Shown here piece by piece: positions 1-64,000 of a stretch of DNA of 64,000 bases. How positions within the stretch are numbered: position 1 is the stretch's first letter; every line of letters starts with the position of its first letter. The translations under genes were made by a program, and so were the position numbers. The DNA lies in contig NZ_CP155620.1 in NCBI RefSeq assembly GCF_040008265.1, positions 1,116,001-1,180,000 of the forward strand. Direction: 5' to 3'. This stretch comes from Campylobacter sp. CCS1377. GTDB taxonomy: Bacteria > Campylobacterota > Campylobacteria > Campylobacterales > Campylobacteraceae. The notes below the pieces were generated by a model that did no database searches, was not told where the DNA came from, and saw only the letters and a list, made by a program, of their open reading frames with translations.

Positions 1-135
1 AACAAAATGCAAAATGCTGATGATGAAACAAAAATGGCTTTGCAAGATCAAATAGTTACTTTAAATGCCCAAGTAGCTACTATACAAGGACAAATTATGC
101 AAATATTAAGCGCGCAACAAAAGGCATTGGCGTGA
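1..135 (+). CDS. 3' end of an unidentified gene
   Basis: The first reading frame is open from the window edge to a TGA at 133-135, giving 44 residues of a protein whose start lies outside the window. The visible part is rich in Gln, Ala and Met with hydrophobic residues spaced as in a coiled coil, and it ends in QQKALA. It lies 57 bp upstream of murA on the same strand. In C. jejuni a small hypothetical gene occupies this place beside murA, as far as I remember. Function cannot be assigned from this fragment. Confidence 0.7.
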   Translation, partial: NKMQNADDETKMALQDQIVTLNAQVATIQGQIMQILSAQQKALA

Positions 136-152
136 TATTTGATTTTTTTTAT

Positions 153-158
153 TATAAT
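153..158 (+). promoter_or_regulatory. -10 box of the murA promoter
   Basis: A perfect TATAAT preceded by a T-rich stretch lies 34 bp before the murA start codon. This is the usual Campylobacter sigma-70 arrangement: a strong -10, periodic T tracts and no clear -35. Confidence 0.6.
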
Positions 159-192
159 TAAGCCTTGATTTGTAAAAAAAGGAAAAGTATTT

Positions 193-1449
193 ATGACTTA
201 TTTGGAAATAAAAGGAGAACAAAAACTTCAAGGCGAGGTGATTATAAGTGGAGCAAAAAACGCCGCCCTGCCCTTAATCGCTTCTAGTATACTTGCCAAA
301 AATGAAGTTAAAATTAATAATGTCCCAAATGTCGCAGATATCAAAACTCTTATTTCTTTGCTTGAAAATTTGGGTGCAAAAACTAAATTTGAAAAAAATA
401 CTGCATTTTTAGACACTACCACACTTAACAAAACCACAGCCATTTATGATATAGTGCGAAAAATGCGTGCTTCTATCCTTACCTTAGGACCTTTGCTTGC
501 GCGTTTTGAAAAATGTGAAGTGTCCTTGCCTGGGGGTTGCGCCATAGGACAAAGACCTATTGATTTGCATTTAAGCGCTTTAGAAAAAATGGGTGCAAAT
601 ATAGAAATAAAACAAGGCTATGTCGTAGCAAGTGGTGCTTTAAGGGGAGCTGAAATTTTATTTGATAAAATCACAGTTACTGGTAGTGAAAATATCATCA
701 TGGCAGCAGCCTTAGCTAAAGGAAAAACCAAACTTTTAAATGTCGCAAAAGAGCCTGAAGTCGTGCAACTTTGCGAAGTTTTAGCAAGCGCAGGGCTTGA
801 TATAAAAGGTATAGGCACTGATGAACTTGAAATTTATGGCACCGATAAAGAACTTTTAGAATTTAAAGAATTTAGCGTAATTCCTGATAGAATAGAAGCT
901 GGGACTTATCTGTGTGCTGGAGCCATTACAAATTCACAAATCACGCTAAAAAAAGCTAATGCTGAACATTTAGGAGCGGTTTTGGCGAAACTTCATCAAA
1001 TGGGCTTTGAAACCCTAGTGGATAACGATAGTATCACCTTGCCTTCTGCAAAAGAAATAAAGCCAGTTGAAATTCTAACAAGCGAATATCCAGGTTTTCC
1101 AACCGATATGCAAGCGCAATTTATGGCACTAGCTTTGATGGCAAATGGCACAAGTATCATCGATGAAAGGCTTTTTGAAAATCGCTTTATGCATGTAAGT
1201 GAGCTTTTAAGAATGGGAGCAGATATTAAGCTAAATGGGCACATTGCAACTATTGTAGGTGGCAAAGAGTTAAATGCCGCTGATGTGATGGCTACGGATT
1301 TGCGTGCTTCTTCAGCTTTAATCTTAGCAGCACTTGCAGCCAAAGGCACAAGCTTTGTGCATAGAATTTATCATCTTGATAGAGGGTATGAAAATTTAGA
1401 AGAAAAATTTAAAAAGCTGGGTGCAAAAATCACAAGGCTTGAAGAATAA
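193..1449 (+). CDS. murA: UDP-N-acetylglucosamine 1-carboxyvinyltransferase MurA
   Basis: This 418-residue protein is the normal length for MurA, the cytoplasmic enzyme that transfers enolpyruvate from PEP to UDP-GlcNAc in the first committed step of peptidoglycan synthesis. The substrate-binding GAKNAALP segment is at residues 20-27, with the conserved Lys at 22. The [10 protein letters not shown] loop carries the catalytic cysteine, Cys116 by my count, the residue attacked by fosfomycin. The late [11 protein letters not shown] motif is present. The ATG at 193 follows an A/G-rich ribosome site and a TATAAT box. It is transcribed alone or with the following small locus. I see nothing unusual. 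Confidence 0.97.
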
Positions 1450-1483
1450 TCTTAACTTAATGCTTTTCTAAAATATTTTTATA

Positions 1484-1489
1484 TATAAT
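1484..1489 (+). promoter_or_regulatory. -10 box of the small-peptide transcript
   Basis: A perfect TATAAT lies 35 bp after the murA stop. A start seven bases downstream would be near 1496, giving an RNA that begins GTTTTAAGGA. That 10-mer has an exact complement at 1678-1687 in the 3' part of the same transcript. Confidence 0.55.
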
Positions 1490-1552
1490 CTTTTCGTTTT
1501 AAGGATAACCTTGCTTGAAGACTTTAAAATTAAAGTTTGAAAGGAGGTTGAG

Positions 1553-1615
1553 ATGAATGAAGTTATTGTTTTTATGATCACTTTAATCATCCTTATCTTA
1601 GTCGTAAAAAACTAA
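1553..1615 (+). CDS. 20-residue hydrophobic peptide, candidate type I toxin
   Basis: A very strong ribosome site, AAGGAGG, sits 5 bp before ATG 1553. The ORF encodes MNEVIVFMITLIILILVVKN and stops at TAA 1613-1615. After a short polar N-terminus nearly every residue is Ile, Leu, Val, Phe or Met, and the peptide ends in Lys-Asn: a single membrane-spanning helix, like the small membrane toxins of type I toxin-antitoxin systems. The ORF is isolated, with its own -10 box at 1484-1489 and a long structured 3' region. The stop codon lies inside a perfect 10-bp hairpin (arms 1592-1601 and 1612-1621). The ORF is real-looking because of the ribosome site, composition and flanking RNA structure together. 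That it is a toxin is inference by analogy with Helicobacter AapA peptides; I do not recognise the sequence itself. Confidence 0.6.
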   Translation: MNEVIVFMITLIILILVVKN

Positions 1616-1621
1616 GATAAG
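1592..1621. other. perfect 10-bp hairpin spanning the small-ORF stop codon
   Basis: CTTATCTTAG at 1592-1601 pairs exactly with CTAAGATAAG at 1612-1621 around a 10-base A-rich loop. The left arm encodes the last hydrophobic residues of the peptide and the right arm contains the stop codon, so ribosomes must open it to finish translation. No U-run follows on either strand, so it is not a normal terminator. Confidence 0.6.
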
Positions 1622-1654
1622 AACAAACTAATTTTTAATTTTTCGATTATAATT

Positions 1655-1736
1655 TTAAAAAAACCCTGCTTAGTTTGTCCTTAAAACAAAAAGTCTTCAT
1701 TATAGCAGGGTTTGAAGACTTAGAATTATTTCATTA
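1655..1736 (-). ncRNA. candidate antisense (antitoxin-like) RNA
   Basis: Read on the minus strand, a TACAAT -10-like box at 1743-1748 could start an RNA near 1736. The stem 1704-1713 / 1661-1670 (AAACCCTGCT with AGCAGGGTTT on the minus strand) followed by seven T residues is a good terminator ending near 1655. The resulting RNA of about 80 nt would be fully antisense to the 3' part of the small-peptide mRNA. Its AAGTCTTCAA segment is also complementary to TTGAAGACTT at 1515-1524 in that mRNA's 5' leader. A second minus-strand box, TGCTATAAT at 1699-1707, could give a longer antisense RNA over the ORF. The transcript is inferred from signals only. Confidence 0.4.
1661..1720. repeat. two interlocking perfect inverted repeats
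   Basis: AAACCCTGCT at 1661-1670 pairs with AGCAGGGTTT at 1704-1713, and AAGTCTTCA at 1691-1699 pairs with TGAAGACTT at 1712-1720. The pairs interlock, so only one stem (or a pseudoknot) can form at a time. The AAGTCTTCA arm has a further partner at 1516-1524, 30-40 bp upstream of the small ORF. Mutually exclusive pairing of this sort is typical of RNA switches and of toxin mRNAs with long-distance folding. Confidence 0.6.
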
Positions 1737-1746
1737 TGTTTTATTG

Positions 1747-1752
1747 TAAAAT
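1747..1752 (+). promoter_or_regulatory. possible -10 box for moeA
   Basis: TAAAAT lies 34 bp before the moeA start codon and overlaps the opposite-strand -10-like box proposed for the antisense RNA. It is one mismatch from consensus. Confidence 0.35.
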
Positions 1753-1785
1753 ACCATTATCTAAAAACACAAAAAAGGCTTTATT

Positions 1786-2952
1786 ATGAAAAACATTTTT
1801 CAAACCTTAAAAGACTTAGAAAGTCAAATTTCATCTTTTGAAGAATATGAGCTAATAAGCCTTGAAAAAGCTAAAGGAAGAATTTTAGCCAAAGATCTTT
1901 ACGCTAGAAAAAATTTACCCAGCTTTGATAATGCTGCTCTTGATGGCTATGCTTTTAATTATGAGGATTTAAATGAAGCTTTAAAGATAAAAGGTACTAT
2001 TTTTGCAGGAGATAAAAACACTTACGAGATAAATAAAAACGAGTGTTTTAAGATTATGACTGGGGCAAAAATACCCAAAAATGCTGATACGATTTTAATG
2101 ATAGAAGATGAATGCATTGAAAATAGCAAACTCATCATTAAAAAACCACCAAAAAAGCACAATGCTTATAGATACAAGGGCGAAGAACTAAAAAAAGATG
2201 AACTTTTGCTTAAAAAAGGCACAAGGCTAAATGCTAGGCATATCGCTCTACTTTCTTCCCAAGGGCTTTATAAAATTCAAGTTATAAGGAAAATTCGCGT
2301 GGGGATTTTTTCAAGTGGAGATGAACTAAAAGAGCCTTGGCGTGATTGCGATGAAGAAAGCATTTACAATGCCAATGCTTTGCCTTTGCTTGCTATGCTT
2401 AAAACTTGCGATACAAGCTATCTTGGCATCATCAAAGATGACTTTAGCACCACAAAAGAAGCCTTAAAAAATACCAATTTTGATCTTTTAATCACTTCAG
2501 GCGGTGCGAGTGTAGGGGAAGCTGATTTTATGGAAAAAGCTTTAGATGAACTAGGTTTTACTCCGCTTTTTAAAGGTTTAAAAGCGCGGCCTGCAAGACC
2601 AACTAAACTTTATCAAAAAGATAAAAACTTAGTGCTTATTCTACCAGGAAATCCTATGGCGGCTTATCTTTCAGCCTTTATTTTTACTAAAAAAATTATT
2701 AATTTATTGAGCGGAAATTTAGAAAATCCTTTAAAAATTCATGCTCTTATGGGAAGTGATTTGAAAGTAAAAAGCGGAAGAAATAACCTCATCTTAGGAA
2801 ATTTAGAAAATGAAGTTTTCTATCCTTTTAATGATGGCAAATACGGCTCAGGAATGATACTACCTTTGATAAATAGTGAATTTTTACTCATCAGTGAAGA
2901 AGAAAGAACAGAATTTAAAAAAGATGAAAAAATCACGATTTTAAAGCTTTAA
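1786..2952 (+). CDS. moeA: molybdopterin molybdenumtransferase MoeA
   Basis: A 388-residue protein of normal MoeA length. MoeA inserts molybdate into adenylylated molybdopterin, the last step of molybdenum cofactor synthesis; the cofactor supplies NapA encoded 5 kb away, among others. Family hallmarks are visible in order: FDNAALDGYAF near residue 45, the GAKIPKNADT segment near 105, SSGDELKEPW near 185, TSGGASVGEADF near 245, and LPGNPMAAYLSAF near 285. The start ATG 1786 follows AAAAAAGG. The stop is 12 bp before the next gene's start, so the two may be cotranscribed. Campylobacter genomes often carry two moeA paralogues; which one this is cannot be told here. Confidence 0.93.
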   Translation: MKNIFQTLKDLESQISSFEEYELISLEKAKGRILAKDLYARKNLPSFDNAALDGYAFNYEDLNEALKIKGTIFAGDKNTYEINKNECFKIMTGAKIPKNADTILMIEDECIENSKLIIKKPPKKHNAYRYKGEELKKDELLLKKGTRLNARHIALLSSQGLYKIQVIRKIRVGIFSSGDELKEPWRDCDEESIYNANALPLLAMLKTCDTSYLGIIKDDFSTTKEALKNTNFDLLITSGGASVGEADFMEKALDELGFTPLFKGLKARPARPTKLYQKDKNLVLILPGNPMAAYLSAFIFTKKIINLLSGNLENPLKIHALMGSDLKVKSGRNNLILGNLENEVFYPFNDGKYGSGMILPLINSEFLLISEEERTEFKKDEKITILKL

Positions 2953-2964
2953 AAAAGCAAAGTG

Positions 2965-4230
2965 ATGGTAAAAATCATAAGTTTGATTTTGTGTTTATTG
3001 TTTTTAAATGCTTGCAAAAGCGACGCAAAAAATTTAGAACAAAATACTACAAATTTAGAACAAAACGCCACAAAGCTAGAACAAAATTCAAGCAAAAGTA
3101 TTAATCTTACCCCGCAAAATAAAGAAGAGCTTATCTTGCTTTTAAAAGAAAACAAGGGTTTATATTTAGGCGATATCAATACTTCTAAAATTACTGATAT
3201 GAGTGATTTATTTGCAGAAGTTTTTGCAGAAGAATTGGAAGCGCAGTATATCCATTATTATCCTAGAATAAAAGTAGAAAATGATTATTTTAATGGTATA
3301 GAAAAATGGGATGTATCTGGGGTAGAAAATTTCAAAGGCACTTTTGCTTTTCTTGAAAATTTTGATCAAAATATTAGCTCTTGGGACACAAGTAGTGCAA
3401 AAACTATGGAGCGAATGTTTTATGGGGCTAAAAATTTTAATCAAAATATCAACGATTGGGATGTAAGTAAGGTTAAAAATATGAATGCTATGTTTTTAGA
3501 GGCGATAACTTTCAATCAACCCTTAGATAAATGGGATGTTAGCAAGGTTGAGAGCATGGAAGGCATTTTTTATCATAATAAAATTTTTAATCAAAAATTA
3601 AACACTTGGAATACTAAAAATCTCACTGACACTTCCTTTGCCTTTGCAGGTGCTTCAAGTTTTAATCAAAATATTAATTCTTGGGATACAAGCAATGTTA
3701 AAGACTTAAACTACACTTTTGCCGGTGCTAAAAAATTCAATCAAAACTTAAATAAATGGAATGTAAGTAAGGCAGAAAATTTCAATAGCACTTTTAAAAA
3801 CGCCATATCTTTTAATAAACCTTTAAATGATTGGGATGTAAGCGGTGCTAAAAATATGTCTCATATGTTTAAAAATGCTTCAAATTTCAATCAAACTTTA
3901 AAAAAATGGGATGTATCTAAGATAGAAAAAGCAGAACAAATGTTTGTCGATGCTAAAAATTTTAATCAAAATCTTTCTTCTTGGAAAATAGCTAAAGACA
4001 CTAAGGTAGATGAAATTTTTATGAATTCAAAACTAGCCACAAAGCCACCTAAATGGTTTTTTGAAATTGATAGAACTAAAGGAGTTTATAGGAATTATCA
4101 AGAAGTTTTTTTAGATAAAGTTTATCTAAAAGAAGCCATACCTTTTTCTTTGAGATATTATAAAAATTTATGGTACTTGCAAGGAAGTTGCAAAACTAGT
4201 CCATGTAGGACAAAGCGTGATTTGTCCTGA
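2965..4230 (+). CDS. BspA-type (DUF285) repeat lipoprotein, 3' frameshifted
   Basis: The N-terminus, starting MVKIISLILCLLFLNACKS, is a lipoprotein signal peptide with lipobox LNAC. GTG 2962 directly precedes ATG 2965; I prefer the ATG. Residues about 22-42 are three 7-residue repeats (NLEQNTT, NLEQNAT, KLEQNSS). From about residue 110 to 350 there are roughly nine repeats of about 25 residues containing FNQN and WDVS, the signature of the DUF285/BspA surface-protein family; these are usually surface exposed, sometimes adhesive, and unrelated to enzymes. The frame ends at 4230 in an unnatural tail, PCRTKRDLS. Removing one A from the run at 4162-4166 joins it to an open frame ending at TAA 4382-4384, giving 472 residues. 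It is therefore either a recent frameshift, a slippage-controlled gene or a sequencing error. Confidence 0.8.
   Translation: MVKIISLILCLLFLNACKSDAKNLEQNTTNLEQNATKLEQNSSKSINLTPQNKEELILLLKENKGLYLGDINTSKITDMSDLFAEVFAEELEAQYIHYYPRIKVENDYFNGIEKWDVSGVENFKGTFAFLENFDQNISSWDTSSAKTMERMFYGAKNFNQNINDWDVSKVKNMNAMFLEAITFNQPLDKWDVSKVESMEGIFYHNKIFNQKLNTWNTKNLTDTSFAFAGASSFNQNINSWDTSNVKDLNYTFAGAKKFNQNLNKWNVSKAENFNSTFKNAISFNKPLNDWDVSGAKNMSHMFKNASNFNQTLKKWDVSKIEKAEQMFVDAKNFNQNLSSWKIAKDTKVDEIFMNSKLATKPPKWFFEIDRTKGVYRNYQEVFLDKVYLKEAIPFSLRYYKNLWYLQGSCKTSPCRTKRDLS
3031..3093 (+). repeat. three 21-bp tandem repeats in the lipoprotein gene
   Basis: Units 3031-3051, 3052-3072 and 3073-3093 are imperfect copies, each encoding (N/K)LEQN plus two small residues. 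They lie just after the lipidated cysteine and form a spacer between membrane anchor and repeat domain. A 21-bp unit keeps frame, so copy-number change would alter tether length without killing the gene. Confidence 0.75.
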
Positions 4231-4384
4231 TCTTTTTTATGATGATGAAAGGGTGAATTTAAAAGGAGTAAGAGCGGAGTATTTAAACAAAGATGATGAA
4301 GAAATCATTCGTTTTACTTTTTCAAACGGCTTTTATAAAGACACTAGAGCTTGGAGAAGCTCATCTTTTGAAAAATACGACTAA
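4167..4384 (+). pseudogene. out-of-frame 3' remainder of the BspA lipoprotein gene
   Basis: In the +1 frame relative to the upstream ORF, codons from about 4167 run open to TAA 4382-4384 and read IYGTCKEVAKLVHVGQSVIC, followed by about 50 polar residues ending SFEKYD. The segment has no start codon or ribosome site of its own and follows directly from the lipoprotein frame if the A5 tract 4162-4166 is shortened by one. The two cysteines here and those in the GSCKTSPC end of frame 0 are not equivalent. Confidence 0.65.
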
Positions 4385-4444
4385 TTTCTAAAAAGTTATT
4401 TAATTATTGTAATTCCCCATCTTCGATAATAAAAACTACAGCAA

Positions 4445-4768
4445 TTAATATTTTCGATAAATATCGCCATAATATGTTATATTTTCAGCTTGATTTTCAT
4501 CATTAAGCTTAATATTTTCATTATCATTTATTTTTATATCATCTAAATCCTGATAAGAAAAAATCATATTAATACTAATAATCTTTGGTAACTGTTCAAG
4601 CTGCCTATAGGCCTTTAATTCATCATCTAGACTTTCACTCTCTATGACAACTATAATTTTATCTTGATCACATATTTCAACACTACAATATTTAATTTTT
4701 TGAATGCTTTGTAATATTTCTGATTGATGTTCTTGTTTTATGCGCAATAAAACACTAGAAAGATTCAT
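4445..4768 (-). CDS. napD: NapD, chaperone for nitrate reductase maturation
   Basis: A 107-residue cytoplasmic protein at the end of the nap operon. NapD binds the twin-arginine signal of NapA and holds back export until the molybdenum cofactor is inserted. The sequence starts MNLSSVLLRIKQEHQSEILQ, matching the family's N-terminal strand pattern (SSxxVxxxPE-like), and has the ferredoxin-like alternation of strands and helices. The C-terminal 20 residues are acidic and polar. Its ATG overlaps the napL stop by four bases (ATGA), so translation is coupled. The assignment rests on operon position as much as on sequence. Confidence 0.85.
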   Translation of the reverse strand: MNLSSVLLRIKQEHQSEILQSIQKIKYCSVEICDQDKIIVVIESESLDDELKAYRQLEQLPKIISINMIFSYQDLDDIKINDNENIKLNDENQAENITYYGDIYRKY

Positions 4769-5679
4769 TTAAAACTCCGAAAAATTATTTTATTTCCATA
4801 ACCAGAGATTAATATATCATGCTCATTTAAAAATATGATATATTCAACCATTAAATCCTCATTGCTTATTTGAATTTGCTGAGTTAAATCTTTGGTTTTT
4901 ATAATTTGAGTAAAATTTGTTGCATTATTACTAAAAGCTCCAAATTCTCCATTAGAACTGAGCGCACATGCATAAATAAGAAAATTATTTTCTATAAATT
5001 TTTCCTCATTTTTTATAACTATACCTACCCTGCGATCTGTAGCACAACTTATAATATTTCCATTTTTATAGTCTACTTGGTAAATATTATCCTTGTGAAT
5101 TTTATTGATTTTTTTTATCACTTCCCATTTTTGTAAATCAAAAATTTCAATCACTCCACTTTCAAAACCTAATACCAAAGTTTTTTTATTTTTATCTATA
5201 CTTGCATCATTTAAGCTAGAATAGGAAAAATTATAATTTCTTTCTTGTAAATTCGAAAGTTTAATCTGCTTAATATTTGCTCCAAGAAAAGTAAGTAAAA
5301 TTTCATCTTCATTAATAAAAAATACTTCCTTAACTCCATTAAAACTAAGTTTTTTATCTAAATTTTTATCTCTAAAAATCCAAATATTCTTAGAACCAAA
5401 ATCCCCTTCGCTTACCAATAATATTTTATTATCTAAAACATCGATACTATAAATTGAAGGCTTTATATTTTTTTCATAATAATTTTGAATATCAGCTAAG
5501 GTTAAAATTTCATCTAAAATCTTACTTTTAATATTATATCTTAAAATTTCACCCCTATCTGTACCAATATACAAAAGCTCTTCACTAACCTTTAATGCTG
5601 TTATATTTGATTTTATTTTTAATTCATAAGAAAAACCATAAACACACAAAAAGATTAAAATGAAGAGTAATTTTTTCAT
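4765..5679 (-). CDS. napL: NapL, periplasmic WD40-like nitrate reductase accessory protein
   Basis: A 304-residue protein with a clear signal peptide, MKKLLFILIFLCVYGFSYE, so it is periplasmic. The rest is a succession of short beta-strand repeats of the type found in beta-propellers (LYIGTDRGEI, TLVLGFESGVIEIFDLQKWE, ISCATDRRVGI). NapL is found in epsilonproteobacterial nap operons between napB and napD; it is not essential for catalysis and its exact role is not settled in what I know. The gene begins immediately after napB and overlaps napD by four bases. Its higher AT content and weak conservation are normal for this gene. Confidence 0.85.
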   Translation of the reverse strand: MKKLLFILIFLCVYGFSYELKIKSNITALKVSEELLYIGTDRGEILRYNIKSKILDEILTLADIQNYYEKNIKPSIYSIDVLDNKILLVSEGDFGSKNIWIFRDKNLDKKLSFNGVKEVFFINEDEILLTFLGANIKQIKLSNLQERNYNFSYSSLNDASIDKNKKTLVLGFESGVIEIFDLQKWEVIKKINKIHKDNIYQVDYKNGNIISCATDRRVGIVIKNEEKFIENNFLIYACALSSNGEFGAFSNNATNFTQIIKTKDLTQQIQISNEDLMVEYIIFLNEHDILISGYGNKIIFRSFK

Positions 5680-6195
5680 TTATTCTACACCCTCATTCAT
5701 TACATCAATTAAATTAGAACGATTTTTTAGTTCTTGATTCTTAAATTCAGGCTTGAAACTATTTCCTACCAAAGGCTTAGCATTGCTTTGAGGAACATGA
5801 CACTGCGTGCAATTAAATCTAGCTTCGCTAATAGTATCGCCCATATCTTTATTAAGACGATAATCATAATAATGTGTTGCAGGTACAGCAGTTGCTAAGA
5901 CATCTGCAGCTATTGCTTTATCATGGCAACTAAGACAAGTATTATTATCTTTTGTAATAGGCAACATATCTTCAATACTGTGAGAAATCAAAGGTGGTGC
6001 ATTTTCAAAAGATCTTTCTATTAAAACAGATTCTCCCGCCATAGTTCCACTATAGTTAATATCTGCCAAATTTATATTTTCTGACTCTAAGCTCATATTT
6101 CTAAAACCACCGAGGTTTGAAATTCCGCCATTTGTGGCACAAGCTGCCAACAACAAAGCTATAACACTCATAAATAAAACCAATCTTTTTTTCAT
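5680..6195 (-). CDS. napB: NapB, diheme cytochrome c subunit of periplasmic nitrate reductase
   Basis: The 171-residue precursor carries two CxxCH heme c sites, CLSCH near residue 90 and CTQCH near 130, plus additional His residues for bis-His ligation (for example SHSIEDM and PATHYYD). NapB passes electrons from the NapGH quinol dehydrogenase to NapA in the periplasm. The signal peptide contains LLAACATN, which resembles a lipobox, so the mature protein might be lipid-anchored; in other bacteria NapB is usually soluble. Its ATG overlaps the napH stop by four bases. Confidence 0.95.
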   Translation of the reverse strand: MKKRLVLFMSVIALLLAACATNGGISNLGGFRNMSLESENINLADINYSGTMAGESVLIERSFENAPPLISHSIEDMLPITKDNNTCLSCHDKAIAADVLATAVPATHYYDYRLNKDMGDTISEARFNCTQCHVPQSNAKPLVGNSFKPEFKNQELKNRSNLIDVMNEGVE

Positions 6196-6977
6196 TTTTT
6201 GCTCCTTAAATCAAATATATTAAAATTTAAAGCATTATCATCACACACTTCTATACAACGCCCGCATTTTATACACTCACCAGAATTCACACTCGCACTT
6301 TCTTTAGCTATCATCCAAAGAACTTGTTTTTCAGGACAAATTCCAATGCATTTATAACATTTGGTGCAATTTTGATGATTATGTTTAATTTTTAATAAAG
6401 CATAACGAGAGATTAAGGCATAAAAAGCTCCAAGCGGACAAATATGCGAGCAAATTGCTCTAGGACTTAAAAATGTATCAATACAAAAAAGTATAAAAGC
6501 CACAAAAATCCAAGAAGTAGTGCCAAAAATAATCCCTCTATGCACTACACCTATATAAGAAAAACTCTCAAATACAGGTAAAGAAAGCACAAAAGAAAGG
6601 ATTAAAACTAAAGCTAAAACATAATAACGCAAATTTTTACTTAAAATTAAAAATTTGCTATTTTTAAAACCCATTTTCAAACGAAAAAAGGCAGCGAAAT
6701 CGGCAATTAAATTCACAGGACAAACCCAAGCACAAAAAGCACGACCTAAAAAAATTCCATAAAGAATTAAAACAAGCAAAGCACCCGTTAACGCCATTAA
6801 ATCTATACTAAAACTTGCTAAAAAAATTTGCAACACTGCAAAAGGATCGCTTAAAGGCACGCTATCAAAAAACTTAGATGAGCTTAAATCTCCTTTTAAA
6901 ATAAATTTTGTCGCGCTAAAAGAAAAAAGGGCTAAAATTCCAAGCTGAACAATGCGTCTAGCGATTAAATATTTCAT
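6192..6977 (-). CDS. napH: NapH, membrane quinol dehydrogenase iron-sulfur subunit
   Basis: A 261-residue inner-membrane protein with about four transmembrane helices in the first 190 residues, two CxxxCP motifs (CAWVCPVN near residue 83 and CSHICPLG near 181), and a C-terminal pair of 4Fe-4S clusters (CTKCYKCIGICPE and CIKCGRCIEVCDD). With NapG it oxidises menaquinol and feeds NapB-NapA. No napC is present in this operon, so NapGH should be the only quinol route encoded here. The start shares a TAATG junction with the napG stop. Confidence 0.95.
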   Translation of the reverse strand: MKYLIARRIVQLGILALFSFSATKFILKGDLSSSKFFDSVPLSDPFAVLQIFLASFSIDLMALTGALLVLILYGIFLGRAFCAWVCPVNLIADFAAFFRLKMGFKNSKFLILSKNLRYYVLALVLILSFVLSLPVFESFSYIGVVHRGIIFGTTSWIFVAFILFCIDTFLSPRAICSHICPLGAFYALISRYALLKIKHNHQNCTKCYKCIGICPEKQVLWMIAKESASVNSGECIKCGRCIEVCDDNALNFNIFDLRSKK

Positions 6978-7717
6978 TAAATTTCTCCATCATTTAAATA
7001 ATTTGTCGCTTTTTTGCTATCAAAATGCTTAGAAGAATCCGCATCTTTTAAGCGTTTCTCATCTTCTTTATCCCAGCCCTTTACATAATGCGAACCTGCT
7101 TTGCCTAACACATACTCGCGTGGCAAAACATGAATAGCGGGTTTTTGAGTAATGCAAGCTAGCTCACAAAGCCCACAACCTACGCAAACTTCATGATCTA
7201 CTACAGGAAGTAAAAAAGCATGCTTAGCAGTGCGTTCATTATGTTTAAGTTCAAGTTTTAAAGCTCTATCTATCAAAGGGCAAGCTCTATAACAAGCATC
7301 GCACTGAATTCCCCAATGTGCCACGCAACTTGCACTATCAACAATAGCAATGCCCATTTTCAAAGATTCTATGCCTTGCTCTAAATGCTTTTTATCTAAA
7401 GCATCGGTTGGGCATTCTTTTATACAAGGTATATCCTCGCAAAGATAGCATGGAATAGCTCTTGGCTTAAAAAAAGGTGTGCCATTTTTAGCACTATCTA
7501 ACAGAGTAGCGAGTTTTAAAGTATCATAAGGACATGCTTTTACACAAAGCCCGCAACGAATACACTTGCTTAAAAATCTTACCTCATCTTCTGCTCCAGG
7601 TGGACGCAAAGTATAATCATCATCAGCCTTTAAAGCCAAATTTGCCAAAAATCCACCCGCTGTGCAAAGACACAAACCTTTAAAAGCACTAGCAAAAAAT
7701 TCTCTTCTATCTTTCAT
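6977..7717 (-). CDS. napG: NapG, periplasmic 4Fe-4S ferredoxin of the NapGH complex
   Basis: A 246-residue protein with a twin-arginine-like leader (DRREFF at residues 3-8 followed by a hydrophobic segment), implying export after cluster assembly. Four cysteine groups for 4Fe-4S clusters are visible: CIRCGLCVKACP, CYLCEDIPCIKECP, CDACYRACP and CVGCGLCELACI. It docks on NapH at the periplasmic face. The gene follows napA by 14 bp and overlaps napH by one base. Confidence 0.95.
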   Translation of the reverse strand: MKDRREFFASAFKGLCLCTAGGFLANLALKADDDYTLRPPGAEDEVRFLSKCIRCGLCVKACPYDTLKLATLLDSAKNGTPFFKPRAIPCYLCEDIPCIKECPTDALDKKHLEQGIESLKMGIAIVDSASCVAHWGIQCDACYRACPLIDRALKLELKHNERTAKHAFLLPVVDHEVCVGCGLCELACITQKPAIHVLPREYVLGKAGSHYVKGWDKEDEKRLKDADSSKHFDSKKATNYLNDGEI

Positions 7718-7731
7718 TAATTAAACCCTAA

Positions 7732-10500
7732 CTAAGCTTTATAAATTTTTACCGCACACTTTTTAAAATCAGTTTGCTTTGAAAGCGGACAAGTTGCATC
7801 TAAAGTAACCTTATTAATATAAACATTTTCATCAAACCACGGCACATACACAAGTCCTGCAGGTGGTTTATTTCTACCACGCATATCCACTCTTGCTTTT
7901 ACTTTACCACGACGCGACTCTACCCAAACTAAATCCCCTTGATTTAAACCCAATTTTTCACTATCTTTTTCACTTATATAACAAAGTGCTTCAGGAACTG
8001 CACGGAAAAGTTCTGGCACACGCATAGTCATAGTTCCGCTATGCCAATGCTCTAACACCCTACCTGTAGCAAGCCAGAATGGATATTCTTCACTTGGTCT
8101 TTCAGGTGCTTTCATAAATGGTCTAAAGAAAATTTTAGCCTTGTTTTTAATGCTATGTTCTTTTTCATCTTTTGGGGCTTTTAAATCTCCATTTGTCAAA
8201 CTTTTATTAAAATCACCATAAAAAGCAAAATCAGAATTTGGTGCAGCTTTTTTTGCATAATAATCAAATTTAGTATTAAATCTCCACTGTGTTTCTTTAC
8301 CATTCACTACCGGCCATCTTAAGCCTCTTACTTGATGATAGGTATCAAAATCAGCCAAGTCGTGTCCATGCCCTAAACCAAATTTGCGATATTCTTCCCA
8401 AAGATATTTTTGTATAAAAAAGCCATATCCTTTGAATTCTTTTCCATCACTACCTTGGATTTTTCTCTCATCTCCATTTACTTCGCTATTATCAAAACCT
8501 TTGGCAATATTATCATTGGCTTTAAATTCCATCGCTTCTTTATTGGCAAATAAAACATCAAAAAGCGTATCATCCTCACTATAACCCATAGCTTTTGCTT
8601 CTTCTAGCACGCTTGGTAAAGTAAGTTTTTCATCTACCTTTTGCTCTTTCCAAACTTCTTTTAATTTAAAGCGTTTTGAAAATTCCATAATCTGCCAAGT
8701 ATCACTCATCGCAGCACCCACAGGTAAAACTTGTTGTTTCCAATGCTGCGTTCTTCTTTCAGCATTTCCATAAGCTCCCCATTTTTCATAAATCATAGCA
8801 CTTGGTAAAATAAGATCAGCTACTTTTGCACTAATTCCAGGATAACAATCACTCACAACAATAAAATTATCCATTTCTCTAGCTGCTTTTATCCAGTGAT
8901 TTGCATTTGCAGTATTTTGCCAAGGATTATTCACTTGTACCCAAGCAAATTTAATTTTTCCATCTTCTAAATCTCTCATAATGCCAAGATAAGGAGAACC
9001 TGGTTTTGGATTGATGGTTTTACTAGGAATTTTCCAAATTTTTTCAGAAATTTCTCTGTGCTTAGGATTTGCTACAACCATATCAGCAGGCAAGCGGTGA
9101 GAAAAAGTTCCTACTTCTCTAGCCGTTCCACAAGCACTTGGCTGTCCAGTTAAAGAAAAAGCGCCGCTACCTGGTTTTGCTTGTTTACCAAGTAAAAAAT
9201 GCACCATATAAGCTTGTTCATTTACCCATGTTCCACGCGTATGTTGGTTAAAACCCATAGTCCAGAAAGTTACAACTTTACGATTTTTCTCTATATATAA
9301 GTTCACTAATTCTTTAAGCTTTTTCTTAAAATCTTCTAAAGATTCATTATCGTCACCCTTGGCTACTTTTGCAGTATATTCAAGCGTATAAGGAGCTAAA
9401 CCTTTTTTAAATTCCTCAAAAGAAATTTCCCAATTTTTATCTGCTACACCTTGATGTTTCATTTCAAATTTATCACCTGCTTTAACACCAAGATAAGATA
9501 AGGCCGTGGCCTCTTCCTCATCAAGCACAATAGCATTTTCTTTTACAACTGTATCTTTTTCGCTCTCTTTAAAGCTAGGATGGTTAGAATTGCTTCTCAT
9601 GCCATATCCAATATCTGCATAACCTGTCGCAAACACACAATGCTCTTTGATAAATTTTTCATCCATAGCTTCAGGATGATTATAAACAATTTCCCTTGCT
9701 ATGTAATTCCAAATAGCTAAATCCGTATTTGGTTTGAAAATGATTTCCATATCTGCGATATTTGAAGTTCTATTAGAAAAAGTACTTAAATTAATTATTT
9801 TAACTTTATCTAAATTGCTTAATTTTCTATCACTTACTCTTGACCAAAGAATTGGATGCATTTCAGCCATATTTGCACCCCAAGTGATAATAGTATCAGT
9901 AAGCTCTATATCATCGTAACAACCAGAAGGCTCATCCACGCCAAAAGTTTGCATAAAACCAACCACAGCAGAAGCCATACAATGTCTTGCATTTGGATCA
10001 ATATTGTTTGTTCTAAAACCTGCTTTAGCAAGTTTTACAGCAGCATAACCTTCTTGGATAGTGTATTGTCCGCTACCAAAAATCCCTACCCCACTAACGC
10101 CTAATTCACCATAAGCTTTTTTAAATTGTTTTTCCATTTCATCAAAAGCCCTTTTCCAAGAAACTTGTTTAAATTTACCTTTTTTATCAAATTCGCCTTG
10201 TTCATTAACACGAAGCAAAGGCATCACAAGACGATCTTCACCATACATTATTTTAGCATTAAAATAACCCTTAATACAGTTAAGCCCACGATTTACCGGT
10301 GCGGCTGGATCACCTTTAACAGCAACTATCTTGCCATTTTTTCGTGCTACCATAATTCCACAACCAGTTCCGCAAAATCTACAAACCGACTTATCCCATT
10401 GCCACTGCTCCTCACTCGTAGCAAAACTTGGAATACTAAGCCCAGCAACACTAGCAGCACTAGCAATAGCAGTATTTTTAATAAAATCCCTTCTATTCAT
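7732..10500 (-). CDS. napA: NapA, catalytic subunit of periplasmic nitrate reductase
   Basis: A 922-residue molybdoenzyme. The Tat signal [20 protein letters not shown] is at the N-terminus. One 4Fe-4S cluster is ligated by Cys40, Cys43, Cys47 and Cys75 (CRFCGTGC ... NCIKG). The molybdenum-coordinating cysteine is Cys174 in ARHCMASA. The long middle insertion typical of epsilonproteobacterial NapA is present. It reduces nitrate to nitrite in the periplasm using two bis-MGD cofactors. It is first in the operon, with ribosome site GGAGGTG before the ATG, and an AT-rich 227-bp upstream region. No internal disruption is visible. Confidence 0.98.
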
Positions 10501-10704
10501 ACTTTCACCTCCAATGTGTTTGTCAAGTTTATAAATTTTACTTTAACAAGATAAAATAAAAATTAATTTTTTAAAAAAAATAATATTTTCAAAAGCCTAT
10601 TTTTAGGATATTTAATGTCTTATTTTGTATATAAAAAAATAATATGATAGTCTCTAAGATTTTATTTTTCAAAAAGAATAATTAAAAAATTTATTAAAAA
10701 ATAA
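10501..10704. promoter_or_regulatory. AT-rich spacer carrying the nap operon promoter
   Basis: This spacer lies between the flgG terminator and the napA start, both on the minus strand. It is almost pure A/T. A weak -10-like TATAAA (complement of 10528-10533) and a ribosome site GGAGGTGAAAG can be picked out for napA. I found no convincing palindromic regulator site and no small ORF with a ribosome site. Confidence 0.4.
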
Positions 10705-10724
10705 AAAGAGGTACAAACCTCTTT
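10705..10724 (-). terminator. terminator after flgG
   Basis: The stem AAAGAGGT / ACCTCTTT (10705-10712 with 10717-10724) has a 4-base loop and is followed on the minus strand by a T-rich stretch. It begins three bases after the flgG stop. Confidence 0.8.
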
Positions 10725-10727
10725 AAG

Positions 10728-11519
10728 TTATCGTTTAAGCTGGTTTACAGTTGAAAGCATTTCATCACTTGTAGTAATAGCTTTTGAATTTGCCTCATAA
10801 GCTCTTTGCCCAGTGATAAGATCTGTCATTTCTTCAACCAATTGCACATTTGAAGACTCAATCCAACCATGTCTGATTTGTCCCAAGCCATCTTCGCCTG
10901 CTATACCAGCAACCGGCGCTCCACTTGCCCCTGTTTCTAAAAATAAATTATCCCCCATTGCATGAAGTCCTGCTGGGTTGATAAATTGCACAAGCTCAAC
11001 TTGCCCAATCTGCGTTTCTTCTTGTTCGCCTGCAAGCATTACAGAAACTGTTCCATCTTTTGCAACATTTATCGCCGTTGCCCCTTCTGGGATAGTCATC
11101 TCAGGTATAAGCCTATAACCATCAGCATTAACGATATTTCCTTCATTATCCCTTGTAAATTGCCCGTTTCTAGTATAAGCGGTTGTGCCATCAGGAAGCT
11201 GAATTTGAAAAAAACCATTGCCTTCAATAGCCATATCAAGACTATCCGTGCTCGTAGATTTTAAATAACCCTCAGTAAAAACTTTTGTAATAGCCGAAGG
11301 TCTTACTCCAAGCCCTACTTCCATACCTGAAGGCGAAAGTGTGGTGGCTGAAGTTGAAGTGCCAGCATACTTCATCACCTGATACATTAAATCCGCAAAT
11401 TCAGCTCTTGATTTTTTATAACCTGCAGTATTAACATTGGCAATATTATTTGAAGTTACATCGATTTGTGTTTGCTGAGAAATCATCCCTGTTGCTGCTG
11501 TATGTAAAGATCTTAACAT
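10728..11519 (-). CDS. flgG: flagellar distal rod protein FlgG
   Basis: A 263-residue flagellar axial protein, the family's normal length. The N-terminus MLRSLHTAATGMISQQTQID leads into the rod/hook motif SNNIANVNTAGYKKSRAEFADL; the C-terminus carries the conserved EEMTDLITGQRAYEANSKAI helix. FlgG forms the distal rod that crosses the periplasm and is exported by the flagellar type III apparatus without a cleaved signal. It follows flgF by 13 bp and should share its sigma-54 promoter. Confidence 0.96.
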   Translation of the reverse strand: MLRSLHTAATGMISQQTQIDVTSNNIANVNTAGYKKSRAEFADLMYQVMKYAGTSTSATTLSPSGMEVGLGVRPSAITKVFTEGYLKSTSTDSLDMAIEGNGFFQIQLPDGTTAYTRNGQFTRDNEGNIVNADGYRLIPEMTIPEGATAINVAKDGTVSVMLAGEQEETQIGQVELVQFINPAGLHAMGDNLFLETGASGAPVAGIAGEDGLGQIRHGWIESSNVQLVEEMTDLITGQRAYEANSKAITTSDEMLSTVNQLKR

Positions 11520-11532
11520 TTTTTATCCTTTA

Positions 11533-12354
11533 TTATTTCACACTTGCGAGTTTATTAATCGCATCTTGGTTTAAATCATCCATATGAGAAGTCATCACTT
11601 TTTGATACATATCCACCAAACGATTAGCCTCGATAAGCCCTACCATTTCGGTTACTGCATTGACATTTGAACCTTGAGAAAAACCTTGTTTTATCGCTCT
11701 TGAAGTATCAAGATCGCGAATTCTAGTCAAATCATCTATACGATAAACATTATCCCCTTCTTTTTGCAAAGCACGAATATCATCAACTTGCGCTATAAAC
11801 ATTCTTGCATTATCTACACCATCAACGGAAATATTTCCATTTGAGTCGCTATTAATATGTACAGCATTTACATCAATTCTAATGCCATCTTGCTCAGGAT
11901 TATTAAAATAATCACTGCTTAAAACTCTATAACCTTGCTTATTAACCAAAAAACCCTCATCATCAAGTTGAAAATTCCCATCTTGAGTAAGTCTTACTTC
12001 TCCGTTACTCGTTTTAACAAGAAAAAAAGTATCCTCTCTAGTCATAGCAAAATCTAAAGGATTATTTGTCATTTTAAGATTTCCCACACTAAAGTCTGTA
12101 TAAACTTCACTCACTTGCGGAACGCGATCTATGGTTGAATTTGCAAATCTTGATGCATCGCGTGTGTGATTTTGTATAGGTAACTCATCCTGAGTTTCTT
12201 TAAAAATCCTTTTAAAATCTGCAATAACCACATCATCTTTTTTAAAACCACTAGTATTGACATTAGCTAAATTATTTGTAATAACATCAAGACGGTTAAA
12301 TTGGGTTACCATACCGCCAGTGGCTTGATAATATCCATTTTGCATATTTTTCAC
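11533..12354 (-). CDS. flgF: flagellar proximal rod protein FlgF (annotated flgG2 in C. jejuni)
   Basis: A 273-residue paralogue of the downstream gene. It has the N-terminal NNLANVNTSGFKKDD motif and the C-terminal EMVGLIEANRLVDMYQKVM helix, shorter and more divergent than in FlgG, as expected for FlgF. It builds the proximal rod. A textbook RpoN promoter lies 32-45 bp upstream of the start, placing it in the middle flagellar class under FlgSR control. Confidence 0.92.
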   Translation of the reverse strand: MKNMQNGYYQATGGMVTQFNRLDVITNNLANVNTSGFKKDDVVIADFKRIFKETQDELPIQNHTRDASRFANSTIDRVPQVSEVYTDFSVGNLKMTNNPLDFAMTREDTFFLVKTSNGEVRLTQDGNFQLDDEGFLVNKQGYRVLSSDYFNNPEQDGIRIDVNAVHINSDSNGNISVDGVDNARMFIAQVDDIRALQKEGDNVYRIDDLTRIRDLDTSRAIKQGFSQGSNVNAVTEMVGLIEANRLVDMYQKVMTSHMDDLNQDAINKLASVK

Positions 12355-12385
12355 CTACTTTTAAAATAATTTTAAAAGCTTAAAA

Positions 12386-12399
12386 GCAAAGAGTGTTCC
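12386..12399 (-). promoter_or_regulatory. sigma-54 (RpoN) promoter of flgF-flgG
   Basis: On the minus strand the sequence reads TTGGAACACTCTTTGCTTTT: GG and GC exactly ten bases apart, with the flanking TT, AAC and TTGCTT of the Campylobacter RpoN consensus. It lies between proA and flgF and points to flgF; the predicted start is about 20 bp before the ATG. Confidence 0.88.
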
Positions 12400-12406
12400 A
12401 AAAAAT

Positions 12407-13639
12407 TTATTTTCGAACTTGACCTTCCCCTGTGATAAGATATTTATAAGTACAAAGCTCTTCAACCCCCATAGGACCTCTAGCATGAAGTTTATTAGTA
12501 GAAATTCCAACCTCAGCACCAAAACCAAACTCACCTCCATCACTAAAACGCGTTGAGGCATTAACATAAACACAAGAAGAATTAATACTTCTTTGAAAAA
12601 TAGCAATATTTTTCGTGTCATTTGAAAGTATAGCCTCGGAGTGATTTGAGCTAAATTTTTGTATATGCTCTATAGCCTCATTTAAATTTTTAACGATTTT
12701 AATGCTGATTTTATAATCAAGCCACTCAGTAGCATAATCTTGCTCATTTGCCAAAAAGCAAGTTAAATTTGTATCTTGTAAAAATTTTAAACTTTTCTCA
12801 CAAGCATGAATTTCTAGCTGAAATTTTTCAAATTCCTTAGCCAAATTTTGCAGTAAATCCTTGGCTATATTCTCATGAATAAGCAAACTTTCTAAAGCGT
12901 TACAAACACTTACCCTTTGGCATTTTGCATTCAAAATTATATCTTTAGCCTTGTTTAAATTTGCACTTTCATCTACAAAAATATGACACAAACCCTTATC
13001 ATGCTTAATCACTGGAATTTTAGTGTTTTTGGCAATATTTTGTATCATTTTAGTGCTTCCTCTAGGAACAATAAGATCAATTAAATCATCAAATTCCAAA
13101 AGCTCATTAATCTCTTCTTTTTCACTGACCATTAAAAAACAATCCTTAAGATCATAAATAGCAAGCACCTCTTGCAAAGCTTTAAAAATACTAAAATTTG
13201 TATATTTAGCCTCACTACCACCCTTTAAAATTCCAGCATTTGAGCTTTTTAGCAATAAGGCCAACAACTCAGCACTAATAGCCGGCCTTGCTTCATAAAT
13301 GACGCAAATAATACCAATAGGAATGCTTACTTTTTCTATCTTAAGTCCGCTATCATTAACCCAGCCCTGTAAAACTTTTCCTATAGGATCTGGTAAAAGG
13401 GCTATTTTTTCCAAAGCTTCGCAAAGCGAATTAAGCCTTGAAGTGTCAAGTTTTAATCTATCCTTCAAAGCCTCGTTTTTAGTAAAATTTTTCAAATCTT
13501 TTTCGTTAGCCTTTAAAATTTCATCAAAATATTTTCTTAAATTTAGTGCACATTGCAAGATGATTTCTTTTTTATCTTGAGGTTTTAAATTTAAAAGTTT
13601 TTGGGAGTTTTTATTAATATTTTCAATTAAATGTCGCAT
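12407..13639 (-). CDS. proA: gamma-glutamyl phosphate reductase ProA
   Basis: A 410-residue cytosolic NADPH-dependent aldehyde-dehydrogenase-family enzyme that reduces gamma-glutamyl phosphate to the semialdehyde in proline synthesis. Visible hallmarks are IGIICVIYEARPA near residue 110, KGGSEA near 140, LIVPRGSTKMIQ near 190, VIKHDKGLCHIFVD near 210, the catalytic-cysteine region CQRVSVCNALESLL near 240, and NASTRFSDGGEFGFGAEVGIST near 375. No proB is adjacent. The stop is 52 bp before flgF, and the flgF RpoN promoter fills that gap. Confidence 0.95.
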   Translation of the reverse strand: MRHLIENINKNSQKLLNLKPQDKKEIILQCALNLRKYFDEILKANEKDLKNFTKNEALKDRLKLDTSRLNSLCEALEKIALLPDPIGKVLQGWVNDSGLKIEKVSIPIGIICVIYEARPAISAELLALLLKSSNAGILKGGSEAKYTNFSIFKALQEVLAIYDLKDCFLMVSEKEEINELLEFDDLIDLIVPRGSTKMIQNIAKNTKIPVIKHDKGLCHIFVDESANLNKAKDIILNAKCQRVSVCNALESLLIHENIAKDLLQNLAKEFEKFQLEIHACEKSLKFLQDTNLTCFLANEQDYATEWLDYKISIKIVKNLNEAIEHIQKFSSNHSEAILSNDTKNIAIFQRSINSSCVYVNASTRFSDGGEFGFGAEVGISTNKLHARGPMGVEELCTYKYLITGEGQVRK

Positions 13640-13704
13640 TTTAATCCTTTGTTTATAAAAAACTTGTTAAATTCTATACAAAAAATTATTAAAGAAAGGT
13701 ATAA

Positions 13705-14646
13705 ATGAAACATTTTGATATTATCATCGTTGGTGCTGGACCTGCGGGAATTGGTTGTGCCGTAGAAGCTAAACTTGCCAATAAAGAAGTTTTGTTGTTA
13801 GAAAAAACAAATTCAATTTGTCAAACTTTAGTGCAATATTACAAAGAAGGCAAAAGAGTTGATAAAGCTTATAAGGGTTGCGAGGGGACTAATTATGGTC
13901 ATATTCCTTTTGAAGATGGAACAAAAGAAAGTACGATAGAAACTTTTGAAAAAGCTTTAAAAGAGCATAATATCGGTGTTGAATTTGGTAGCGAAGTAGA
14001 AAGCATTAAACAAGAAAGCGATCATTTTATTGTTAATACTTCCAAAGAAAGCTATACTTGTAAAAATATCATTGTAGCTATAGGTAGAATGGGAAAACCT
14101 AATAAGCCTGATTATAAACTTCCTTTAACGCTGACTAAAATCATTAATTTCAACGCCAACTCAGTCTTAGGTCAAGAAAAAATCATCGTTGTGGGTGGCG
14201 GAAATTCAGCAGCTGAGTATGCTGTAGATCTTGCAAAAAATAATGAAATAACACTTTGTTACAGAAAAGATAAATTCACAAGATTAAACGATATCAATCT
14301 TAACGATGTTGAAAATGGTGCTAAAAATGGAGATTTTAAACTAAAACTTGGCATTGATATCACAAGTGTTGAGGATGAAAATAGTAAAGCTAAACTTCAT
14401 TTTAGCGATGGAAGTAGCGAAATTTATGATAGAGTTATTTACGCTATTGGAGGTTCAACTCCTCTTGATTTCTTGCAAAAATGCGGTATAGAAGTTGATG
14501 AAAAAGGTGTTCCTGTTTTTGATGAGCACAAACAAAGCAATGTCAGCAGGATTTTTGTTGCTGGGGATATTGCTACAAAAAATGGCGCTAGTATTGTTAC
14601 AGGTTTAAATGACGCTGTGGCCATAATGAAATATATTAATTCTTAA
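13705..14646 (+). CDS. fqrB: FqrB-like flavodoxin:quinone reductase / NADPH oxidoreductase
   Basis: A 313-residue two-dinucleotide-fold flavoprotein. The FAD motif GAGPAGIG is at residues 9-16 and the NADPH motif GGGNSAAEYAVD near residue 171; the C-terminal FAD segment ends VFVAGDIATKNGAS. It resembles thioredoxin reductase but lacks the CxxC redox pair, which fits FqrB (HP1164 / Cj0559 as I recall). That enzyme exchanges electrons between NADP(H) and flavodoxin, the partner of pyruvate and oxoglutarate oxidoreductases. YpdA-type disulfide reductases are close relatives and the alternative. It stands alone between proA and a terminator. Confidence 0.8.
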   Translation: MKHFDIIIVGAGPAGIGCAVEAKLANKEVLLLEKTNSICQTLVQYYKEGKRVDKAYKGCEGTNYGHIPFEDGTKESTIETFEKALKEHNIGVEFGSEVESIKQESDHFIVNTSKESYTCKNIIVAIGRMGKPNKPDYKLPLTLTKIINFNANSVLGQEKIIVVGGGNSAAEYAVDLAKNNEITLCYRKDKFTRLNDINLNDVENGAKNGDFKLKLGIDITSVEDENSKAKLHFSDGSSEIYDRVIYAIGGSTPLDFLQKCGIEVDEKGVPVFDEHKQSNVSRIFVAGDIATKNGASIVTGLNDAVAIMKYINS

Positions 14647-14654
14647 AAACAACA

Positions 14655-14684
14655 AATCCCTAAGCAATTCACTTCTTAGGGATT
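14655..14684 (+). terminator. hairpin after fqrB
   Basis: AATCCCTAAG (14655-14664) pairs perfectly with CTTAGGGATT (14675-14684) around a 10-base loop. The following AATTAAATTTATCC is only moderately T-rich, so it may be leaky into the downstream gene. Confidence 0.65.
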
Positions 14685-14726
14685 AATTAAATTTATCCTT
14701 TAACCTTAAAACTCACAAGGAAAAAA

Positions 14727-15353
14727 ATGCATTTAGAACAAATTTTAGAAAAAACAAAAAATATAAGAATCGTTGCAGCAAGTAAATATGTCAATGCGGA
14801 TAAAATCAAAGAATTAAACGCAAAAGGCTTGATGGAATTTGGAGAAAATCAAGTTCAAGCCTTGACTCAAAAAAAAGAAATCTTAGATCAAGAAAATTTA
14901 AATATCAAATGGCATTTTATCGGAACTTTACAAAGCAATAAAATCAATCTCTTAATCAAACAGCGTCCCATTTTATGGCAGTCTTGCAATGGATTAAAAA
15001 TCGCTTTGGCTATGGATAAAAGACTAGATTATAAACTTGATACTTTGCTTGAAATTAATGCTGCTAATGAAGAAAGTAAAAGCGGCATTGATGTCTCGCG
15101 TGCTATTGATGAATATTTACAAATTCAAAATTCATGCAAAAATCTAAATCTATGTGGAATTATGAGTATAGGCTCACACAGCGATGATGAGAAAGAAATC
15201 ATCAAAAGCTTTGAAAAAACTTATCAAATTTATGAAAAACTACAAAAATACGGTGCGAAAATTTGCTCTATGGGAATGAGTTCAGACTTTGAACTTGCTA
15301 TAAAATGTGGATCTAATATGGTGCGTTTAGGGAGTATATTATTTAAAAATTAA
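14727..15353 (+). CDS. YggS/PLPBP-family pyridoxal phosphate homeostasis protein
   Basis: A 208-residue single-domain protein of the YggS/PROSC family: a TIM-barrel PLP binder without enzymatic activity that helps balance vitamin B6 and amino-acid pools. The PLP lysine lies in IVAASKYVNADKIKEL near residue 20. ENQVQAL, IKWHFIGTLQSNKI, GIMSIGSHSDDE and SMGMSSDFELAIKCGSNMVRLGS are the family signatures in order. It is slightly shorter than typical members (225-235 residues). It faces flaC and shares a terminator with it. Confidence 0.93.
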   Translation: MHLEQILEKTKNIRIVAASKYVNADKIKELNAKGLMEFGENQVQALTQKKEILDQENLNIKWHFIGTLQSNKINLLIKQRPILWQSCNGLKIALAMDKRLDYKLDTLLEINAANEESKSGIDVSRAIDEYLQIQNSCKNLNLCGIMSIGSHSDDEKEIIKSFEKTYQIYEKLQKYGAKICSMGMSSDFELAIKCGSNMVRLGSILFKN

Positions 15354-15373
15354 GCCCAAAAAACGGGCTTTTT
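15352..15373. terminator. bidirectional terminator between yggS-like gene and flaC
   Basis: AAGCCC / GGGCTT (15352-15357 with 15365-15370) encloses an A-rich loop and is followed by TTT on the plus strand and ATTTTT on the minus strand, so it can serve both converging genes. Confidence 0.75.
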
Positions 15374-16124
15374 AAAAATCCAATAAATTAGCAATTTTGC
15401 TTTGAAGTTGCATATTTGATTGAGCTAAGATAAAACTTGCTGCATTTTCTTTTAAATAGTTTGAATTTAAATCATTCATATTTTTTGCCATGTCGTTATT
15501 TAGCAAGTTATTTTCAGCTGCTTTGGTATTGATACTATTTTGCACGCTAGAATTAATGTTGGATGTTAGCACATTAATACCCCCACCAATCTCTCCTCTT
15601 AAAGCATTAACTTGATCTATAAATTGCGTAATGCTTTCTTGATTATTTATATCAAGTCCATCTGCAGACAAAGGATTTAGATTTGTCGTTTGAGTTCCAC
15701 TTCCTACAACGAAATTCATAGTCTGAAACACATTTTTTCCATTATAAGTTGCATTGTTAAAAGCATCATTAATAGACTCTTGAAGTCTTGTAGCTTCACT
15801 TTGTATCATACTTTTTTGATTATCATTTAAGGCTGCGTTATTCATTTTTACCGAAAGTTCATTTAGCCTATTGGCACTTTGGGAAATATTTGACAAACTT
15901 GCATCAGCAATTTGTAAAACACCGATTGCATCATAGGCATTTGCTACGCCTTGATCAATGGTGCTAGCTTGAGATCTTAAAAAATCTGCAATGCCTAAAT
16001 TCGCACTATCAACACCGCTAATAGCGCGCATAGCAGAAATATTTTCTAAAGCTTTTTCGCTAGACTTTTGTGCATTATTTAAATAATAATTTTGCTGCAT
16101 TGCTGTAGAGTTGTTAATTTTCAT
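15372..16124 (-). CDS. flaC: secreted flagellin-like protein FlaC
   Basis: A 250-residue flagellin homologue containing only the conserved D0/D1 regions: the N-terminal half includes SGVDSANLGIADFLRSQAST and DAIGVLQIADASLSNISQ, and the C-terminus ends in the LQSKIANLLDF helix. The hypervariable D2/D3 domains of FlaA/FlaB are absent, which is what defines FlaC. In C. jejuni FlaC is exported through the flagellar apparatus and released, not built into the filament. The ribosome site is AAAGGAGG. It sits beside a YggS-type gene, as in C. jejuni. Confidence 0.93.
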   Translation of the reverse strand: MKINNSTAMQQNYYLNNAQKSSEKALENISAMRAISGVDSANLGIADFLRSQASTIDQGVANAYDAIGVLQIADASLSNISQSANRLNELSVKMNNAALNDNQKSMIQSEATRLQESINDAFNNATYNGKNVFQTMNFVVGSGTQTTNLNPLSADGLDINNQESITQFIDQVNALRGEIGGGINVLTSNINSSVQNSINTKAAENNLLNNDMAKNMNDLNSNYLKENAASFILAQSNMQLQSKIANLLDF

Positions 16125-16158
16125 AATTTCCTCCTTTAATCTGATTGCTTCATAAATT

Positions 16159-16626
16159 TTATATTTTTTTAGCTGTTTTAAAACTTAAGAAAAATAAAAA
16201 CGCTTGAGCCACAACCATGATTTTTATCACTACTTCGCTTGCCGAGTGAATACCTGCAAACTCGGCATTTTGTGTTGCAACTTCACCTAATTCCTGAGCT
16301 TTGACAATATAATCTGTAAAATAAAATACAAAAACCGCACTTAAAACCAAAATAATTAAGGCAAGTAAAATCTTTGAAATTCTCACACTAAAAGAACAAA
16401 GCTCTTTTGAAAATAAGGCAAAAATAGTATTAATCACACTCACGCCCAGCAAAATATAACCAAATTTAATAAAAATTTGTGTCATTAAAATACCGCTTTG
16501 AAACTGAGTTAAAACTCCTTCTCCCAAAAATTCTTGCGGATAAAAAATTACAGGTGCAACCATAATACCAACACAAAGTTCTATACCTATCATCATCGCT
16601 AATAATAATAAATTCACAGCTTTCAT
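16159..16626 (-). CDS. small integral membrane protein (DUF4149-like)
   Basis: A 155-residue protein with four predicted transmembrane helices, at residues about 5-28, 48-70, 82-105 and 128-150. The first helix region, with GIMVAPVIFYP, resembles DUF4149 / copper-resistance-D-like small membrane proteins; the charged C-terminus FKTAKKI would face the cytoplasm. No catalytic motif is visible and the function is unknown. It precedes flaC by 34 bp on the same strand, so readthrough into flaC is possible. Confidence 0.8.
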   Translation of the reverse strand: MKAVNLLLLAMMIGIELCVGIMVAPVIFYPQEFLGEGVLTQFQSGILMTQIFIKFGYILLGVSVINTIFALFSKELCSFSVRISKILLALIILVLSAVFVFYFTDYIVKAQELGEVATQNAEFAGIHSASEVVIKIMVVAQAFLFFLSFKTAKKI

Positions 16627-16714
16627 GATTTATTTCCTTTTTTATTTTAATTTTGGCAAAAAATTATAGCTAAAAAAGATAAAAAATATTTTTTAAAATA
16701 AAATTAAGTTTTAT

Positions 16715-16720
16715 TATATT
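16715..16720 (+). promoter_or_regulatory. possible -10 box of the metE leader transcript
   Basis: TATATT at 16715-16720, with an overlapping alternative TATAAC at 16723-16728, lies about 35 bp before the first leader ORF in an A/T-rich region. It is the only plausible sigma-70 box between the divergent membrane-protein gene and the leader. Confidence 0.4.
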
Positions 16721-16757
16721 AGTATAACCAAATCAATAAATTGTTAAAGGAGTTTTT

Positions 16758-16790
16758 ATGCTGATGCGTCATTTATATTTTATCACATAA
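16758..16790 (+). CDS. first leader ORF of metE, 10 residues
   Basis: ATG 16758 follows a perfect ribosome site (AAAGGAG, 16746-16752) and encodes MLMRHLYFIT before TAA. It starts with two Met codons in three. Being far too short for a protein and sitting in a biosynthetic leader with a good ribosome site, it is best read as a translated regulatory uORF. Its codons could sense Met supply, or it could deliver ribosomes to the second leader ORF 26 bp on. Confidence 0.5.
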   Translation: MLMRHLYFIT

Positions 16791-16816
16791 ATATCAAAAA
16801 CAAAGGAGAAAACACA

Positions 16817-16909
16817 ATGAACTTAAATCAACAAAAAACACAATCTTACAAAAATCAAAACATAAACATTCCATTCATTTCTTCTATTATGTGCCTAATG
16901 TGCATGTAA
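16817..16909 (+). CDS. second leader ORF of metE, 30 residues with Met/Cys-rich end
   Basis: ATG 16817 follows AAAGGAG (16802-16808). The 30-residue product is polar at first (NQQKTQSYKNQN) and ends ISSIMCLMCM: three Met and two Cys codons among the last six, directly before TAA. Clusters of the codons for the pathway's own product or precursor near the end of a leader peptide are the mark of ribosome-mediated attenuation. Methionine is the product of MetE and cysteine supplies its sulfur. A terminator-like hairpin follows at 16950-16992 and metE starts at 17032. Confidence 0.65.
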   Translation: MNLNQQKTQSYKNQNINIPFISSIMCLMCM

Positions 16910-16949
16910 TTTCTACTTTTTTATTTTTAAATCACATTGCTATTGTTGT

Positions 16950-16992
16950 AAAAATTTAGTCTCTGATTAAACTTAATCTCAGTCTAATTTTT
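16950..16992 (+). terminator. attenuator-like hairpin before metE
   Basis: An outer stem pairs 16950-16959 (AAAAATTTAG) with 16984-16992 (CTAATTTTT), with one bulged T. An inner stem pairs GATTA 16965-16969 with TAATC 16974-16978 and the flanking TC/GA bases, around an AACT loop. The hairpin runs into TTTTTATTTTTG, as an intrinsic terminator would. It begins 40 bp after the second leader ORF. Its left arm could instead pair with CTACTTTTTT at 16912-16921. All pairings were made by eye. Confidence 0.5.
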
Positions 16993-17031
16993 ATTTTTGT
17001 TTAATTTTTATTTAATTAAAAGGATTTTATT

Positions 17032-19308
17032 ATGAAAAATTCAGTTATTGGATATCCAAGAATAGGTGCTTTTCGAGAATTAAAATTTGAAGTTGAAAAG
17101 TATTTTTTAAAACAAAGCTCACAAGAAGAGCTTATCGCTTTAAGCAAGGATTTAAAAGAAAAACATTGGCAAGATCTAAAATCGGCAAATATTGATTTTA
17201 TACCTTGTAATGATTTTTCTTTTTATGACAACACACTCGATACTGCCGTGCTGTTTAATGTAGTTGCTCAACGATATAAGGCCTTAAAACTAAATCATTT
17301 AGATGAATATTTCGCGCAAGCTAGAGGCTATCAAGGAAAATTTGGCGATGAGAAAGCTTTGGCAATGAAAAAATGGTTTAACACAAATTACCATTACATC
17401 GAGCCAGAATGTGATGATGCAGAAGTTATTGATTTAGTTGGAGATAAAATTTTTAAGGATTTCATCGAAGCAAAAAATTTAAATATCAACCCAAAACCCG
17501 TAATTCATGGAATTTTTACTTTCTTTAAACTCATTCGTTTTAAAGATGAAGATACCAAACAAAAAGCTAAAGAAAAGCTACTTCAAGCTTACATAAAACT
17601 TTTAAATCGCTTCAATGATTTAGAGGCTACTTGGCTTAGTTTTGATGAACCTTGTTTGGTATTTGATTTAAACAAGCAAGAATTAAAACTTTTTAATGAT
17701 TTTTATCAAGAATTACTCAAACATAAAGGTGGGATTAAAATTCTTATTCAAAGTTATTTTGGTGATATAAGAGATGCTTATGAAAGTGTTTTAAAGCTTG
17801 ATATTGATGGTTTGGGGCTTGATTTTATCGAAGGAGATTATAATATAAATTTGCTAGAAAATTTTGGTTTTCATAGGAACAAAATTCTTTTTGCAGGAAT
17901 TATTAATGGTCGCAATATTTATAAAAATAATTATAAAAAAACCATTGATTTAATCCATAAAATCAAAAATTATGCTCCAAATATAGTCCTTAGTACAAGT
18001 TGTTCGCTTTTGCATGTCCCTTATAGTATACAAAATGAAAACAAACTGGATGAAAAATATCTCAATCATTTTGCTTTTGCTAAGGAAAAATTGCAAGAAT
18101 TAAATGAACTGAAAATATTATTAACTTCTAAAGATTTCAATAAAGAAAAATTTTTCATTCAAAATCAAATTTTACTTGCTAATAGCTTAAATAAAAACAA
18201 TCTCAAAGTTCAAGAAAGCATTAAAACTCTAAGCAAAGAAAAATGTATCAGAGAACCTGAATTTAAAGAAAGAAAAATTCTGCAGCAAAGTATATTAAAA
18301 CTTCCTATACTTCCAACAACCACCATAGGTTCTTTTCCACAAACCAAGGAAGTGCGTTCTAATCGTCTTGCTTTTAAACAAAATAAAATAAATATTGATA
18401 CTTATACAAGTTTTAATCGAAACAAAATTAAAGAATGTATTAAAATTCAAGAAGAAATAGGACTTGATGTTTTGGTGCATGGAGAATTTGAACGCAATGA
18501 TATGGTGGAATATTTTGGTGAGAATTTAGAAGGCTTTTTATTCACTCAAAATGCTTGGGTACAAAGTTATGGCACAAGGTGTGTAAAACCTCCTATTATT
18601 TGGGGTGATGTGAGTCGCAAAAAAACCATTACTGTAGAATATGCCAAATTCGCTCAAAGTCAAAGCCAAAAAATCGTCAAAGGAATGCTAACAGGACCAG
18701 TAACTATACTAAATTGGTCTTTTCCAAGAGAAGATATTAGTCTAAGAGAAAGTGCTTTGCAAATCGCATTAGCTATACAAGAAGAGGTTTTGGATCTTGA
18801 AAATGCAGGTATTAAAATCATACAAATTGATGAAGCGGCTTTAAGAGAAAAATTGCCTCTAAGAAAAAGTAAATGGCACACTTACTTAGAATGGGCAATT
18901 TTAGCTTTTAATGTGACTCATTATAAAGTAAAAGCCCAAACTCAAATTCATACACATATGTGTTATAGTGAATTTAGCGATATTATTAAAGAAATTAATG
19001 CAATGGATGCGGATGTGATTTCTTTCGAGGCCTCAAGATCAAATCTTGACTTGCTAAATGCACTAAAAGCAGTGAATTTCAAAACCGACATTGGACCTGG
19101 GGTTTATGATATCCATAGTCCAAGAATTCCAAGTATTGATGAATTAAAAAATGTGATAAAAAAAATCTTAAATAAATTTGAGAAAGAAAAAATTTGGATC
19201 AATCCTGATTGTGGTTTAAAAACAAGAAATTATGAAGAAGTAGTCGCTAGTCTTAAAAATTTAGTTCAAGCAAGTCTTGAGCTTAGAAAGGAGTTGCAAA
19301 ATGAATAA
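17032..19308 (+). CDS. metE: cobalamin-independent methionine synthase MetE
   Basis: A 758-residue protein, the full family length. MetE transfers the methyl group of 5-methyl-tetrahydrofolate triglutamate directly to homocysteine, without B12. The N-terminal half-barrel begins MKNSVIGYPRIGAFRELKFE. The C-terminal catalytic barrel carries TTTIGSFPQT near residue 425, the zinc ligands in HTHMCYSEF near 645 and Cys in NPDCGLKTR near 725, and the conserved QIDEAALREKLPL. metF overlaps its last codons, so the pair makes and uses methyl-folate. Expression is probably governed by the leader at 16715-16992. Confidence 0.97.
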   Translation: MKNSVIGYPRIGAFRELKFEVEKYFLKQSSQEELIALSKDLKEKHWQDLKSANIDFIPCNDFSFYDNTLDTAVLFNVVAQRYKALKLNHLDEYFAQARGYQGKFGDEKALAMKKWFNTNYHYIEPECDDAEVIDLVGDKIFKDFIEAKNLNINPKPVIHGIFTFFKLIRFKDEDTKQKAKEKLLQAYIKLLNRFNDLEATWLSFDEPCLVFDLNKQELKLFNDFYQELLKHKGGIKILIQSYFGDIRDAYESVLKLDIDGLGLDFIEGDYNINLLENFGFHRNKILFAGIINGRNIYKNNYKKTIDLIHKIKNYAPNIVLSTSCSLLHVPYSIQNENKLDEKYLNHFAFAKEKLQELNELKILLTSKDFNKEKFFIQNQILLANSLNKNNLKVQESIKTLSKEKCIREPEFKERKILQQSILKLPILPTTTIGSFPQTKEVRSNRLAFKQNKINIDTYTSFNRNKIKECIKIQEEIGLDVLVHGEFERNDMVEYFGENLEGFLFTQNAWVQSYGTRCVKPPIIWGDVSRKKTITVEYAKFAQSQSQKIVKGMLTGPVTILNWSFPREDISLRESALQIALAIQEEVLDLENAGIKIIQIDEAALREKLPLRKSKWHTYLEWAILAFNVTHYKVKAQTQIHTHMCYSEFSDIIKEINAMDADVISFEASRSNLDLLNALKAVNFKTDIGPGVYDIHSPRIPSIDELKNVIKKILNKFEKEKIWINPDCGLKTRNYEEVVASLKNLVQASLELRKELQNE

Positions 19309-20158
19309 AAACACTAGTTTTTCTTTCGAACTTTTCCCGCCAAGAGTCAATGAAGAACTTCGCAATATCGATGAAATTTTAGAAAATCTCAAGGACTTAA
19401 ACGCTGATTTTATCAGCGTTACCTTCGGAGCGGGAGGAAGTAAAAAATCAAATTTTACTTTGGATATAGCACAGCTAATAGAACAAAAATATCAAACCAA
19501 AAGCATAGTGCATCTTCCATGTATCCATTTTAGCAAAGAGGAAATTGCTAAATTTTTAACCCATTGCAAGGATAGGAATTTAAAAAATATTCTCGCACTA
19601 AGGGGTGACATGAGTAAAGATTTAAAAGCGAGTAAAGATTTTTCTTACGCTAGCGATTTGGTCGAATTCATTAAACAAAATGGAGATTTTAATATCTTTG
19701 GCGCTTGTTATCCAGAAACCCATAATGAATCTAAAAATTGCATTGAAGATATACATAATCTTAAAATAAAAGTTGATAAAGGTGCTGACAAGCTCATCAC
19801 TCAACTATTTTTTGATAACAATGATTTTTATAATTTCAAACAAAACTGTGCATTATCTGGAATTAAAGCACCAATTTATGCAGGCATTATGCCAATTACC
19901 AATAAAAGGCAAATTCTAAAAATCACTCAACTTTGTGGAGCAAAACTGCCACCAAAATTCTTAAAAATTCTAGAAAAATACAAACACAACGACAAAGCTT
20001 TAGCAGATGCTGGGATTGCCTATGCAGTTGATCAAATTGTGGATTTAATTACAAACGGAGTAGATGGAATTCATCTTTACATCATGAATAAAGCCTATGT
20101 TGCCAGAAGGATTTATGAAGCAACATATTCTTTGTTCTATGATAAAATCGGTGCTTAG
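19301..20158 (+). CDS. metF: 5,10-methylenetetrahydrofolate reductase MetF
   Basis: A 285-residue FAD-dependent TIM-barrel enzyme that supplies methyl-tetrahydrofolate to MetE. SFELFPPR near the start, the VTFGAGGS segment near residue 40, ILALRGD near 90 and the FGACYPETHNE region are the family marks. A longer frame begins at 19277, but ATG 19301 has a well-placed AAAGGAG ribosome site and fits the family N-terminus, so I choose it. It overlaps metE by 8 bp. Its stop overlaps the stop of the converging amidohydrolase gene. Confidence 0.94.
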   Translation: MNKNTSFSFELFPPRVNEELRNIDEILENLKDLNADFISVTFGAGGSKKSNFTLDIAQLIEQKYQTKSIVHLPCIHFSKEEIAKFLTHCKDRNLKNILALRGDMSKDLKASKDFSYASDLVEFIKQNGDFNIFGACYPETHNESKNCIEDIHNLKIKVDKGADKLITQLFFDNNDFYNFKQNCALSGIKAPIYAGIMPITNKRQILKITQLCGAKLPPKFLKILEKYKHNDKALADAGIAYAVDQIVDLITNGVDGIHLYIMNKAYVARRIYEATYSLFYDKIGA

Positions 20159-21351
20159 GAATTTAAAAATTCCAAAGCCATCATCGCATCACCTTGCATC
20201 AAAACCTTTAAATTCTCATCATCCCAACAAAAGGTAGAACTATGATGTAAGGTGGGATTTTTTAAGTCCTTTGAAATTCCTACAAAAACATAAGCTCCCA
20301 TTCTTTCGCGCGTTAAAAAAGCAAAATCTTCAGCGCCCATATCAGGCTTAGCTGTGTTAATAATATTTTGCTCACCTAAAACTTTAGCAAAAGCTTTTCT
20401 GGCTATATTTGCAGCATTTTTATCATTAATTAAAGGCGGATATTCTCTTTTATAATCAAGTCTATATTCTCCACCAAATGCTAATGCAACAGCTTTGGCA
20501 ATGTTTTCTATTGAGCTTTGCATTAATTTTTGATTTTCATCGCTTAAAAAACGCACCGTTCCTTGCAATATGGCATTTTGCGGTATCACATTAAAGGTTG
20601 TCCCTGCTTCAATTTTTCCTATAGTAACTACTCCTGCATCCACAGGTTTTAATTTCCTTGAAACAATGCATTGAACATCAGTGATGAATTTTGCCGCCAT
20701 TACAATAGGATCAATAGTCGTATGCGGATGCGCTCCATGCCCACCATGACCGACAAATTCAAGCTCAAAAACATCAACCCCTGCCATCATCTCGCCATCT
20801 ACAATTTGAGCAGTATTTTCAAGCAAAGGACCCCATAAATGACAACCAAAAACTGCATCTACGCAAGGATTTTTAAGTACCCCTGCTTCTATCATAGGCT
20901 TTGCACCCCCACTTCCTTCTTCAGCGGGTTGAAACATAAATTTAACACTTCCACTAAAATACTCTTTTAATTCATTTAATATCAAAGCAGCCCCCAAAAG
21001 TCCAGCCGTATGTCCATCATGCCCGCAAGCGTGCATTTTCCCATCGATTTTTGAAGCGTATGAAAGTCCGGTTTTTTCTTGCACAGGTAAAGCATCCATA
21101 TCTGCTCTCAAAAGCACACATTTTGGCTTTTTATCACTTGTCTTTTTGCCTTCTATGATTGCTAAAATTCCAGTTTTTGCTATATTTCTTTGATATTTTA
21201 TACCAAATTCATCTAAAATTTCACACACCAATTTTGCTGTATTTTCTTCTTCAAATTCAAGCTCAGGATACATATGAATTTGATGTCTTAGTTCTTTGAT
21301 TTTAGGATAGTATTTTTGTGTTAAATCTTTAATTACTTGCTGCATTAGCAT
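20155..21351 (-). CDS. M20-family metal-dependent amidohydrolase
   Basis: A 398-residue M20D peptidase/amidohydrolase. The dinuclear metal site is visible in LLRADMDALPVQE near residue 95, HACGHDGHTAGLL near 118, FQPAEEGSGGAKPM near 150 (the catalytic Glu pair), and the lid-domain GHGGHGAHPH near 215. Such enzymes remove acyl groups from amino acids or dipeptide-like substrates. It is related to hippuricase HipO but is a different paralogue by sequence and by its linkage to ppk2. The gene overlaps ppk2 by 23 bp on the same strand and meets metF tail to tail with overlapping stops. Confidence 0.9.
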   Translation of the reverse strand: MLMQQVIKDLTQKYYPKIKELRHQIHMYPELEFEEENTAKLVCEILDEFGIKYQRNIAKTGILAIIEGKKTSDKKPKCVLLRADMDALPVQEKTGLSYASKIDGKMHACGHDGHTAGLLGAALILNELKEYFSGSVKFMFQPAEEGSGGAKPMIEAGVLKNPCVDAVFGCHLWGPLLENTAQIVDGEMMAGVDVFELEFVGHGGHGAHPHTTIDPIVMAAKFITDVQCIVSRKLKPVDAGVVTIGKIEAGTTFNVIPQNAILQGTVRFLSDENQKLMQSSIENIAKAVALAFGGEYRLDYKREYPPLINDKNAANIARKAFAKVLGEQNIINTAKPDMGAEDFAFLTRERMGAYVFVGISKDLKNPTLHHSSTFCWDDENLKVLMQGDAMMALEFLNS

Positions 21352-22177
21352 TTTGCTCCATTTTAATTTTCATTCTTTCAACCTCTTCCTTGCCATTTCT
21401 CACAATCTTTGGATCAAAAGCAAGTTTTTTAAAGCGCTTTTTATCTGGATAATCCACATGAGATAAAATGTATTTAAAAATATTAAGCCTTGCTTGTTTT
21501 TTATTATCCGTTGCAATGATAGTCCAAGGGCACAAAAGTGTATCTGAGGCAAGGAGCATAGTGTATTTTGCCTTTGTATATTCATCCCATAATTCTTGAG
21601 ATTTTTTATCTACTGGCGAAAGCTTGTATTGTTTTAAAGGATCATTTTTTCTTGCCTCAAAACGCTTTTCTTGCTCAGCTTTGGAAATAGAAAAATAAAA
21701 TTTGAAAAAAATAATTCCACTTTTTACTACCATTTCCTCAAACAAAGGCACTTCTTTTAAAAAACGCTCGTGCTCTTTTGGAGTGCAAAAACCCATCACA
21801 GGCTCTACTCCTGCACGGTTATACCACGATCTATCAAAAATCACTATCTCGCCAGCGCTTGGCAAATGTGCTACATAGCGTTGAAAATACCACTGTGTCC
21901 TTTCAACTTCACTAGGCTTTTCAAGTGCTACCACACGACACCCTCTTGGATTTAAATGCTCAACCAATCTTTTAATTGAACCACCTTTACCCGACGCATC
22001 GCGTCCTTCGACTATGATTAAAACCTTTAATCCTTCTTTTTTTACATAATTTTGAAATTTCAAAAGCTCAATTTGAAGCATTTGCAATTCTTTCTCGTAT
22101 TCAATAAGACTTTTTTTAACCTTAATATAAGTGCAACCTTTTTCTTCCTTAACCTGCTCTAAAGTCATTGCATCCAT
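21329..22177 (-). CDS. ppk2: polyphosphate kinase 2 (PPK2)
   Basis: A 282-residue class I PPK2, which uses polyphosphate to phosphorylate nucleoside diphosphates (GDP to GTP in C. jejuni studies). The Walker A loop VEGRDASGKGGSIKR is near residue 57, and the Walker B / lid pair VIFDRSWYNRAGVEP near 115. The conserved KFYFSISKAEQEKRFEARKNDPLKQYKLSP region follows in two stretches. Start MDAMTLEQ at 22177 gives the normal length. It is the first gene of a two-gene unit with the amidohydrolase and divergent from dsbD. Confidence 0.94.
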   Translation of the reverse strand: MDAMTLEQVKEEKGCTYIKVKKSLIEYEKELQMLQIELLKFQNYVKKEGLKVLIIVEGRDASGKGGSIKRLVEHLNPRGCRVVALEKPSEVERTQWYFQRYVAHLPSAGEIVIFDRSWYNRAGVEPVMGFCTPKEHERFLKEVPLFEEMVVKSGIIFFKFYFSISKAEQEKRFEARKNDPLKQYKLSPVDKKSQELWDEYTKAKYTMLLASDTLLCPWTIIATDNKKQARLNIFKYILSHVDYPDKKRFKKLAFDPKIVRNGKEEVERMKIKMEQNANAASN

Positions 22178-22220
22178 AATATCCCCTTAAAAAATATCCA
22201 TAAATTTACCATAAATAAAA

Positions 22221-22226
22221 TATAAT
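22221..22226 (+). promoter_or_regulatory. -10 box of the dsbD operon
   Basis: A perfect TATAAT sits 34 bp before the dsbD start, in the divergent spacer with ppk2. Confidence 0.55.
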
Positions 22227-22260
22227 TTCGAAAATTTTCACTCTAAAATTAGGAACACTT

Positions 22261-23940
22261 ATGCGCATTTGTTTATTTTTGTTTATTTTTATCAATTTTT
22301 TATTTGCAAATCCTCTTAGTTTAGAGCAAGCCTTTAAGCATACTTATAATTTTAATTCTCAAGGCGTTAGCGTTAAAATCACACTAGGAAAAGATATCTA
22401 TCTTTATCAAAAGGAATTAAAAATACTCTTAGCAAATCAAGATATTACAGATTTAATCTCTTTGCCAAAAGCTATCAATAAAAACGGTGAAAAAGTTTTT
22501 TATCATCAGCTTAACTTATCTTTACCTAAAATTTTACTCGAGCACGAAATGCAAGATAAAGCCTTGCTGGATATTTATTTTCAAGGATGTTCCGAGCAAG
22601 GATTATGTTATAAACCTCAAATTTTACATTTTGAAATTCAAAAAAATCAGCAAAATTATGAAATAAAACCAGCAACCCAAAATATCCAAACCAATGTAAG
22701 CGAAGAACAAAACATTGCTAATAATATGGAGAAAAAATCCTTTATTTTAGTTTTACTTAGTTTTTTTGGATACGGTTTATTACTATCCTTAACGCCTTGT
22801 ACTTTGCCAATGATCCCCATTTTATCCTCTTTAATCCTATCAAAAAGCACATATAAGCCTTCTAAAAAATACGCTTTATGGTTGTGTTTTATCTATGTAT
22901 TTTTTATGTCTTTAGCCTATGGAGTAGCTGGTGTTATAGCAAGTTTTTTAGGTGCAAGCTTACAAGGTTTATTGCAAAAACCTTTGGTTTTGATCATTTT
23001 TGCTTTAATTTTTGTGTTATTATCGCTTTCATTGTTTGGACTTTTTAGACTCGAATTGCCTTTGAAATTCCAAAATTTTATACAGAAAAAAAGCAATAAA
23101 GGCAAAGGTGTTTTAGGGGTTGCTTCAATGGGTTTTTTATCTGCTTTAATTGTAGGTCCTTGTGTCGCCGCTCCTTTGGCTGGAGCTTTGATTTATATCG
23201 CAAATTCAAAAGATGCATTGCTGGGTGGATTAGCACTTTTTACTATGAGTTTTGGCATGGGTTTGCCTTTATTTTTAGTAGGTTTTGGAGTAAGTTTTTT
23301 AAAAGCTGGAATTTGGATGCAAAAAATTCAATTTTTCTTCGCTTTTTTAATGCTTGCAATGGCTCTTTGGATACTCTCTCGCATTCTTGACGCTTCTTTA
23401 ATATTGATAGGATTTGGTATATTGGGAGTATTTTTTAGTGTATTTATGGGACTTTTTGATAATGACTTGGGGGTTTTAAATAAAATCAAAAAAGCTTGTT
23501 TGATTTTAATTTTAAGTTATAGTTTAGCCTTATTTTTAGGAGGTTTATTTGGAGGAAAATACTTCTTAAAACCCTTTAATATAACCTCAACCATAGAAAA
23601 CAAAAATTTAAATTTCAACCATATAACAAAACTTAGTGACTTAAAAAATATCATTAATGATAACGAAAAAGTTTTAGTCTATTTTACGGCTTCATGGTGT
23701 GAAAATTGCAAGCTTTTAGATGAATATGCTTTTAGCAATGAAAAAGTTCAAGAAAAACTTAAAAATTACACACTCATTAAGGTTGATGTAAGTCAAAATA
23801 ATGAAGAACAAATTAAAATAATGAAAGAATTTAGCGTATTTGGACCACCAGTTTTGATCTTCCTTGATAATCAAAAAGAAAATTTAAAAATCACAGGTTA
23901 CATAAATACTAATGATTTATTGCAAAGGTTAGATCAATGA
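22261..23940 (+). CDS. dsbD: thiol:disulfide interchange protein DsbD
   Basis: A 559-residue transmembrane reductant conductor. It has a signal peptide (MRICLFLFIFINFLFANPLS) and an N-terminal periplasmic domain with the Cys pair in CSEQGLCYKP near residue 115. About eight transmembrane helices follow, with TPCTLPMIPI near 180 and VGPCVAAPLAGAL near 300, the intramembrane cysteine pair. A C-terminal thioredoxin domain carries WCENCK near 478. It moves electrons from cytoplasmic thioredoxin to periplasmic thiol proteins such as those needed for cytochrome c assembly. The stop overlaps the next start by four bases. Confidence 0.95.
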   Translation: MRICLFLFIFINFLFANPLSLEQAFKHTYNFNSQGVSVKITLGKDIYLYQKELKILLANQDITDLISLPKAINKNGEKVFYHQLNLSLPKILLEHEMQDKALLDIYFQGCSEQGLCYKPQILHFEIQKNQQNYEIKPATQNIQTNVSEEQNIANNMEKKSFILVLLSFFGYGLLLSLTPCTLPMIPILSSLILSKSTYKPSKKYALWLCFIYVFFMSLAYGVAGVIASFLGASLQGLLQKPLVLIIFALIFVLLSLSLFGLFRLELPLKFQNFIQKKSNKGKGVLGVASMGFLSALIVGPCVAAPLAGALIYIANSKDALLGGLALFTMSFGMGLPLFLVGFGVSFLKAGIWMQKIQFFFAFLMLAMALWILSRILDASLILIGFGILGVFFSVFMGLFDNDLGVLNKIKKACLILILSYSLALFLGGLFGGKYFLKPFNITSTIENKNLNFNHITKLSDLKNIINDNEKVLVYFTASWCENCKLLDEYAFSNEKVQEKLKNYTLIKVDVSQNNEEQIKIMKEFSVFGPPVLIFLDNQKENLKITGYINTNDLLQRLDQ

Positions 23941-24590
23941 AAATTCAAAGCTTGCAAATAGGGCAAGTTAAAAATTACACTCATTTTAAAAGTGGCTTTA
24001 TTAAGGATATATATTTAAATTCTGCTAAGGTTGAAATTTCAGGAATTGTTGATGATGGAATTGCAGATTTAAAACACCACGGCGGAAAAGATAAGGCGAT
24101 TTTTGCTAATTCTTGTCAGAATTACATTTTATGGGAAAATTTTCTTAATAAAAAGTTAAATTTTGGCACAATGGGAGAAAATTTAAGTATTGACAATTTA
24201 CATGAAAGCAATGTTTGTATAGGTGATATTCACAAAATTGGAGATACGATTTTACAAGTGAGCGAACCAAGAAAACCTTGTGTAAAAATTTCACTTGTGC
24301 ATGATAATAAAAATTTTACTCGCGAAATTTTCAAAAGTGGTTTGAGCGGTTGGTATTACAAAGTGTTACAAAAAGGAACAATAAACTTAGGAGATGGAAT
24401 AAAAATTTTACAAAAAGATTCAGCAAATTTAAGTGTGCTAGAACTCAATAAGCTTTTTTATCAACCCAAAGAAAATCTTACCATATTTAACAAACTTCTT
24501 GCTTGCAAAAATATTAACAAAAATTGGATTGAAAGCATAGAAAAAAGATTAAATCAAACTTATGATGATGAATATATGAGAAAATTATAA
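23937..24590 (+). CDS. MOSC-domain protein (YiiM-like)
   Basis: A 217-residue MOSC protein. HHGGKDKAIFA near residue 45, the FGTMGENLSI segment near 78, and VSEPRKPCVKIS near 115, which holds the domain's conserved cysteine, identify it. YiiM-type members use molybdenum cofactor to reduce N-hydroxylated purines. Its translation is coupled to dsbD (ATGA overlap). The link to thiol redox is positional only. It is one of several Mo-related genes in the window besides moeA and napA. Confidence 0.88.
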   Translation: MKIQSLQIGQVKNYTHFKSGFIKDIYLNSAKVEISGIVDDGIADLKHHGGKDKAIFANSCQNYILWENFLNKKLNFGTMGENLSIDNLHESNVCIGDIHKIGDTILQVSEPRKPCVKISLVHDNKNFTREIFKSGLSGWYYKVLQKGTINLGDGIKILQKDSANLSVLELNKLFYQPKENLTIFNKLLACKNINKNWIESIEKRLNQTYDDEYMRKL

Positions 24591-24656
24591 TTTTTATTTA
24601 AGCTTTTCTTGACAAAATTTAAATTTTTAAAATTTCGCTTAAAAAAGGATTTATAA

Positions 24657-25991
24657 ATGCAAAGACAAACATGGAGCAATACCCTAACCTATATCCTAAC
24701 TGTCGCCGGAGCAACCATAGGATTTGGTGCAACTTGGCGTTTTCCTTATTTAGTAGGAGAAAATGGCGGTGGGGCCTATGTATTAGTTTTTTGCATTGCG
24801 ATGATTTGCATAGGAATTCCTGTTATTTTGGTTGAAAATGTCATAGGAAGACGGGCGATGAAAAATAGTGTCGATGCCTTTAAAGGAAAATGGCAAGGCG
24901 TTGGCTATATGGGACTTTTGGGCAGTTTTGGAATTATGGCTTATTATATGGTGCTTGGCGGCTATGTGTTGGTTTATATTTTTGGCTTATTATTTGGAAA
25001 TTTTGACCTCTCAAGTCCTGTGAGCAAAGAATACACCAATTCTTTTTATACGCAAAATATAGAGCACAATGCCCTATTTGTAGGAATTTTTACAAGTATT
25101 TTTGTGATTATCAACTGGATCATACTAAAAAAAGGCATAATTGATGGCATAGAAAAATCTGTGAAATTCTTAATGCCTATGCTTTTTTTATGCCTTATCA
25201 TTGTTGTGATGCGTAATATCACTTTAGATGGAGCAATAGAAGGAGTTAAGTTTTATTTAAACCCTAATTTTAAGAAAATCACCCCTAAACTTTTTATTGA
25301 TGTTTTAGGACAAGTGTTTTTTGCGCTTTCTTTGGGATTTGGCGTGATGATCACCCTTTCTTCTCACCTCAATAAAAAAGAAAATTTAATCAAAACTGCA
25401 ACTTATACCGGAATTTTAAACACAGTTATCGCTGTGATGGCAGGTTTTATGATATTTCCAGCACTTTTTTCAGCTGGACTTGAACCCGATAAAGGACCAT
25501 CTTTGGTTTTTGAAACCTTACCTATAGCCTTTTCGCATATTCATTTTGGCGGACTTATTTGTGCTTTATTTTTCATGCTTTTACTCATTGCAGCACTAAC
25601 TACAAGCTTGCCAATCTATCAAGTTATCATTAGCGTTTTAGAGGAAAAATTCAAGCTTTCTAAAAATTTAGCCATTAATCTTACTCTAGGAACAATTTTC
25701 ATCTTAGGAAATCTACCTTGCATCTTAACCTATGGGCCGTTAAGAGATGTAACTTTGATTCGAGGTAAAAATATTTTTGATAGTTTTGATTTTATTAGTG
25801 GAAATATTTTATTTGTTTTAACAGCATTTTTGTGCTGCATTTATGTGGGCTGGATACTTAAAAAAGATGCCATTAAAGAACTTTCAAATAATGGAAAAAT
25901 TAAAAGTATATGGATAAATATTTGGTATCACTATGTTAAATTTGTAGTACCTATTATTATTTTAGTTATCTTTTATTTTGGAATTTTTTAA
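24657..25991 (+). CDS. sodium-dependent transporter, SNF/NSS family
   Basis: A 444-residue inner-membrane protein with eleven or twelve predicted helices. Its N-terminus reads WSNTLTYILTVAGATIGFGA, then TWRFPYLVGENGGGAYVLVF, the sodium-site region of bacterial neurotransmitter:sodium symporters. Helix 6 and 8 regions (GQVFFALSLGFGVMITLSSHL and ALTTSLPIYQ) also match. Bacterial relatives carry amino acids; the substrate cannot be read from sequence. C. jejuni has two adjacent paralogues at this place in my memory; here a second copy is not present, and a decayed ATP-grasp gene follows instead. Confidence 0.9.
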   Translation: MQRQTWSNTLTYILTVAGATIGFGATWRFPYLVGENGGGAYVLVFCIAMICIGIPVILVENVIGRRAMKNSVDAFKGKWQGVGYMGLLGSFGIMAYYMVLGGYVLVYIFGLLFGNFDLSSPVSKEYTNSFYTQNIEHNALFVGIFTSIFVIINWIILKKGIIDGIEKSVKFLMPMLFLCLIIVVMRNITLDGAIEGVKFYLNPNFKKITPKLFIDVLGQVFFALSLGFGVMITLSSHLNKKENLIKTATYTGILNTVIAVMAGFMIFPALFSAGLEPDKGPSLVFETLPIAFSHIHFGGLICALFFMLLLIAALTTSLPIYQVIISVLEEKFKLSKNLAINLTLGTIFILGNLPCILTYGPLRDVTLIRGKNIFDSFDFISGNILFVLTAFLCCIYVGWILKKDAIKELSNNGKIKSIWINIWYHYVKFVVPIIILVIFYFGIF

Positions 25992-26077
25992 TTTTTCATC
26001 TTTAACTATAATGATTGGGAATAAAAACCTGCAAGCAATATAGAAATACTTAATGAATACTTAACGGCTATATAATA

Positions 26078-27047
26078 TTACTTATACTCAGCGATAGCTT
26101 TGATGTACATGCAAATAGGGTAGTTGGAAAAATAAATGCTTTAAAATTGCTCTATTTTAGATTAAATTTAGATACAAAATCTCTTTACAATACTTTCATA
26201 AGCTTTCAAAATCATTCTTGGCATATAAAAAATGAAATTTCAAACATAAAAAGCGATGATATCTCTTGCGTTTGGCTTAGAAGATCTTTTGTTGAATTAA
26301 GCTTAGAGGAAAAAGAAAGTAAAGAAAAAGATATTGACTTTAAAATTTGGCGCAATGAATTTAACGCCACTCTTTTAGGTCTTTTTCATTCTTTAAAAGA
26401 TCTACCTTGGCTAAATCCTATTTCACACGCTTTTAAAGGCGATAATAAATATTATCAAATGAGTTTAGCAAAACAACTGGGTTTAAAAATACCAAAAACT
26501 ATTGTAAGTAATGAAAAAGAAAAACTACTTCAATTTTGCAAAATATGTAAATCAGATGTGATTTTTAAATCAAGAAATTTACAAATTAGACCAAGATTAA
26601 GCCAAAGGCATATATGCCAATCGTATTAATAATACACATTTAAAAAACTTTGCTTTAAAAGGTGAAAATCCCATTATGCTGCAAGAATATATTAAAAAAT
26701 CCTTTGAAGTGCGCTATACGGTGGTTGGCAAAGAGCATTTTGCATGCAAGATAGATTCGCAAAAATCTAAAATCGCTTGTGAAGATTGACGAAGGTATGA
26801 TCTAGGCAAAACACCACATTTAGCTCTAACTCCGCCACAAGATATCAAAGAAAAAGTTGAAAAATTACTACAAATTATGAATTTAGAATATGGGGCACTT
26901 GATTTTATAGTAAATTTGCAAAATGAATGGATTTTTTTAGAAATTAATTATAGCGGACAGTGGCTATGGATAGAAGATTTATCGGGATTAAAAATTAGCG
27001 ATGGTATAGTAAATTGGATAAAGAAAAATATCAAATTTAATACTTAA
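26078..27047 (+). pseudogene. decayed ATP-grasp (MvdD-like) ligase gene
   Basis: The conceptual product begins LLILSDSFDVHANRVVGKIN from about 26078, with no ATG in front, and continues in frame past a TTG at 26147 to about 26595. It then needs a frame change to the frame starting near 26601, which runs to TAA 27045-27047. That second part has one internal TGA at 26787-26789, where CEDW is expected. The pieces recall MvdD/MvdC-type ATP-grasp ligases: the N-terminal YFRLNLDT, the central MLQEYIKKSFEVRYTVVG, and the C-terminal LEYGALDFIV with LEINYSGQWLWIE (metal and ATP ligands). Such ligases make ester or amide crosslinks in small peptides. Three independent lesions mean it is dead. No precursor peptide gene is visible beside it. 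Confidence 0.8.
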
Positions 27048-27062
27048 AATCACAAAAATTTA

Positions 27063-27085
27063 GCAACGCATATAAAAAGCGTTGC
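27063..27085 (-). terminator. terminator of the murJ-to-fabL-like operon
   Basis: GCAACGC (27063-27069) pairs with GCGTTGC (27079-27085); on the minus strand the stem is followed by TAAATTTTTG. It lies just after the last gene of the long minus-strand operon and may also stop transcription through the ATP-grasp pseudogene. Confidence 0.75.
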
Positions 27086-27090
27086 CATGA

Positions 27091-27870
27091 TTATTTAAAA
27101 GTCGTTCCACCATCAACGATGAAAGTATGACCTGTTACCCAGCTTGCTTTGCTTGAGCAAAGAAAAAGACAAGCACCAGCTAGATCTTCAGGCTGTCCCA
27201 TACGATTTAAAGGGCTTAAATTTATCGTAGCCTGTTTAACTTCTTCATAATTTGTAAAAGCTCTCAAAGCATCAGTTTCAATCGGCCCACCACTTACTAC
27301 ATTCACACGGATATTTTTCTCTCCAAGCTCCGTTGCTGCATATCTTGCCATAGCTTCCACTGCAGCTTTTGCTGTGCCATGCCCTGCGTAATTTTCTATA
27401 TAAACTAAATTTCCAGTAGATGAGATGGAAATAATGCTTCCACCCCCTACTTTTTCCATTCTTTTGGCTGCTTCTTGAGCTCCTACAACAAAGGCATTTA
27501 CTGTAGCTGTGAAAATATTATTAATCCCTTTTGGTTTTAATTTCATAAATTTAGTATAACCACCCACAACCGCACGGCCTGAAATAATAGCGTTTGAGAT
27601 AAAATAATCAATCCTATCAAAATCAGCATCGATTTTTTCAAAAAGCTCTTTATAATTTTCTGGTTCTAAAATATTAAATTCATAGGCTCTTGCTTTGATT
27701 TTATAGTTATTTTCTAAATCTTTAATCATTTCATTAGCAATTTCTGCATTAGAATTATAAGTAAAAGCTATATTTGCACCCACTTTTGCAAATTCATAAA
27801 CTATAGCCTTGCCAATTCCACGCGTTCCACCGCTAATAACTAGAGTTTTTCCTTGAAATTCTGTATTCAT
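27091..27870 (-). CDS. short-chain dehydrogenase, FabL-like enoyl-ACP reductase
   Basis: A 259-residue SDR. The NADP loop GGTRGIG is at residues 14-20. Instead of the common YxxxK it has Tyr161 and Lys168 (YAGHGTAK), a Tyr-x6-Lys spacing that is characteristic of enoyl-ACP reductases of the FabI/FabL type. Overall it is closer to FabL (TRGIG loop, WVTGHTFIVDGG end). It may therefore reduce enoyl-ACP in fatty-acid elongation as a second enzyme beside FabI; a general SDR role is the alternative. It is last in the operon and shares a TAATG junction with dapA. Confidence 0.8.
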   Translation of the reverse strand: MNTEFQGKTLVISGGTRGIGKAIVYEFAKVGANIAFTYNSNAEIANEMIKDLENNYKIKARAYEFNILEPENYKELFEKIDADFDRIDYFISNAIISGRAVVGGYTKFMKLKPKGINNIFTATVNAFVVGAQEAAKRMEKVGGGSIISISSTGNLVYIENYAGHGTAKAAVEAMARYAATELGEKNIRVNVVSGGPIETDALRAFTNYEEVKQATINLSPLNRMGQPEDLAGACLFLCSSKASWVTGHTFIVDGGTTFK

Positions 27871-28766
27871 TAAAATCCTTTAATATTATATTTTTTCATC
27901 ACCGCTTCAATTTTAGCGAAATTTTCCTTACTTGGAGGGCATAAAGGTAAGCGGTATTCTAAAGTCGGTATTAAACCCGCAATAAACATAGCTGCTTTAA
28001 TAGGAATAGGATTACCCTCACAAAATAAAATTTTATTGATATTATAAAGCTCATCGTTGATTTTTTTAGCTTCTTTGTAATTCCCCTCTAAAGCCAAGTG
28101 GGTTAATTCACTAATCATATCCGGCAATAAATTCGAAGTTACTGAAATCACTCCCTTTCCACCATTAGAAAGCACTGGATAATTGATCGCATCATCGCCA
28201 GAAATCAAAACCATTCTTGGCTCATGTGCGAGTAAATCAACACTTCTGTCTATATTTCCGCTTGCTTCTTTTACCCCATAAATATTTTTACAATCTCTAA
28301 AAAGCTTGATAATGGTTTCAGTTGCAATCTCACAACCCGTTCTTCCTGGCACATTATATAAAAGCACCGGAATATCCACACTTCGCGCAATTTCTTTATA
28401 GTGTAAATAAAGTCCTTCTTGAGATGGTTTATTATAATAAGGCGCCACGCTCAAAATTCCATCAGCACCATGTTCTTGTGCAAATTTTGCCAGACCCACT
28501 GCTTCATGGGTTGCATTACTTCCTGCTCCGGCTAAAACCTTTACTTTAGTATTTTTACAAGCTTCTACTGCTATTTCTATACAAATTCTATGCTCTTCAT
28601 GTGTCAAGGTTGCACTTTCACCTGTTGTACCTACAGGAACAATGGCATCAATGCCATTTTTAATTTGTCTTTGTATGAGTTTATAATAGCACTCCTCGTC
28701 TAAATTTCCATTTTTAAAAGGAGTGATAAGTGCCGTCATTGCTCCAATAATAGTATGATTATCCAT
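27870..28766 (-). CDS. dapA: 4-hydroxy-tetrahydrodipicolinate synthase DapA
   Basis: A 298-residue aldolase-superfamily enzyme condensing pyruvate with aspartate semialdehyde on the lysine / meso-diaminopimelate route. The Schiff-base lysine is Lys166 in GVKEASG; Tyr137 in LYNVPGRT and the GTTGESATL loop near residue 47 complete the active site. It overlaps the downstream SDR gene by one base and follows the M16 peptidase gene by two bases. DAP goes into the peptidoglycan precursors made by murA and murF elsewhere in the window. Confidence 0.96.
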
Positions 28767-28768
28767 TC

Positions 28769-30010
28769 TTAATCCTTTTTTAAAATTACAGTGATTGAAT
28801 TTTGCTTAGTAAAGTATTTTTTAGCGCATTTTATCAAATCTTGCATTTGTAATTTTTGCACCCTATCTTCATACTCTAAAAGTGGCCTTAAATCACCCTT
28901 AGCAAGATAGGAACCATAAGTATTTGAAACCGCACTAGCCGTATCAAGAGAAAAAATAAAATCACTTTTTATATTATTTTTAACCTTTTGCAAATCTTGC
29001 TGCGAAATTTTAGCATCTTTTATATCTTGAAGAATTTTCCAAATTTCTTCTTCTACAATTTCAGCTTTAATTTTTGGATTGCAATTAAAAATAAGTATAA
29101 ACAAATTTTCATCAATAGAGTCATTTGCAAAAGAATAATAATCATTAATCAAATTAAGCCTATCAATTAAAATTTCATTAATCAAAGAACTCTTGCCACT
29201 TCCTAAAAGCTCTCCTAAAACATTTAAAGCGCTCATATCTTTGTGCTTAAAATCAGGAATTTTAAAACCAATCGCCAAAAGCTCTGTATCGGTTTTTTTC
29301 TTTAAGTAAATACGCTTTGCCCCTTCTTGTTTTGGCTCTTTGGTATGAATTTTAGGAATAGCTCTTGTGTTTTTAATTTTTTCAAAATGTTTCCTTGAAA
29401 GCTCGAAAACTTCTTTACTTTCGATATCTCCACTCACTACCAAAATAGCATTTTTTGGTTGATAATAAATACTATGAAATTCTTTAATATCCTCAATACT
29501 CCAATTTTCTATATCCTTAAAAAAACCTATTGGTGTCCAATGATAAGGATGATACATAAAAGCATGATTAAAAAGTCTAAAATACAAATATCCCAAAGGA
29601 TTATTATCTGTTCTCCACCTGCGCTCTTCCAAAACCACAGCTCGTTCTGGCTGAAATTCCTCATCTTTTAAATTTAAATTTGCCATAAGCTCAGCAAAAA
29701 GCTCTAAAGCTTTATCTAAATTTTTCTTAGAGCATTTTATATAATAATGCGTATAATCAAAACCCGTGCTAGCATTATCAACCCCGCCAAAGCCCTTTAC
29801 TATCTCATCAAATTCACCTGCTTTTAAATTTTTGGTGCTTTTAAAATTTAAATGTTCAAGCATATGAGCTATGCCACTTTTCCCCATAACTTCATTTCTT
29901 GAACCTACTTTATAAAAAATATCAACACTAATCACATCGCTATTTTTATTGATAGGCAAAGCATAAACTTCAAGTTTATTTTTTAAACTGATATTCTTAT
30001 AATTTATCAT
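28769..30010 (-). CDS. M16-family zinc metallopeptidase
   Basis: A 413-residue M16B (insulinase/PqqL-like) peptidase. The inverted zinc motif HxxEH appears as HMLEH near residue 48, with the further glutamate in RAVVLEERR near 125. The C-terminal inactive-type domain follows. It has no evident signal peptide, so it is probably cytoplasmic. The family acts in a clam-shell chamber on small peptides. The gene overlaps pyrD by four bases and precedes dapA by two. Confidence 0.92.
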
Positions 30011-31074
30011 TTAACATTAACTCCCACTGCTTGGCTAATATGCAAAAATCCATCTTGCTTTAAAAGCTCTATAAGACCTTCATTGATATTTTTAACCAAA
30101 GAAGGACCTTTAAAAATCAAAGCCGTATAAACCTGTATTAAATTCGCTCCATTTTTAATACGATCATATGCAAGCTCGGCACTATCTATCCCCCCACTTG
30201 CAATAAGCAAAGTCCTACCAAATAAAACCTTAGCCAGCTCCTTAAAGAAAATTCCACTTTTTTCTGTAATAAGCCTTCCGCTAATGCCACCAAAAGTGCG
30301 ATTATTATCAAGTAAAGAATAATCCACGCTCGTATTGGCTATGATAAGGCCATTAGCGCTAGAATTTATAGCTACCTCACACAAAGAAAGTGCCGCATCT
30401 ACACTCATATCAGGAGCTATTTTTAACAAGATGGGTTTTTGAGTGATTTCTCTGGCTTTATTAAAAAGTTCTTTAATAAAATCTTCACTTTGCAAAGCTC
30501 TTAAATTTTTAGTATTTGGCGATGAAATATTCACAACAAAATAATCACATAAATTTTCAAACTCTTTTAATAAAATTAAATAATCCTCCAAAGCTTGTTC
30601 ATTAGGAGTGATCTTATTTTTTCCTATATTTGCGGCCAAAGGGACGGCAAAGGGATAAATTTGAGTTAGACGAGAAGCGATTTTTTGAGCACCTTCATTA
30701 TTAAAACCCATAGCATTTTGTATACTTTCTTGCTTTATAAGACGGAAAAGCCTTGGTTTTTCATTGCCCTCCTGAGCCTTGGGTGTAAAAGTACCAAATT
30801 CTAAAAAGCCAAAACCAAGTGCTGCTAGAGGGCGTATCATAGTAGCATTTTTATCAAAGCCACCTGCTAAGCCCACAGGATTATGAAAATCAAGTCCTAA
30901 TAAATTTTGCTTTAAACTCTCATCATTAACGATATATTGATGTGCTAAAAAACTTAAAGCTCCAGGAAAAACAGCATTTAAAGTCCTTAAACTATGCTCG
31001 GCTAGCCAATGAGCATTTTCAGGATCTAATTTAAATAAAAGGGGTTTAATCTGTTCATAAGACAACATTGACAT
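30007..31074 (-). CDS. pyrD: dihydroorotate dehydrogenase (quinone), class 2
   Basis: A 355-residue FMN enzyme of pyrimidine synthesis. It has the N-terminal membrane-associating helical extension of class 2 enzymes, the GLAGGFDKNA motif near residue 68, FGTFTPKAQEGN near 95, and the serine catalytic loop FVVNISSPNTKNLR near 180. IANTSVD and ASGGIDSAELAYDRIKNGA bind FMN. It hands electrons to menaquinone. It lies between the ABC exporter gene and the M16 peptidase gene in the same operon. Confidence 0.95.
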   Translation of the reverse strand: MSMLSYEQIKPLLFKLDPENAHWLAEHSLRTLNAVFPGALSFLAHQYIVNDESLKQNLLGLDFHNPVGLAGGFDKNATMIRPLAALGFGFLEFGTFTPKAQEGNEKPRLFRLIKQESIQNAMGFNNEGAQKIASRLTQIYPFAVPLAANIGKNKITPNEQALEDYLILLKEFENLCDYFVVNISSPNTKNLRALQSEDFIKELFNKAREITQKPILLKIAPDMSVDAALSLCEVAINSSANGLIIANTSVDYSLLDNNRTFGGISGRLITEKSGIFFKELAKVLFGRTLLIASGGIDSAELAYDRIKNGANLIQVYTALIFKGPSLVKNINEGLIELLKQDGFLHISQAVGVNVK

Positions 31075-31108
31075 CCTTAATTTTTGTAAAATATTAGCAA
31101 AATAACTT

Positions 31109-32842
31109 TTATTTATGCTTTAAACTCTTTTCTTTGAATTTTTTATACAATTCACATTCTTTCATTAGCTGAGCGTCTTTGCCTATTGCTAAAACCTTTC
31201 CTTGATCTATAACTGCGATTTTATCAGCATTTTCTATAGTGCTTAAGCGGTGTGCGATCACCAAAATCAGCCTATCTTGCTTTAAATTTTCTATAGTTTT
31301 AACAATGGTTTTTTCACTCTCATTATCAAGTGCCGAAGTTGCCTCATCAAAAATAAGTAAATCAGGATTTTTATATAAAGCTCTAGCGATAGCAATGCGT
31401 TGCTTTTGACCCCCACTTAAATTTTTACCGTGTTCTTTTACCTCTGTATAAATTCCACCCATTGCTTCAACAAATTCATAAGCATTGGCTAACTTTAAGA
31501 CCTTAATGATTTTTTCTTCATCTAATTCTTCACTATAAGCTATATTTTGAGCAAAACTATCATTAAAAAGATAAATATTTTGTGTTACGAGTCCTATTTT
31601 ATCACGCAAACTTTGAATATTAAATTCGCTAATATCTAAACCATTAAATAAAATTTGACCCTTTTGTTTTTCGTAAAAATACATCAAAAGATTGATAATA
31701 GATGATTTTCCGCTCCCGCTTGTTCCAACAAGTGCAAGCATTTGCCCATTTTGAAAGTCAAAATTAATGCCATTTAAAACATTTTTATGTGGATTTTCAT
31801 AAGAAAAATATACATCTTGAAATTCTATGTGATCGATTTTTTTAAGCTCTTTATCTCCGCCTTTAATTTGCGGTTCTAGATCAAGTAAATAAAAAGTCCT
31901 TTCACTTGCCACTATAGCGCCTTGCAATTTACCATAAAGCGAAGAAAGTCTTTTTAAGGGTGTGTAAATCGCAAAAAGCGCGGTAATAAAAGCAAAAAAA
32001 CTCCCCACACTCATCGTTCCATGAATAACTTCACGCCCACCTATAATAATCACTGCAGCCACCCCAAGAGAACCAATAATTTCCATCAAAGGACTAATGA
32101 GGGCATCAACGCGAGTGGATTTTAAATTAAGGCGACAAAGCTCATCATTTTGCTTGGCAAATTTACCACTTTCTTTTTTTTCACTATTACTTGCTCTAAT
32201 AAGCTCGATATTTGAAAAAATCTCACTGAGTCTTGAAAGCAAATCTGAATTTGTTTCTTGAATACTTTTTGCATATTTTTTGAGTTTTCTTGCAAACCAT
32301 ACCAAAGGAAAAATCGCACAAGGAAGTACCACTAAAGCGAAAAAAGCAAGTTTTGGACTTTGATAAAGTACAACCGCCAACAATCCAACAATGGTTAAAA
32401 ATTCTCTAAAAAAATCAGGAATGATATTTGATACTATGCTTTGAAGGGCGTTAATATCATTAGTGCAACGGCTTATAAGCTCTCCATTTCTATTGCGTTT
32501 AAAAAAATCCATATCAAGTCTTAAAAGATTTGTCAAAACCTTAAAACGCAAAATTCTTAGCGTATCTGTGCCAATAAAACTTAAATAATAAGTTTGCAAA
32601 TAAAAGCCCAAATTTTTTAAAATATAAATTATTACCAACAAAAAAGGCAAAGTATAAAGCAAAGCTTCGTTTTTTTCTACAAAAATATAGTCCAAAATAG
32701 GCTTTAAAGACGCAAAACTTCCTGCAGTTCCAACGCTAGTAAGCATCATTCCAAAAATAGCAATGGCAAATTCTTTTTTGTATTTTTTATAAAAGGGTTT
32801 AAAGCGGATTAAAACATCTTTTAAACTCATTTGTTTATGCAT
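31109..32842 (-). CDS. ABC exporter, MsbA-like half transporter
   Basis: A 577-residue fused membrane-ATPase half transporter. Six transmembrane helices occupy residues about 20-320. The ATPase domain has Walker A GTSGSGKSS near 374, a Q-loop at VTQNIYLF, signature LSGGQKQR near 478, Walker B LLIFDEATSALD near 500 and the H-loop AHRLSTI. The lipid A flippase MsbA is the likely role, given the length and the neighbouring cell-envelope genes murJ and dapA, but other type IV exporters look alike. It overlaps cysS by 8 bp. Confidence 0.85.
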   Translation of the reverse strand: MHKQMSLKDVLIRFKPFYKKYKKEFAIAIFGMMLTSVGTAGSFASLKPILDYIFVEKNEALLYTLPFLLVIIYILKNLGFYLQTYYLSFIGTDTLRILRFKVLTNLLRLDMDFFKRNRNGELISRCTNDINALQSIVSNIIPDFFREFLTIVGLLAVVLYQSPKLAFFALVVLPCAIFPLVWFARKLKKYAKSIQETNSDLLSRLSEIFSNIELIRASNSEKKESGKFAKQNDELCRLNLKSTRVDALISPLMEIIGSLGVAAVIIIGGREVIHGTMSVGSFFAFITALFAIYTPLKRLSSLYGKLQGAIVASERTFYLLDLEPQIKGGDKELKKIDHIEFQDVYFSYENPHKNVLNGINFDFQNGQMLALVGTSGSGKSSIINLLMYFYEKQKGQILFNGLDISEFNIQSLRDKIGLVTQNIYLFNDSFAQNIAYSEELDEEKIIKVLKLANAYEFVEAMGGIYTEVKEHGKNLSGGQKQRIAIARALYKNPDLLIFDEATSALDNESEKTIVKTIENLKQDRLILVIAHRLSTIENADKIAVIDQGKVLAIGKDAQLMKECELYKKFKEKSLKHK

Positions 32843-34235
32843 TATTTTTTTCCCAAATAGTGCCTTGTGGGGTATCTAAAAGCACGATATTCATTTGCGC
32901 TAACTCAGCTCTGATTTTATCTGCTGTGCTAAAATCTTTCATTTTTTTAGCTTCATTTCTTTCTTGAATTTTTTGCATTATTAATTCTTTTTGTTCCCTA
33001 CTCACACCAAATTGAAAATATTCGTTCCACGCTAAAAAGCCAAAACCAAAAAGCAAGGCAAGTTCTTCTAAACCCTGTTTTAAATCAAGTTTTAAAGAAA
33101 TATTTTTAGGCTCTTTGTCAAGTTCTAAATTTGCTTCTACGATAAACTCATCTAAAGTTGCTAAGGCCTTTGAGATATTTAATTCATCGCTTAAATCTTT
33201 TAAAGCCCTATTTGCAACCTCGCTTTCAAAAGAATAAATTTTATTTTTATCAAAATCACTAAATTCTTTCAAATCAAGTCTTTGTTTAAGACGATAAAAT
33301 TTATCCAATCTTTTTTTACTCAAAGCTAAATCTTCTAAAGAATAATTAAAATGAGCCCTATAATGCGAACTTTGCAAATAAAATCTTAAAAGTTCGGGAT
33401 GAAATTCATTCAGCGCGTCTTTAATGAAAAAACTATTATTTAAACTTTTACTCATTTTTTCACCATTAATATTTACAAAACCATTGTGCAGCCAATAACT
33501 TGCAAGCTCATAATTGTTCGCACATCGGCACTGCGAAGCTTCATTTTCATGATGAGGAAAAAGCAAATCAATACCCCCAGCATGAATATCCAAACCTTCG
33601 TTAAAAAGCGAATTTATCATCGCAACACATTCAGTATGCCACCCTGGTCTTCCTTTGCCAAAAGGCGCATCGTAAAAGTTTTCATCAAATTTCCATAACA
33701 CAAAATCGCTTTCATTTTTCTTTGCTACCTCATTTTCAAGCCTTGTGATATTTTGCTCTAAACCTCTTTTGGATAAAGACAAATAAGACTTGTCTTTGCT
33801 CGTATCAAAATACACCCCATCTTCTAAAACATAAGCAAAACCTTGCTTTTGTAAATGAGCAATCAAAGAAATCATCTCTCTAATAAAATGCGTCGCTCTT
33901 GGCTTAAAATCAGGATCTAAAACATTTAAAGCCTTCATATCTCTTTCATAAGCAGCGATATAAAAATCAGTCAGCTCACTTAAATTTCTACCACTTTCTT
34001 TCATTTTTTTTAAAATTTTATCATCGATATCGGTATAGTTTCTAGCAAATTTAACCCTAAAACCAAGCGCTATAAAAACACGGTGTAATAAATCAAAGCA
34101 CACGCTACTTCTTGCATGTCCCAAATGAGCATCATCGTAAGTTGTAGGACCACAAAGATAAATGCAAACTTCATTTTCTTTTTTTGGAATAAAATCTAAT
34201 TTTTCCTTCTTAACACTATCAAATAATTTCATCAT
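32835..34235 (-). CDS. cysS: cysteinyl-tRNA synthetase
   Basis: A class I synthetase of about 466 residues. The HIGH-type motif is DDAHLGHARS near residue 38, KMSKS appears as GEKMSKSLN near 265, and the zinc that selects cysteine is held by Cys28, Cys in HTECVAM, His in HHENEAS and the adjacent Glu. An ORF reaches TTG 34238, but ATG 34235 overlaps the murJ stop as TGATG, the usual coupled arrangement, so I start there. Confidence 0.96.
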   Translation of the reverse strand: MMKLFDSVKKEKLDFIPKKENEVCIYLCGPTTYDDAHLGHARSSVCFDLLHRVFIALGFRVKFARNYTDIDDKILKKMKESGRNLSELTDFYIAAYERDMKALNVLDPDFKPRATHFIREMISLIAHLQKQGFAYVLEDGVYFDTSKDKSYLSLSKRGLEQNITRLENEVAKKNESDFVLWKFDENFYDAPFGKGRPGWHTECVAMINSLFNEGLDIHAGGIDLLFPHHENEASQCRCANNYELASYWLHNGFVNINGEKMSKSLNNSFFIKDALNEFHPELLRFYLQSSHYRAHFNYSLEDLALSKKRLDKFYRLKQRLDLKEFSDFDKNKIYSFESEVANRALKDLSDELNISKALATLDEFIVEANLELDKEPKNISLKLDLKQGLEELALLFGFGFLAWNEYFQFGVSREQKELIMQKIQERNEAKKMKDFSTADKIRAELAQMNIVLLDTPQGTIWEKNNA

Positions 34236-35692
34236 CAAAACAACCCTAATATAAATTGATAAATATTATTAAAAAATAAAACAATATAAACTTTGAATTC
34301 TAGCAAAATTAAAGTAAAAATTCCTAACACAAGGATATTAAAAACAAAAAATCTAGGCGAAAATAAAAGTAAAAATTTACGAAAACCAAATTCTTTGATA
34401 TTGGCAAAAAGCAGATAAAAAGCAGATAAAGATGAAGATAAAGCCACTCCTAAAACCTTAAAATAATCTTCTTTTATAAGATAAATACATAATAAAGAAA
34501 AAACAACACTGATAAATAAGGCGATAAACGCCATTTTGGCGGCAAGTTTTTGTTTAAATTTAGCATAAAGCCAAAGGGAAAATAATTTTTGCAAACCAAA
34601 AGGCAAAAGTCCTATTAAATAAGCAATTAACACATAAGCGGTAATCACACTGTCTTGATGAGTAAAATTTCCATGTTCAAATAAAAGTTTTGAAATTTCT
34701 ACTGAAAAAATAATGCCTACAATACTAGATATTAACAACAAAAAAGCCAAAAGCTCAAAAGCTTTTTTCATAAAATTTAAAGCTTGCTCTTCTTCGTTGA
34801 GTTTTAAATGCTTTAAAATTTTAGGAAAAGAAACCTGAGTTAAAGCAATGGCAAAAAGTGCTAGAGGAAGCTGAAAAACACGGTTAGCATAATAAAGATA
34901 AGAAATACTACCTGTAATTAAAAAACTCGCTATTGTAGTATCTAACAAAGAGCTAATCTGCGTTGCAGAAGAGCCTAAAACTCCGTGAAAAAAATTACCA
35001 TAAAAACGATCCAGTTTAACCTTAGCTCTTTTGAGCTTAATACTTGCAAACATTGCTTTGATAGTTTTGTTATTTTTCAAGGCAAAAATATGCAAGATAA
35101 GTTGAGCTACACCACTTAAAACCGTAGCGTAAGAAAAATAATACATCGTTGTAGCTGGATCATTTTTATCCACAAAAAACGCAGCAATTACAATGCATAA
35201 ATTAAACAAAGAAGCCGAAAAGGAAGTAATAAAGAATTTTTGCTTGTAATTTAAAATAGCCCCTAAAAAAGTTACGATAAAAATAAAAAATAAATACCAA
35301 AAATTTATCGCCACCAAAGGAGATGCTAAAGCTATAGTTTTAGCATCAAAACCAAAGGCAAAAATTTTAGTAAAAAAAGATGAAAAAAAGCTTACTAAAA
35401 GACAAAGCAAAAATACAATTAAAGTAAAATGACTAAAAACCACAACACAAAATGCACCTTTTTGCTTCGAATTAGCAAAATTAGGCAAAAAGCTTTGTCC
35501 AAAAGCCCCTTCAGCAAAAATCCTTCTAAAAAAAGCAGGCATTTTTAAAGCTACAAAAAAAATATCACTATAAAGCCCAGCTCCCAAAAACAAAGCCAAA
35601 AGCATATCTCTAGCTAAACCTAAAATTCTAGAAAATAAAATCCCCAAAGCATTGACAATAAAATTTTTAAAAATTATATTTTTTTTATTCAT
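34235..35692 (-). CDS. murJ: MurJ/MviN lipid II flippase
   Basis: A 485-residue MOP-superfamily membrane protein with about fourteen helices. The N-terminus VNALGILFSRILGLARDMLLA and the motif FRRIFAEGAFGQSFLPNF are diagnostic; the central cavity Arg residues are in these segments. It flips lipid II across the inner membrane. It is the first gene of the seven-gene minus operon ending at 27091. Together with murA, ddl, murF and dapA the window covers much of the peptidoglycan route. Confidence 0.94.
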   Translation of the reverse strand: MNKKNIIFKNFIVNALGILFSRILGLARDMLLALFLGAGLYSDIFFVALKMPAFFRRIFAEGAFGQSFLPNFANSKQKGAFCVVVFSHFTLIVFLLCLLVSFFSSFFTKIFAFGFDAKTIALASPLVAINFWYLFFIFIVTFLGAILNYKQKFFITSFSASLFNLCIVIAAFFVDKNDPATTMYYFSYATVLSGVAQLILHIFALKNNKTIKAMFASIKLKRAKVKLDRFYGNFFHGVLGSSATQISSLLDTTIASFLITGSISYLYYANRVFQLPLALFAIALTQVSFPKILKHLKLNEEEQALNFMKKAFELLAFLLLISSIVGIIFSVEISKLLFEHGNFTHQDSVITAYVLIAYLIGLLPFGLQKLFSLWLYAKFKQKLAAKMAFIALFISVVFSLLCIYLIKEDYFKVLGVALSSSLSAFYLLFANIKEFGFRKFLLLFSPRFFVFNILVLGIFTLILLEFKVYIVLFFNNIYQFILGLF

Positions 35693-35762
35693 TTTTTCTC
35701 TTGAAAAGTTGTATTTTTGAAGTTTGGAGTTTTATTTTAACTAATTTTGATTAAAATTCGAT

Positions 35763-35768
35763 TATAAT
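35763..35768 (+). promoter_or_regulatory. -10 box upstream of the DUF342 gene
   Basis: A perfect TATAAT lies 36 bp before the start codon, in the divergent spacer with murJ. It probably drives the plus-strand unit DUF342-ruvA-ddl. Confidence 0.6.
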
Positions 35769-35804
35769 TAGCTTTTTAATTTAATAACACAAGGAGCTTT
35801 AAGG

Positions 35805-37634
35805 ATGAATGATGACTTAATTATCACCCAAACCAATCACCCTTATAAAGAACTTCTTAATGTTGCCTCAAGAACTTCACTGGAGGTGACAAATTTAGAT
35901 TTTAATATACTTTATTTTTCTACCCTTTATTCTATTGATAATACGGAATGGCAAAGACTTAACGAGAAAGATTTAAATATTTTTGATCAAGATGAAATAT
36001 TTTTAAACCCAAATTTAAAAATCACCCAAGAATATAAAATTGAAATTTTTCAAAAAAAAGAAAATACTTTGGAAGATAAAATTAAACTCATTGCCAATAA
36101 AAATCTCACAAAAATCATTGCTAATATTGATGCAAAAAATTTGGAATATCACGAAAAATTACCTATGCAGATGCTTCAAACCATCTATAAAAAATTGCTT
36201 AAAAATAACCTATTTATAGGAATTCGAATTTTTGATTTTAAAAAACAATTACTTTTAATAAATAAACAAATTCAAAACAAAAAACAACAAGAATTTCAAT
36301 TGATTGTATGTAAAGGAGTGAATGCAATTTTTCCACAAAACGAAACATTAGAACTAACTTATAAAGAAAAATTAAAAAATAGCCCCTTGACTCAAAATAC
36401 CCCTATTATTGCCATTAATGAAGGTGAAATTGCGCTTAGGCATCTTAAAGCAAAACAAGGTCGAAGAGGAAGGGATTTGCATTTAAATTTTATCGAAATC
36501 AAAGAAGAAGAGAAAAAGAAAAAAATTCACTTCTCCTGCTCGGATAAATTTGAATTAAGAGAAAAAGAATTTGCTGATGAATATATCGCTAAACAAAAAG
36601 GTTACATAATACAAAACGGTGATAAATTCGATATAGCTAATGTAGCTGAATTTAATACAGTGGATTTAAAAAATGTAGGTTGTATCAATGTGGGAATTGA
36701 TAGCAAAATTACCATTAATATTAAAAATCTTTCTGAATTAGACGATGCTGTAAAATCAGGAGTTAGCATAAAATGCGAAGAATTAAATATTGACGGAAGC
36801 GTCGCGCAAAATACGATCTTAAACGCCAAAAAACTTGCCCTTAGAGGTACAACCCATACTCAAACTAAAATTTTTGCAAAAGATGCAAAAATCAACACAC
36901 ATAGAGGTTATTTTGAAGGGGAAAATGTTGAAATAGACTTATTGGAAAATGGACATATTAAAGCCAAAACCGTTAAAATAAACAAAAGCCTTGGAGGCAC
37001 TATAGAAGCGGAAAATATTTTTATTACTACCTTAATGAGTAACAATACGATTGCTTTCAACAAAAGTGTTATTTTTGAAATTTGCGAAGGCAATAATAAT
37101 AAATTTTTAGCACAAATTTCAAAAAATGAAGTGGATTTTGAAGAACAATTAAATCAACTCACTAAACAAATTCATGAATTAAATTTAGAATTAGAACCTT
37201 TGAAAACAAGTATGCAAAATAGCAAAGAGGGTATAAATTTACTCTTAAATGAAATTGATAATTTTAAGCAAAATAAACAACAAATTCCTGCAAGTTATCT
37301 TGAAAAAGTTAAAGAATACCAAAATCATTTAGAATTTTACGAAAATTTAAACCAGAAAGAAAAAGATCTAACTTTAGAAAAAAGAGAAATTTTAGACAAA
37401 ATTGAGCTTGCACAAGAAGAACTTTTTAAAGCAAAAATCATCAATAAAAAAGGGGTTTGGACTGATATGAATGAAATTAAATTTAAATTCATTTATCCCA
37501 AACAAGAACTTTTGCATTCAACACTGCTTGATGAACACACTAAGGTTTTTACCTTAAGAACAACTGTCGAAAACAACGAAGAAGTCGCAAAAATCGACAG
37601 ATTGGATGAATACAACGAAAAGGATTTAGAATGA
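35805..37634 (+). CDS. FapA / DUF342-family polymer-forming protein
   Basis: A 609-residue cytoplasmic protein. The first 200 residues are variable. The middle (about 210-440) contains [20 protein letters not shown] and then a long run of short strand repeats such as [20 protein letters not shown] and [16 protein letters not shown]: the right-handed beta-helix of the FapA family. The C-terminal part (about 440-560) is a coiled coil rich in Glu, Lys and Leu. FapA proteins in other bacteria affect cell-surface and flagellar functions, but the biochemical role is unclear. The stop overlaps ruvA by four bases. Confidence 0.8.
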
Positions 37635-38185
37635 TTGTTGCAATCGAAGGAATGATTACACAAAAAGAACCTACTTTTATTACCATTAAAACAAATTCGG
37701 GTTTAAGTTATGGAATTTATGTTTCCTTATTTTGTAGCGCAAAATTGCAAAAAAATGAAAAAATAGAACTTTTTATTTCTCAAATCATCAAAGAAGATTC
37801 AAATAAATTTTATGGTTTTTTGGATAAAAATGAGCAAAAAATGTTTGAATTATTGTTAAAAATCAACGGTATAGGAGCAACAACCGCAATGGCAATTTGT
37901 TCCAGTCTTGATGTAAATTCTTTTTACAAAGCTTTGCAACTTAATGACGAAAATGTCTTTAAAAAAATCCCTGGAATTGGGCCAAAAAGTGCAAAACGCA
38001 TCATTGTGGAATTAAGTGATAATAAAATTCTACTAGAAAATACTCAAGATGATAGTAAAAGTCAGGCTCTTGCTGCTCTTATTTCGCTTGGCTTTAAGCA
38101 AGATAAAGCTTTGCAAGCTCTAAGTCAATGCCAAAGCAATGAGACAAGCGAGCTAATCAAAGAAGCATTAAAAAAACTTTCATAA
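37631..38185 (+). CDS. ruvA: Holliday junction helicase subunit RuvA
   Basis: A 184-residue junction-binding protein that forms tetramers and loads RuvB. An OB fold occupies the first 65 residues. Two helix-hairpin-helix motifs follow: [15 protein letters not shown] near residue 72 and [19 protein letters not shown] near 108. The C-terminal RuvB-contacting domain starts near 137 with [20 protein letters not shown]. Its ATG overlaps the DUF342 gene stop, and ddl follows after 8 bp. ruvB is not adjacent. Confidence 0.95.
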
Positions 38186-38193
38186 GGATAAAA

Positions 38194-39240
38194 ATGATTT
38201 ACGCAATAATTTTTGGAGCAAATTCATACGAACACGAAATCAGTATAGTGAGTGCTATTGTTTTAAAAAAAGTTTTAAAAGCAAAACTTTTATTTATTTT
38301 TTGTGATAAAAATAGAGATTTTTATCTTATTGATAATGCAAAAATGAATGCTAAAACCTTTAGTTCTTTAGCTTATAAAAAAGAAAAAAGGTTAATTTTA
38401 AAACAAGGTGGATTTTACGAAAAAACCTTATTTTCAGACAAAAAGATAGAATGTGATTGCTGTATCAATCTCGTGCATGGAAAAGACGGAGAAGATGGGA
38501 AAATAGCAGCTTTATTTGATTTTTTTAATATTGAATACATAGGCCCAAGACTCGAAGCAAGCGTTATTTCATACAATAAAGAATTTACAAAACTTTACGC
38601 ACAAAAAGTTGGTGTTAAAACCTTACCATATAAAATATTAAAAAACTACGACGCCACTTCTTTATTAAGCCCATTAGATTATCCTTGCATTTTTAAGCCC
38701 ACAAGACTGGGTAGTAGCATAGGCATACAAATTTTAAGCGAAGCGAGTCAATTAGATTATTCTTTGGATGTGGCATTCGAATTTGATGACGAACTTTTAG
38801 TAGAACCTTTTATAGACAATATCAAAGAGTATAATCTAGCAGGTTGTATGATTAAAGATGAATTTGTTTTTTCTATCATTGAAGAGCCAAATAAAAATAA
38901 ATTTTTAGATTTTGAGCAAAAATATCTTTGTTTTAGTTCTCATTCAGAAGTACAAGAAGCAGATTTAAGCGAAGAATTAAAGGAAAAATTAAAAGAAAAT
39001 TTCAAAAAAATTTATAATCCTTTATTTAAAGGCGCATTGATTCGCTGTGATTTTTTCATACATAATGATGAAATTTACCTTAATGAAATCAATCCAAATC
39101 CCGGATCTTTAGCAAATTATTTATTTAAAGATTTTTCTTCAATCATTCAAAATTTTGCACAAAATCTACCACATGAAAAGCAAATTAATATAAATTATAG
39201 CTTTTTACACTCCATCAATGGACAAAAAGGGAAATTATAA
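38194..39240 (+). CDS. ddl: D-alanine--D-alanine ligase
   Basis: A 348-residue ATP-grasp ligase making the D-Ala-D-Ala dipeptide that MurF adds to the peptidoglycan precursor. Visible elements are [14 protein letters not shown] at the start, [18 protein letters not shown] near residue 90, [15 protein letters not shown] near 168, [14 protein letters not shown] near 208, and the metal-binding [17 protein letters not shown] near 290. It is cotranscribed with ruvA, and murF lies 1 kb downstream on the same strand. A long palindrome follows its stop. Confidence 0.95.
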
Positions 39241-39256
39241 GTTTTTTTAAGTCTTA

Positions 39257-39288
39257 ATACGCTAAATTTTACATAAAATTTAGCGTAT
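39257..39288. repeat. perfect palindrome between ddl and the Phd-like gene
   Basis: Fifteen bases of the left arm (39257-39271, beginning ATACGCTAAA) pair with 39274-39288 (ending TTTAGCGTAT). The TTAAGG after it is the Phd-like gene's ribosome site. It could be a bidirectional terminator for ddl or an operator for the following gene; Phd/YefM proteins bind palindromes upstream of their own gene. Confidence 0.7.
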
Positions 39289-39306
39289 TTAAGGAAACAA
39301 AATTTT

Positions 39307-39522
39307 ATGTTATCTTTCAGTCAAGATGAAATTTATACTGCTACTGAAGTAGTGCGTAATTTTAGCCCCATAGTTGAAAAAGTCAAAAAAAGTCCTAGCG
39401 GAAAAATAGTGATTTTAAAAAACAATAAATTTGAAGCCGTATTGCTTAGTATGCAAGAATTTGAGCGTTTGCAAAATGCCGTGCAGCTTTTAGAAAGCAT
39501 TTATAAAAATCAAAAGGCTTAA
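39307..39522 (+). CDS. orphan Phd/YefM-type antitoxin-like protein
   Basis: A 71-residue protein with the Phd/YefM layout: an N-terminal strand-helix DNA-binding part (TATEVVRNFSPIVEKVKKSP), the two strands GKIVILKNNKFEAVLLSMQE characteristic of the family, and a short C-terminal helix. No RelE/YoeB or Doc toxin gene is next to it; the neighbour, two bases downstream, is an alpha/beta hydrolase. It may be an antitoxin left without a toxin or a repressor of the hydrolase-murF genes. The upstream palindrome would suit autoregulation. Confidence 0.75.
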   Translation: MLSFSQDEIYTATEVVRNFSPIVEKVKKSPSGKIVILKNNKFEAVLLSMQEFERLQNAVQLLESIYKNQKA

Positions 39523-39524
39523 AA

Positions 39525-40265
39525 ATGGCACTTACCACACTTGCTTATAATAATAAAAATTATCAAATTTCTTATGAGCTCATCAACAACAATCAAATAA
39601 AAAGCATCTTAGTTTTGCATGGTTGGGGCGCTAATAAAGAATTAATGAAGCAAACTTTTTCTAAAGTCTTAAAAGACTTTAACCAAATTTATCTTGATCT
39701 TCCAGGATTTGGAAATTCAACCATTGAAGAAATTTTAAACAGTAAAGATTATGCAAATATCGTCCTTTCTTTTTTAAAAAATAAAAACCTACATCCAGAT
39801 ATTTTTATGGGGCATTCTTTTGGTGGCAAAATTTGCACTTTACTTTTAAATAAAAATATTTACCCAAGCTCTTTACTCATTTTACTTTCCAGTGCAGGTA
39901 TAGTAGCGAAAAAATCTTTTAAAACTCGTTGTAAGATTAAGCTTTTTAAAATACTTAAAAAACTAGGTTTTGCTCATCTTTATAAATATTTTGCCAGTAA
40001 AGACGGGGCAAATCTAAGTCCTTTAATGTATGAAACTTTTAAAAAAGTTGTAGATGAAAATTGTGAGTTAGATTTTGCTAAAATTCAAAATCCAACTTTG
40101 ATTTTTTGGGGCATAGAAGATAAAGCAACTCCTCTTGAAAGCGGGAAAAAAATTTACAAACTTATCCCCCACAGTCAATTTTTTACTTTTGAAGGAGATC
40201 ATTTTTTCTTTCTGCAAAATGCCCAAAAAATCACTCAAATCATAAGGAATAACCATGCTAAATAA
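39525..40265 (+). CDS. alpha/beta hydrolase
   Basis: A 246-residue alpha/beta hydrolase. The oxyanion segment LVLHGWGANKELM is near residue 28, the nucleophile elbow GHSFGGKI near 97, Asp in LIFWGIEDKATPL near 198, and the catalytic His in EGDHFFFLQN near 227, so the triad Ser-Asp-His is complete. There is no signal peptide, so it is cytoplasmic. The substrate is unknown. Its end overlaps murF by 11 bp, hinting at coupled translation with peptidoglycan synthesis genes. Confidence 0.88.
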   Translation: MALTTLAYNNKNYQISYELINNNQIKSILVLHGWGANKELMKQTFSKVLKDFNQIYLDLPGFGNSTIEEILNSKDYANIVLSFLKNKNLHPDIFMGHSFGGKICTLLLNKNIYPSSLLILLSSAGIVAKKSFKTRCKIKLFKILKKLGFAHLYKYFASKDGANLSPLMYETFKKVVDENCELDFAKIQNPTLIFWGIEDKATPLESGKKIYKLIPHSQFFTFEGDHFFFLQNAQKITQIIRNNHAK

Positions 40266-41679
40266 TTTAATATTTTTTATCAACACTCTTTTGATTAATT
40301 TCTGTCTAGGATTTTACCTCATTAGTGCATTGCAATGGTATTCTTATAAGATTAATCGCGTATTGTTTCATTTTGCTAAACCTTTATGGCATATTTATTT
40401 TATTCTTATTCCTTTAATTGCTTTTTGGTTTCTTGGAAAATATTTTTTAATTTTTGCCATTTTTAATCTTGTCGCCTTGTATTTATGGTATAAAAAGCTA
40501 GATAAAAAACTTGTTTTCACCGCTAAAATTAAAAAATTTTTTGCAATATTAAGTTTTCTTAGTATTGTTTTTGGGATTTTATCTCTGTATAATTTATATA
40601 ATTTATCTCCACTGGCCTTGTTTTTTAGTCTGATAATTCTATCTGCTTATGAAAAATACAGAAATAATCTTTTCTATCAACAAGCAAAAAATAAAATTCA
40701 AAATATGAAAGATCTTAAAATCATTCTTATTACGGCAAGTTTTGGAAAAACAAGCATTAAAAATTTCTTATATGAGCTCATAAAAGAAGATTATAAAAGC
40801 TATAAAACACCAAGAAGCGTTAATACTCTTATGGGTATCATACAAGATATTAATGATAATGTACAAGCTGATACGCAAATTTATATTGCCGAGGCAGGTG
40901 CTAGAGAAAAAGGAGACATTTTACAAATTACCGAGCTTTTAAATCCTCATATTTGTATCATTGGAGAGATAGGGAATGCACATTTAGAGTATTTTAAAAA
41001 TATAGAAAATACTAGAAACACAAAGCTAGAAGCATTGAATTCAAACAGATTGCAAAAGGCTTTTTTGCATAGTAGCACACTTAAAGAAGATAGTGAAAGT
41101 CAAATTATTTACGATAAAAAACTACTGCAAAGCTCACAAAGCCTTGAGGGTATAGAATTTGAACTTTTATTAAATGATTCTAAGCAGCATTTTAAAAGTC
41201 CGCTATTGGGAATTTTTAATGCACAAAATTTAGCTGCATGTATCCAATGTGCTTTATATTTAAATATAAATTTAGAAAAAATTCAACAAAGAATATCCCA
41301 ACTTAAAGCTGTAGAACATCGCTTGCAAATCATATCCAAGGAGCCAAAATTTATTATTGATGATGGTTTCAATGGAAATTTTCAAGGAATGAGCCAAAGT
41401 TATAGACTTTGCAAAAACTACAAAGGACGCAAAGTTTTAGTAACTCCTGGAATTTTAGAAGTAAGTGAGGAAGAAAATCAAAAACTTGCTGATATTATAA
41501 ATGAATGTTTTGATTTTGTCATTATCACAAGCCAAAGTAACACAAATGTATTAGATCGACATATTGTTTTGGAAAAAATCATCATCAAAGATAAAACTGA
41601 ATTGGTTTCTGTCTTGAGTAAATATACCAAAAATGGTGACTTAATATTATTTTCCAATGATGCACCCAGCTTTTTATGA
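40255..41679 (+). CDS. murF: MurF, UDP-MurNAc-tripeptide D-Ala-D-Ala ligase with membrane N-terminus
   Basis: A 474-residue Mur ligase. The first about 130 residues form three or four transmembrane helices rich in Phe, Leu and Ile, in place of the usual soluble UDP-binding domain. The ATP loop is ITASFGKTSIKNFLYE near residue 160; EAGAREKGDI near 221, GEIGNAHLEYF near 242 and IIDDGFNGNFQGMSQSY near 362 match the MurF central and C-terminal domains. It adds the dipeptide made by Ddl. The membrane-bound N-terminus is the epsilonproteobacterial form as far as I know. Confidence 0.88.
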   Translation: MLNNLIFFINTLLINFCLGFYLISALQWYSYKINRVLFHFAKPLWHIYFILIPLIAFWFLGKYFLIFAIFNLVALYLWYKKLDKKLVFTAKIKKFFAILSFLSIVFGILSLYNLYNLSPLALFFSLIILSAYEKYRNNLFYQQAKNKIQNMKDLKIILITASFGKTSIKNFLYELIKEDYKSYKTPRSVNTLMGIIQDINDNVQADTQIYIAEAGAREKGDILQITELLNPHICIIGEIGNAHLEYFKNIENTRNTKLEALNSNRLQKAFLHSSTLKEDSESQIIYDKKLLQSSQSLEGIEFELLLNDSKQHFKSPLLGIFNAQNLAACIQCALYLNINLEKIQQRISQLKAVEHRLQIISKEPKFIIDDGFNGNFQGMSQSYRLCKNYKGRKVLVTPGILEVSEEENQKLADIINECFDFVIITSQSNTNVLDRHIVLEKIIIKDKTELVSVLSKYTKNGDLILFSNDAPSFL

Positions 41680-41742
41680 TTATAAAATTCACATACAATT
41701 CACACAAAAAGAATAAAATCTAAAGAAAACAAGGAAATATCG

Positions 41743-42171
41743 TTGAATAAAAAAAATTTTTCTATTTTACTCTTAAGTCTTTTACTTGCAAATTTACTAA
41801 AAGCTGATATTATTGTATCGCCAGATTCTTTACCTACAACCATTAAGGCTTTCCTCGAAGAACATTTCAAGCAAGTTTCTATAGGTATAGTTCAGCAGGA
41901 TAAAAATTCTTATGAAGTATATTTAAGTGATGGAACAGAACTTGAATTTGATATTGATGGACTATGGAAAGAAATTGAAAGCAAACACAAAGCTTTAAGT
42001 TTCAAAATACTACCAACGCATATTGCCTCAATTATTACAAACAGATATCCTCAAGCTTTTTTAATAGAAATTGAAAGAAAAATTAATCATTATAAAATTA
42101 AACTCTCAAATGGCTTGGAACTTTACATCGATAATAATGGGACAATAATTCAAGAAAGATACGATGATTAA
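41743..42171 (+). CDS. periplasmic PepSY-like (DUF2874) protein, TTG start
   Basis: A 142-residue exported protein: the signal peptide, starting MNKKNFSILLLSLLLANLLK, ends near ADIIVS. Two similar domains of about 60 residues follow: the first has LPTTIKAFLEEHFK with YEVYLSDGTELEFDIDG, the second LPTHIASIITNRYP with YKIKLSNGLELYIDNNG. This is the tandem PepSY-like fold of small periplasmic proteins of unknown role. The only start that includes the signal peptide is TTG 41743 behind AAGGAAAT, suggesting low expression. It ends in a terminator shared with rplS. Confidence 0.85.
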   Translation: MNKKNFSILLLSLLLANLLKADIIVSPDSLPTTIKAFLEEHFKQVSIGIVQQDKNSYEVYLSDGTELEFDIDGLWKEIESKHKALSFKILPTHIASIITNRYPQAFLIEIERKINHYKIKLSNGLELYIDNNGTIIQERYDD

Positions 42172-42198
42172 AAACCTCTGCTAAAACAAAGGTTTTTT
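42171..42198. terminator. terminator between the PepSY-like gene and rplS
   Basis: AAAACCT (42171-42177) pairs with AGGTTTT (42190-42196), followed by TT on the plus strand. The left arm overlaps the last base of the PepSY-like stop codon. Confidence 0.7.
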
Positions 42199-42225
42199 GT
42201 AGTTAAGTTAAAGAACTTGAAAATT

Positions 42226-42582
42226 TTATTTTTTAAGTTCTTTGATACGAGCAGCTTTACCGCGTCTATCTCTAAGATAAAATAATCTTGCACGACGAAC
42301 GCGACCTCTTCTTAAAAGAGTAATACTTTCTAAACTCTCGCTATAAATAGGGAAGATTCTCTCAACTCCAACATTATTAGCGCCAATTTTACGAACAATA
42401 AAAGTCTCTCCAACACCTGTTCCTCTACGCGCAATACAAATACCTTCAAAATTTTGAATTCTCGTTTTATCCCCTTCTTTAATGCGGATAGCAAGTCTTA
42501 TGGTATCTCCCGCACGAAAATCAGGAACACTTTTACCTTCCATTTGCTTAGCTTCAAACTGCTCTATGTATTTATTTCTCAT
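42226..42582 (-). CDS. rplS: 50S ribosomal protein L19
   Basis: A 118-residue ribosomal protein of normal length. [20 protein letters not shown] near the start, [21 protein letters not shown] in the middle, and [23 protein letters not shown] at the end are the family hallmarks. It contacts the 30S subunit and 16S rRNA. It is last in the conserved rpsP-khpA-rimM-trmD-rplS operon and overlaps trmD by 11 bp. Confidence 0.98.
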
Positions 42583-43294
42583 TGTTTTTCCTCAATTTGC
42601 GTTCATGCTTTAAATATAGATCAGGACGAAAAAATTTCGTTTTGCAAGACGCCAAAATAAATTTTAAAGATGTGATTTTAGCATGATTACCCTTTAAAAA
42701 CTCTGAAGGTGCATATTTTTTTTTATTTTTTGCAATAAATTCGTAAGGCTTGGAAAATGAAGGAGCTTCAAGTAAATTTTCTTCAAAACTCTCTTCCTCT
42801 AAACTCTGAGGATTTCCCAAGACTCCTGTTATATTACGAGCAATGGCATCGCACATTACCAAAGCGGGTAATTCTCCACCTGTTAAAACAAAATCTCCTA
42901 TACTAAAAACCTCATTCGCAAAATTTTCAATAACCCTCTCATCTATCCCCTCATATCTTCCACATACAAAACAAATGTGCTTTTTTTTACTTAATCTTTT
43001 AGCATCTATTTGATTAAAAGTCTTAGCACTGGGAGTTAAAAAAACAAAATGAATGTCTTTATCTTGAATTTGAAGCTCATTTAAAGCGTCAAAAAGAGGC
43101 TGTGCCTGCATCAACAGTCCTGCTCCACCACCTATTTTATAATCATCAACTTTTTTATAAATATTGGTAGAATATAATCTTGGATTAATAAAAGCAATAT
43201 CGATATATCGCTTCTCGATTGCTCTAGCAAGTATAGACTCACTAAAATAAAATTTAACAAGATCTGGAAATAAAGTAACAAAACTAATTTTCAT
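42572..43294 (-). CDS. trmD: tRNA (guanine-N1)-methyltransferase TrmD
   Basis: A 240-residue SPOUT methyltransferase making m1G37 next to the anticodon. The N-terminal [17 protein letters not shown], the knot loops with [37 protein letters not shown] (read in two stretches), and [22 protein letters not shown] are typical. The open frame extends upstream to 43336, but the ATG at 43294 overlaps the rimM stop (ATGA) and matches the family N-terminus, so the extra 14 residues are left out. Confidence 0.95.
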
Positions 43295-43824
43295 GAATTT
43301 TCTAAAATCAAAAAAGCATTTTGAGTATAAATACACTTACAATTAATATCGATGTTTTTTACATAATAATCATTATAAGGAATATAAAATTCATGACTTA
43401 AGTTTTCTAATTTTTCATCAGTTTGAATACAAAATAAATATCCTTTTCCAATTTCAAGTATATCTATTACCTTGCCTAATTTTTTTTCATCTTCAATAAT
43501 ATCGCAATCCAAAATATCAAAATAAAAATATTCATCTTTTTTTAATTTACAAGTTTTACGAGTATTTTCAATACTTTGAAAAAGTGTTAAATTTGTAAGT
43601 TTTTTAGCCAATTCTATACTTTCATAATTCTCAAATAAAACCAAAGAATTCTTCAAATCTGTATTTTTAATTTTATAAATATTTCTCCTATGATCAAAAA
43701 ACTCGGCTCCTTTTTTAAACTGCTCTATAAAATCACTAACACTATGTAATTTTACAAAACCTTTTAAACCTGAAGTTTTTCCAAGTTTTGCAACTTGGAC
43801 TAAACTTGTTTCATTTTTATTCAA
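43291..43824 (-). CDS. rimM: ribosome maturation factor RimM
   Basis: A 177-residue 16S rRNA processing factor that binds protein S19 in the 30S head. The N-terminal [21 protein letters not shown] and the C-terminal PRC-barrel segment [17 protein letters not shown] with [20 protein letters not shown] identify it. Length is typical. It overlaps khpA by 8 bp and trmD by 4 bp in the operon. The ribosome-assembly job fits the surrounding ribosomal genes. Confidence 0.93.
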
Positions 43825-44059
43825 TAGTTTTTATACTCACACGATAAGAGGTTGAATCTTTGACCTTGCAAGCCAATATAACGGTTTTAATTGCACTAAT
43901 CATTTTTCCATTTTTTCCTATTAATCTTCCTGCGTCAATTTTATCTGCAAAAATAATAATTTCAGAAAAATTCTCACCCAAATTATTTCTTTGAATTTGA
44001 ATTTTATCAGGATACTCCGCGATTAACTTTGCATATTCTTTTAAAAATTTTTCAACCAT
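43817..44059 (-). CDS. khpA: KhpA-type KH-domain RNA-binding protein
   Basis: An 80-residue protein consisting of one type II KH domain with the GxxG loop in [16 protein letters not shown] near residue 52. KhpA-like proteins (often annotated as YlqC or by their KH domain) bind RNA broadly and usually sit between rpsP and rimM, exactly as here. The gene starts five bases after rpsP ends and overlaps rimM. Confidence 0.92.
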
Positions 44060-44064
44060 TTTTG

Positions 44065-44292
44065 TTATTTACTAGTAATTGAAGCAACTTTATCGCTAAG
44101 TTTAGCACCTACGCTTTTCCAATAGGCCAAACGCTCAGCATCAAATTTAATCATCTCTGGTTCTGACATAGGATTATAATACCCAATACTTTCGATCCAA
44201 CCACCATCACGGCGTTTTCTACTATCTGTTACAACTATGCGATAAAATGGTCTTTTTTTACGACCCATTCTCGTAAGTCTCACTACTGTCAT
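44065..44292 (-). CDS. rpsP: 30S ribosomal protein S16
   Basis: A 75-residue S16. It begins [20 protein letters not shown], followed by [21 protein letters not shown] and [19 protein letters not shown]. It is a 16S rRNA-binding protein needed for 30S assembly. It opens the translation-factor operon, 64 bp downstream of ffh on the same strand. Confidence 0.98.
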
Positions 44293-44356
44293 TTTTATCT
44301 CCTTGTAAAAAATTAAATTTTAGCTATGGATATTCTTTAATACCCATAAATAAAAT

Positions 44357-45691
44357 TTAAAATTGTCTTCTAGCTTGATTCATCATCTGCGTCAAACTTT
44401 CCATACCTTTTTTTCCTGAAAATCTTTTGGCTAATTTTGCAGCGTTAGAAAACTGCTTTAAAAAACGATTGACTTCCATTTGCGATAAACCCGCTCCCTC
44501 AGCTATACGGCGTTTTCTTGAATTATTTAATAAATCTGGATTTTCTCTTTCTTTTGGAGTCATAGAAGAAATCATGGCCTTAATATGGATAATTTCCTTT
44601 GAATTTTCCATATCCAGATCTTTAACCGCAGAAGCCATATTAGAAAGCCCAGGTATCATTCCAATGATGGATTTCATACTTCCTAGTTTTTTAATGCTTT
44701 CCATTTGAGATAAAAAATCATTGAAATTAAATTCGCCTTTTTTGATTTTTTGTCCTATTTTTTTAGCCTCTTTTTCATCTATGATTGCAGCCGTTTTTTC
44801 AGCCAAGGTTGCCAAGTCACCTTCGCCCATGATACGACCTACTATCCTATCAGGAATGAAAGCTTCCAAGTCAGCAATTTTTTCGCCCACTCCTATAAAT
44901 CTTAAAGGAATATTAATTTGTTTCGCAATGCCAAGAGCAATACCACCTTTAGTATCAGCATCAAATTTAGATAAAATAACTCCAGTAATTCCCAAAGCTT
45001 CATTAAAACTTGCCGCTGTTTTCACACCATCTTGTCCGCTCATTGCATCGGCAACATAAAAAATCTCATCGGGATTTAAAACATTTTTAATTTCTTTTAA
45101 CTCTTCCATTAAGGCTTGATCAATTGCTAAACGCCCTGCAGTATCCACAAGCAAAACATCACATAAACTATCTTTAGCTTTTTGTAATGCTGCAGTAGCT
45201 ACCTTAATAGGATTGGTTTCATTTTCTATATAGAAAAGCTCTATTTCATTACTTTCGCAAAGCTGTCTTAATTGCTCCACAGCAGCTAAACGCTGCAAAT
45301 CACAAGCTGCAACTAAAACTTTTTTATTACGAACTTTAAGATAATTAGCTAACTTCATCGTAGTCGTTGTTTTACCACCACCTTGTAGTCCTGCCATTAA
45401 AACAACTGTAGGAGGCTTAGAAGAAAAAACAAAGCCTTGATTACCTGGTGCAATAAGAATTTTCTCTAAATTATTTTTGATAGCATTTAGAAACTGTTTT
45501 TGTCCTATACCTGCATTCTTAACTTCTTCCTCAATTGCAAGAAGTAAATCTTTAGTAACTTTATGATGCACATCAGCTTTTAATAATGTTTTTTTCAAGG
45601 TTTCTAAAGCATTTTTTAAAGCTTTTTCATCATCAACAAAACGGAGTTTATTAACAGCTGTTTTAAATGACTCGCTAACTAGCTCAAACAC
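44357..45691 (-). CDS. ffh: signal recognition particle protein Ffh, GTG start
   Basis: A 444-residue SRP54 GTPase directing inner-membrane proteins to SecYEG with 4.5S RNA and FtsY. The N domain is residues 1-90. The G domain has GLQGGGKTTTTMKLA near 105, DTAGRLA near 188, SKFDADTKGG near 245 and the GVGEKIADLEAF segment. The methionine-rich M domain fills the last 150 residues (LSQMESIKKLGSMKSIIGMI). The start is GTG, preceded by AAAGGA; there is no ATG in a better position. A TATAAT box lies upstream. Confidence 0.96.
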   Translation of the reverse strand: MFELVSESFKTAVNKLRFVDDEKALKNALETLKKTLLKADVHHKVTKDLLLAIEEEVKNAGIGQKQFLNAIKNNLEKILIAPGNQGFVFSSKPPTVVLMAGLQGGGKTTTTMKLANYLKVRNKKVLVAACDLQRLAAVEQLRQLCESNEIELFYIENETNPIKVATAALQKAKDSLCDVLLVDTAGRLAIDQALMEELKEIKNVLNPDEIFYVADAMSGQDGVKTAASFNEALGITGVILSKFDADTKGGIALGIAKQINIPLRFIGVGEKIADLEAFIPDRIVGRIMGEGDLATLAEKTAAIIDEKEAKKIGQKIKKGEFNFNDFLSQMESIKKLGSMKSIIGMIPGLSNMASAVKDLDMENSKEIIHIKAMISSMTPKERENPDLLNNSRKRRIAEGAGLSQMEVNRFLKQFSNAAKLAKRFSGKKGMESLTQMMNQARRQF

Positions 45692-45727
45692 TTAGAATCC
45701 TTTCCCAAAATCATTTTCAAAACGCTA

Positions 45728-45733
45728 ATTATA
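45728..45733 (-). promoter_or_regulatory. -10 box upstream of ffh
   Basis: On the minus strand this is a perfect TATAAT, 37 bp before the ffh GTG, in the spacer after the RluD-like gene. It probably drives ffh and the rpsP-to-rplS genes. Confidence 0.55.
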
Positions 45734-45756
45734 TAAAATATTTTCTTTAAATGGCT

Positions 45757-46512
45757 TTAAAAAATTAAATTTTTGATATCAAAACCAAATTGATTAAAAC
45801 TTTCATCTAATGAAGCCTTAAAAGAATAATTAAAAATCTGTGTTTCATAACTATGCAAAAACATTCTATTGCTTGCAATTTTAGCATATTTATCATCTCC
45901 TATAATACCATGTTTTATATGGGCACAATGTAATCTAATTTGATGCGTTCTACCTGTATTGATAACGGCTTTAACTAGGGTTTTTTTACCTTGCACCATT
46001 AAAGGCGTAATTAAAGTATTTGCACTTAAACCATTTTTACTGATTTTACTCACAGCGCCGTGCTTGTTTTTCAGAGTTAAAATAGGCTCATTAACTTCTA
46101 CTTCCTCAGCCAAAATTCCACTTACTATGGCCAAATAACTTTTATAAACCCTTTGCTTTTTAAATTCCTCAATACATTTTAAACGAAATTCCTCATTCTT
46201 ACATAAAAGCAATACTCCACTCGTACCCTTATCTAAGCGATTTAAAAGCTTTGCGTTGAATTGTTTTTCCAAACCCTCACTTATTGTAGCAAAAGATTTA
46301 TTTACCGCGATGAGATTCTCGTCTTCAAATAAAATATGGCTTTTTCTAGGAAAAATAATATTAAATTTAGTTTTAGTATCCAACATACCACGGGCAAGCA
46401 ATACTTTTTTATCTGAAACAAAAACACAGCCTTGATCAATTAATTCTTTGGCACGATTATTAGAAATTTTTTCTTGCAAAGCGAGCAGTTTATAAGCTTT
46501 TTCTTGCATCAA
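45757..46512 (-). CDS. RluD-family RNA pseudouridine synthase
   Basis: A 251-residue pseudouridine synthase of the RsuA/RluA superfamily. The first 50 residues resemble an S4-type RNA-binding fold (ISNNRAKELIDQGCVFVSDKKV). The catalytic aspartate lies in LLNRLDKGTSGVLLLCK near residue 92, and the C-terminal TGRTHQIRLHCAHIKHGIIGD is highly characteristic. The target is 23S rRNA or tRNA; which position cannot be told. It overlaps waaA by 23 bp. Confidence 0.92.
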   Translation of the reverse strand: MMQEKAYKLLALQEKISNNRAKELIDQGCVFVSDKKVLLARGMLDTKTKFNIIFPRKSHILFEDENLIAVNKSFATISEGLEKQFNAKLLNRLDKGTSGVLLLCKNEEFRLKCIEEFKKQRVYKSYLAIVSGILAEEVEVNEPILTLKNKHGAVSKISKNGLSANTLITPLMVQGKKTLVKAVINTGRTHQIRLHCAHIKHGIIGDDKYAKIASNRMFLHSYETQIFNYSFKASLDESFNQFGFDIKNLIF

Positions 46513-47668
46513 TACCCCTTTTTATGCTATTTAAAATCATATAATTTTCTTTTTTATTTTTAAGTTTTGAAATTTTGTCTTTTAAATGAATTTTTTCATC
46601 AATTTTTCTTACATCGTCGCAAAATTCAATATTTTCTACTTCTTGATAAAGACTCTTTTGGTTGTGGATAAATACACCTGAAATAATTTTATTACAAAAA
46701 CTTGCAGGTTCAATGGGATTGTGTCCGCCTATATTTTCAACAAAAGATCCACAAAGCACCACAATATCAGAAATAGCATAAAAATTTATAAGTTCTCCCA
46801 AAACATCTAGCAATAAAACTTTTGCTTTAAATTCTTCATTAAAATTTACATTATCTTTCATTGCACTAAATTTTTGCATATCGCATTGATTTTTCGCACA
46901 AAAAGAATGAATAATTTTTTCAACTTCGCTAAATCGCTCTGGATGCCTTGGTGCAACTATCAACCTTTCGTCTTCTTTCAGTGTTAAATTTGACAATAAA
47001 AGCCCTTCTTCTTTTTCATGAGTGCTTGCTAAAATAATCAACTTCCCTTGCGGTTTAGAATAATTTTTATTTACTTTAACAATAAGCTGACTTTTTGTGC
47101 TTTTACATACTTGTATATTCTTTGCACCCAAAGTTTTCAAACGCTCCTTATCTTGCTCACTTTGTGCAAAAACTTCATCAACATAAGAAAAAACTTTGCG
47201 ATAAAAAAAAGCGAATCTCTGGTATTTTTTTAACGATTTATCCGAAATTCTAGCATTAATAAATAAAACTTTTGCTCCTTTTAATTTTGCCATAAAAACA
47301 AGCATAAGCCAATATTCCGCCTCGCAAATAACCAAAACTTTACAAGGAGAAAACCAAAAGGGCAAAAATATTTCAAAGGGCAAAAAATTAACCTTAGAAA
47401 CATATTTTTTTGCCTCATCAAAGCCTGTTTGAGTAATCACTGAAATTCTAGAATCAAATTCTAAAACTAAATTTTCAATACTTCTAACTTCTCCAAAAGA
47501 ACAGGCATGAAAATGCACATCAGCTGGTTTTTGATAGAAATTTTTATATAAAAAAAATCTCGATTTTAAAGATATTTTGTATTTTGCTTTAATAAAAGAA
47601 AGGATAAAAATAGGAAGAGCTTGAATGAGATAAATCATCCAAGCTAAACAATAATATAAAATGATCAA
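46490..47668 (-). CDS. waaA: 3-deoxy-D-manno-octulosonic acid transferase WaaA
   Basis: A 392-residue GT30 glycosyltransferase adding Kdo to lipid A. The N-terminal transmembrane anchor is within residues 1-25. VHFHACSFGEVRSIENL near 50 includes the catalytic glutamate region, and CEAEYWLMLVFMAK near 115, ILASTHEKEEGLLL near 212 and CGSFVENIGGHNPIEPA near 310 form the conserved donor site. It sits between the zinc-ribbon gene and the RluD-like gene with overlaps on both sides. Confidence 0.93.
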   Translation of the reverse strand: MIILYYCLAWMIYLIQALPIFILSFIKAKYKISLKSRFFLYKNFYQKPADVHFHACSFGEVRSIENLVLEFDSRISVITQTGFDEAKKYVSKVNFLPFEIFLPFWFSPCKVLVICEAEYWLMLVFMAKLKGAKVLFINARISDKSLKKYQRFAFFYRKVFSYVDEVFAQSEQDKERLKTLGAKNIQVCKSTKSQLIVKVNKNYSKPQGKLIILASTHEKEEGLLLSNLTLKEDERLIVAPRHPERFSEVEKIIHSFCAKNQCDMQKFSAMKDNVNFNEEFKAKVLLLDVLGELINFYAISDIVVLCGSFVENIGGHNPIEPASFCNKIISGVFIHNQKSLYQEVENIEFCDDVRKIDEKIHLKDKISKLKNKKENYMILNSIKRGIDARKSL

Positions 47669-48384
47669 TTTTGCGCTTCTTGCAACTCTTTGTATAAAAT
47701 TCTACCACAGTGCGGACAAGTAACAATCTCTTCACCGCGAGCAATGGCTAAATAAGTTTTATCATAAATTTTCATAAAGCAACCATAACAAGCTTGTTTT
47801 TTCACAGGAACAACAGCTGTATTTTTAGCCCATTTACGAATTTTTTCATAAAAAGTTAAAACTTTTTGATTCATTTCTGAAACAAGCTTAGACTTTTTAT
47901 CATATACACCCATTCTTTCTTTTTCTAAAACTTCCATTTCTTTACGGATTTGAGTATTAATTTCCACTAAGGCTTCTTCTTGCTTTTCTTTTTCTTCAAG
48001 AAATTCTTTTTTGGAATTTTCTTTGGCATCTAAAATTTTTTCAAGCCTAATCACTTCATCATTAGCAGAATCTAATTGTTCTTTTGCAATATCTTCTTCT
48101 ATTTTTAATGCATTAGCTTCTTTTTCTGTTTTTATTGCACTTGTTTTTTTGGATAATTCTTTAATTTTTGCTGAAAATTCGGCAATATGAGCATTGTTTT
48201 GCATTCTTTGGGTTTGAAGCTCTGAAATTTCATTATCACAACGGCGTAATTCCTCTTCTAATTTAGCAATTTTACCTTCTGCTTCTTTGAGAGTTTTGGT
48301 AATATTTTCAATTTTTGGTTCAAAACTATCAATCTCTTGATCAATTTTTGATAAAAGCACAACTTGTTCTAAATATTTATTCAT
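47665..48384 (-). CDS. coiled-coil protein with C4 zinc ribbon
   Basis: A 239-residue protein. Residues about 10-180 form a long coiled coil (repeated Glu/Lys/Leu heptads). The C-terminal domain holds two CxxC pairs, CYGCFMK and CPHCGRIL, as a zinc ribbon of the DUF164 / CT398 type. Relatives in Helicobacter and Chlamydia have been linked to RNA polymerase or flagellar export, so a role as a scaffold is possible. It overlaps waaA by four bases and precedes it. Confidence 0.88.
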   Translation of the reverse strand: MNKYLEQVVLLSKIDQEIDSFEPKIENITKTLKEAEGKIAKLEEELRRCDNEISELQTQRMQNNAHIAEFSAKIKELSKKTSAIKTEKEANALKIEEDIAKEQLDSANDEVIRLEKILDAKENSKKEFLEEKEKQEEALVEINTQIRKEMEVLEKERMGVYDKKSKLVSEMNQKVLTFYEKIRKWAKNTAVVPVKKQACYGCFMKIYDKTYLAIARGEEIVTCPHCGRILYKELQEAQN

Positions 48385-48395
48385 GGGGTATTTCC

Positions 48396-49121
48396 TTAAA
48401 AATATTGAAATGGATTTTTTGAAACTGATATTATAGCTTTTAACGACAAATTTTGCAACTCTTTTGCTAAAGAATTTACAAAATATCTCTCACTTTCAAA
48501 ATGTCCCACATCAATAAGATTTAAATTATTATGCAAGCATTCAAAAGCTTGATGATATTTAAAATCTCCACTTATGAAGCAATCAGCATCAACATTACAA
48601 ATTAAATCTCCACCACTACCAGTGCAAATTCCTATACGCTGAATTTGTGTTTTTCCGCAAAAACTTGTTTTTATGACATCTAATTTCAAACTTTGTTTAA
48701 TACAAGATACTAAATCCCAAAAATCAATATTCATATCTACATAAGCAATAAAATTATCCCTATAAGTGATTTTAAAACCCAAAATTTCTTCAACAAAATA
48801 AGTATTTAAATGACTTAAGTCGTAATTAGTATGCATACAAATTAAAGCTATATTTTTTTTAATCATCAAAGCGATTAATTCGTTAGGATATTTCTCTCCG
48901 CTTAAATGCTTCAAACCTTTAAAAATAAGTGGATGATGAGTGATAAATAAAGAATTTTCCTCTGCGTTTAAAAGTAAATCCTTATCTACATCCAAACTCA
49001 CATAAACTTTGCTGATTTCATCATTTAAATTTCCTAGTAAAAGACCACTATTATCCCAACTTTCTTGAGTATCAAATGGACTAATTTTGTCTAAAAAATG
49101 ATAAATTTCACTCAGTTTCAT
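48396..49121 (-). CDS. Nif3-family dinuclear metal-binding protein
   Basis: A 241-residue member of the Nif3/DUF34 family, often annotated as GTP cyclohydrolase I type 2 homologue. The metal ligands show as [10 protein letters not shown] near residue 62, [11 protein letters not shown] near 97, and [12 protein letters not shown] near 210; [12 protein letters not shown]-like [14 protein letters not shown] is near 20. The precise function is unknown. It overlaps glyQ by 14 bp and precedes the zinc-ribbon gene by 11 bp. Confidence 0.92.
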
Positions 49122-49971
49122 TTAAATTTTTCTTATAAATTTGAGCACAAGTCTTAGAAAGCTCGCGAATTTTTAGCATATAATCTTGTCTTTGCGCTAC
49201 CGAAATTGCACCTCTTGCATCAAGCAAATTAAAAGTATGTGCTGCAAGCATACAATAATCATATGCTGGCAAAGCTAAACCTTGTTCTAAAATATTTTTG
49301 CATTCTTTGTAAGCATTTTCGAATTGAGAATTTAATACCGCCACATCGCTTACTTCAAAATTGTATTTGCTAAATTCATATTCACTTTGTTTATGAACAT
49401 CGGCGTATTTAATTTGTTCTCCATTAAATTCATTCCAAACTATATCATACACATTATCAACATTTTGAAGATACATGGCAATTCTTTCAAGCCCATAAGT
49501 AATCTCTGCACTTACTAAATCCACTGCAATTCCGCCCACTTGCTGAAAATAAGTAAATTGAGTCACCTCCATACCATCGAGCCAAACTTCCCAGCCAAGC
49601 CCCCACGCACCTAAACTTGGACTTTCCCAATTATCTTCAACAAAACGGATATCATGGCTTTTTAAATCAAAACCCAAATTTTCAAGGCTTTTTAAATAAA
49701 GCTCTTGGATATTATCAGGACTTGGTTTAATCAAAACCTGAAATTGATAATAAGCCCCCAAGCGATTAGGATTTTCGCCATATCTTCCATCGGTTGGTCT
49801 TCTACTTGGCGCTACATAAGCTGTCGCCCAAGGCTTTTTACCTAAACTTCTTAAAAAAGTTGCCGGATGAAAAGTTCCTGCTCCTGCTGGCATATCATAA
49901 GGCTGCATAATAGCGCAACCTTGTTTTTGCCAATACTCTTGTAAAGTTAAAATCATTTTTGAAAAAGTCAT
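49108..49971 (-). CDS. glyQ: glycyl-tRNA synthetase alpha subunit
   Basis: A 287-residue class II catalytic subunit of the bacterial alpha2-beta2 glycyl-tRNA synthetase. [59 protein letters not shown] and [20 protein letters not shown] are unmistakable. The beta subunit gene glyS is not adjacent, which is normal for Campylobacter. Confidence 0.97.
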
Positions 49972-49983
49972 TTCAAATCCTTA

Positions 49984-50502
49984 TTAATCTACTTTTTGTG
50001 AATTATCTTGATTAATTTTTTGACTGCGTGCATCACCAAAAGTTTCTATGGTTTTGTTCCACATTAATTTATATTTTCTTTTCATAAATTCAGCATCTTC
50101 GCGTGCATTTTTTAATTGCTCATTTAAAACTTCTATGGTTTTTCTATCTTGCTCATAAAGCTCTTGCATCGAATAAAGTGCATCTTTTAAAAATTTATTT
50201 TCATTTTTTAAAGCTTCTAAAGTCTCATCTTTTGCATCTAAAACTTTTTCATGTAAATTTAAAATGGTTCCTATGGTTTTTTCTATAAAACTCTCGCCAG
50301 CTAAAGTCATTGAATTTATCATGGCAGATTTTGAATTAACAGTACTTGGGACAACGCTAAAGGTACCTTGATTAGCTTCAATGTAAATTTTACCTTCTTC
50401 TTCTTTAAAATTTAAAGCACCATTTGCCATCATACCTTTAACCACATCTTCATTTAAATGCACAAGTTTGCAAAATTCCTTAAGCTCTAAAAAAGTCTGC
50501 AT
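49984..50502 (-). CDS. DUF3972-type coiled-coil protein
   Basis: A 172-residue protein. The first 70 residues look like a small winged-helix or MerR-like domain (LELKEFCKLVHLNEDVVKGM), and residues about 85-150 form a coiled coil rich in Glu, Lys and Asn. It matches the epsilonproteobacterial DUF3972 family as I remember it; no function is established. It lies in the cheZ-U32-purE-glyQ unit, nine bases after purE. Confidence 0.8.
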   Translation of the reverse strand: MQTFLELKEFCKLVHLNEDVVKGMMANGALNFKEEEGKIYIEANQGTFSVVPSTVNSKSAMINSMTLAGESFIEKTIGTILNLHEKVLDAKDETLEALKNENKFLKDALYSMQELYEQDRKTIEVLNEQLKNAREDAEFMKRKYKLMWNKTIETFGDARSQKINQDNSQKVD

Positions 50503-50511
50503 AATTCCGCC

Positions 50512-51006
50512 TTATAATAAAACTTCCACGCTTTTAGAATCAGCGATTAATTTCTCTTCTTTATTTTTACGATCTTCTTTAAGTGCTAAAGATAATTTTT
50601 CATCCTCTAAGGCCAAAATTTGCATTGCCAAATAAGCCGCATTTTGTGCACCTGCTTTACCTATAGCCAAAGTTCCTACAGGAATTCCACTTGGCATTTG
50701 TACGGTTGAAAATAAAGAATCCATACTTGCTAAGTTACTTCCAGCCATAGGCACTCCTAAAACAGGCTTAGTCGTATAAGCTGCTACCGCACCTGCTAAA
50801 TGTGCCGCCATACCCGCTGCTGCAATAAAAACCCTCGCACCTTTTTTCTCAGCCTCTTTAATATAATCTTTAGTACGCTTTGGACTTCGATGTGCTGAAG
50901 TGATAATTAACTCATATTGAACACCAAATTTTTCAAGAGTTTTAGCACACTCACTCATCACATCATAATCACTTTTACTTCCCATTAAAATTGAAACAAA
51001 TTTCAT
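50512..51006 (-). CDS. purE: N5-carboxyaminoimidazole ribonucleotide mutase PurE
   Basis: A 164-residue class I PurE of purine synthesis. SILMGSKSDYDVMSECAKTL near the start, the active-site ITSAHRSPKRT with its histidine near residue 42, AAGMAAHLAGAVAAYTTKPV near 70 and GVPMAGSNLASMDSLFSTVQMP near 95 are present. The gene begins immediately after the U32 gene (one-base spacing). No purK is adjacent. Confidence 0.95.
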   Translation of the reverse strand: MKFVSILMGSKSDYDVMSECAKTLEKFGVQYELIITSAHRSPKRTKDYIKEAEKKGARVFIAAAGMAAHLAGAVAAYTTKPVLGVPMAGSNLASMDSLFSTVQMPSGIPVGTLAIGKAGAQNAAYLAMQILALEDEKLSLALKEDRKNKEEKLIADSKSVEVLL

Positions 51007-52260
51007 TTAAATTTCCTTTCTTAAAAAGCTAAATTCACTAATTTTACTTGGCATTTTTATCTCATTTTCATTACCACTGTGAATTTCGCTAAATTCTTTA
51101 TTATTTTTAGCAATAATTTTTTTAAATTCCACAAAATTTTTATTGTCTTTGCGATAAATTTTACCTATTTCATTATCACATTCTAAAATCTCTTCTCCTA
51201 GAGGATTTAAAATCTCATAAGCAGTATTTAACACAACTTTGCCCTTGCATTTGAAATACTCACCATCTTCAACAATAGCATGCACTTGATGAGAGCCCTC
51301 TTCTATGCTCGTAGCGTGATTTTGTGTATTAGTTTTTTCTAAAGGGCGAGAAACCAAATAACCATCGGTAAAACCACGATTTTTAAGCGTAGCAATCTCT
51401 TTTTCATATTTAATAGCATCAAATTTTCCTGCTAAAGCATCTTGTATAGCCATTTTATAAGTTCTTGTTGTAAGCGCTACATAATACTCACTTTTTGTGC
51501 GTCCTTCTATTTTAAAAGCATTAATGCAATTTTCTTGCATAATTTTTTCTATATAAGAACACAAATTTAAATCTTTGGAATTAAATATATGTGTGCCATT
51601 TTCATCTTCTTCTAAGCGAAATAATGTGCCATTTTCAGGATTTTTGGCATAAAGCTCATAATTAAATCTACAATCATTCGCACAAGAGCCACGATTGCTC
51701 ATTCTACCGCTTTGAACAGAACTTATTAAACAACGCCCAGAATAAGCAAAGCACATTGATCCATGCACAAAAGCTTCTAATTCTATATCGCAATTTTCTT
51801 TTAAATTTTTTGCATCTTTAAGCCCTAATTCTCTAGCTATAACTACGCGTTTTGCACCCATATCTTTATAAACTTTTGCATCAAGATAATTTAAAACATT
51901 AGCTTGGGTTGAAACATGCAAAGCAATTTCAGGAGCCAATTCTCTTACCAAGCTCATCGCGCCAACAGAAGCCACGATAAAAGCATCAGGCTTCATTTCT
52001 TTAAGTTTTAAAATGTGTTTTTTTAAGCCTTCAATTTGCCCACCTAAATGAAAGCCATTTAAGGTAACATAAATTTTCCTACCCTTATCGTGAGTGTATT
52101 TAATCGCTTCTTCAAAAGTTTCATAATTAAATTCTCTAGCAGTGCGAGAGCGCAAGGAAAAATTATTCACTCCTGCATAAACAGCATCAGCCCCATAAGC
52201 CAAAGCAATTTTTAATTTTGTAAAATTTCCCGCAGGAGCCACAATTTCAGGAACAATCAT
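51007..52260 (-). CDS. U32-family peptidase / tRNA or rRNA hydroxylation factor
   Basis: A 417-residue U32 protein. VPEIVAPAGNFTKLKIALAY and GADAVYAGVNNFSLRSR form the N-terminal signature, and EAFVHGSMCFAYSGRCLISS with SCANDCRFNY carries the cysteines that mark the family. Despite the peptidase name, members such as TrhP and RlhA are needed for tRNA or rRNA hydroxylation. C. jejuni and H. pylori homologues have been annotated as collagenase-like proteases. It overlaps the cheZ stop by four bases. Confidence 0.92.
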   Translation of the reverse strand: MIVPEIVAPAGNFTKLKIALAYGADAVYAGVNNFSLRSRTAREFNYETFEEAIKYTHDKGRKIYVTLNGFHLGGQIEGLKKHILKLKEMKPDAFIVASVGAMSLVRELAPEIALHVSTQANVLNYLDAKVYKDMGAKRVVIARELGLKDAKNLKENCDIELEAFVHGSMCFAYSGRCLISSVQSGRMSNRGSCANDCRFNYELYAKNPENGTLFRLEEDENGTHIFNSKDLNLCSYIEKIMQENCINAFKIEGRTKSEYYVALTTRTYKMAIQDALAGKFDAIKYEKEIATLKNRGFTDGYLVSRPLEKTNTQNHATSIEEGSHQVHAIVEDGEYFKCKGKVVLNTAYEILNPLGEEILECDNEIGKIYRKDNKNFVEFKKIIAKNNKEFSEIHSGNENEIKMPSKISEFSFLRKEI

Positions 52261-52964
52261 TTTTGTCCTAAGCTTGCTATTAAAGCTTCGATATCATCAT
52301 TACTCACCACATCAGTTGTGGTGTCGCCTTCTATATGCACCGCAGAACCCACGCGTTTTTTATCATCAATCCTACCTTCAAATAGACAATTCATATAACG
52401 ACTTAAAGCACGCATAACATTAATAACGCGTTCTATTTTTTGACGATGGATATCTTGATATTGCATCGCATCCATTGCCATCATCACTTCATCTTGTCCC
52501 ATTTGTAAATTTTCTATAATTTGAGAATTTTTTTTCTTGATTTCAAGATTAGCTTCCAAAATTTCTTCAAAAGTCTTTACATGCGGAAATTTTTCTTTTA
52601 AAGTAGTAAAAATTTCTATATTTCTGTCAATACCTAAATTTACTTCCTTAATCATCTTTTCAGAATCTAAAAAATTTCCTCCTATAGACTCTAATTTATC
52701 GATCATTTCAGTAGCTTTTTCTTCACTATCTCTTGTTACATCATCTAATTGATGAACAACTTTATGCTCTTTATTAGGCGGTGGAGGTGGCCATGCGATA
52801 TTTGGTGATGGAGTGTAATCATTTGACTTTATTCCATCTACTATTTCTCCATATTGACTATCCTCTTGATCTTTTGAAACTTCCTCTGTTTTTGGCTCAT
52901 TTTCTTGGACATCATCCAAATCAAGATCACCACTCATCAATGCATCTAGCTCTTCTTGAGTCAT
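52257..52964 (-). CDS. cheZ: CheZ-like chemotaxis phosphatase
   Basis: A 235-residue protein. The acidic N-terminal 60 residues (MTQEELDALMSGDLDLDDV, similar to FliN/FliM tails) precede a long helical region, with EVMMAMDAMQYQDIHRQKIE near 160 containing the CheZ-type Asp and Gln catalytic residues. The conserved C-terminal DDIEALIASLGQK ends the protein and resembles the CheY-binding tail. CheZ dephosphorylates CheY-P. Epsilonproteobacterial CheZ is remote from the enterobacterial one; the gene order before the U32 gene matches C. jejuni. Confidence 0.87.
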   Translation of the reverse strand: MTQEELDALMSGDLDLDDVQENEPKTEEVSKDQEDSQYGEIVDGIKSNDYTPSPNIAWPPPPPNKEHKVVHQLDDVTRDSEEKATEMIDKLESIGGNFLDSEKMIKEVNLGIDRNIEIFTTLKEKFPHVKTFEEILEANLEIKKKNSQIIENLQMGQDEVMMAMDAMQYQDIHRQKIERVINVMRALSRYMNCLFEGRIDDKKRVGSAVHIEGDTTTDVVSNDDIEALIASLGQK

Positions 52965-53007
52965 TTTTTATCCTTAAATAATGTAAAAACTTCGCTTATT
53001 ATATTTA

Positions 53008-53013
53008 AAAAAT
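53008..53013 (-). promoter_or_regulatory. -10 box upstream of cheZ
   Basis: On the minus strand this is a perfect TATAAT, 44 bp before the cheZ ATG, in the divergent spacer with glnA. Confidence 0.5.
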
Positions 53014-53105
53014 GCCAAATATAGAATAAAACTTGCTTAAATATTATATTTTTTATTTGACTAACTTTTTTTTATTAACTAAAACTTAAATTAATAATTT
53101 TTTGA

Positions 53106-53111
53106 TAGAAT
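53106..53111 (+). promoter_or_regulatory. -10 box upstream of glnA
   Basis: TAGAAT, one mismatch from consensus and after a T/A-rich region, lies 30 bp before the glnA start; the ribosome site AAGGAG follows. I see no sigma-54 element in front of this glnA. Confidence 0.45.
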
Positions 53112-53141
53112 AATAAAATTATTTTAAACCAAGGAGAAAAA

Positions 53142-54572
53142 ATGGGAAAATTTGTCAATGGTATTAATGATTTTTTTGATTTTTGTAAAAACAATGAAGT
53201 GCTTTTTGTAGATTTTCGCTTTACAGATATGATAGGTGCTTGGCATCATATTACTTATAATCTTCACGCTATCAATCAAGAGAGTTTTGAAAATGGAATT
53301 CCGTTCGATGGAAGTTCAATTCATGGATGGCAACCTATAGAAAAATCCGATATGATATTAAAACCGGATGCAAATAGTGCCTTTTTAGATCCTTTTACTG
53401 CGGACCAAACTATCGTAGTATTTTGCGATGTGTATGATATTTATAAAGGACAAATGTATGAAAAATGTCCAAGAAGTATGGCTAAAAAAGCAATGGAATA
53501 TCTTAAAAATAGTGGTATAGCCGATACTGCTTATTTTGGTCCTGAAAATGAATTTTTTATCTTCGATAGTGTAAAAATTGTTGATAGTTCTAATTGCTCC
53601 AAATATGAAGTCGATACCGAAGAAGGTGAGTGGAATGACAATAAAGACTTTGTTGATAGCTACAATACCGGTCATCGTCCTAGGAATAAAGGAGGATATT
53701 TTCCAGTCCAGCCAATTGATTCTTTAGTGGATATTCGCTCCGAAATAGTTCAAACTCTTGAAAAAGTAGGACTTAAAACTTTCGTCCATCATCATGAAGT
53801 CGCACAAGGACAAGCAGAAATTGGAGTAAATTTTGGCACTCTTGTAGAAGCGGCTGATAATGTGCAAATTTATAAATATGTAGTAAAAATGGTAGCACAT
53901 TTAAACGGCAAAACCGCAACCTTTATGCCAAAACCTCTTTATGGGGATAATGGAAACGGAATGCATGTGCATATGAGTTTATGGAAGGATGGAGTAAATT
54001 TGTTTTATGATAAAGACGGCTATGGCGGACTTAGTCAAAGCGCTATACATTATATAGGTGGGATCTTAAAAAACGCTCGCTCAGTTGCAGCTTTTACAAA
54101 TCCTAGTTCAAATTCATACAAAAGAATCGTTCCGGGCTTTGAGGCACCTTGTATTTTAACCTATTCTTGCCAAAACAGAAGCGCAAGTTGTCGCGTGCCT
54201 TATGGCATAGGTAAAAACTCGGCTCGCGTTGAAATTCGTTTCCCAGATAGCACTGCAAATCCTTATTTAGCTTTTGTTTCTCTTTTAATGGCAGGACTTG
54301 ATGGCATTAAAAACAAAACCATTCCTGTTGGACCTATGGATGAAAATTTATTTGATCTTACTTTAGATGAAATTCGTGAAAAAGGTATAGAACAATTGCC
54401 ACACACTCTAAGAGGCAGTCTTGAAGCTTTGATCCGTCACAATACTTACTTAAAACCTGTAATGACTGATATTTTCATCGATGATTATCAGCACATGAAA
54501 TTTGAAACCCAAGTTTGGCCTGTAGAAGCAAGACCTACAGCTTATGAATTCAAAACCTGCTATTCTTGCTAA
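53142..54572 (+). CDS. glnA: glutamine synthetase type I
   Basis: A 476-residue GSI enzyme assimilating ammonia. [13 protein letters not shown] near residue 27, [17 protein letters not shown] near 53, ENEFFIFD near 130, the ammonia/metal region [14 protein letters not shown] near 213, [12 protein letters not shown] near 268, the [17 protein letters not shown] adenylylation-side loop near 320 and the [17 protein letters not shown] segment are all intact. It stands alone with its own promoter and a strong terminator. Confidence 0.97.
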
Positions 54573-54576
54573 AAAT

Positions 54577-54603
54577 AAAAAAGCTCTATTTGGAGCTTTT
54601 TTT
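54577..54603 (+). terminator. terminator of glnA
   Basis: AAAAGCTC (54579-54586) pairs with GAGCTTTT (54593-54600), loop TATTTG, then TTT. The stop of the opposing pseudogene frame (54586-54588) lies inside it. Confidence 0.85.
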
Positions 54604-55704
54604 GAATTTTCTTTTCAATCTTTTTGCTTCAAACCATATCCAAATAAAACCACCTTTATACCATATTCTTTTTGAATATATCAATGCAATTCCTAGCCAT
54701 TCTATAAGAGTGTAAGTTCTTTTTAAAGCCTTAATGTAATCTTGCCTCGTTTTGATACTTAAACCTTTATTTCTAAATTCTTGTGTCTTTATATAAGTAT
54801 CTATGCATCGTTTTATCATCGATTTTAATTTTATTAAAAAAACTAAAAACAAAATTACGAAAGCCACATTCTTTCTCAATTACCACGCCTGCATTGTAAA
54901 TTTCTAAATTACAATAAACCCGATCAACATCATAATCATTCCAAGTATGCAAAGCTATTATGCAAAGCTATAAGATAATAGTCCTTAAATTGCTCGTTAA
55001 AATAAAGTTTAGTGCCATCATAAAAATTTATAACACGATTCATCGTATTTTGAATTTTTAAGATGATTTTCCTGTAATAGTCCTTGAAATTTCATCTCCT
55101 TAGGAGTACAAATTTTAATTTTAGGATTATTATTTTTTATATGAAGTTTTTTGGGTAAATAAAAATTATCAATATTTTGAATGATATTTTTGGCTAATTC
55201 TTGAGTGATAAAATGAAATTGATGAGCCCCATCAAAAGTAAAATCAAAATAATTTAAATCTTTATTTTCATAGTATTTTTGCATATCAATTATATTAAAA
55301 CCAAATTTTTGACAAAAACTTCTGTGGATATTATTAACAATTTTAAAATTCCCTATTTCGCACGGAAGCAAAATAACCAAAACTTTTTTATTTAAAAAAT
55401 AAAGCTCTTGATACAGCCAAAAAGCATCCCTATGAACCATATCTAATGAAAGCTCACTTTTTTGACAGTGATTAATATGAATATTATTGACATTTGAATT
55501 TGTTATGATAAGTTCTGTGTTTGAAATGATATCTTGATTGCATATTCTTTTGATTTCATACAAATTTTGTATGCTTGAAGTTCCCCCTTAAAACAAAATT
55601 ATAAACTTCTAAATGCCTCCACCCATATGGCTTTCTATTTTATGCCTTTAAAAAACCATTTAACATAAAAAAGTACTTCCACCAAGTAAAATAATATTTT
55701 TCAT
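54586..55704 (-). pseudogene. decayed SGNH-hydrolase-like glycan-modifying gene
   Basis: Read on the minus strand, ATG 55702-55704 starts MKNIILLGGSTF and is soon out of frame. The frame resumes with GGTSSIQNLYEIKRICNQ and stays open from about 55590 to 55018. That part includes the SGNH block V-like FTFDGAHQFHF. Two further breaks are visible. Deleting one base of the A5 tract 55022-55026 restores YKFYDGTKLYFNEQFKDYY. Removing one copy of a 13-bp tandem duplication (54946-54971) restores LIALHTWNDYDVDRVYCNLE. The last part may continue by another shift into the frame ending YKGGFIWIWFEAKRLKRKFK before the stop at 54586. The LGGS block I and DxxH block V suggest an SGNH esterase/acyltransferase-like protein of surface-glycan type. 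At least four lesions make it inactive as read. Confidence 0.75.
54946..54971 (-). repeat. 13-bp perfect tandem duplication
   Basis: TATGCAAAGCTAT occurs twice head to tail (54946-54958 and 54959-54971, plus-strand reading) inside the SGNH pseudogene. The 13-bp unit is not a multiple of three, so the duplication itself shifts frame; one copy gives an open frame across the site. Confidence 0.9.
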
Positions 55705-55761
55705 TTCTTTCTCACTTTTATTGTGTGATTTTGATACATTATCAATTTTTAGTAGTAAAAA

Positions 55762-55792
55762 TTTAAAATGCCTTTAAAAAAGGCATTTTAAA
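55762..55792 (-). terminator. terminator after flgH
   Basis: A 14-bp perfect stem (55762-55775 with 55779-55792) has only three loop bases and is followed on the minus strand by TTTTTA. It begins three bases beyond the flgH stop. Confidence 0.8.
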
Positions 55793-55795
55793 TTA

Positions 55796-56491
55796 TCAGA
55801 AAGGCCAAATACTTTCAAATAAACTTGTTCCCCAAGGTTTCTTAGTGCTTTTTGCAACATCGCCTTCAGTCTTATAAAGAATTTTTGCATCAGCGATATA
55901 GCGACTATCTATGGTATTATCTTGTCCTATATCATAAGGTCTTATAACACCGCTTAATTGTATGATTTGCTTCTCTCCATTGATTAAAAGTTCTCTTGAG
56001 CCTTCTATGAAATAATTTCCATTGGAAAGAATTTTAATCACGCGTGTAGAAATAGTTGTATTAAAACTCTCACTTCTACTTTGTGTGCCGGTACCATTAT
56101 AATTTGTTGTGCTATTAGTTTGAAATCCCAAATTTGAAAATTTATTAATTTCTCCCACAGCACCGCCAAACCCCGCACCACCAGTTAGCGTTCCACCGCC
56201 TAAAGCTGCGTTATTTGTTCTTGCAGTTGTTCTTGCGGCTTGAGTGTTTTGGCTTGTATTTTCTTGTATTACCACAGTGACTAAATCATTAACATTCATC
56301 GCCTTTTTATCAGAAAACAAAGGATTATCACCTTTACCAAAAAGCGATCCTGGCGCAACTTGAGTGTTATTGCTTTGCTTAGGCGCTAATTCCTCTACAT
56401 AAGCAGGCGGCTTCATAGAAATTTCAGGATCTAAACTCGCACTACAACCAAAAAATACAAAAGGTAACGCAAAATATATAATTTTTTTCAT
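55796..56491 (-). CDS. flgH: flagellar L-ring protein FlgH
   Basis: A 231-residue outer-membrane lipoprotein forming the L ring. The signal MKKIIYFALPFVFFGCSASL has a lipobox FFGC. GSLFGKGDNPLFSDKKAMNVNDLV near residue 50 (read in two parts), the ENTSQNTQAARTT segment and the C-terminal DNTIDSRYIADAKILYKTEG match the family. The frame is open up to 56554, but ATG 56491 has the AAGGAG ribosome site and directly precedes the lipoprotein signal. A sigma-54 promoter lies 68-81 bp upstream. Confidence 0.95.
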   Translation of the reverse strand: MKKIIYFALPFVFFGCSASLDPEISMKPPAYVEELAPKQSNNTQVAPGSLFGKGDNPLFSDKKAMNVNDLVTVVIQENTSQNTQAARTTARTNNAALGGGTLTGGAGFGGAVGEINKFSNLGFQTNSTTNYNGTGTQSRSESFNTTISTRVIKILSNGNYFIEGSRELLINGEKQIIQLSGVIRPYDIGQDNTIDSRYIADAKILYKTEGDVAKSTKKPWGTSLFESIWPF

Positions 56492-56558
56492 ATCAACTCC
56501 TTTATCATATGATATTTTATTCTTTCGGTTATAATTTAAAATAATCTGCTTCATTTAA

Positions 56559-56572
56559 GCAATTATAGTTCC
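56559..56572 (-). promoter_or_regulatory. sigma-54 (RpoN) promoter of flgH
   Basis: On the minus strand the region reads TTTTGGAACTATAATTGCTT: GG and GC separated by exactly ten bases in full Campylobacter RpoN consensus. A start near 56547 would leave a leader of about 55 nt. The element lies only 22 bp from the divergent pta start codon and so overlaps the pta promoter region. Confidence 0.88.
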
Positions 56573-56594
56573 AAAATTAAATAAAGGAGAAAAT

Positions 56595-58043
56595 ATGCAA
56601 TTCTATCTTATCCAAGATAAAGAAAAATCGGTCAGTCAAAAATTTTTGGACTATCTTGAAAAGAAATATTCTTCGGTAAATTTTTACTCTGTCGTAGTTT
56701 CAGATTTACTCAAAACCCTTTCTTCAAAGCATAAAATTTCTTGTAGTTTTGAAACACAAAACCAAGCTTTTGAACTTTACAATACAGATCAAAATGCTTT
56801 TTTTAATAAAATTTTACAAGATTTTGAAAAATTTAAAAAAGAAAATTCTTGCGTCGTGGTTTTAGGACTTAATGAATTTGGAGTTTTAGGAACTTTAGAA
56901 CTCAATGTCAAATTTGCAAAAGAATTTAACGCTTTTATCGTTGTTGATTGCGAAATTTTAAACAAAATAATGCTTAGTAATTATCTTAAAAATGCTTTAA
57001 AAAATGAAAATTTTGCTTTCGTTGATGAGAATTTGAACTTGCCAGAAAAAAGCTATCAATTTACAACCCCTTCAAGGTTTCGCTATGAACTCATTTGCAA
57101 AGCGAAACAAAATAAAAAAACCATCGTTTTACCTGAAAGTGATGATGAAAGAATTTTAAAAGCCAGTGAAATTTTACTTAAAAGCGAAGTGGTAAATCTC
57201 ATTTTACTTGGCGATGAAAATGAAATCAAAGAAAAATGCAAAGTGCTAAATCTTAATATCACAGGAGCGCAAATTCTAAACCCTAAAAATTCTATCTATA
57301 ATGATGAATTTGCTAAAACCCTTTATGAAGCAAGAAAAGCAAAAGGTATGAGCGAAGAAGAGGCAAAAAAATTAGTCTGTGATAGAACTTATTATGGCAC
57401 TTTACTTGTACATACTGCAAAAGCTGATGCTATGGTAAGTGGGGCCTCTACAACCACAGCTGAAACTGTGCGTCCTGCTTTGCAACTGATTAAAACCAAA
57501 CAGGGTGTAAGCTTAGTTTCTGGGGTATTTTTTATGTGTTTAGAAGATAAGGTACTGGTTTTTGCAGATTGTGCTGTAACACCAAATCCTACACCAGAAC
57601 AAATCGCAGAAATTGCCTATGTGAGCGCAAATACCGCCAAATCTTTCGGTATAGATCCAAAAGTCGCCTTGCTTTCTTACTCAAGCGGAGATAGCGGAAG
57701 TGGGCCAAGTGTAGATGCAATTAAAGAAGCTTTTAAAATCGCAACGGAACGCTATAAAGACTTAAAAATCGAAGCACCGATACAATTTGATGCTGCTTAT
57801 GATGAAAAAACAGGCAAAAGCAAAATGCCAAATTCAGAAGTAGCAGGAAAAGCAAATGTTTATATTTTCCCAGATTTAAATGCGGCAAATATTTGCTACA
57901 AAGCCGTTCAAAGAACTGCGAACGCATTGGCTGTGGGTCCTGTTTTACAAGGACTTAAAAAACCTGTTAATGACTTAAGTCGCGGTTGTTTGATTGATGA
58001 TGTTGTAAATACAGTAATTTTAAGCGCAATTCAAGCAGAATAA
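56595..58043 (+). CDS. pta: phosphate acetyltransferase
   Basis: A 482-residue Pta, converting acetyl-CoA to acetyl phosphate. The N-terminal about 170 residues are a short, divergent DRTGG/P-loop-less region. The catalytic domain starts with KKTIVLPESDDERILKASEIL near 178 and contains YYGTLLVHTAKADAMVSGAS near 275, FADCAVTPNPTPEQIAEIA near 325, ALLSYSSGDSGSGPSVD near 358 and the end segment GPVLQGLKKPVNDLSRGC. It is followed by ackA after 10 bp; together they make acetate and ATP. Confidence 0.95.
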   Translation: MQFYLIQDKEKSVSQKFLDYLEKKYSSVNFYSVVVSDLLKTLSSKHKISCSFETQNQAFELYNTDQNAFFNKILQDFEKFKKENSCVVVLGLNEFGVLGTLELNVKFAKEFNAFIVVDCEILNKIMLSNYLKNALKNENFAFVDENLNLPEKSYQFTTPSRFRYELICKAKQNKKTIVLPESDDERILKASEILLKSEVVNLILLGDENEIKEKCKVLNLNITGAQILNPKNSIYNDEFAKTLYEARKAKGMSEEEAKKLVCDRTYYGTLLVHTAKADAMVSGASTTTAETVRPALQLIKTKQGVSLVSGVFFMCLEDKVLVFADCAVTPNPTPEQIAEIAYVSANTAKSFGIDPKVALLSYSSGDSGSGPSVDAIKEAFKIATERYKDLKIEAPIQFDAAYDEKTGKSKMPNSEVAGKANVYIFPDLNAANICYKAVQRTANALAVGPVLQGLKKPVNDLSRGCLIDDVVNTVILSAIQAE

Positions 58044-58053
58044 AGGAGAAAAA

Positions 58054-59241
58054 ATGAAAATTTTAGTTTTAAATTCGGGCTCTTCATCTATTAAATTTAA
58101 ACTTTTTGAAGATCAAGTCGCTATAGCAAGTGGCTTGGTTGAAAAAATTGGCAATAACCAATCTAAAATCGAACTCAAAAATGCCAAAACAGGAACAAAA
58201 TTAAGACGCGATACTTATATCGCAGATCATGAAAAAGGCTTAAAGCTAATTAATGAATTATTTCAAGAATCTGGTATTTTGCATGATTTAAACGATATTG
58301 ATGGATGCGGACATAGGATAGTCCATGGGGGTAAAAATTTAACCGAGCATTGCTTGGTAGATGATTTTGTTTTAGCAGAAATTGATCGCGTAAGTGCTAT
58401 AGCTCCGCTTCATAACCCAGCACACCTAGCAGGCATTAAAACCATGATAAAAGCGGCACCAAAAGTGCCTAATGTAACGGTTTTTGACACAGCATTTCAT
58501 AAAACCTTACCTGATTATGCTTATATGTATGCCTTGCCTTATGATTATTATGCTGAATATAATATCAGAAAATACGGTTTCCACGGCACTTCACATTCGT
58601 ATGTGAGTGCTAAAGCTGCTGAAATTTTAGGTAAAAATCATAACGAATTTAACGCCATTAGTGCACATTTAGGTAATGGAGCAAGCGTTTGTGCCATAGA
58701 AAACGGAAAAAGTATTGATACTTCGATGGGCTTTACTCCACTTGAAGGTTTGATGATGGGCACAAGATGCGGTGATATTGATCCTGCAACCATGCCTTTT
58801 ATCGCTAAAGCTAGAAATTTAAATCCTGATGAATTAGATGCTGTGATGAATAAACAAAGCGGACTTTATGGGGTTTGTGGTTTTAATGACTTTAGAGATA
58901 TTATTGATGAAATTCAAAACGGCAATGATTTAGCAAGGCTAGCTCTAGATATGTATTGCTATCGTTTGGCAAAATATATAGGCTCTTATTTTGCGATTTT
59001 ACCACACACTGATGCTTTGATTTTCACTGCAGGTATTGGAGAAAATGCTAGTATAGTGAGAAAATTAACTTGCGAAAGATTAAAGCATCTTGGCTTTGAA
59101 ATCGATACAGAAAAAAATGACAATGCAAATGGAGAAACTTTAATTAGCACACCAAATTCCAAAGTTAAAATCTTTATCATTCCTACCGATGAAGAATTAC
59201 AAATTGCAAAAATCACAGAAAATATTATTTCTAAAAAATGA
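58054..59241 (+). CDS. ackA: acetate kinase
   Basis: A 395-residue ASKHA-fold kinase making ATP and acetate from acetyl phosphate. MKILVLNSGSSSIKFKLFE at the start, GHRIVHGGK near residue 88, VFDTAFHKTLPDYAYMYALP near 145, RKYGFHGTSHSYVS near 172, SAHLGNGASVCAIENGKSID near 202 and FTAGIGENASIVR near 323 are complete. It is cotranscribed with pta and ends in a hairpin. Confidence 0.97.
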   Translation: MKILVLNSGSSSIKFKLFEDQVAIASGLVEKIGNNQSKIELKNAKTGTKLRRDTYIADHEKGLKLINELFQESGILHDLNDIDGCGHRIVHGGKNLTEHCLVDDFVLAEIDRVSAIAPLHNPAHLAGIKTMIKAAPKVPNVTVFDTAFHKTLPDYAYMYALPYDYYAEYNIRKYGFHGTSHSYVSAKAAEILGKNHNEFNAISAHLGNGASVCAIENGKSIDTSMGFTPLEGLMMGTRCGDIDPATMPFIAKARNLNPDELDAVMNKQSGLYGVCGFNDFRDIIDEIQNGNDLARLALDMYCYRLAKYIGSYFAILPHTDALIFTAGIGENASIVRKLTCERLKHLGFEIDTEKNDNANGETLISTPNSKVKIFIIPTDEELQIAKITENIISKK

Positions 59242-59259
59242 TGGTTTTTTAACCATCAT
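59238..59259 (+). terminator. terminator of pta-ackA
   Basis: ATGATGGTT (59238-59246) pairs with AACCATCAT (59251-59259) around TTTT; the stem begins inside the ackA stop region. The downstream sequence is T-rich only after 15 bp, so termination may be partial. Confidence 0.65.
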
Positions 59260-59354
59260 CTCAAATGATGATATCTTGTTATTTTTAATTTAATATTTAA
59301 GTTTTATTTATTTTATAGTTAGTTTATCTATCATTCTAAGTCAACTCATTAAAA

Positions 59355-59474
59355 CTGTCATTCTGAGCCATAGGCGAAGAATCTCTATGAAAAAATCTTT
59401 ATTGAATTTACTGCCAATTTCATCAATTTGATTTCTTGTTACATAGAGATATTTCGCTTCGCTCAATATGACAG
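59355..59474. mobile_element. MITE-like inverted-repeat element
   Basis: The left arm 59355-59389 (CTGTCATTCTGAGC then GCGAAGAATCTCTATG) and the right arm 59442-59474, reversed (CTGTCATATTGAGCGAAGCG then AAATATCTCTATG), are imperfect inverted copies around an AT-rich 52-bp centre. It has no ORF. The CATTCTGAG...GAATCTC wording is known as a dispersed short repeat in some epsilonproteobacteria, as I recall. A related half-copy, with CGCTTC and ATGATAAAAATGAC, follows at 59500-59526. The rest of the 59260-59573 spacer shows no gene. Confidence 0.55.
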
Positions 59475-59555
59475 TAAATTTCACTCAGCATAACAAAAAA
59501 GCGCTTCAGTATGATAAAAATGACAAAAAAATACCGCTGATTTTGCAAAAAGCCA

Positions 59556-59575
59556 AAGGCGAAAAAACTCGCCTT
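59556..59575 (-). terminator. terminator overlapping the adhesin stop codon
   Basis: AAGGCGA (59556-59562) pairs with TCGCCTT (59569-59575) on a 6-base loop; on the minus strand TGGCTTTTTG follows. The stem includes bases of the stop codon at 59574-59576. Confidence 0.65.
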
Positions 59576-62500
59576 AATCTCCTAGAGCCAAGCAAGGATT
59601 CATAGCTTTAGCGTTATCACTTACTATGCAAATTCTTGCTTTTTGCTTACCTGCAGTCTCATTAATCTCACCCTTTTTACTATTTTGTGCCGAATTTTCA
59701 TCTTCTTCATAAATATTATCTTCAGCAAAAATTCTTGAATTTGGACCTTCATCGCCACCACCTTGTTCTTTTTCATAACTTGGGATATCAACGCCTCCTA
59801 CTTTGCCAATCTGAGTTCCATCATAAGTAATTAAAAACTTATTGCCACTATTGCTATAAACTTTATTGATATTACTGATAATTTCATCTGACATACTTAC
59901 TAAAGAATTTTTCATTTTTTCTAAATTAGCATGCATATTTTCATATTTTGCGTAGGCATTATCATACTCAACACTTCCAGGTTCTCCATATTTACCATCT
60001 TTTAGATCTTGGATATACTGTTTAAATTGCTCGAGTTGCTTACTAAAGGCTCTATATAGTTCATCGAAATTTTTATACTCACCCATAATGCCACCGTTTC
60101 CAAAAGTATCATCCTTCACACTCTCTCTTGCTTTTTTAAACTCTTGATACTTGCTATCAAATTTAGCCAATTCTCCGCCAAAACCAGCAAGTTTATCTCC
60201 AGCTCCCTTGCCATAAAAAGCATCTAAGAAATCAAAACTCTGTCTTAAACTTTCGGTTTTTTCCTTATCAAAGCCAAATAAAGCACCGAGTTTTTCGTAT
60301 TCTTTATTATTGATATAGCCCCAAGCTTTTTCAAGATCGGCGATATTAAGTTTATAAAGCTCTTTTAATATATCACCTAAAATAGCTTCAAGCACCGCAG
60401 CATCAAAATCACTCGCATCTAAAATCACCTCATCGCTGATATTATTGTTAAAATCAATAGTATCAAAAGCCCTTTTTGCGCCAAAATTACTATCAAGCGC
60501 AACTTTATCATTATAAGCAATGCTAATTGTTTTTATTTTTTCATACCCTGACTCAGTTTCTTTTTCAAATGGATCATCAAATTCGCCAGCAATGATATCT
60601 TTTCCAAAGTCAGTGTCTTTAGCTGTTTCATAGCCCACTTTTGCTATATCCTTTTTCTCGATACTATCTATAGAAATTTTAGAGTCATTAGCAATATTAT
60701 CTTTTTCACTATCGCTTACATTATCATTATAGGTTTTATCGCCTTCTTTTATAGGGCTGCCTTTTGAAGAATCTGTGCCTGTTGATTTTTCCCATTTACC
60801 ACCATCGCCTATATCGCCATTGCCATCATCAACGATATGTTTAGTGTCTTCGTTTGTTCCGCCACTCCATTCGTTTTTCTCTTTATCCCAAGTACCATCA
60901 CTCCAAGTTGGCTCATTGAAAGTATAGTTTGTATCAGTGTCTTTTCCGCCATTTCCCCAAGCTGTAGTCATATTATTACTAATTGTGATACTTTCATCAA
61001 GCCCACTTACTCTACCAGCAAATTCAAAATTTACATTTTTAAAGTCTAGCTGTGCGACATTGTTAAAAGCAGTCTGAGGCTCTTTGCCTGCAACCTTACC
61101 ATTTTCAATATGCACTTTATCAAATACCAAATAATTTGCATCAAATTTAAATTTCCCATATGTACCAAAACTATTACCAAAATCTACATCTGTAGCACTA
61201 AGTTTTGAGCCTGCCTTAAGGCTTAATGTATAGTCGCTATTACCATAAATATCCAAGCCCTTTAAAGTCATATTATTTTTAGCTTCCCAGTTTATATTAG
61301 CAGTATCAACCGAATAACTCTTATCAGTATTTTCGAAATTAATCTCATTTGCAAGCATAGTAAAATCACCTTGATTTATATCTATGCCTACATTATTAAA
61401 ATTAATAACTCCATAACCTGTATTGCCATCCGCCATAGTTTCAAATTTTACACTCACCGCCGTAATGGTAGAATTTTTCAAAGAAATATAATTTTTAGCA
61501 TAAAAATCATAAGAACCATTAATGGTTGGATTTGACAAATCAACATTTTCCATACTAATGGCTTCACTAGCATTAAATTTCATACCGCCACTAAAATCCA
61601 TATTTTTTGCAAGGATATATTTTGCCTTAAGCTCAGTTAAATCACTTGAACCGTGAAAGCCTTCAGTGTTTTCATTTTCTAACTTAATAAGCTCTGTTGT
61701 ATCACTACCTAAAGTAAATTTAGCTGTGCTATTTTGTAAAGAAAAAACCGTATCATTCATATAGATATTTGTTGCGTTTAAATTTGAATCTTGTTTGGTA
61801 TTCATCTCAATATTAGAACTATTAATAATAAAATCTTTTCCGGCATTGGCTATAAATTTATTACCAACACTTAACTTAATATCTTGAAGTCTGATTTTAT
61901 TTCTTAAATTCCAGTCTGCATTCTCGATATCAAAAGTAGTAAATTTATCACCTATAATAGTAAATTGATTTGCATTGCTAACTTTAAGCGTTCCTATGGT
62001 TCCAAAAGTATTGACAAATTCTATCAAACCATCACTTATAAGATCGCTTGTGCTTGCCTTGCTTGTGCTAAGTTCTATAGTGCCTTCTCCGGCTAAAGAA
62101 CTGGTATTAAAAGTAATTTGCTTACCACCATCGATTTTTAAGGTGCTTCCATTATTTACAATAATATTAGCATTATTTGCTTTGAAAAGATTTGCCGCTT
62201 TTAAATCAAGAGTTGAAGCTCCACTAATATCCAAATATCCCGTTAATTCAAAATTTCTCGCACTATCAAAAACAATATTTGAGTTAGTGGCTGTGATATT
62301 TTCTAATTTAATGAGATTATCACTTAAAAATTTACCGCTTGTAATGTCCGTAAAAGTGATATTGCTAAGACTTAGCATTTTTGTACCCTTAAAGGTAAAA
62401 TTATCAATACCGCTAAAATCAAAGCCATTTAAAGCCAGACTATCAGCTTCCAAATCAACATTACCTATATTAGCTGGATCATAACTTTCGCCCATTTGTG

Positions 62501-64000
62501 CACCAAATTCTATGGTTTTAGCTTTAATGCTAAGATCTGCCATATCACCAAAAATATTTGAACTATCAAGCTTGATGTATTCAGCTTGAGTTAAAGTGCC
62601 ACTACCACCATTTTCACTCCAAACACCAAATTTTACATTAGCATTTTTGCTATCTGGGCTCGACATAACGCCGCCATTAAAATTTGTATTTTGGTATTGT
62701 TGATATTTTGCACTGAAAATATAATTTCCAGTATTACCAAAGGCAAATTCTACATTATCATACTTAGAGCCACCTTTTACCTCGATATGATTAGTCGCTA
62801 GCCATTTTAAAGACTCATTAATCACATACCATCCACCATTAATAGAAATTTTATTCGAAGCATCGATATTAAAATGATTTACAGTGATTCCATGCATAGA
62901 GTCATCAAAATTTACATCAGCGCCCTTGATTTCCAAAGTATCACTAGTCACCGCAAGCCCATTTGTTGCATTAAAAATTTTAGTATCAAAACTGAGTGTT
63001 TGAGAATCAGCCATAAGCGAAACATTATTTGTGGTGATATCATTTGTGGCTTTAAATGTTGCATTGCCTGCTAAAGTAAATTTAACATTTGTTAGCCCAA
63101 TAAAATCACTTGCGCTAATATTTGTCACAACACCTGAGCTTGTTTTGAATGTTTCATGCAATTTACTAAATTTATCAGCAGTAAAAACTATCTGCTTTCC
63201 ACTTAAATCAAAACTTCCCCCTTGCACATCAATAAGCGAATTGTTAGCTTTAAAAAGTCCGCTTGTATCTGTAGCTGTGATGCTAAATTTTCCACCTTTT
63301 GAAGTAAGATTTGCTGTATTTAAAAGCACTTGGGCAGCTTTGATTTCAAACTTATCATTATCACCATTTTGCAAAGCAGAATTAAAAGTGATATTGGAAT
63401 TTTCGATGAAAAGATTATTTGTTGCTTCTAGTGCTATGGTATTTTCTATAGTGAAATTACTTGAAGCTTGAATAAGTAATTTATCAAGCGCTTTTAAAGC
63501 CAAACTGTTTGCATTTATGCTTAAACCTTGCAAATCAACGATTTTAGCCTCTACCTCAAGACTTGAGCCACTAATTTGCGAATTTTTAACTACGATGATA
63601 CCTTTACCATCTTCTTGACTTGTAGTGTTAAGTTTTAGCGTGCTATCTTTTGTATCATTTTGGAATTTAGTGCTTTCTAGGGCGATTTTATTTACTGCGC
63701 TTAAATCAAAAGTGCTTGTTTGTAAGCTAAAATCTGCGTTATTAATTAAAATTTGATTTTTTGCTTTTAAATTTGCTGTGATATTTTCTAAAGTGAAGTT
63801 AATTTTATCTTGCGCTTTTGCACTTGCTTGTCCGATATTGATTTGATCTGCGATGATATCAAAAGCACCTTTACTATCTGTTGTGCCTGTTAAGGTAATA
63901 TCTCCTTTTATAAGCTCGACAAATTTTAAATTCTCGCCTTCGTTGCTATCTTTTATCGTTAAACTTTTTGCATTAATACTGCCTGAATTCATTTGTATAT
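59574..64000 (-). CDS. large beta-helix adhesin-like protein, TpsA type, 5' end outside window
   Basis: At least 1474 residues, open to the window edge, so the true start lies upstream. Nearly all of it up to about residue 1030 of the visible part is a beta-solenoid: repeats of about 20 residues rich in Asn, Ser, Thr and Ile with phrases such as NISASDFIGLTNVKF, DISGASTLDLKAANLF and KGLDIYGNSDYTLSL, as in filamentous-haemagglutinin passengers. Then come a Gly/Asp/Lys linker (about 1060-1130), a helical coiled-coil domain (about 1240-1390) and a short tail. No autotransporter beta-barrel is present, so secretion by a separate TpsB partner is likely. The only two Cys of the visible protein lie in the last 20 residues (RICIVSDNAKAMNPCLALGD). 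Confidence 0.8.
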   Translation of the reverse strand, partial: IQMNSGSINAKSLTIKDSNEGENLKFVELIKGDITLTGTTDSKGAFDIIADQINIGQASAKAQDKINFTLENITANLKAKNQILINNADFSLQTSTFDLSAVNKIALESTKFQNDTKDSTLKLNTTSQEDGKGIIVVKNSQISGSSLEVEAKIVDLQGLSINANSLALKALDKLLIQASSNFTIENTIALEATNNLFIENSNITFNSALQNGDNDKFEIKAAQVLLNTANLTSKGGKFSITATDTSGLFKANNSLIDVQGGSFDLSGKQIVFTADKFSKLHETFKTSSGVVTNISASDFIGLTNVKFTLAGNATFKATNDITTNNVSLMADSQTLSFDTKIFNATNGLAVTSDTLEIKGADVNFDDSMHGITVNHFNIDASNKISINGGWYVINESLKWLATNHIEVKGGSKYDNVEFAFGNTGNYIFSAKYQQYQNTNFNGGVMSSPDSKNANVKFGVWSENGGSGTLTQAEYIKLDSSNIFGDMADLSIKAKTIEFGAQMGESYDPANIGNVDLEADSLALNGFDFSGIDNFTFKGTKMLSLSNITFTDITSGKFLSDNLIKLENITATNSNIVFDSARNFELTGYLDISGASTLDLKAANLFKANNANIIVNNGSTLKIDGGKQITFNTSSLAGEGTIELSTSKASTSDLISDGLIEFVNTFGTIGTLKVSNANQFTIIGDKFTTFDIENADWNLRNKIRLQDIKLSVGNKFIANAGKDFIINSSNIEMNTKQDSNLNATNIYMNDTVFSLQNSTAKFTLGSDTTELIKLENENTEGFHGSSDLTELKAKYILAKNMDFSGGMKFNASEAISMENVDLSNPTINGSYDFYAKNYISLKNSTITAVSVKFETMADGNTGYGVINFNNVGIDINQGDFTMLANEINFENTDKSYSVDTANINWEAKNNMTLKGLDIYGNSDYTLSLKAGSKLSATDVDFGNSFGTYGKFKFDANYLVFDKVHIENGKVAGKEPQTAFNNVAQLDFKNVNFEFAGRVSGLDESITISNNMTTAWGNGGKDTDTNYTFNEPTWSDGTWDKEKNEWSGGTNEDTKHIVDDGNGDIGDGGKWEKSTGTDSSKGSPIKEGDKTYNDNVSDSEKDNIANDSKISIDSIEKKDIAKVGYETAKDTDFGKDIIAGEFDDPFEKETESGYEKIKTISIAYNDKVALDSNFGAKRAFDTIDFNNNISDEVILDASDFDAAVLEAILGDILKELYKLNIADLEKAWGYINNKEYEKLGALFGFDKEKTESLRQSFDFLDAFYGKGAGDKLAGFGGELAKFDSKYQEFKKARESVKDDTFGNGGIMGEYKNFDELYRAFSKQLEQFKQYIQDLKDGKYGEPGSVEYDNAYAKYENMHANLEKMKNSLVSMSDEIISNINKVYSNSGNKFLITYDGTQIGKVGGVDIPSYEKEQGGGDEGPNSRIFAEDNIYEEDENSAQNSKKGEINETAGKQKARICIVSDNAKAMNPCLALGD

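Follow-up and report, generated by a model that had tools for sequence, protein, structure and literature searches.

Upstream of the metE-metF operon of Campylobacter sp. CCS1377, in a 64,000 nt stretch of the genome (hereafter, the window), lies a 405 bp leader that is real, conserved and, to judge from sequence comparison, most likely a control element based on a Met/Cys leader peptide. It extends from the start of a divergent gene at 16626 to the start of metE at 17032 (ORF listing) and contains two putative upstream ORFs, uORF1 and uORF2. An earlier note had described these as two tiny ORFs of 10 and 30 codons, each behind a perfect AAAGGAG Shine-Dalgarno (SD) sequence, the second ending in ISSIMCLMCM directly before its stop codon, and the sequence, coordinates and genes all proved correct. 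The features of the leader and operon are as follows (positions in the window).

16702..20143, strand not assigned: presence/absence segment comprising leader, metE and metF, cleanly missing in the sister genome G029
16709..16729, + strand: A/T-rich stretch with a -10-like TATATT at 16715-16720, likely the promoter region of the leader (consensus scan; chance-level on its own)
16746..16752, + strand: SD of uORF1, AAAGGAG (sequence)
16758..16790, + strand: putative uORF1, MLMRHLYFIT, 10 codons, ATG at 16758, stop codon ending at 16790
16802..16808, + strand: SD of uORF2, AAAGGAG (sequence)
16817..16909, + strand: putative uORF2, Met/Cys leader peptide MNLNQQKTQSYKNQNINIPFISSIMCLMCM followed by a stop codon, 30 codons, ATG at 16817, stop codon at 16907-16909 (sequence, shuffles, position and core motif in relatives)
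16886..16910, + strand: hairpin spanning the Met/Cys codons of uORF2 and its stop codon, with a U-rich stretch behind (-7.3 kcal/mol, z -3.5)
16889..16906, + strand: presumed sensed codons M-C-L-M-C-M, ATGTGCCTAATGTGCATG (sequence)
16948..16994, + strand: A/U-rich hairpin with U-rich tail, possible weak terminator (z -3.4 to -3.9)
17032..19308, + strand: metE, B12-independent methionine synthase (TIGR01371, 1044.6 bits)
19301..20158, + strand: metF, methylenetetrahydrofolate reductase (TIGR00676, 329 bits; the ORF listing starts at TTG 19277)

We consider it rather probable that uORF2 is translated as a leader peptide, uORF1 being another Met-rich leader, and that metE-metF expression is thereby set according to the supply of charged Met-tRNA and probably Cys-tRNA. 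When Met or Cys is short, the ribosome would stall on the M-C-L-M-C-M codons, prevent the hairpin at 16886-16910, where uORF2 ends, from closing and alter downstream events, and metE-metF would be expressed; with a good supply the ribosome would finish uORF2, the hairpin would form, and expression would stay low. The output step in the window may consist in premature termination at the A/U-rich hairpins, or may act on the stability of the transcript or on its translation. If true, conserved leader peptides with Met/Cys codons would provide the direct methionine sensor still missing from the picture of Campylobacter. C. jejuni is without MetJ, MetR, SahR and SamR, and also without SAM or SAH riboswitches (PMC11774046). 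At gathering scores the window matched no Rfam family, whether SAM, SAH, T-box, cobalamin or any other, and at the metE loci of the window and ten relatives no SAM, SAH, cobalamin or T-box family was found at E values up to 1; a riboswitch or other known RNA in the metE leader was ruled out on the lack of an Rfam match.

A chance origin of the uORFs was ruled out by 4000 dinucleotide shuffles of the 405 bp leader, in which two SD-preceded small ORFs arose four times and an SD-preceded small ORF with at least three Met codons among its last eight never arose. The window has 44 SD-preceded small ORFs of 5-40 codons; uORF2 ranks first among them for Met/Cys (3 Met and 2 Cys, the runner-up having 2 Met), and it is the single occurrence of M-C-x-M-C-coding DNA in the 64 kb, both strands included. 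No DNA resembling uORF2 was found elsewhere in the genus. The leader of this biosynthetic operon carries, as expected of an attenuator, a short SD-preceded ORF in which codons for the amino acid that the pathway makes form a run close to the end (IMCLMCM before the stop codon). In this respect uORF2 resembles the classical trp, his and leu attenuators (LeuL, TrpL), whose peptides end in codons for the amino acid of the pathway; those systems, however, alternate between terminator and antiterminator structures, and none were found in the leader of the window.

The sample of the genus comprised 49 genomes, 23 of them with metE, and in each of these the sequence upstream was examined as far as the start of the metE operon. 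The earlier note had proposed, as a test able to refute its reading, looking for the Met/Cys run upstream of metE in other Campylobacter. The run is conserved: a short SD-preceded uORF containing Met-Cys stands at the operon head in 22 of the 23 metE-bearing genomes, as well as in a second genus, so the leader-peptide reading is well supported. G044 is the only metE-bearing genome of the genus without a detected Met/Cys leader. All 24 leader peptides besides that of the window contain MC, with MCxMC in 14 and MCxM in 6, and with the window included M-C-x-M-C occurs in 15 of 25 leaders. Examples are MKLMCQMCSI, MKLMCEMRSI, MMKLMCQMHTI, MRNLVQFFIMCQMCVMRS, MMQMCLMCSMSVMQS and MQDFAMYIMCDMC; in some peptides one Cys is missing or has Y or R in its place (MQLMYEMCSI, FIMRRNMC, MKLMCQIYVI). 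The Cys codons recur in unrelated RNA contexts. In many genomes the leader precedes genes for a Cj1199-like oxygenase and a Cj1200-like MetQ, upstream of metE and directly behind luxS. In G031 and G032 the space from the Met/Cys leader to metE is occupied by genes that, judged by eye, resemble flavin monooxygenases acting on sulphonates or sulphones, and G044 has genes of a similar kind.

The two-uORF layout of the window recurs in two genomes of another genus (G131 and G132; MetE 65% identical), where MLMRSLILHKT and then MNNFSNLLNTYKIFFIMRRLAF precede metE, the second peptide of G131 beginning MNNFSNILNT. Common to these and the window is an MLMR-type peptide followed by one of the MN...FIMRR type, with a start-to-start spacing of 57 nt in the second genus and 59 nt in the window. 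A search for an SD followed by ATGCTNATGCG gave five matches in 153 genomes of the family, of which three (window, G131 and G132) lie before metE; the other two (L241, L243) were rejected as lying inside unrelated genes. Since a reversed control pattern gave four matches, the number of matches alone proves nothing, but their positions do. Within the species of the window, the sister genome G029 has flanks 98-99.7% identical to those of segment 16702-20143 and lacks both leader and metEF, which therefore travel or are lost together; the A/T-rich stretch at 16709-16729 lies just inside the missing segment. Adjoining the metE segment is a gene for a 250 aa flagellin-like protein, probably FlaC-like (15372-16124, - strand).

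A hairpin spanning the I-M codons of uORF2 and its stop codon is also found at the same place, with different sequence, in G131, G132 and G125, where its z-score against shuffles is mild (-1.6 to -2.0, versus -3.5 in the window), and in the second genus no U-run follows it. Hairpin 16948-16994 stays formed at all modelled ribosome positions, and no competing ribosome-dependent antiterminator was found in the leader of the window. The predicted cost of opening the metE SD is 2.4-3.2 kcal/mol at every modelled ribosome position on uORF2, an effect matched or exceeded in 40 of 40 shuffles, and ranges from 1.8 to 3.7 kcal/mol for positions on uORF1. Unmasking of the metE SD by ribosomes on uORF1 or uORF2 was dropped as a candidate, folding having shown no clear effect, as was ribosome-dependent switching of the A/U-rich hairpin, for which folding showed none; a Rho-type C-rich region after uORF2 was also dropped (11 C in 122 nt). 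The genome has no LeuL-type leader before leuA that might serve as a local template. The claim of the earlier note that the leader is likely an attenuator sensing Met and perhaps Cys holds as far as the conserved Met/Cys uORFs go, while no ribosome-dependent RNA switch could be computed in the leader of the window; in other words, the sensor half of the proposed element is well supported by comparison, and the output half is a matter of modelling in which no switch appeared.

Such a switch was computed in relatives. The metE leader RNA of the sister species is different from that of the window and strongly conserved; a motif search found it in 15 genomes, and a covariance model built in this analysis (R1) matched 18 of the 153 family genomes, all in this genus. 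A hidden copy in the genome of the window was ruled out, no R1 match being present. The sister alignments support five helices, some of them mutually exclusive. H1, spanning the uORF codons, and H6, a helix of 13 bp, are paired in 96.8% and 97.2% of cells, respectively, and were given independently by RNAalifold. H2 is invariant and hence without covariation evidence; H4 is 95.2% paired, with compensatory change in 7 double-changed cells (0 of 500 shuffles); and H5, which covers the first gene's SD, reaches 82% pairing and shows no excess covariation. These helices suggest a relay, probably in the following order: a ribosome stalled on the Met codons would open H1, H2 would then replace H6, H4 would replace H5, and the SD of the first gene would be freed. 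The ribosome was modelled as a 29 nt footprint held unpaired in the folded leader, and the cost of opening the SD of the first gene was computed. With the ribosome on the L-M-C codons, the predicted cost was about 1-4 kcal/mol lower than with the ribosome at the stop codon in seven leaders (G003b, G004, G005, G006, G015, G016 and G019). Shuffles of the uORF-SD region reached the observed drop in 0 of 120 cases for both G006 and G016, 0 of 80 for both G019 and G003b, and 1 of 80 for G015. Eight sister metE leaders, roughly half (G007, G008, G010, G012, G033, G036, G038 and G045), gave no computed switch. In G010 and G036 a small ORF, of 71 or 45 aa, closes immediately ahead of metE and has its start covered by the predicted SD-masking hairpin, which hints at translational coupling.

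The genome of the window carries a leader with a computed switch before metQ, outside the window (G000:C1, approximately 1103267-1103377; L167:1768-1788 and 1878), with the uORF MMSQMR and three alternative helices. Opening of the metQ SD is predicted to cost 0.8 kcal/mol with a ribosome on the Met codons, 5.7 with one at the stop codon and 6.1 in the free leader, and no switch as large was seen in 300 shuffles. The switch was computed in 16 of 18 metQ leaders of the genus, where G000 and G029, identical in sequence, are counted as two, and the exceptions are G031 and G032. No metQ leader has Cys codons. Since folding predicts that the SD is freed when a ribosome sits on the Met codons, translational attenuation is likelier than a terminator for the sister metE leaders and for this genome's metQ leader. 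All metQ leaders share an almost invariant GCAAGCA(C) between their helices, although it is predicted to be unpaired (alignment A4, columns 103-110).

Few of the attenuators described so far rely on Met codons. The earlier note had called Met attenuation by a peptide unusual. In Campylobacter a Met leader peptide is not entirely new, two having been proposed in C. jejuni: MetL, before metBA (PMC3847290), and CJsORF19, before metQ (PMC11955535). MetL resembles uORF2 as a short SD-preceded ORF with three Met codons ahead of methionine genes and a proposed role in attenuation, and it has a Ribo-seq initiation signal (PMC11955535). It differs in belonging to another operon (cj1727c-1726c), in its length of 20 aa and in the proposal of transcription termination, and the authors, who do not mention metE, saw it in no species beyond C. 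jejuni, C. coli and C. doylei (PMC3847290). CJsORF19 (MMYQMR, upstream of Cj0772c) is, like uORF2, a tiny Met-rich leader before a methionine gene, its homologue here being MMSQMR, and was detected by Ribo-seq; however, it precedes a transporter gene and not metE, has no Cys codons, and comes with no RNA switch in the accessible part of that report (PMC11955535). The leader peptides of Mycobacterium cys operons also have sulphur amino-acid codons near the stop codon and no obvious terminator, but theirs is a run of Cys only, in cys operons of actinobacteria (PMC1262725). In the literature searched, which was mostly non-subscription, neither the metE leaders nor their RNA switch appears to have been described, and no description of a leader mixing Met and Cys codons was found. 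A 2009 microarray study of a luxS mutant of C. jejuni, using defined medium, found Cj1199 up 6.2-fold and Cj1200 14.8-fold, which fits a leader responsive to sulphur amino-acid stress, although metF fell, and did not rise, in the same mutant (PMC2772989).

How the uORFs might act on metE in the window can be explained in several ways. Transcription attenuation is possible, at somewhat less than even chances: hairpin 16886-16910, hairpin 16948-16994 or both, with the U-rich tail, would terminate transcription unless a stalled ribosome opened the first. Both hairpins beat their shuffles and have U-rich stretches behind them, and the LeuL, TrpL and MetL RNAs of C. jejuni extend only a little past the leader stop codon (PMC3847290). 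However, the window has 188 sites at which a T-rich tract follows a hairpin with a folding energy of -7 kcal/mol or lower, no antiterminator competes in a ribosome-dependent way, and the U-run is missing in relatives. It is unlikely that the window's leader follows the mechanism of the sister species and of metQ, with a stalled ribosome unmasking the metE SD via folds that nearest-neighbour folding misses (pseudoknots, protein help). The switch computed in the seven sister metE leaders and in nearly all metQ leaders, that of this genome included, and the compensatory change in H4 speak for such a mechanism, but the metE SD of the window is open in every modelled state and the sister RNA element is absent from this genome.

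Two further explanations dispense with the sensing of charged tRNA. The uORFs could be of an ordinary kind that senses nothing and boosts metE translation through ribosome loading or reinitiation, which we regard as improbable. The leader is AU-rich with open SD sites, and such a role has been proposed for leader genes in general (PMC4833913, accessible part), but this would leave unexplained why Met-Cys codons keep recurring before metE and Met codons before metQ, and why SD unmasking depends on codon position. Very improbable, in our estimate, is a nascent M-C-x-M-C peptide that itself senses a metal, redox state or a sulphur metabolite by arrest and not by codon hunger. Met/Cys pairs are typical metal ligands and the motif is conserved across unlike RNA contexts, yet a Cys is missing or replaced in the peptides listed above, and Cys is absent from the metQ leaders. 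Control by a Met/Cys leader peptide is the best explanation because of the shuffles (0/4000), the 22 of 23 genomes, the layout and hairpin in a second genus, the metQ switch, the Ribo-seq detection of CJsORF19, the joint loss of leader and metEF, and the lack of known regulators in C. jejuni. Counted against it were the missing switch in the window, the ribosome-independent hairpin, the lack of a U-run in the second genus and the fall of metF in the luxS mutant.

On a wider scale, we tentatively propose, at close to even chances, that in Campylobacter a regulon of short Met/Cys-codon leader peptides governing the core methionine genes (metE-metF, Cj1199/Cj1200-like genes and metQ) replaces repressors and SAM riboswitches, reads both sulphur amino acids through M-C-x-M-C, and mostly unmasks SDs by a relay of helices. 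In other genera (L236, L232, L238 and L240), different tiny uORFs precede metE, and by eye these have a Pro-Met pair in common (MSCPMVDLYR, MPCPMPKIR, MNHPMLKGSKIF and MKYPMLARIKS).
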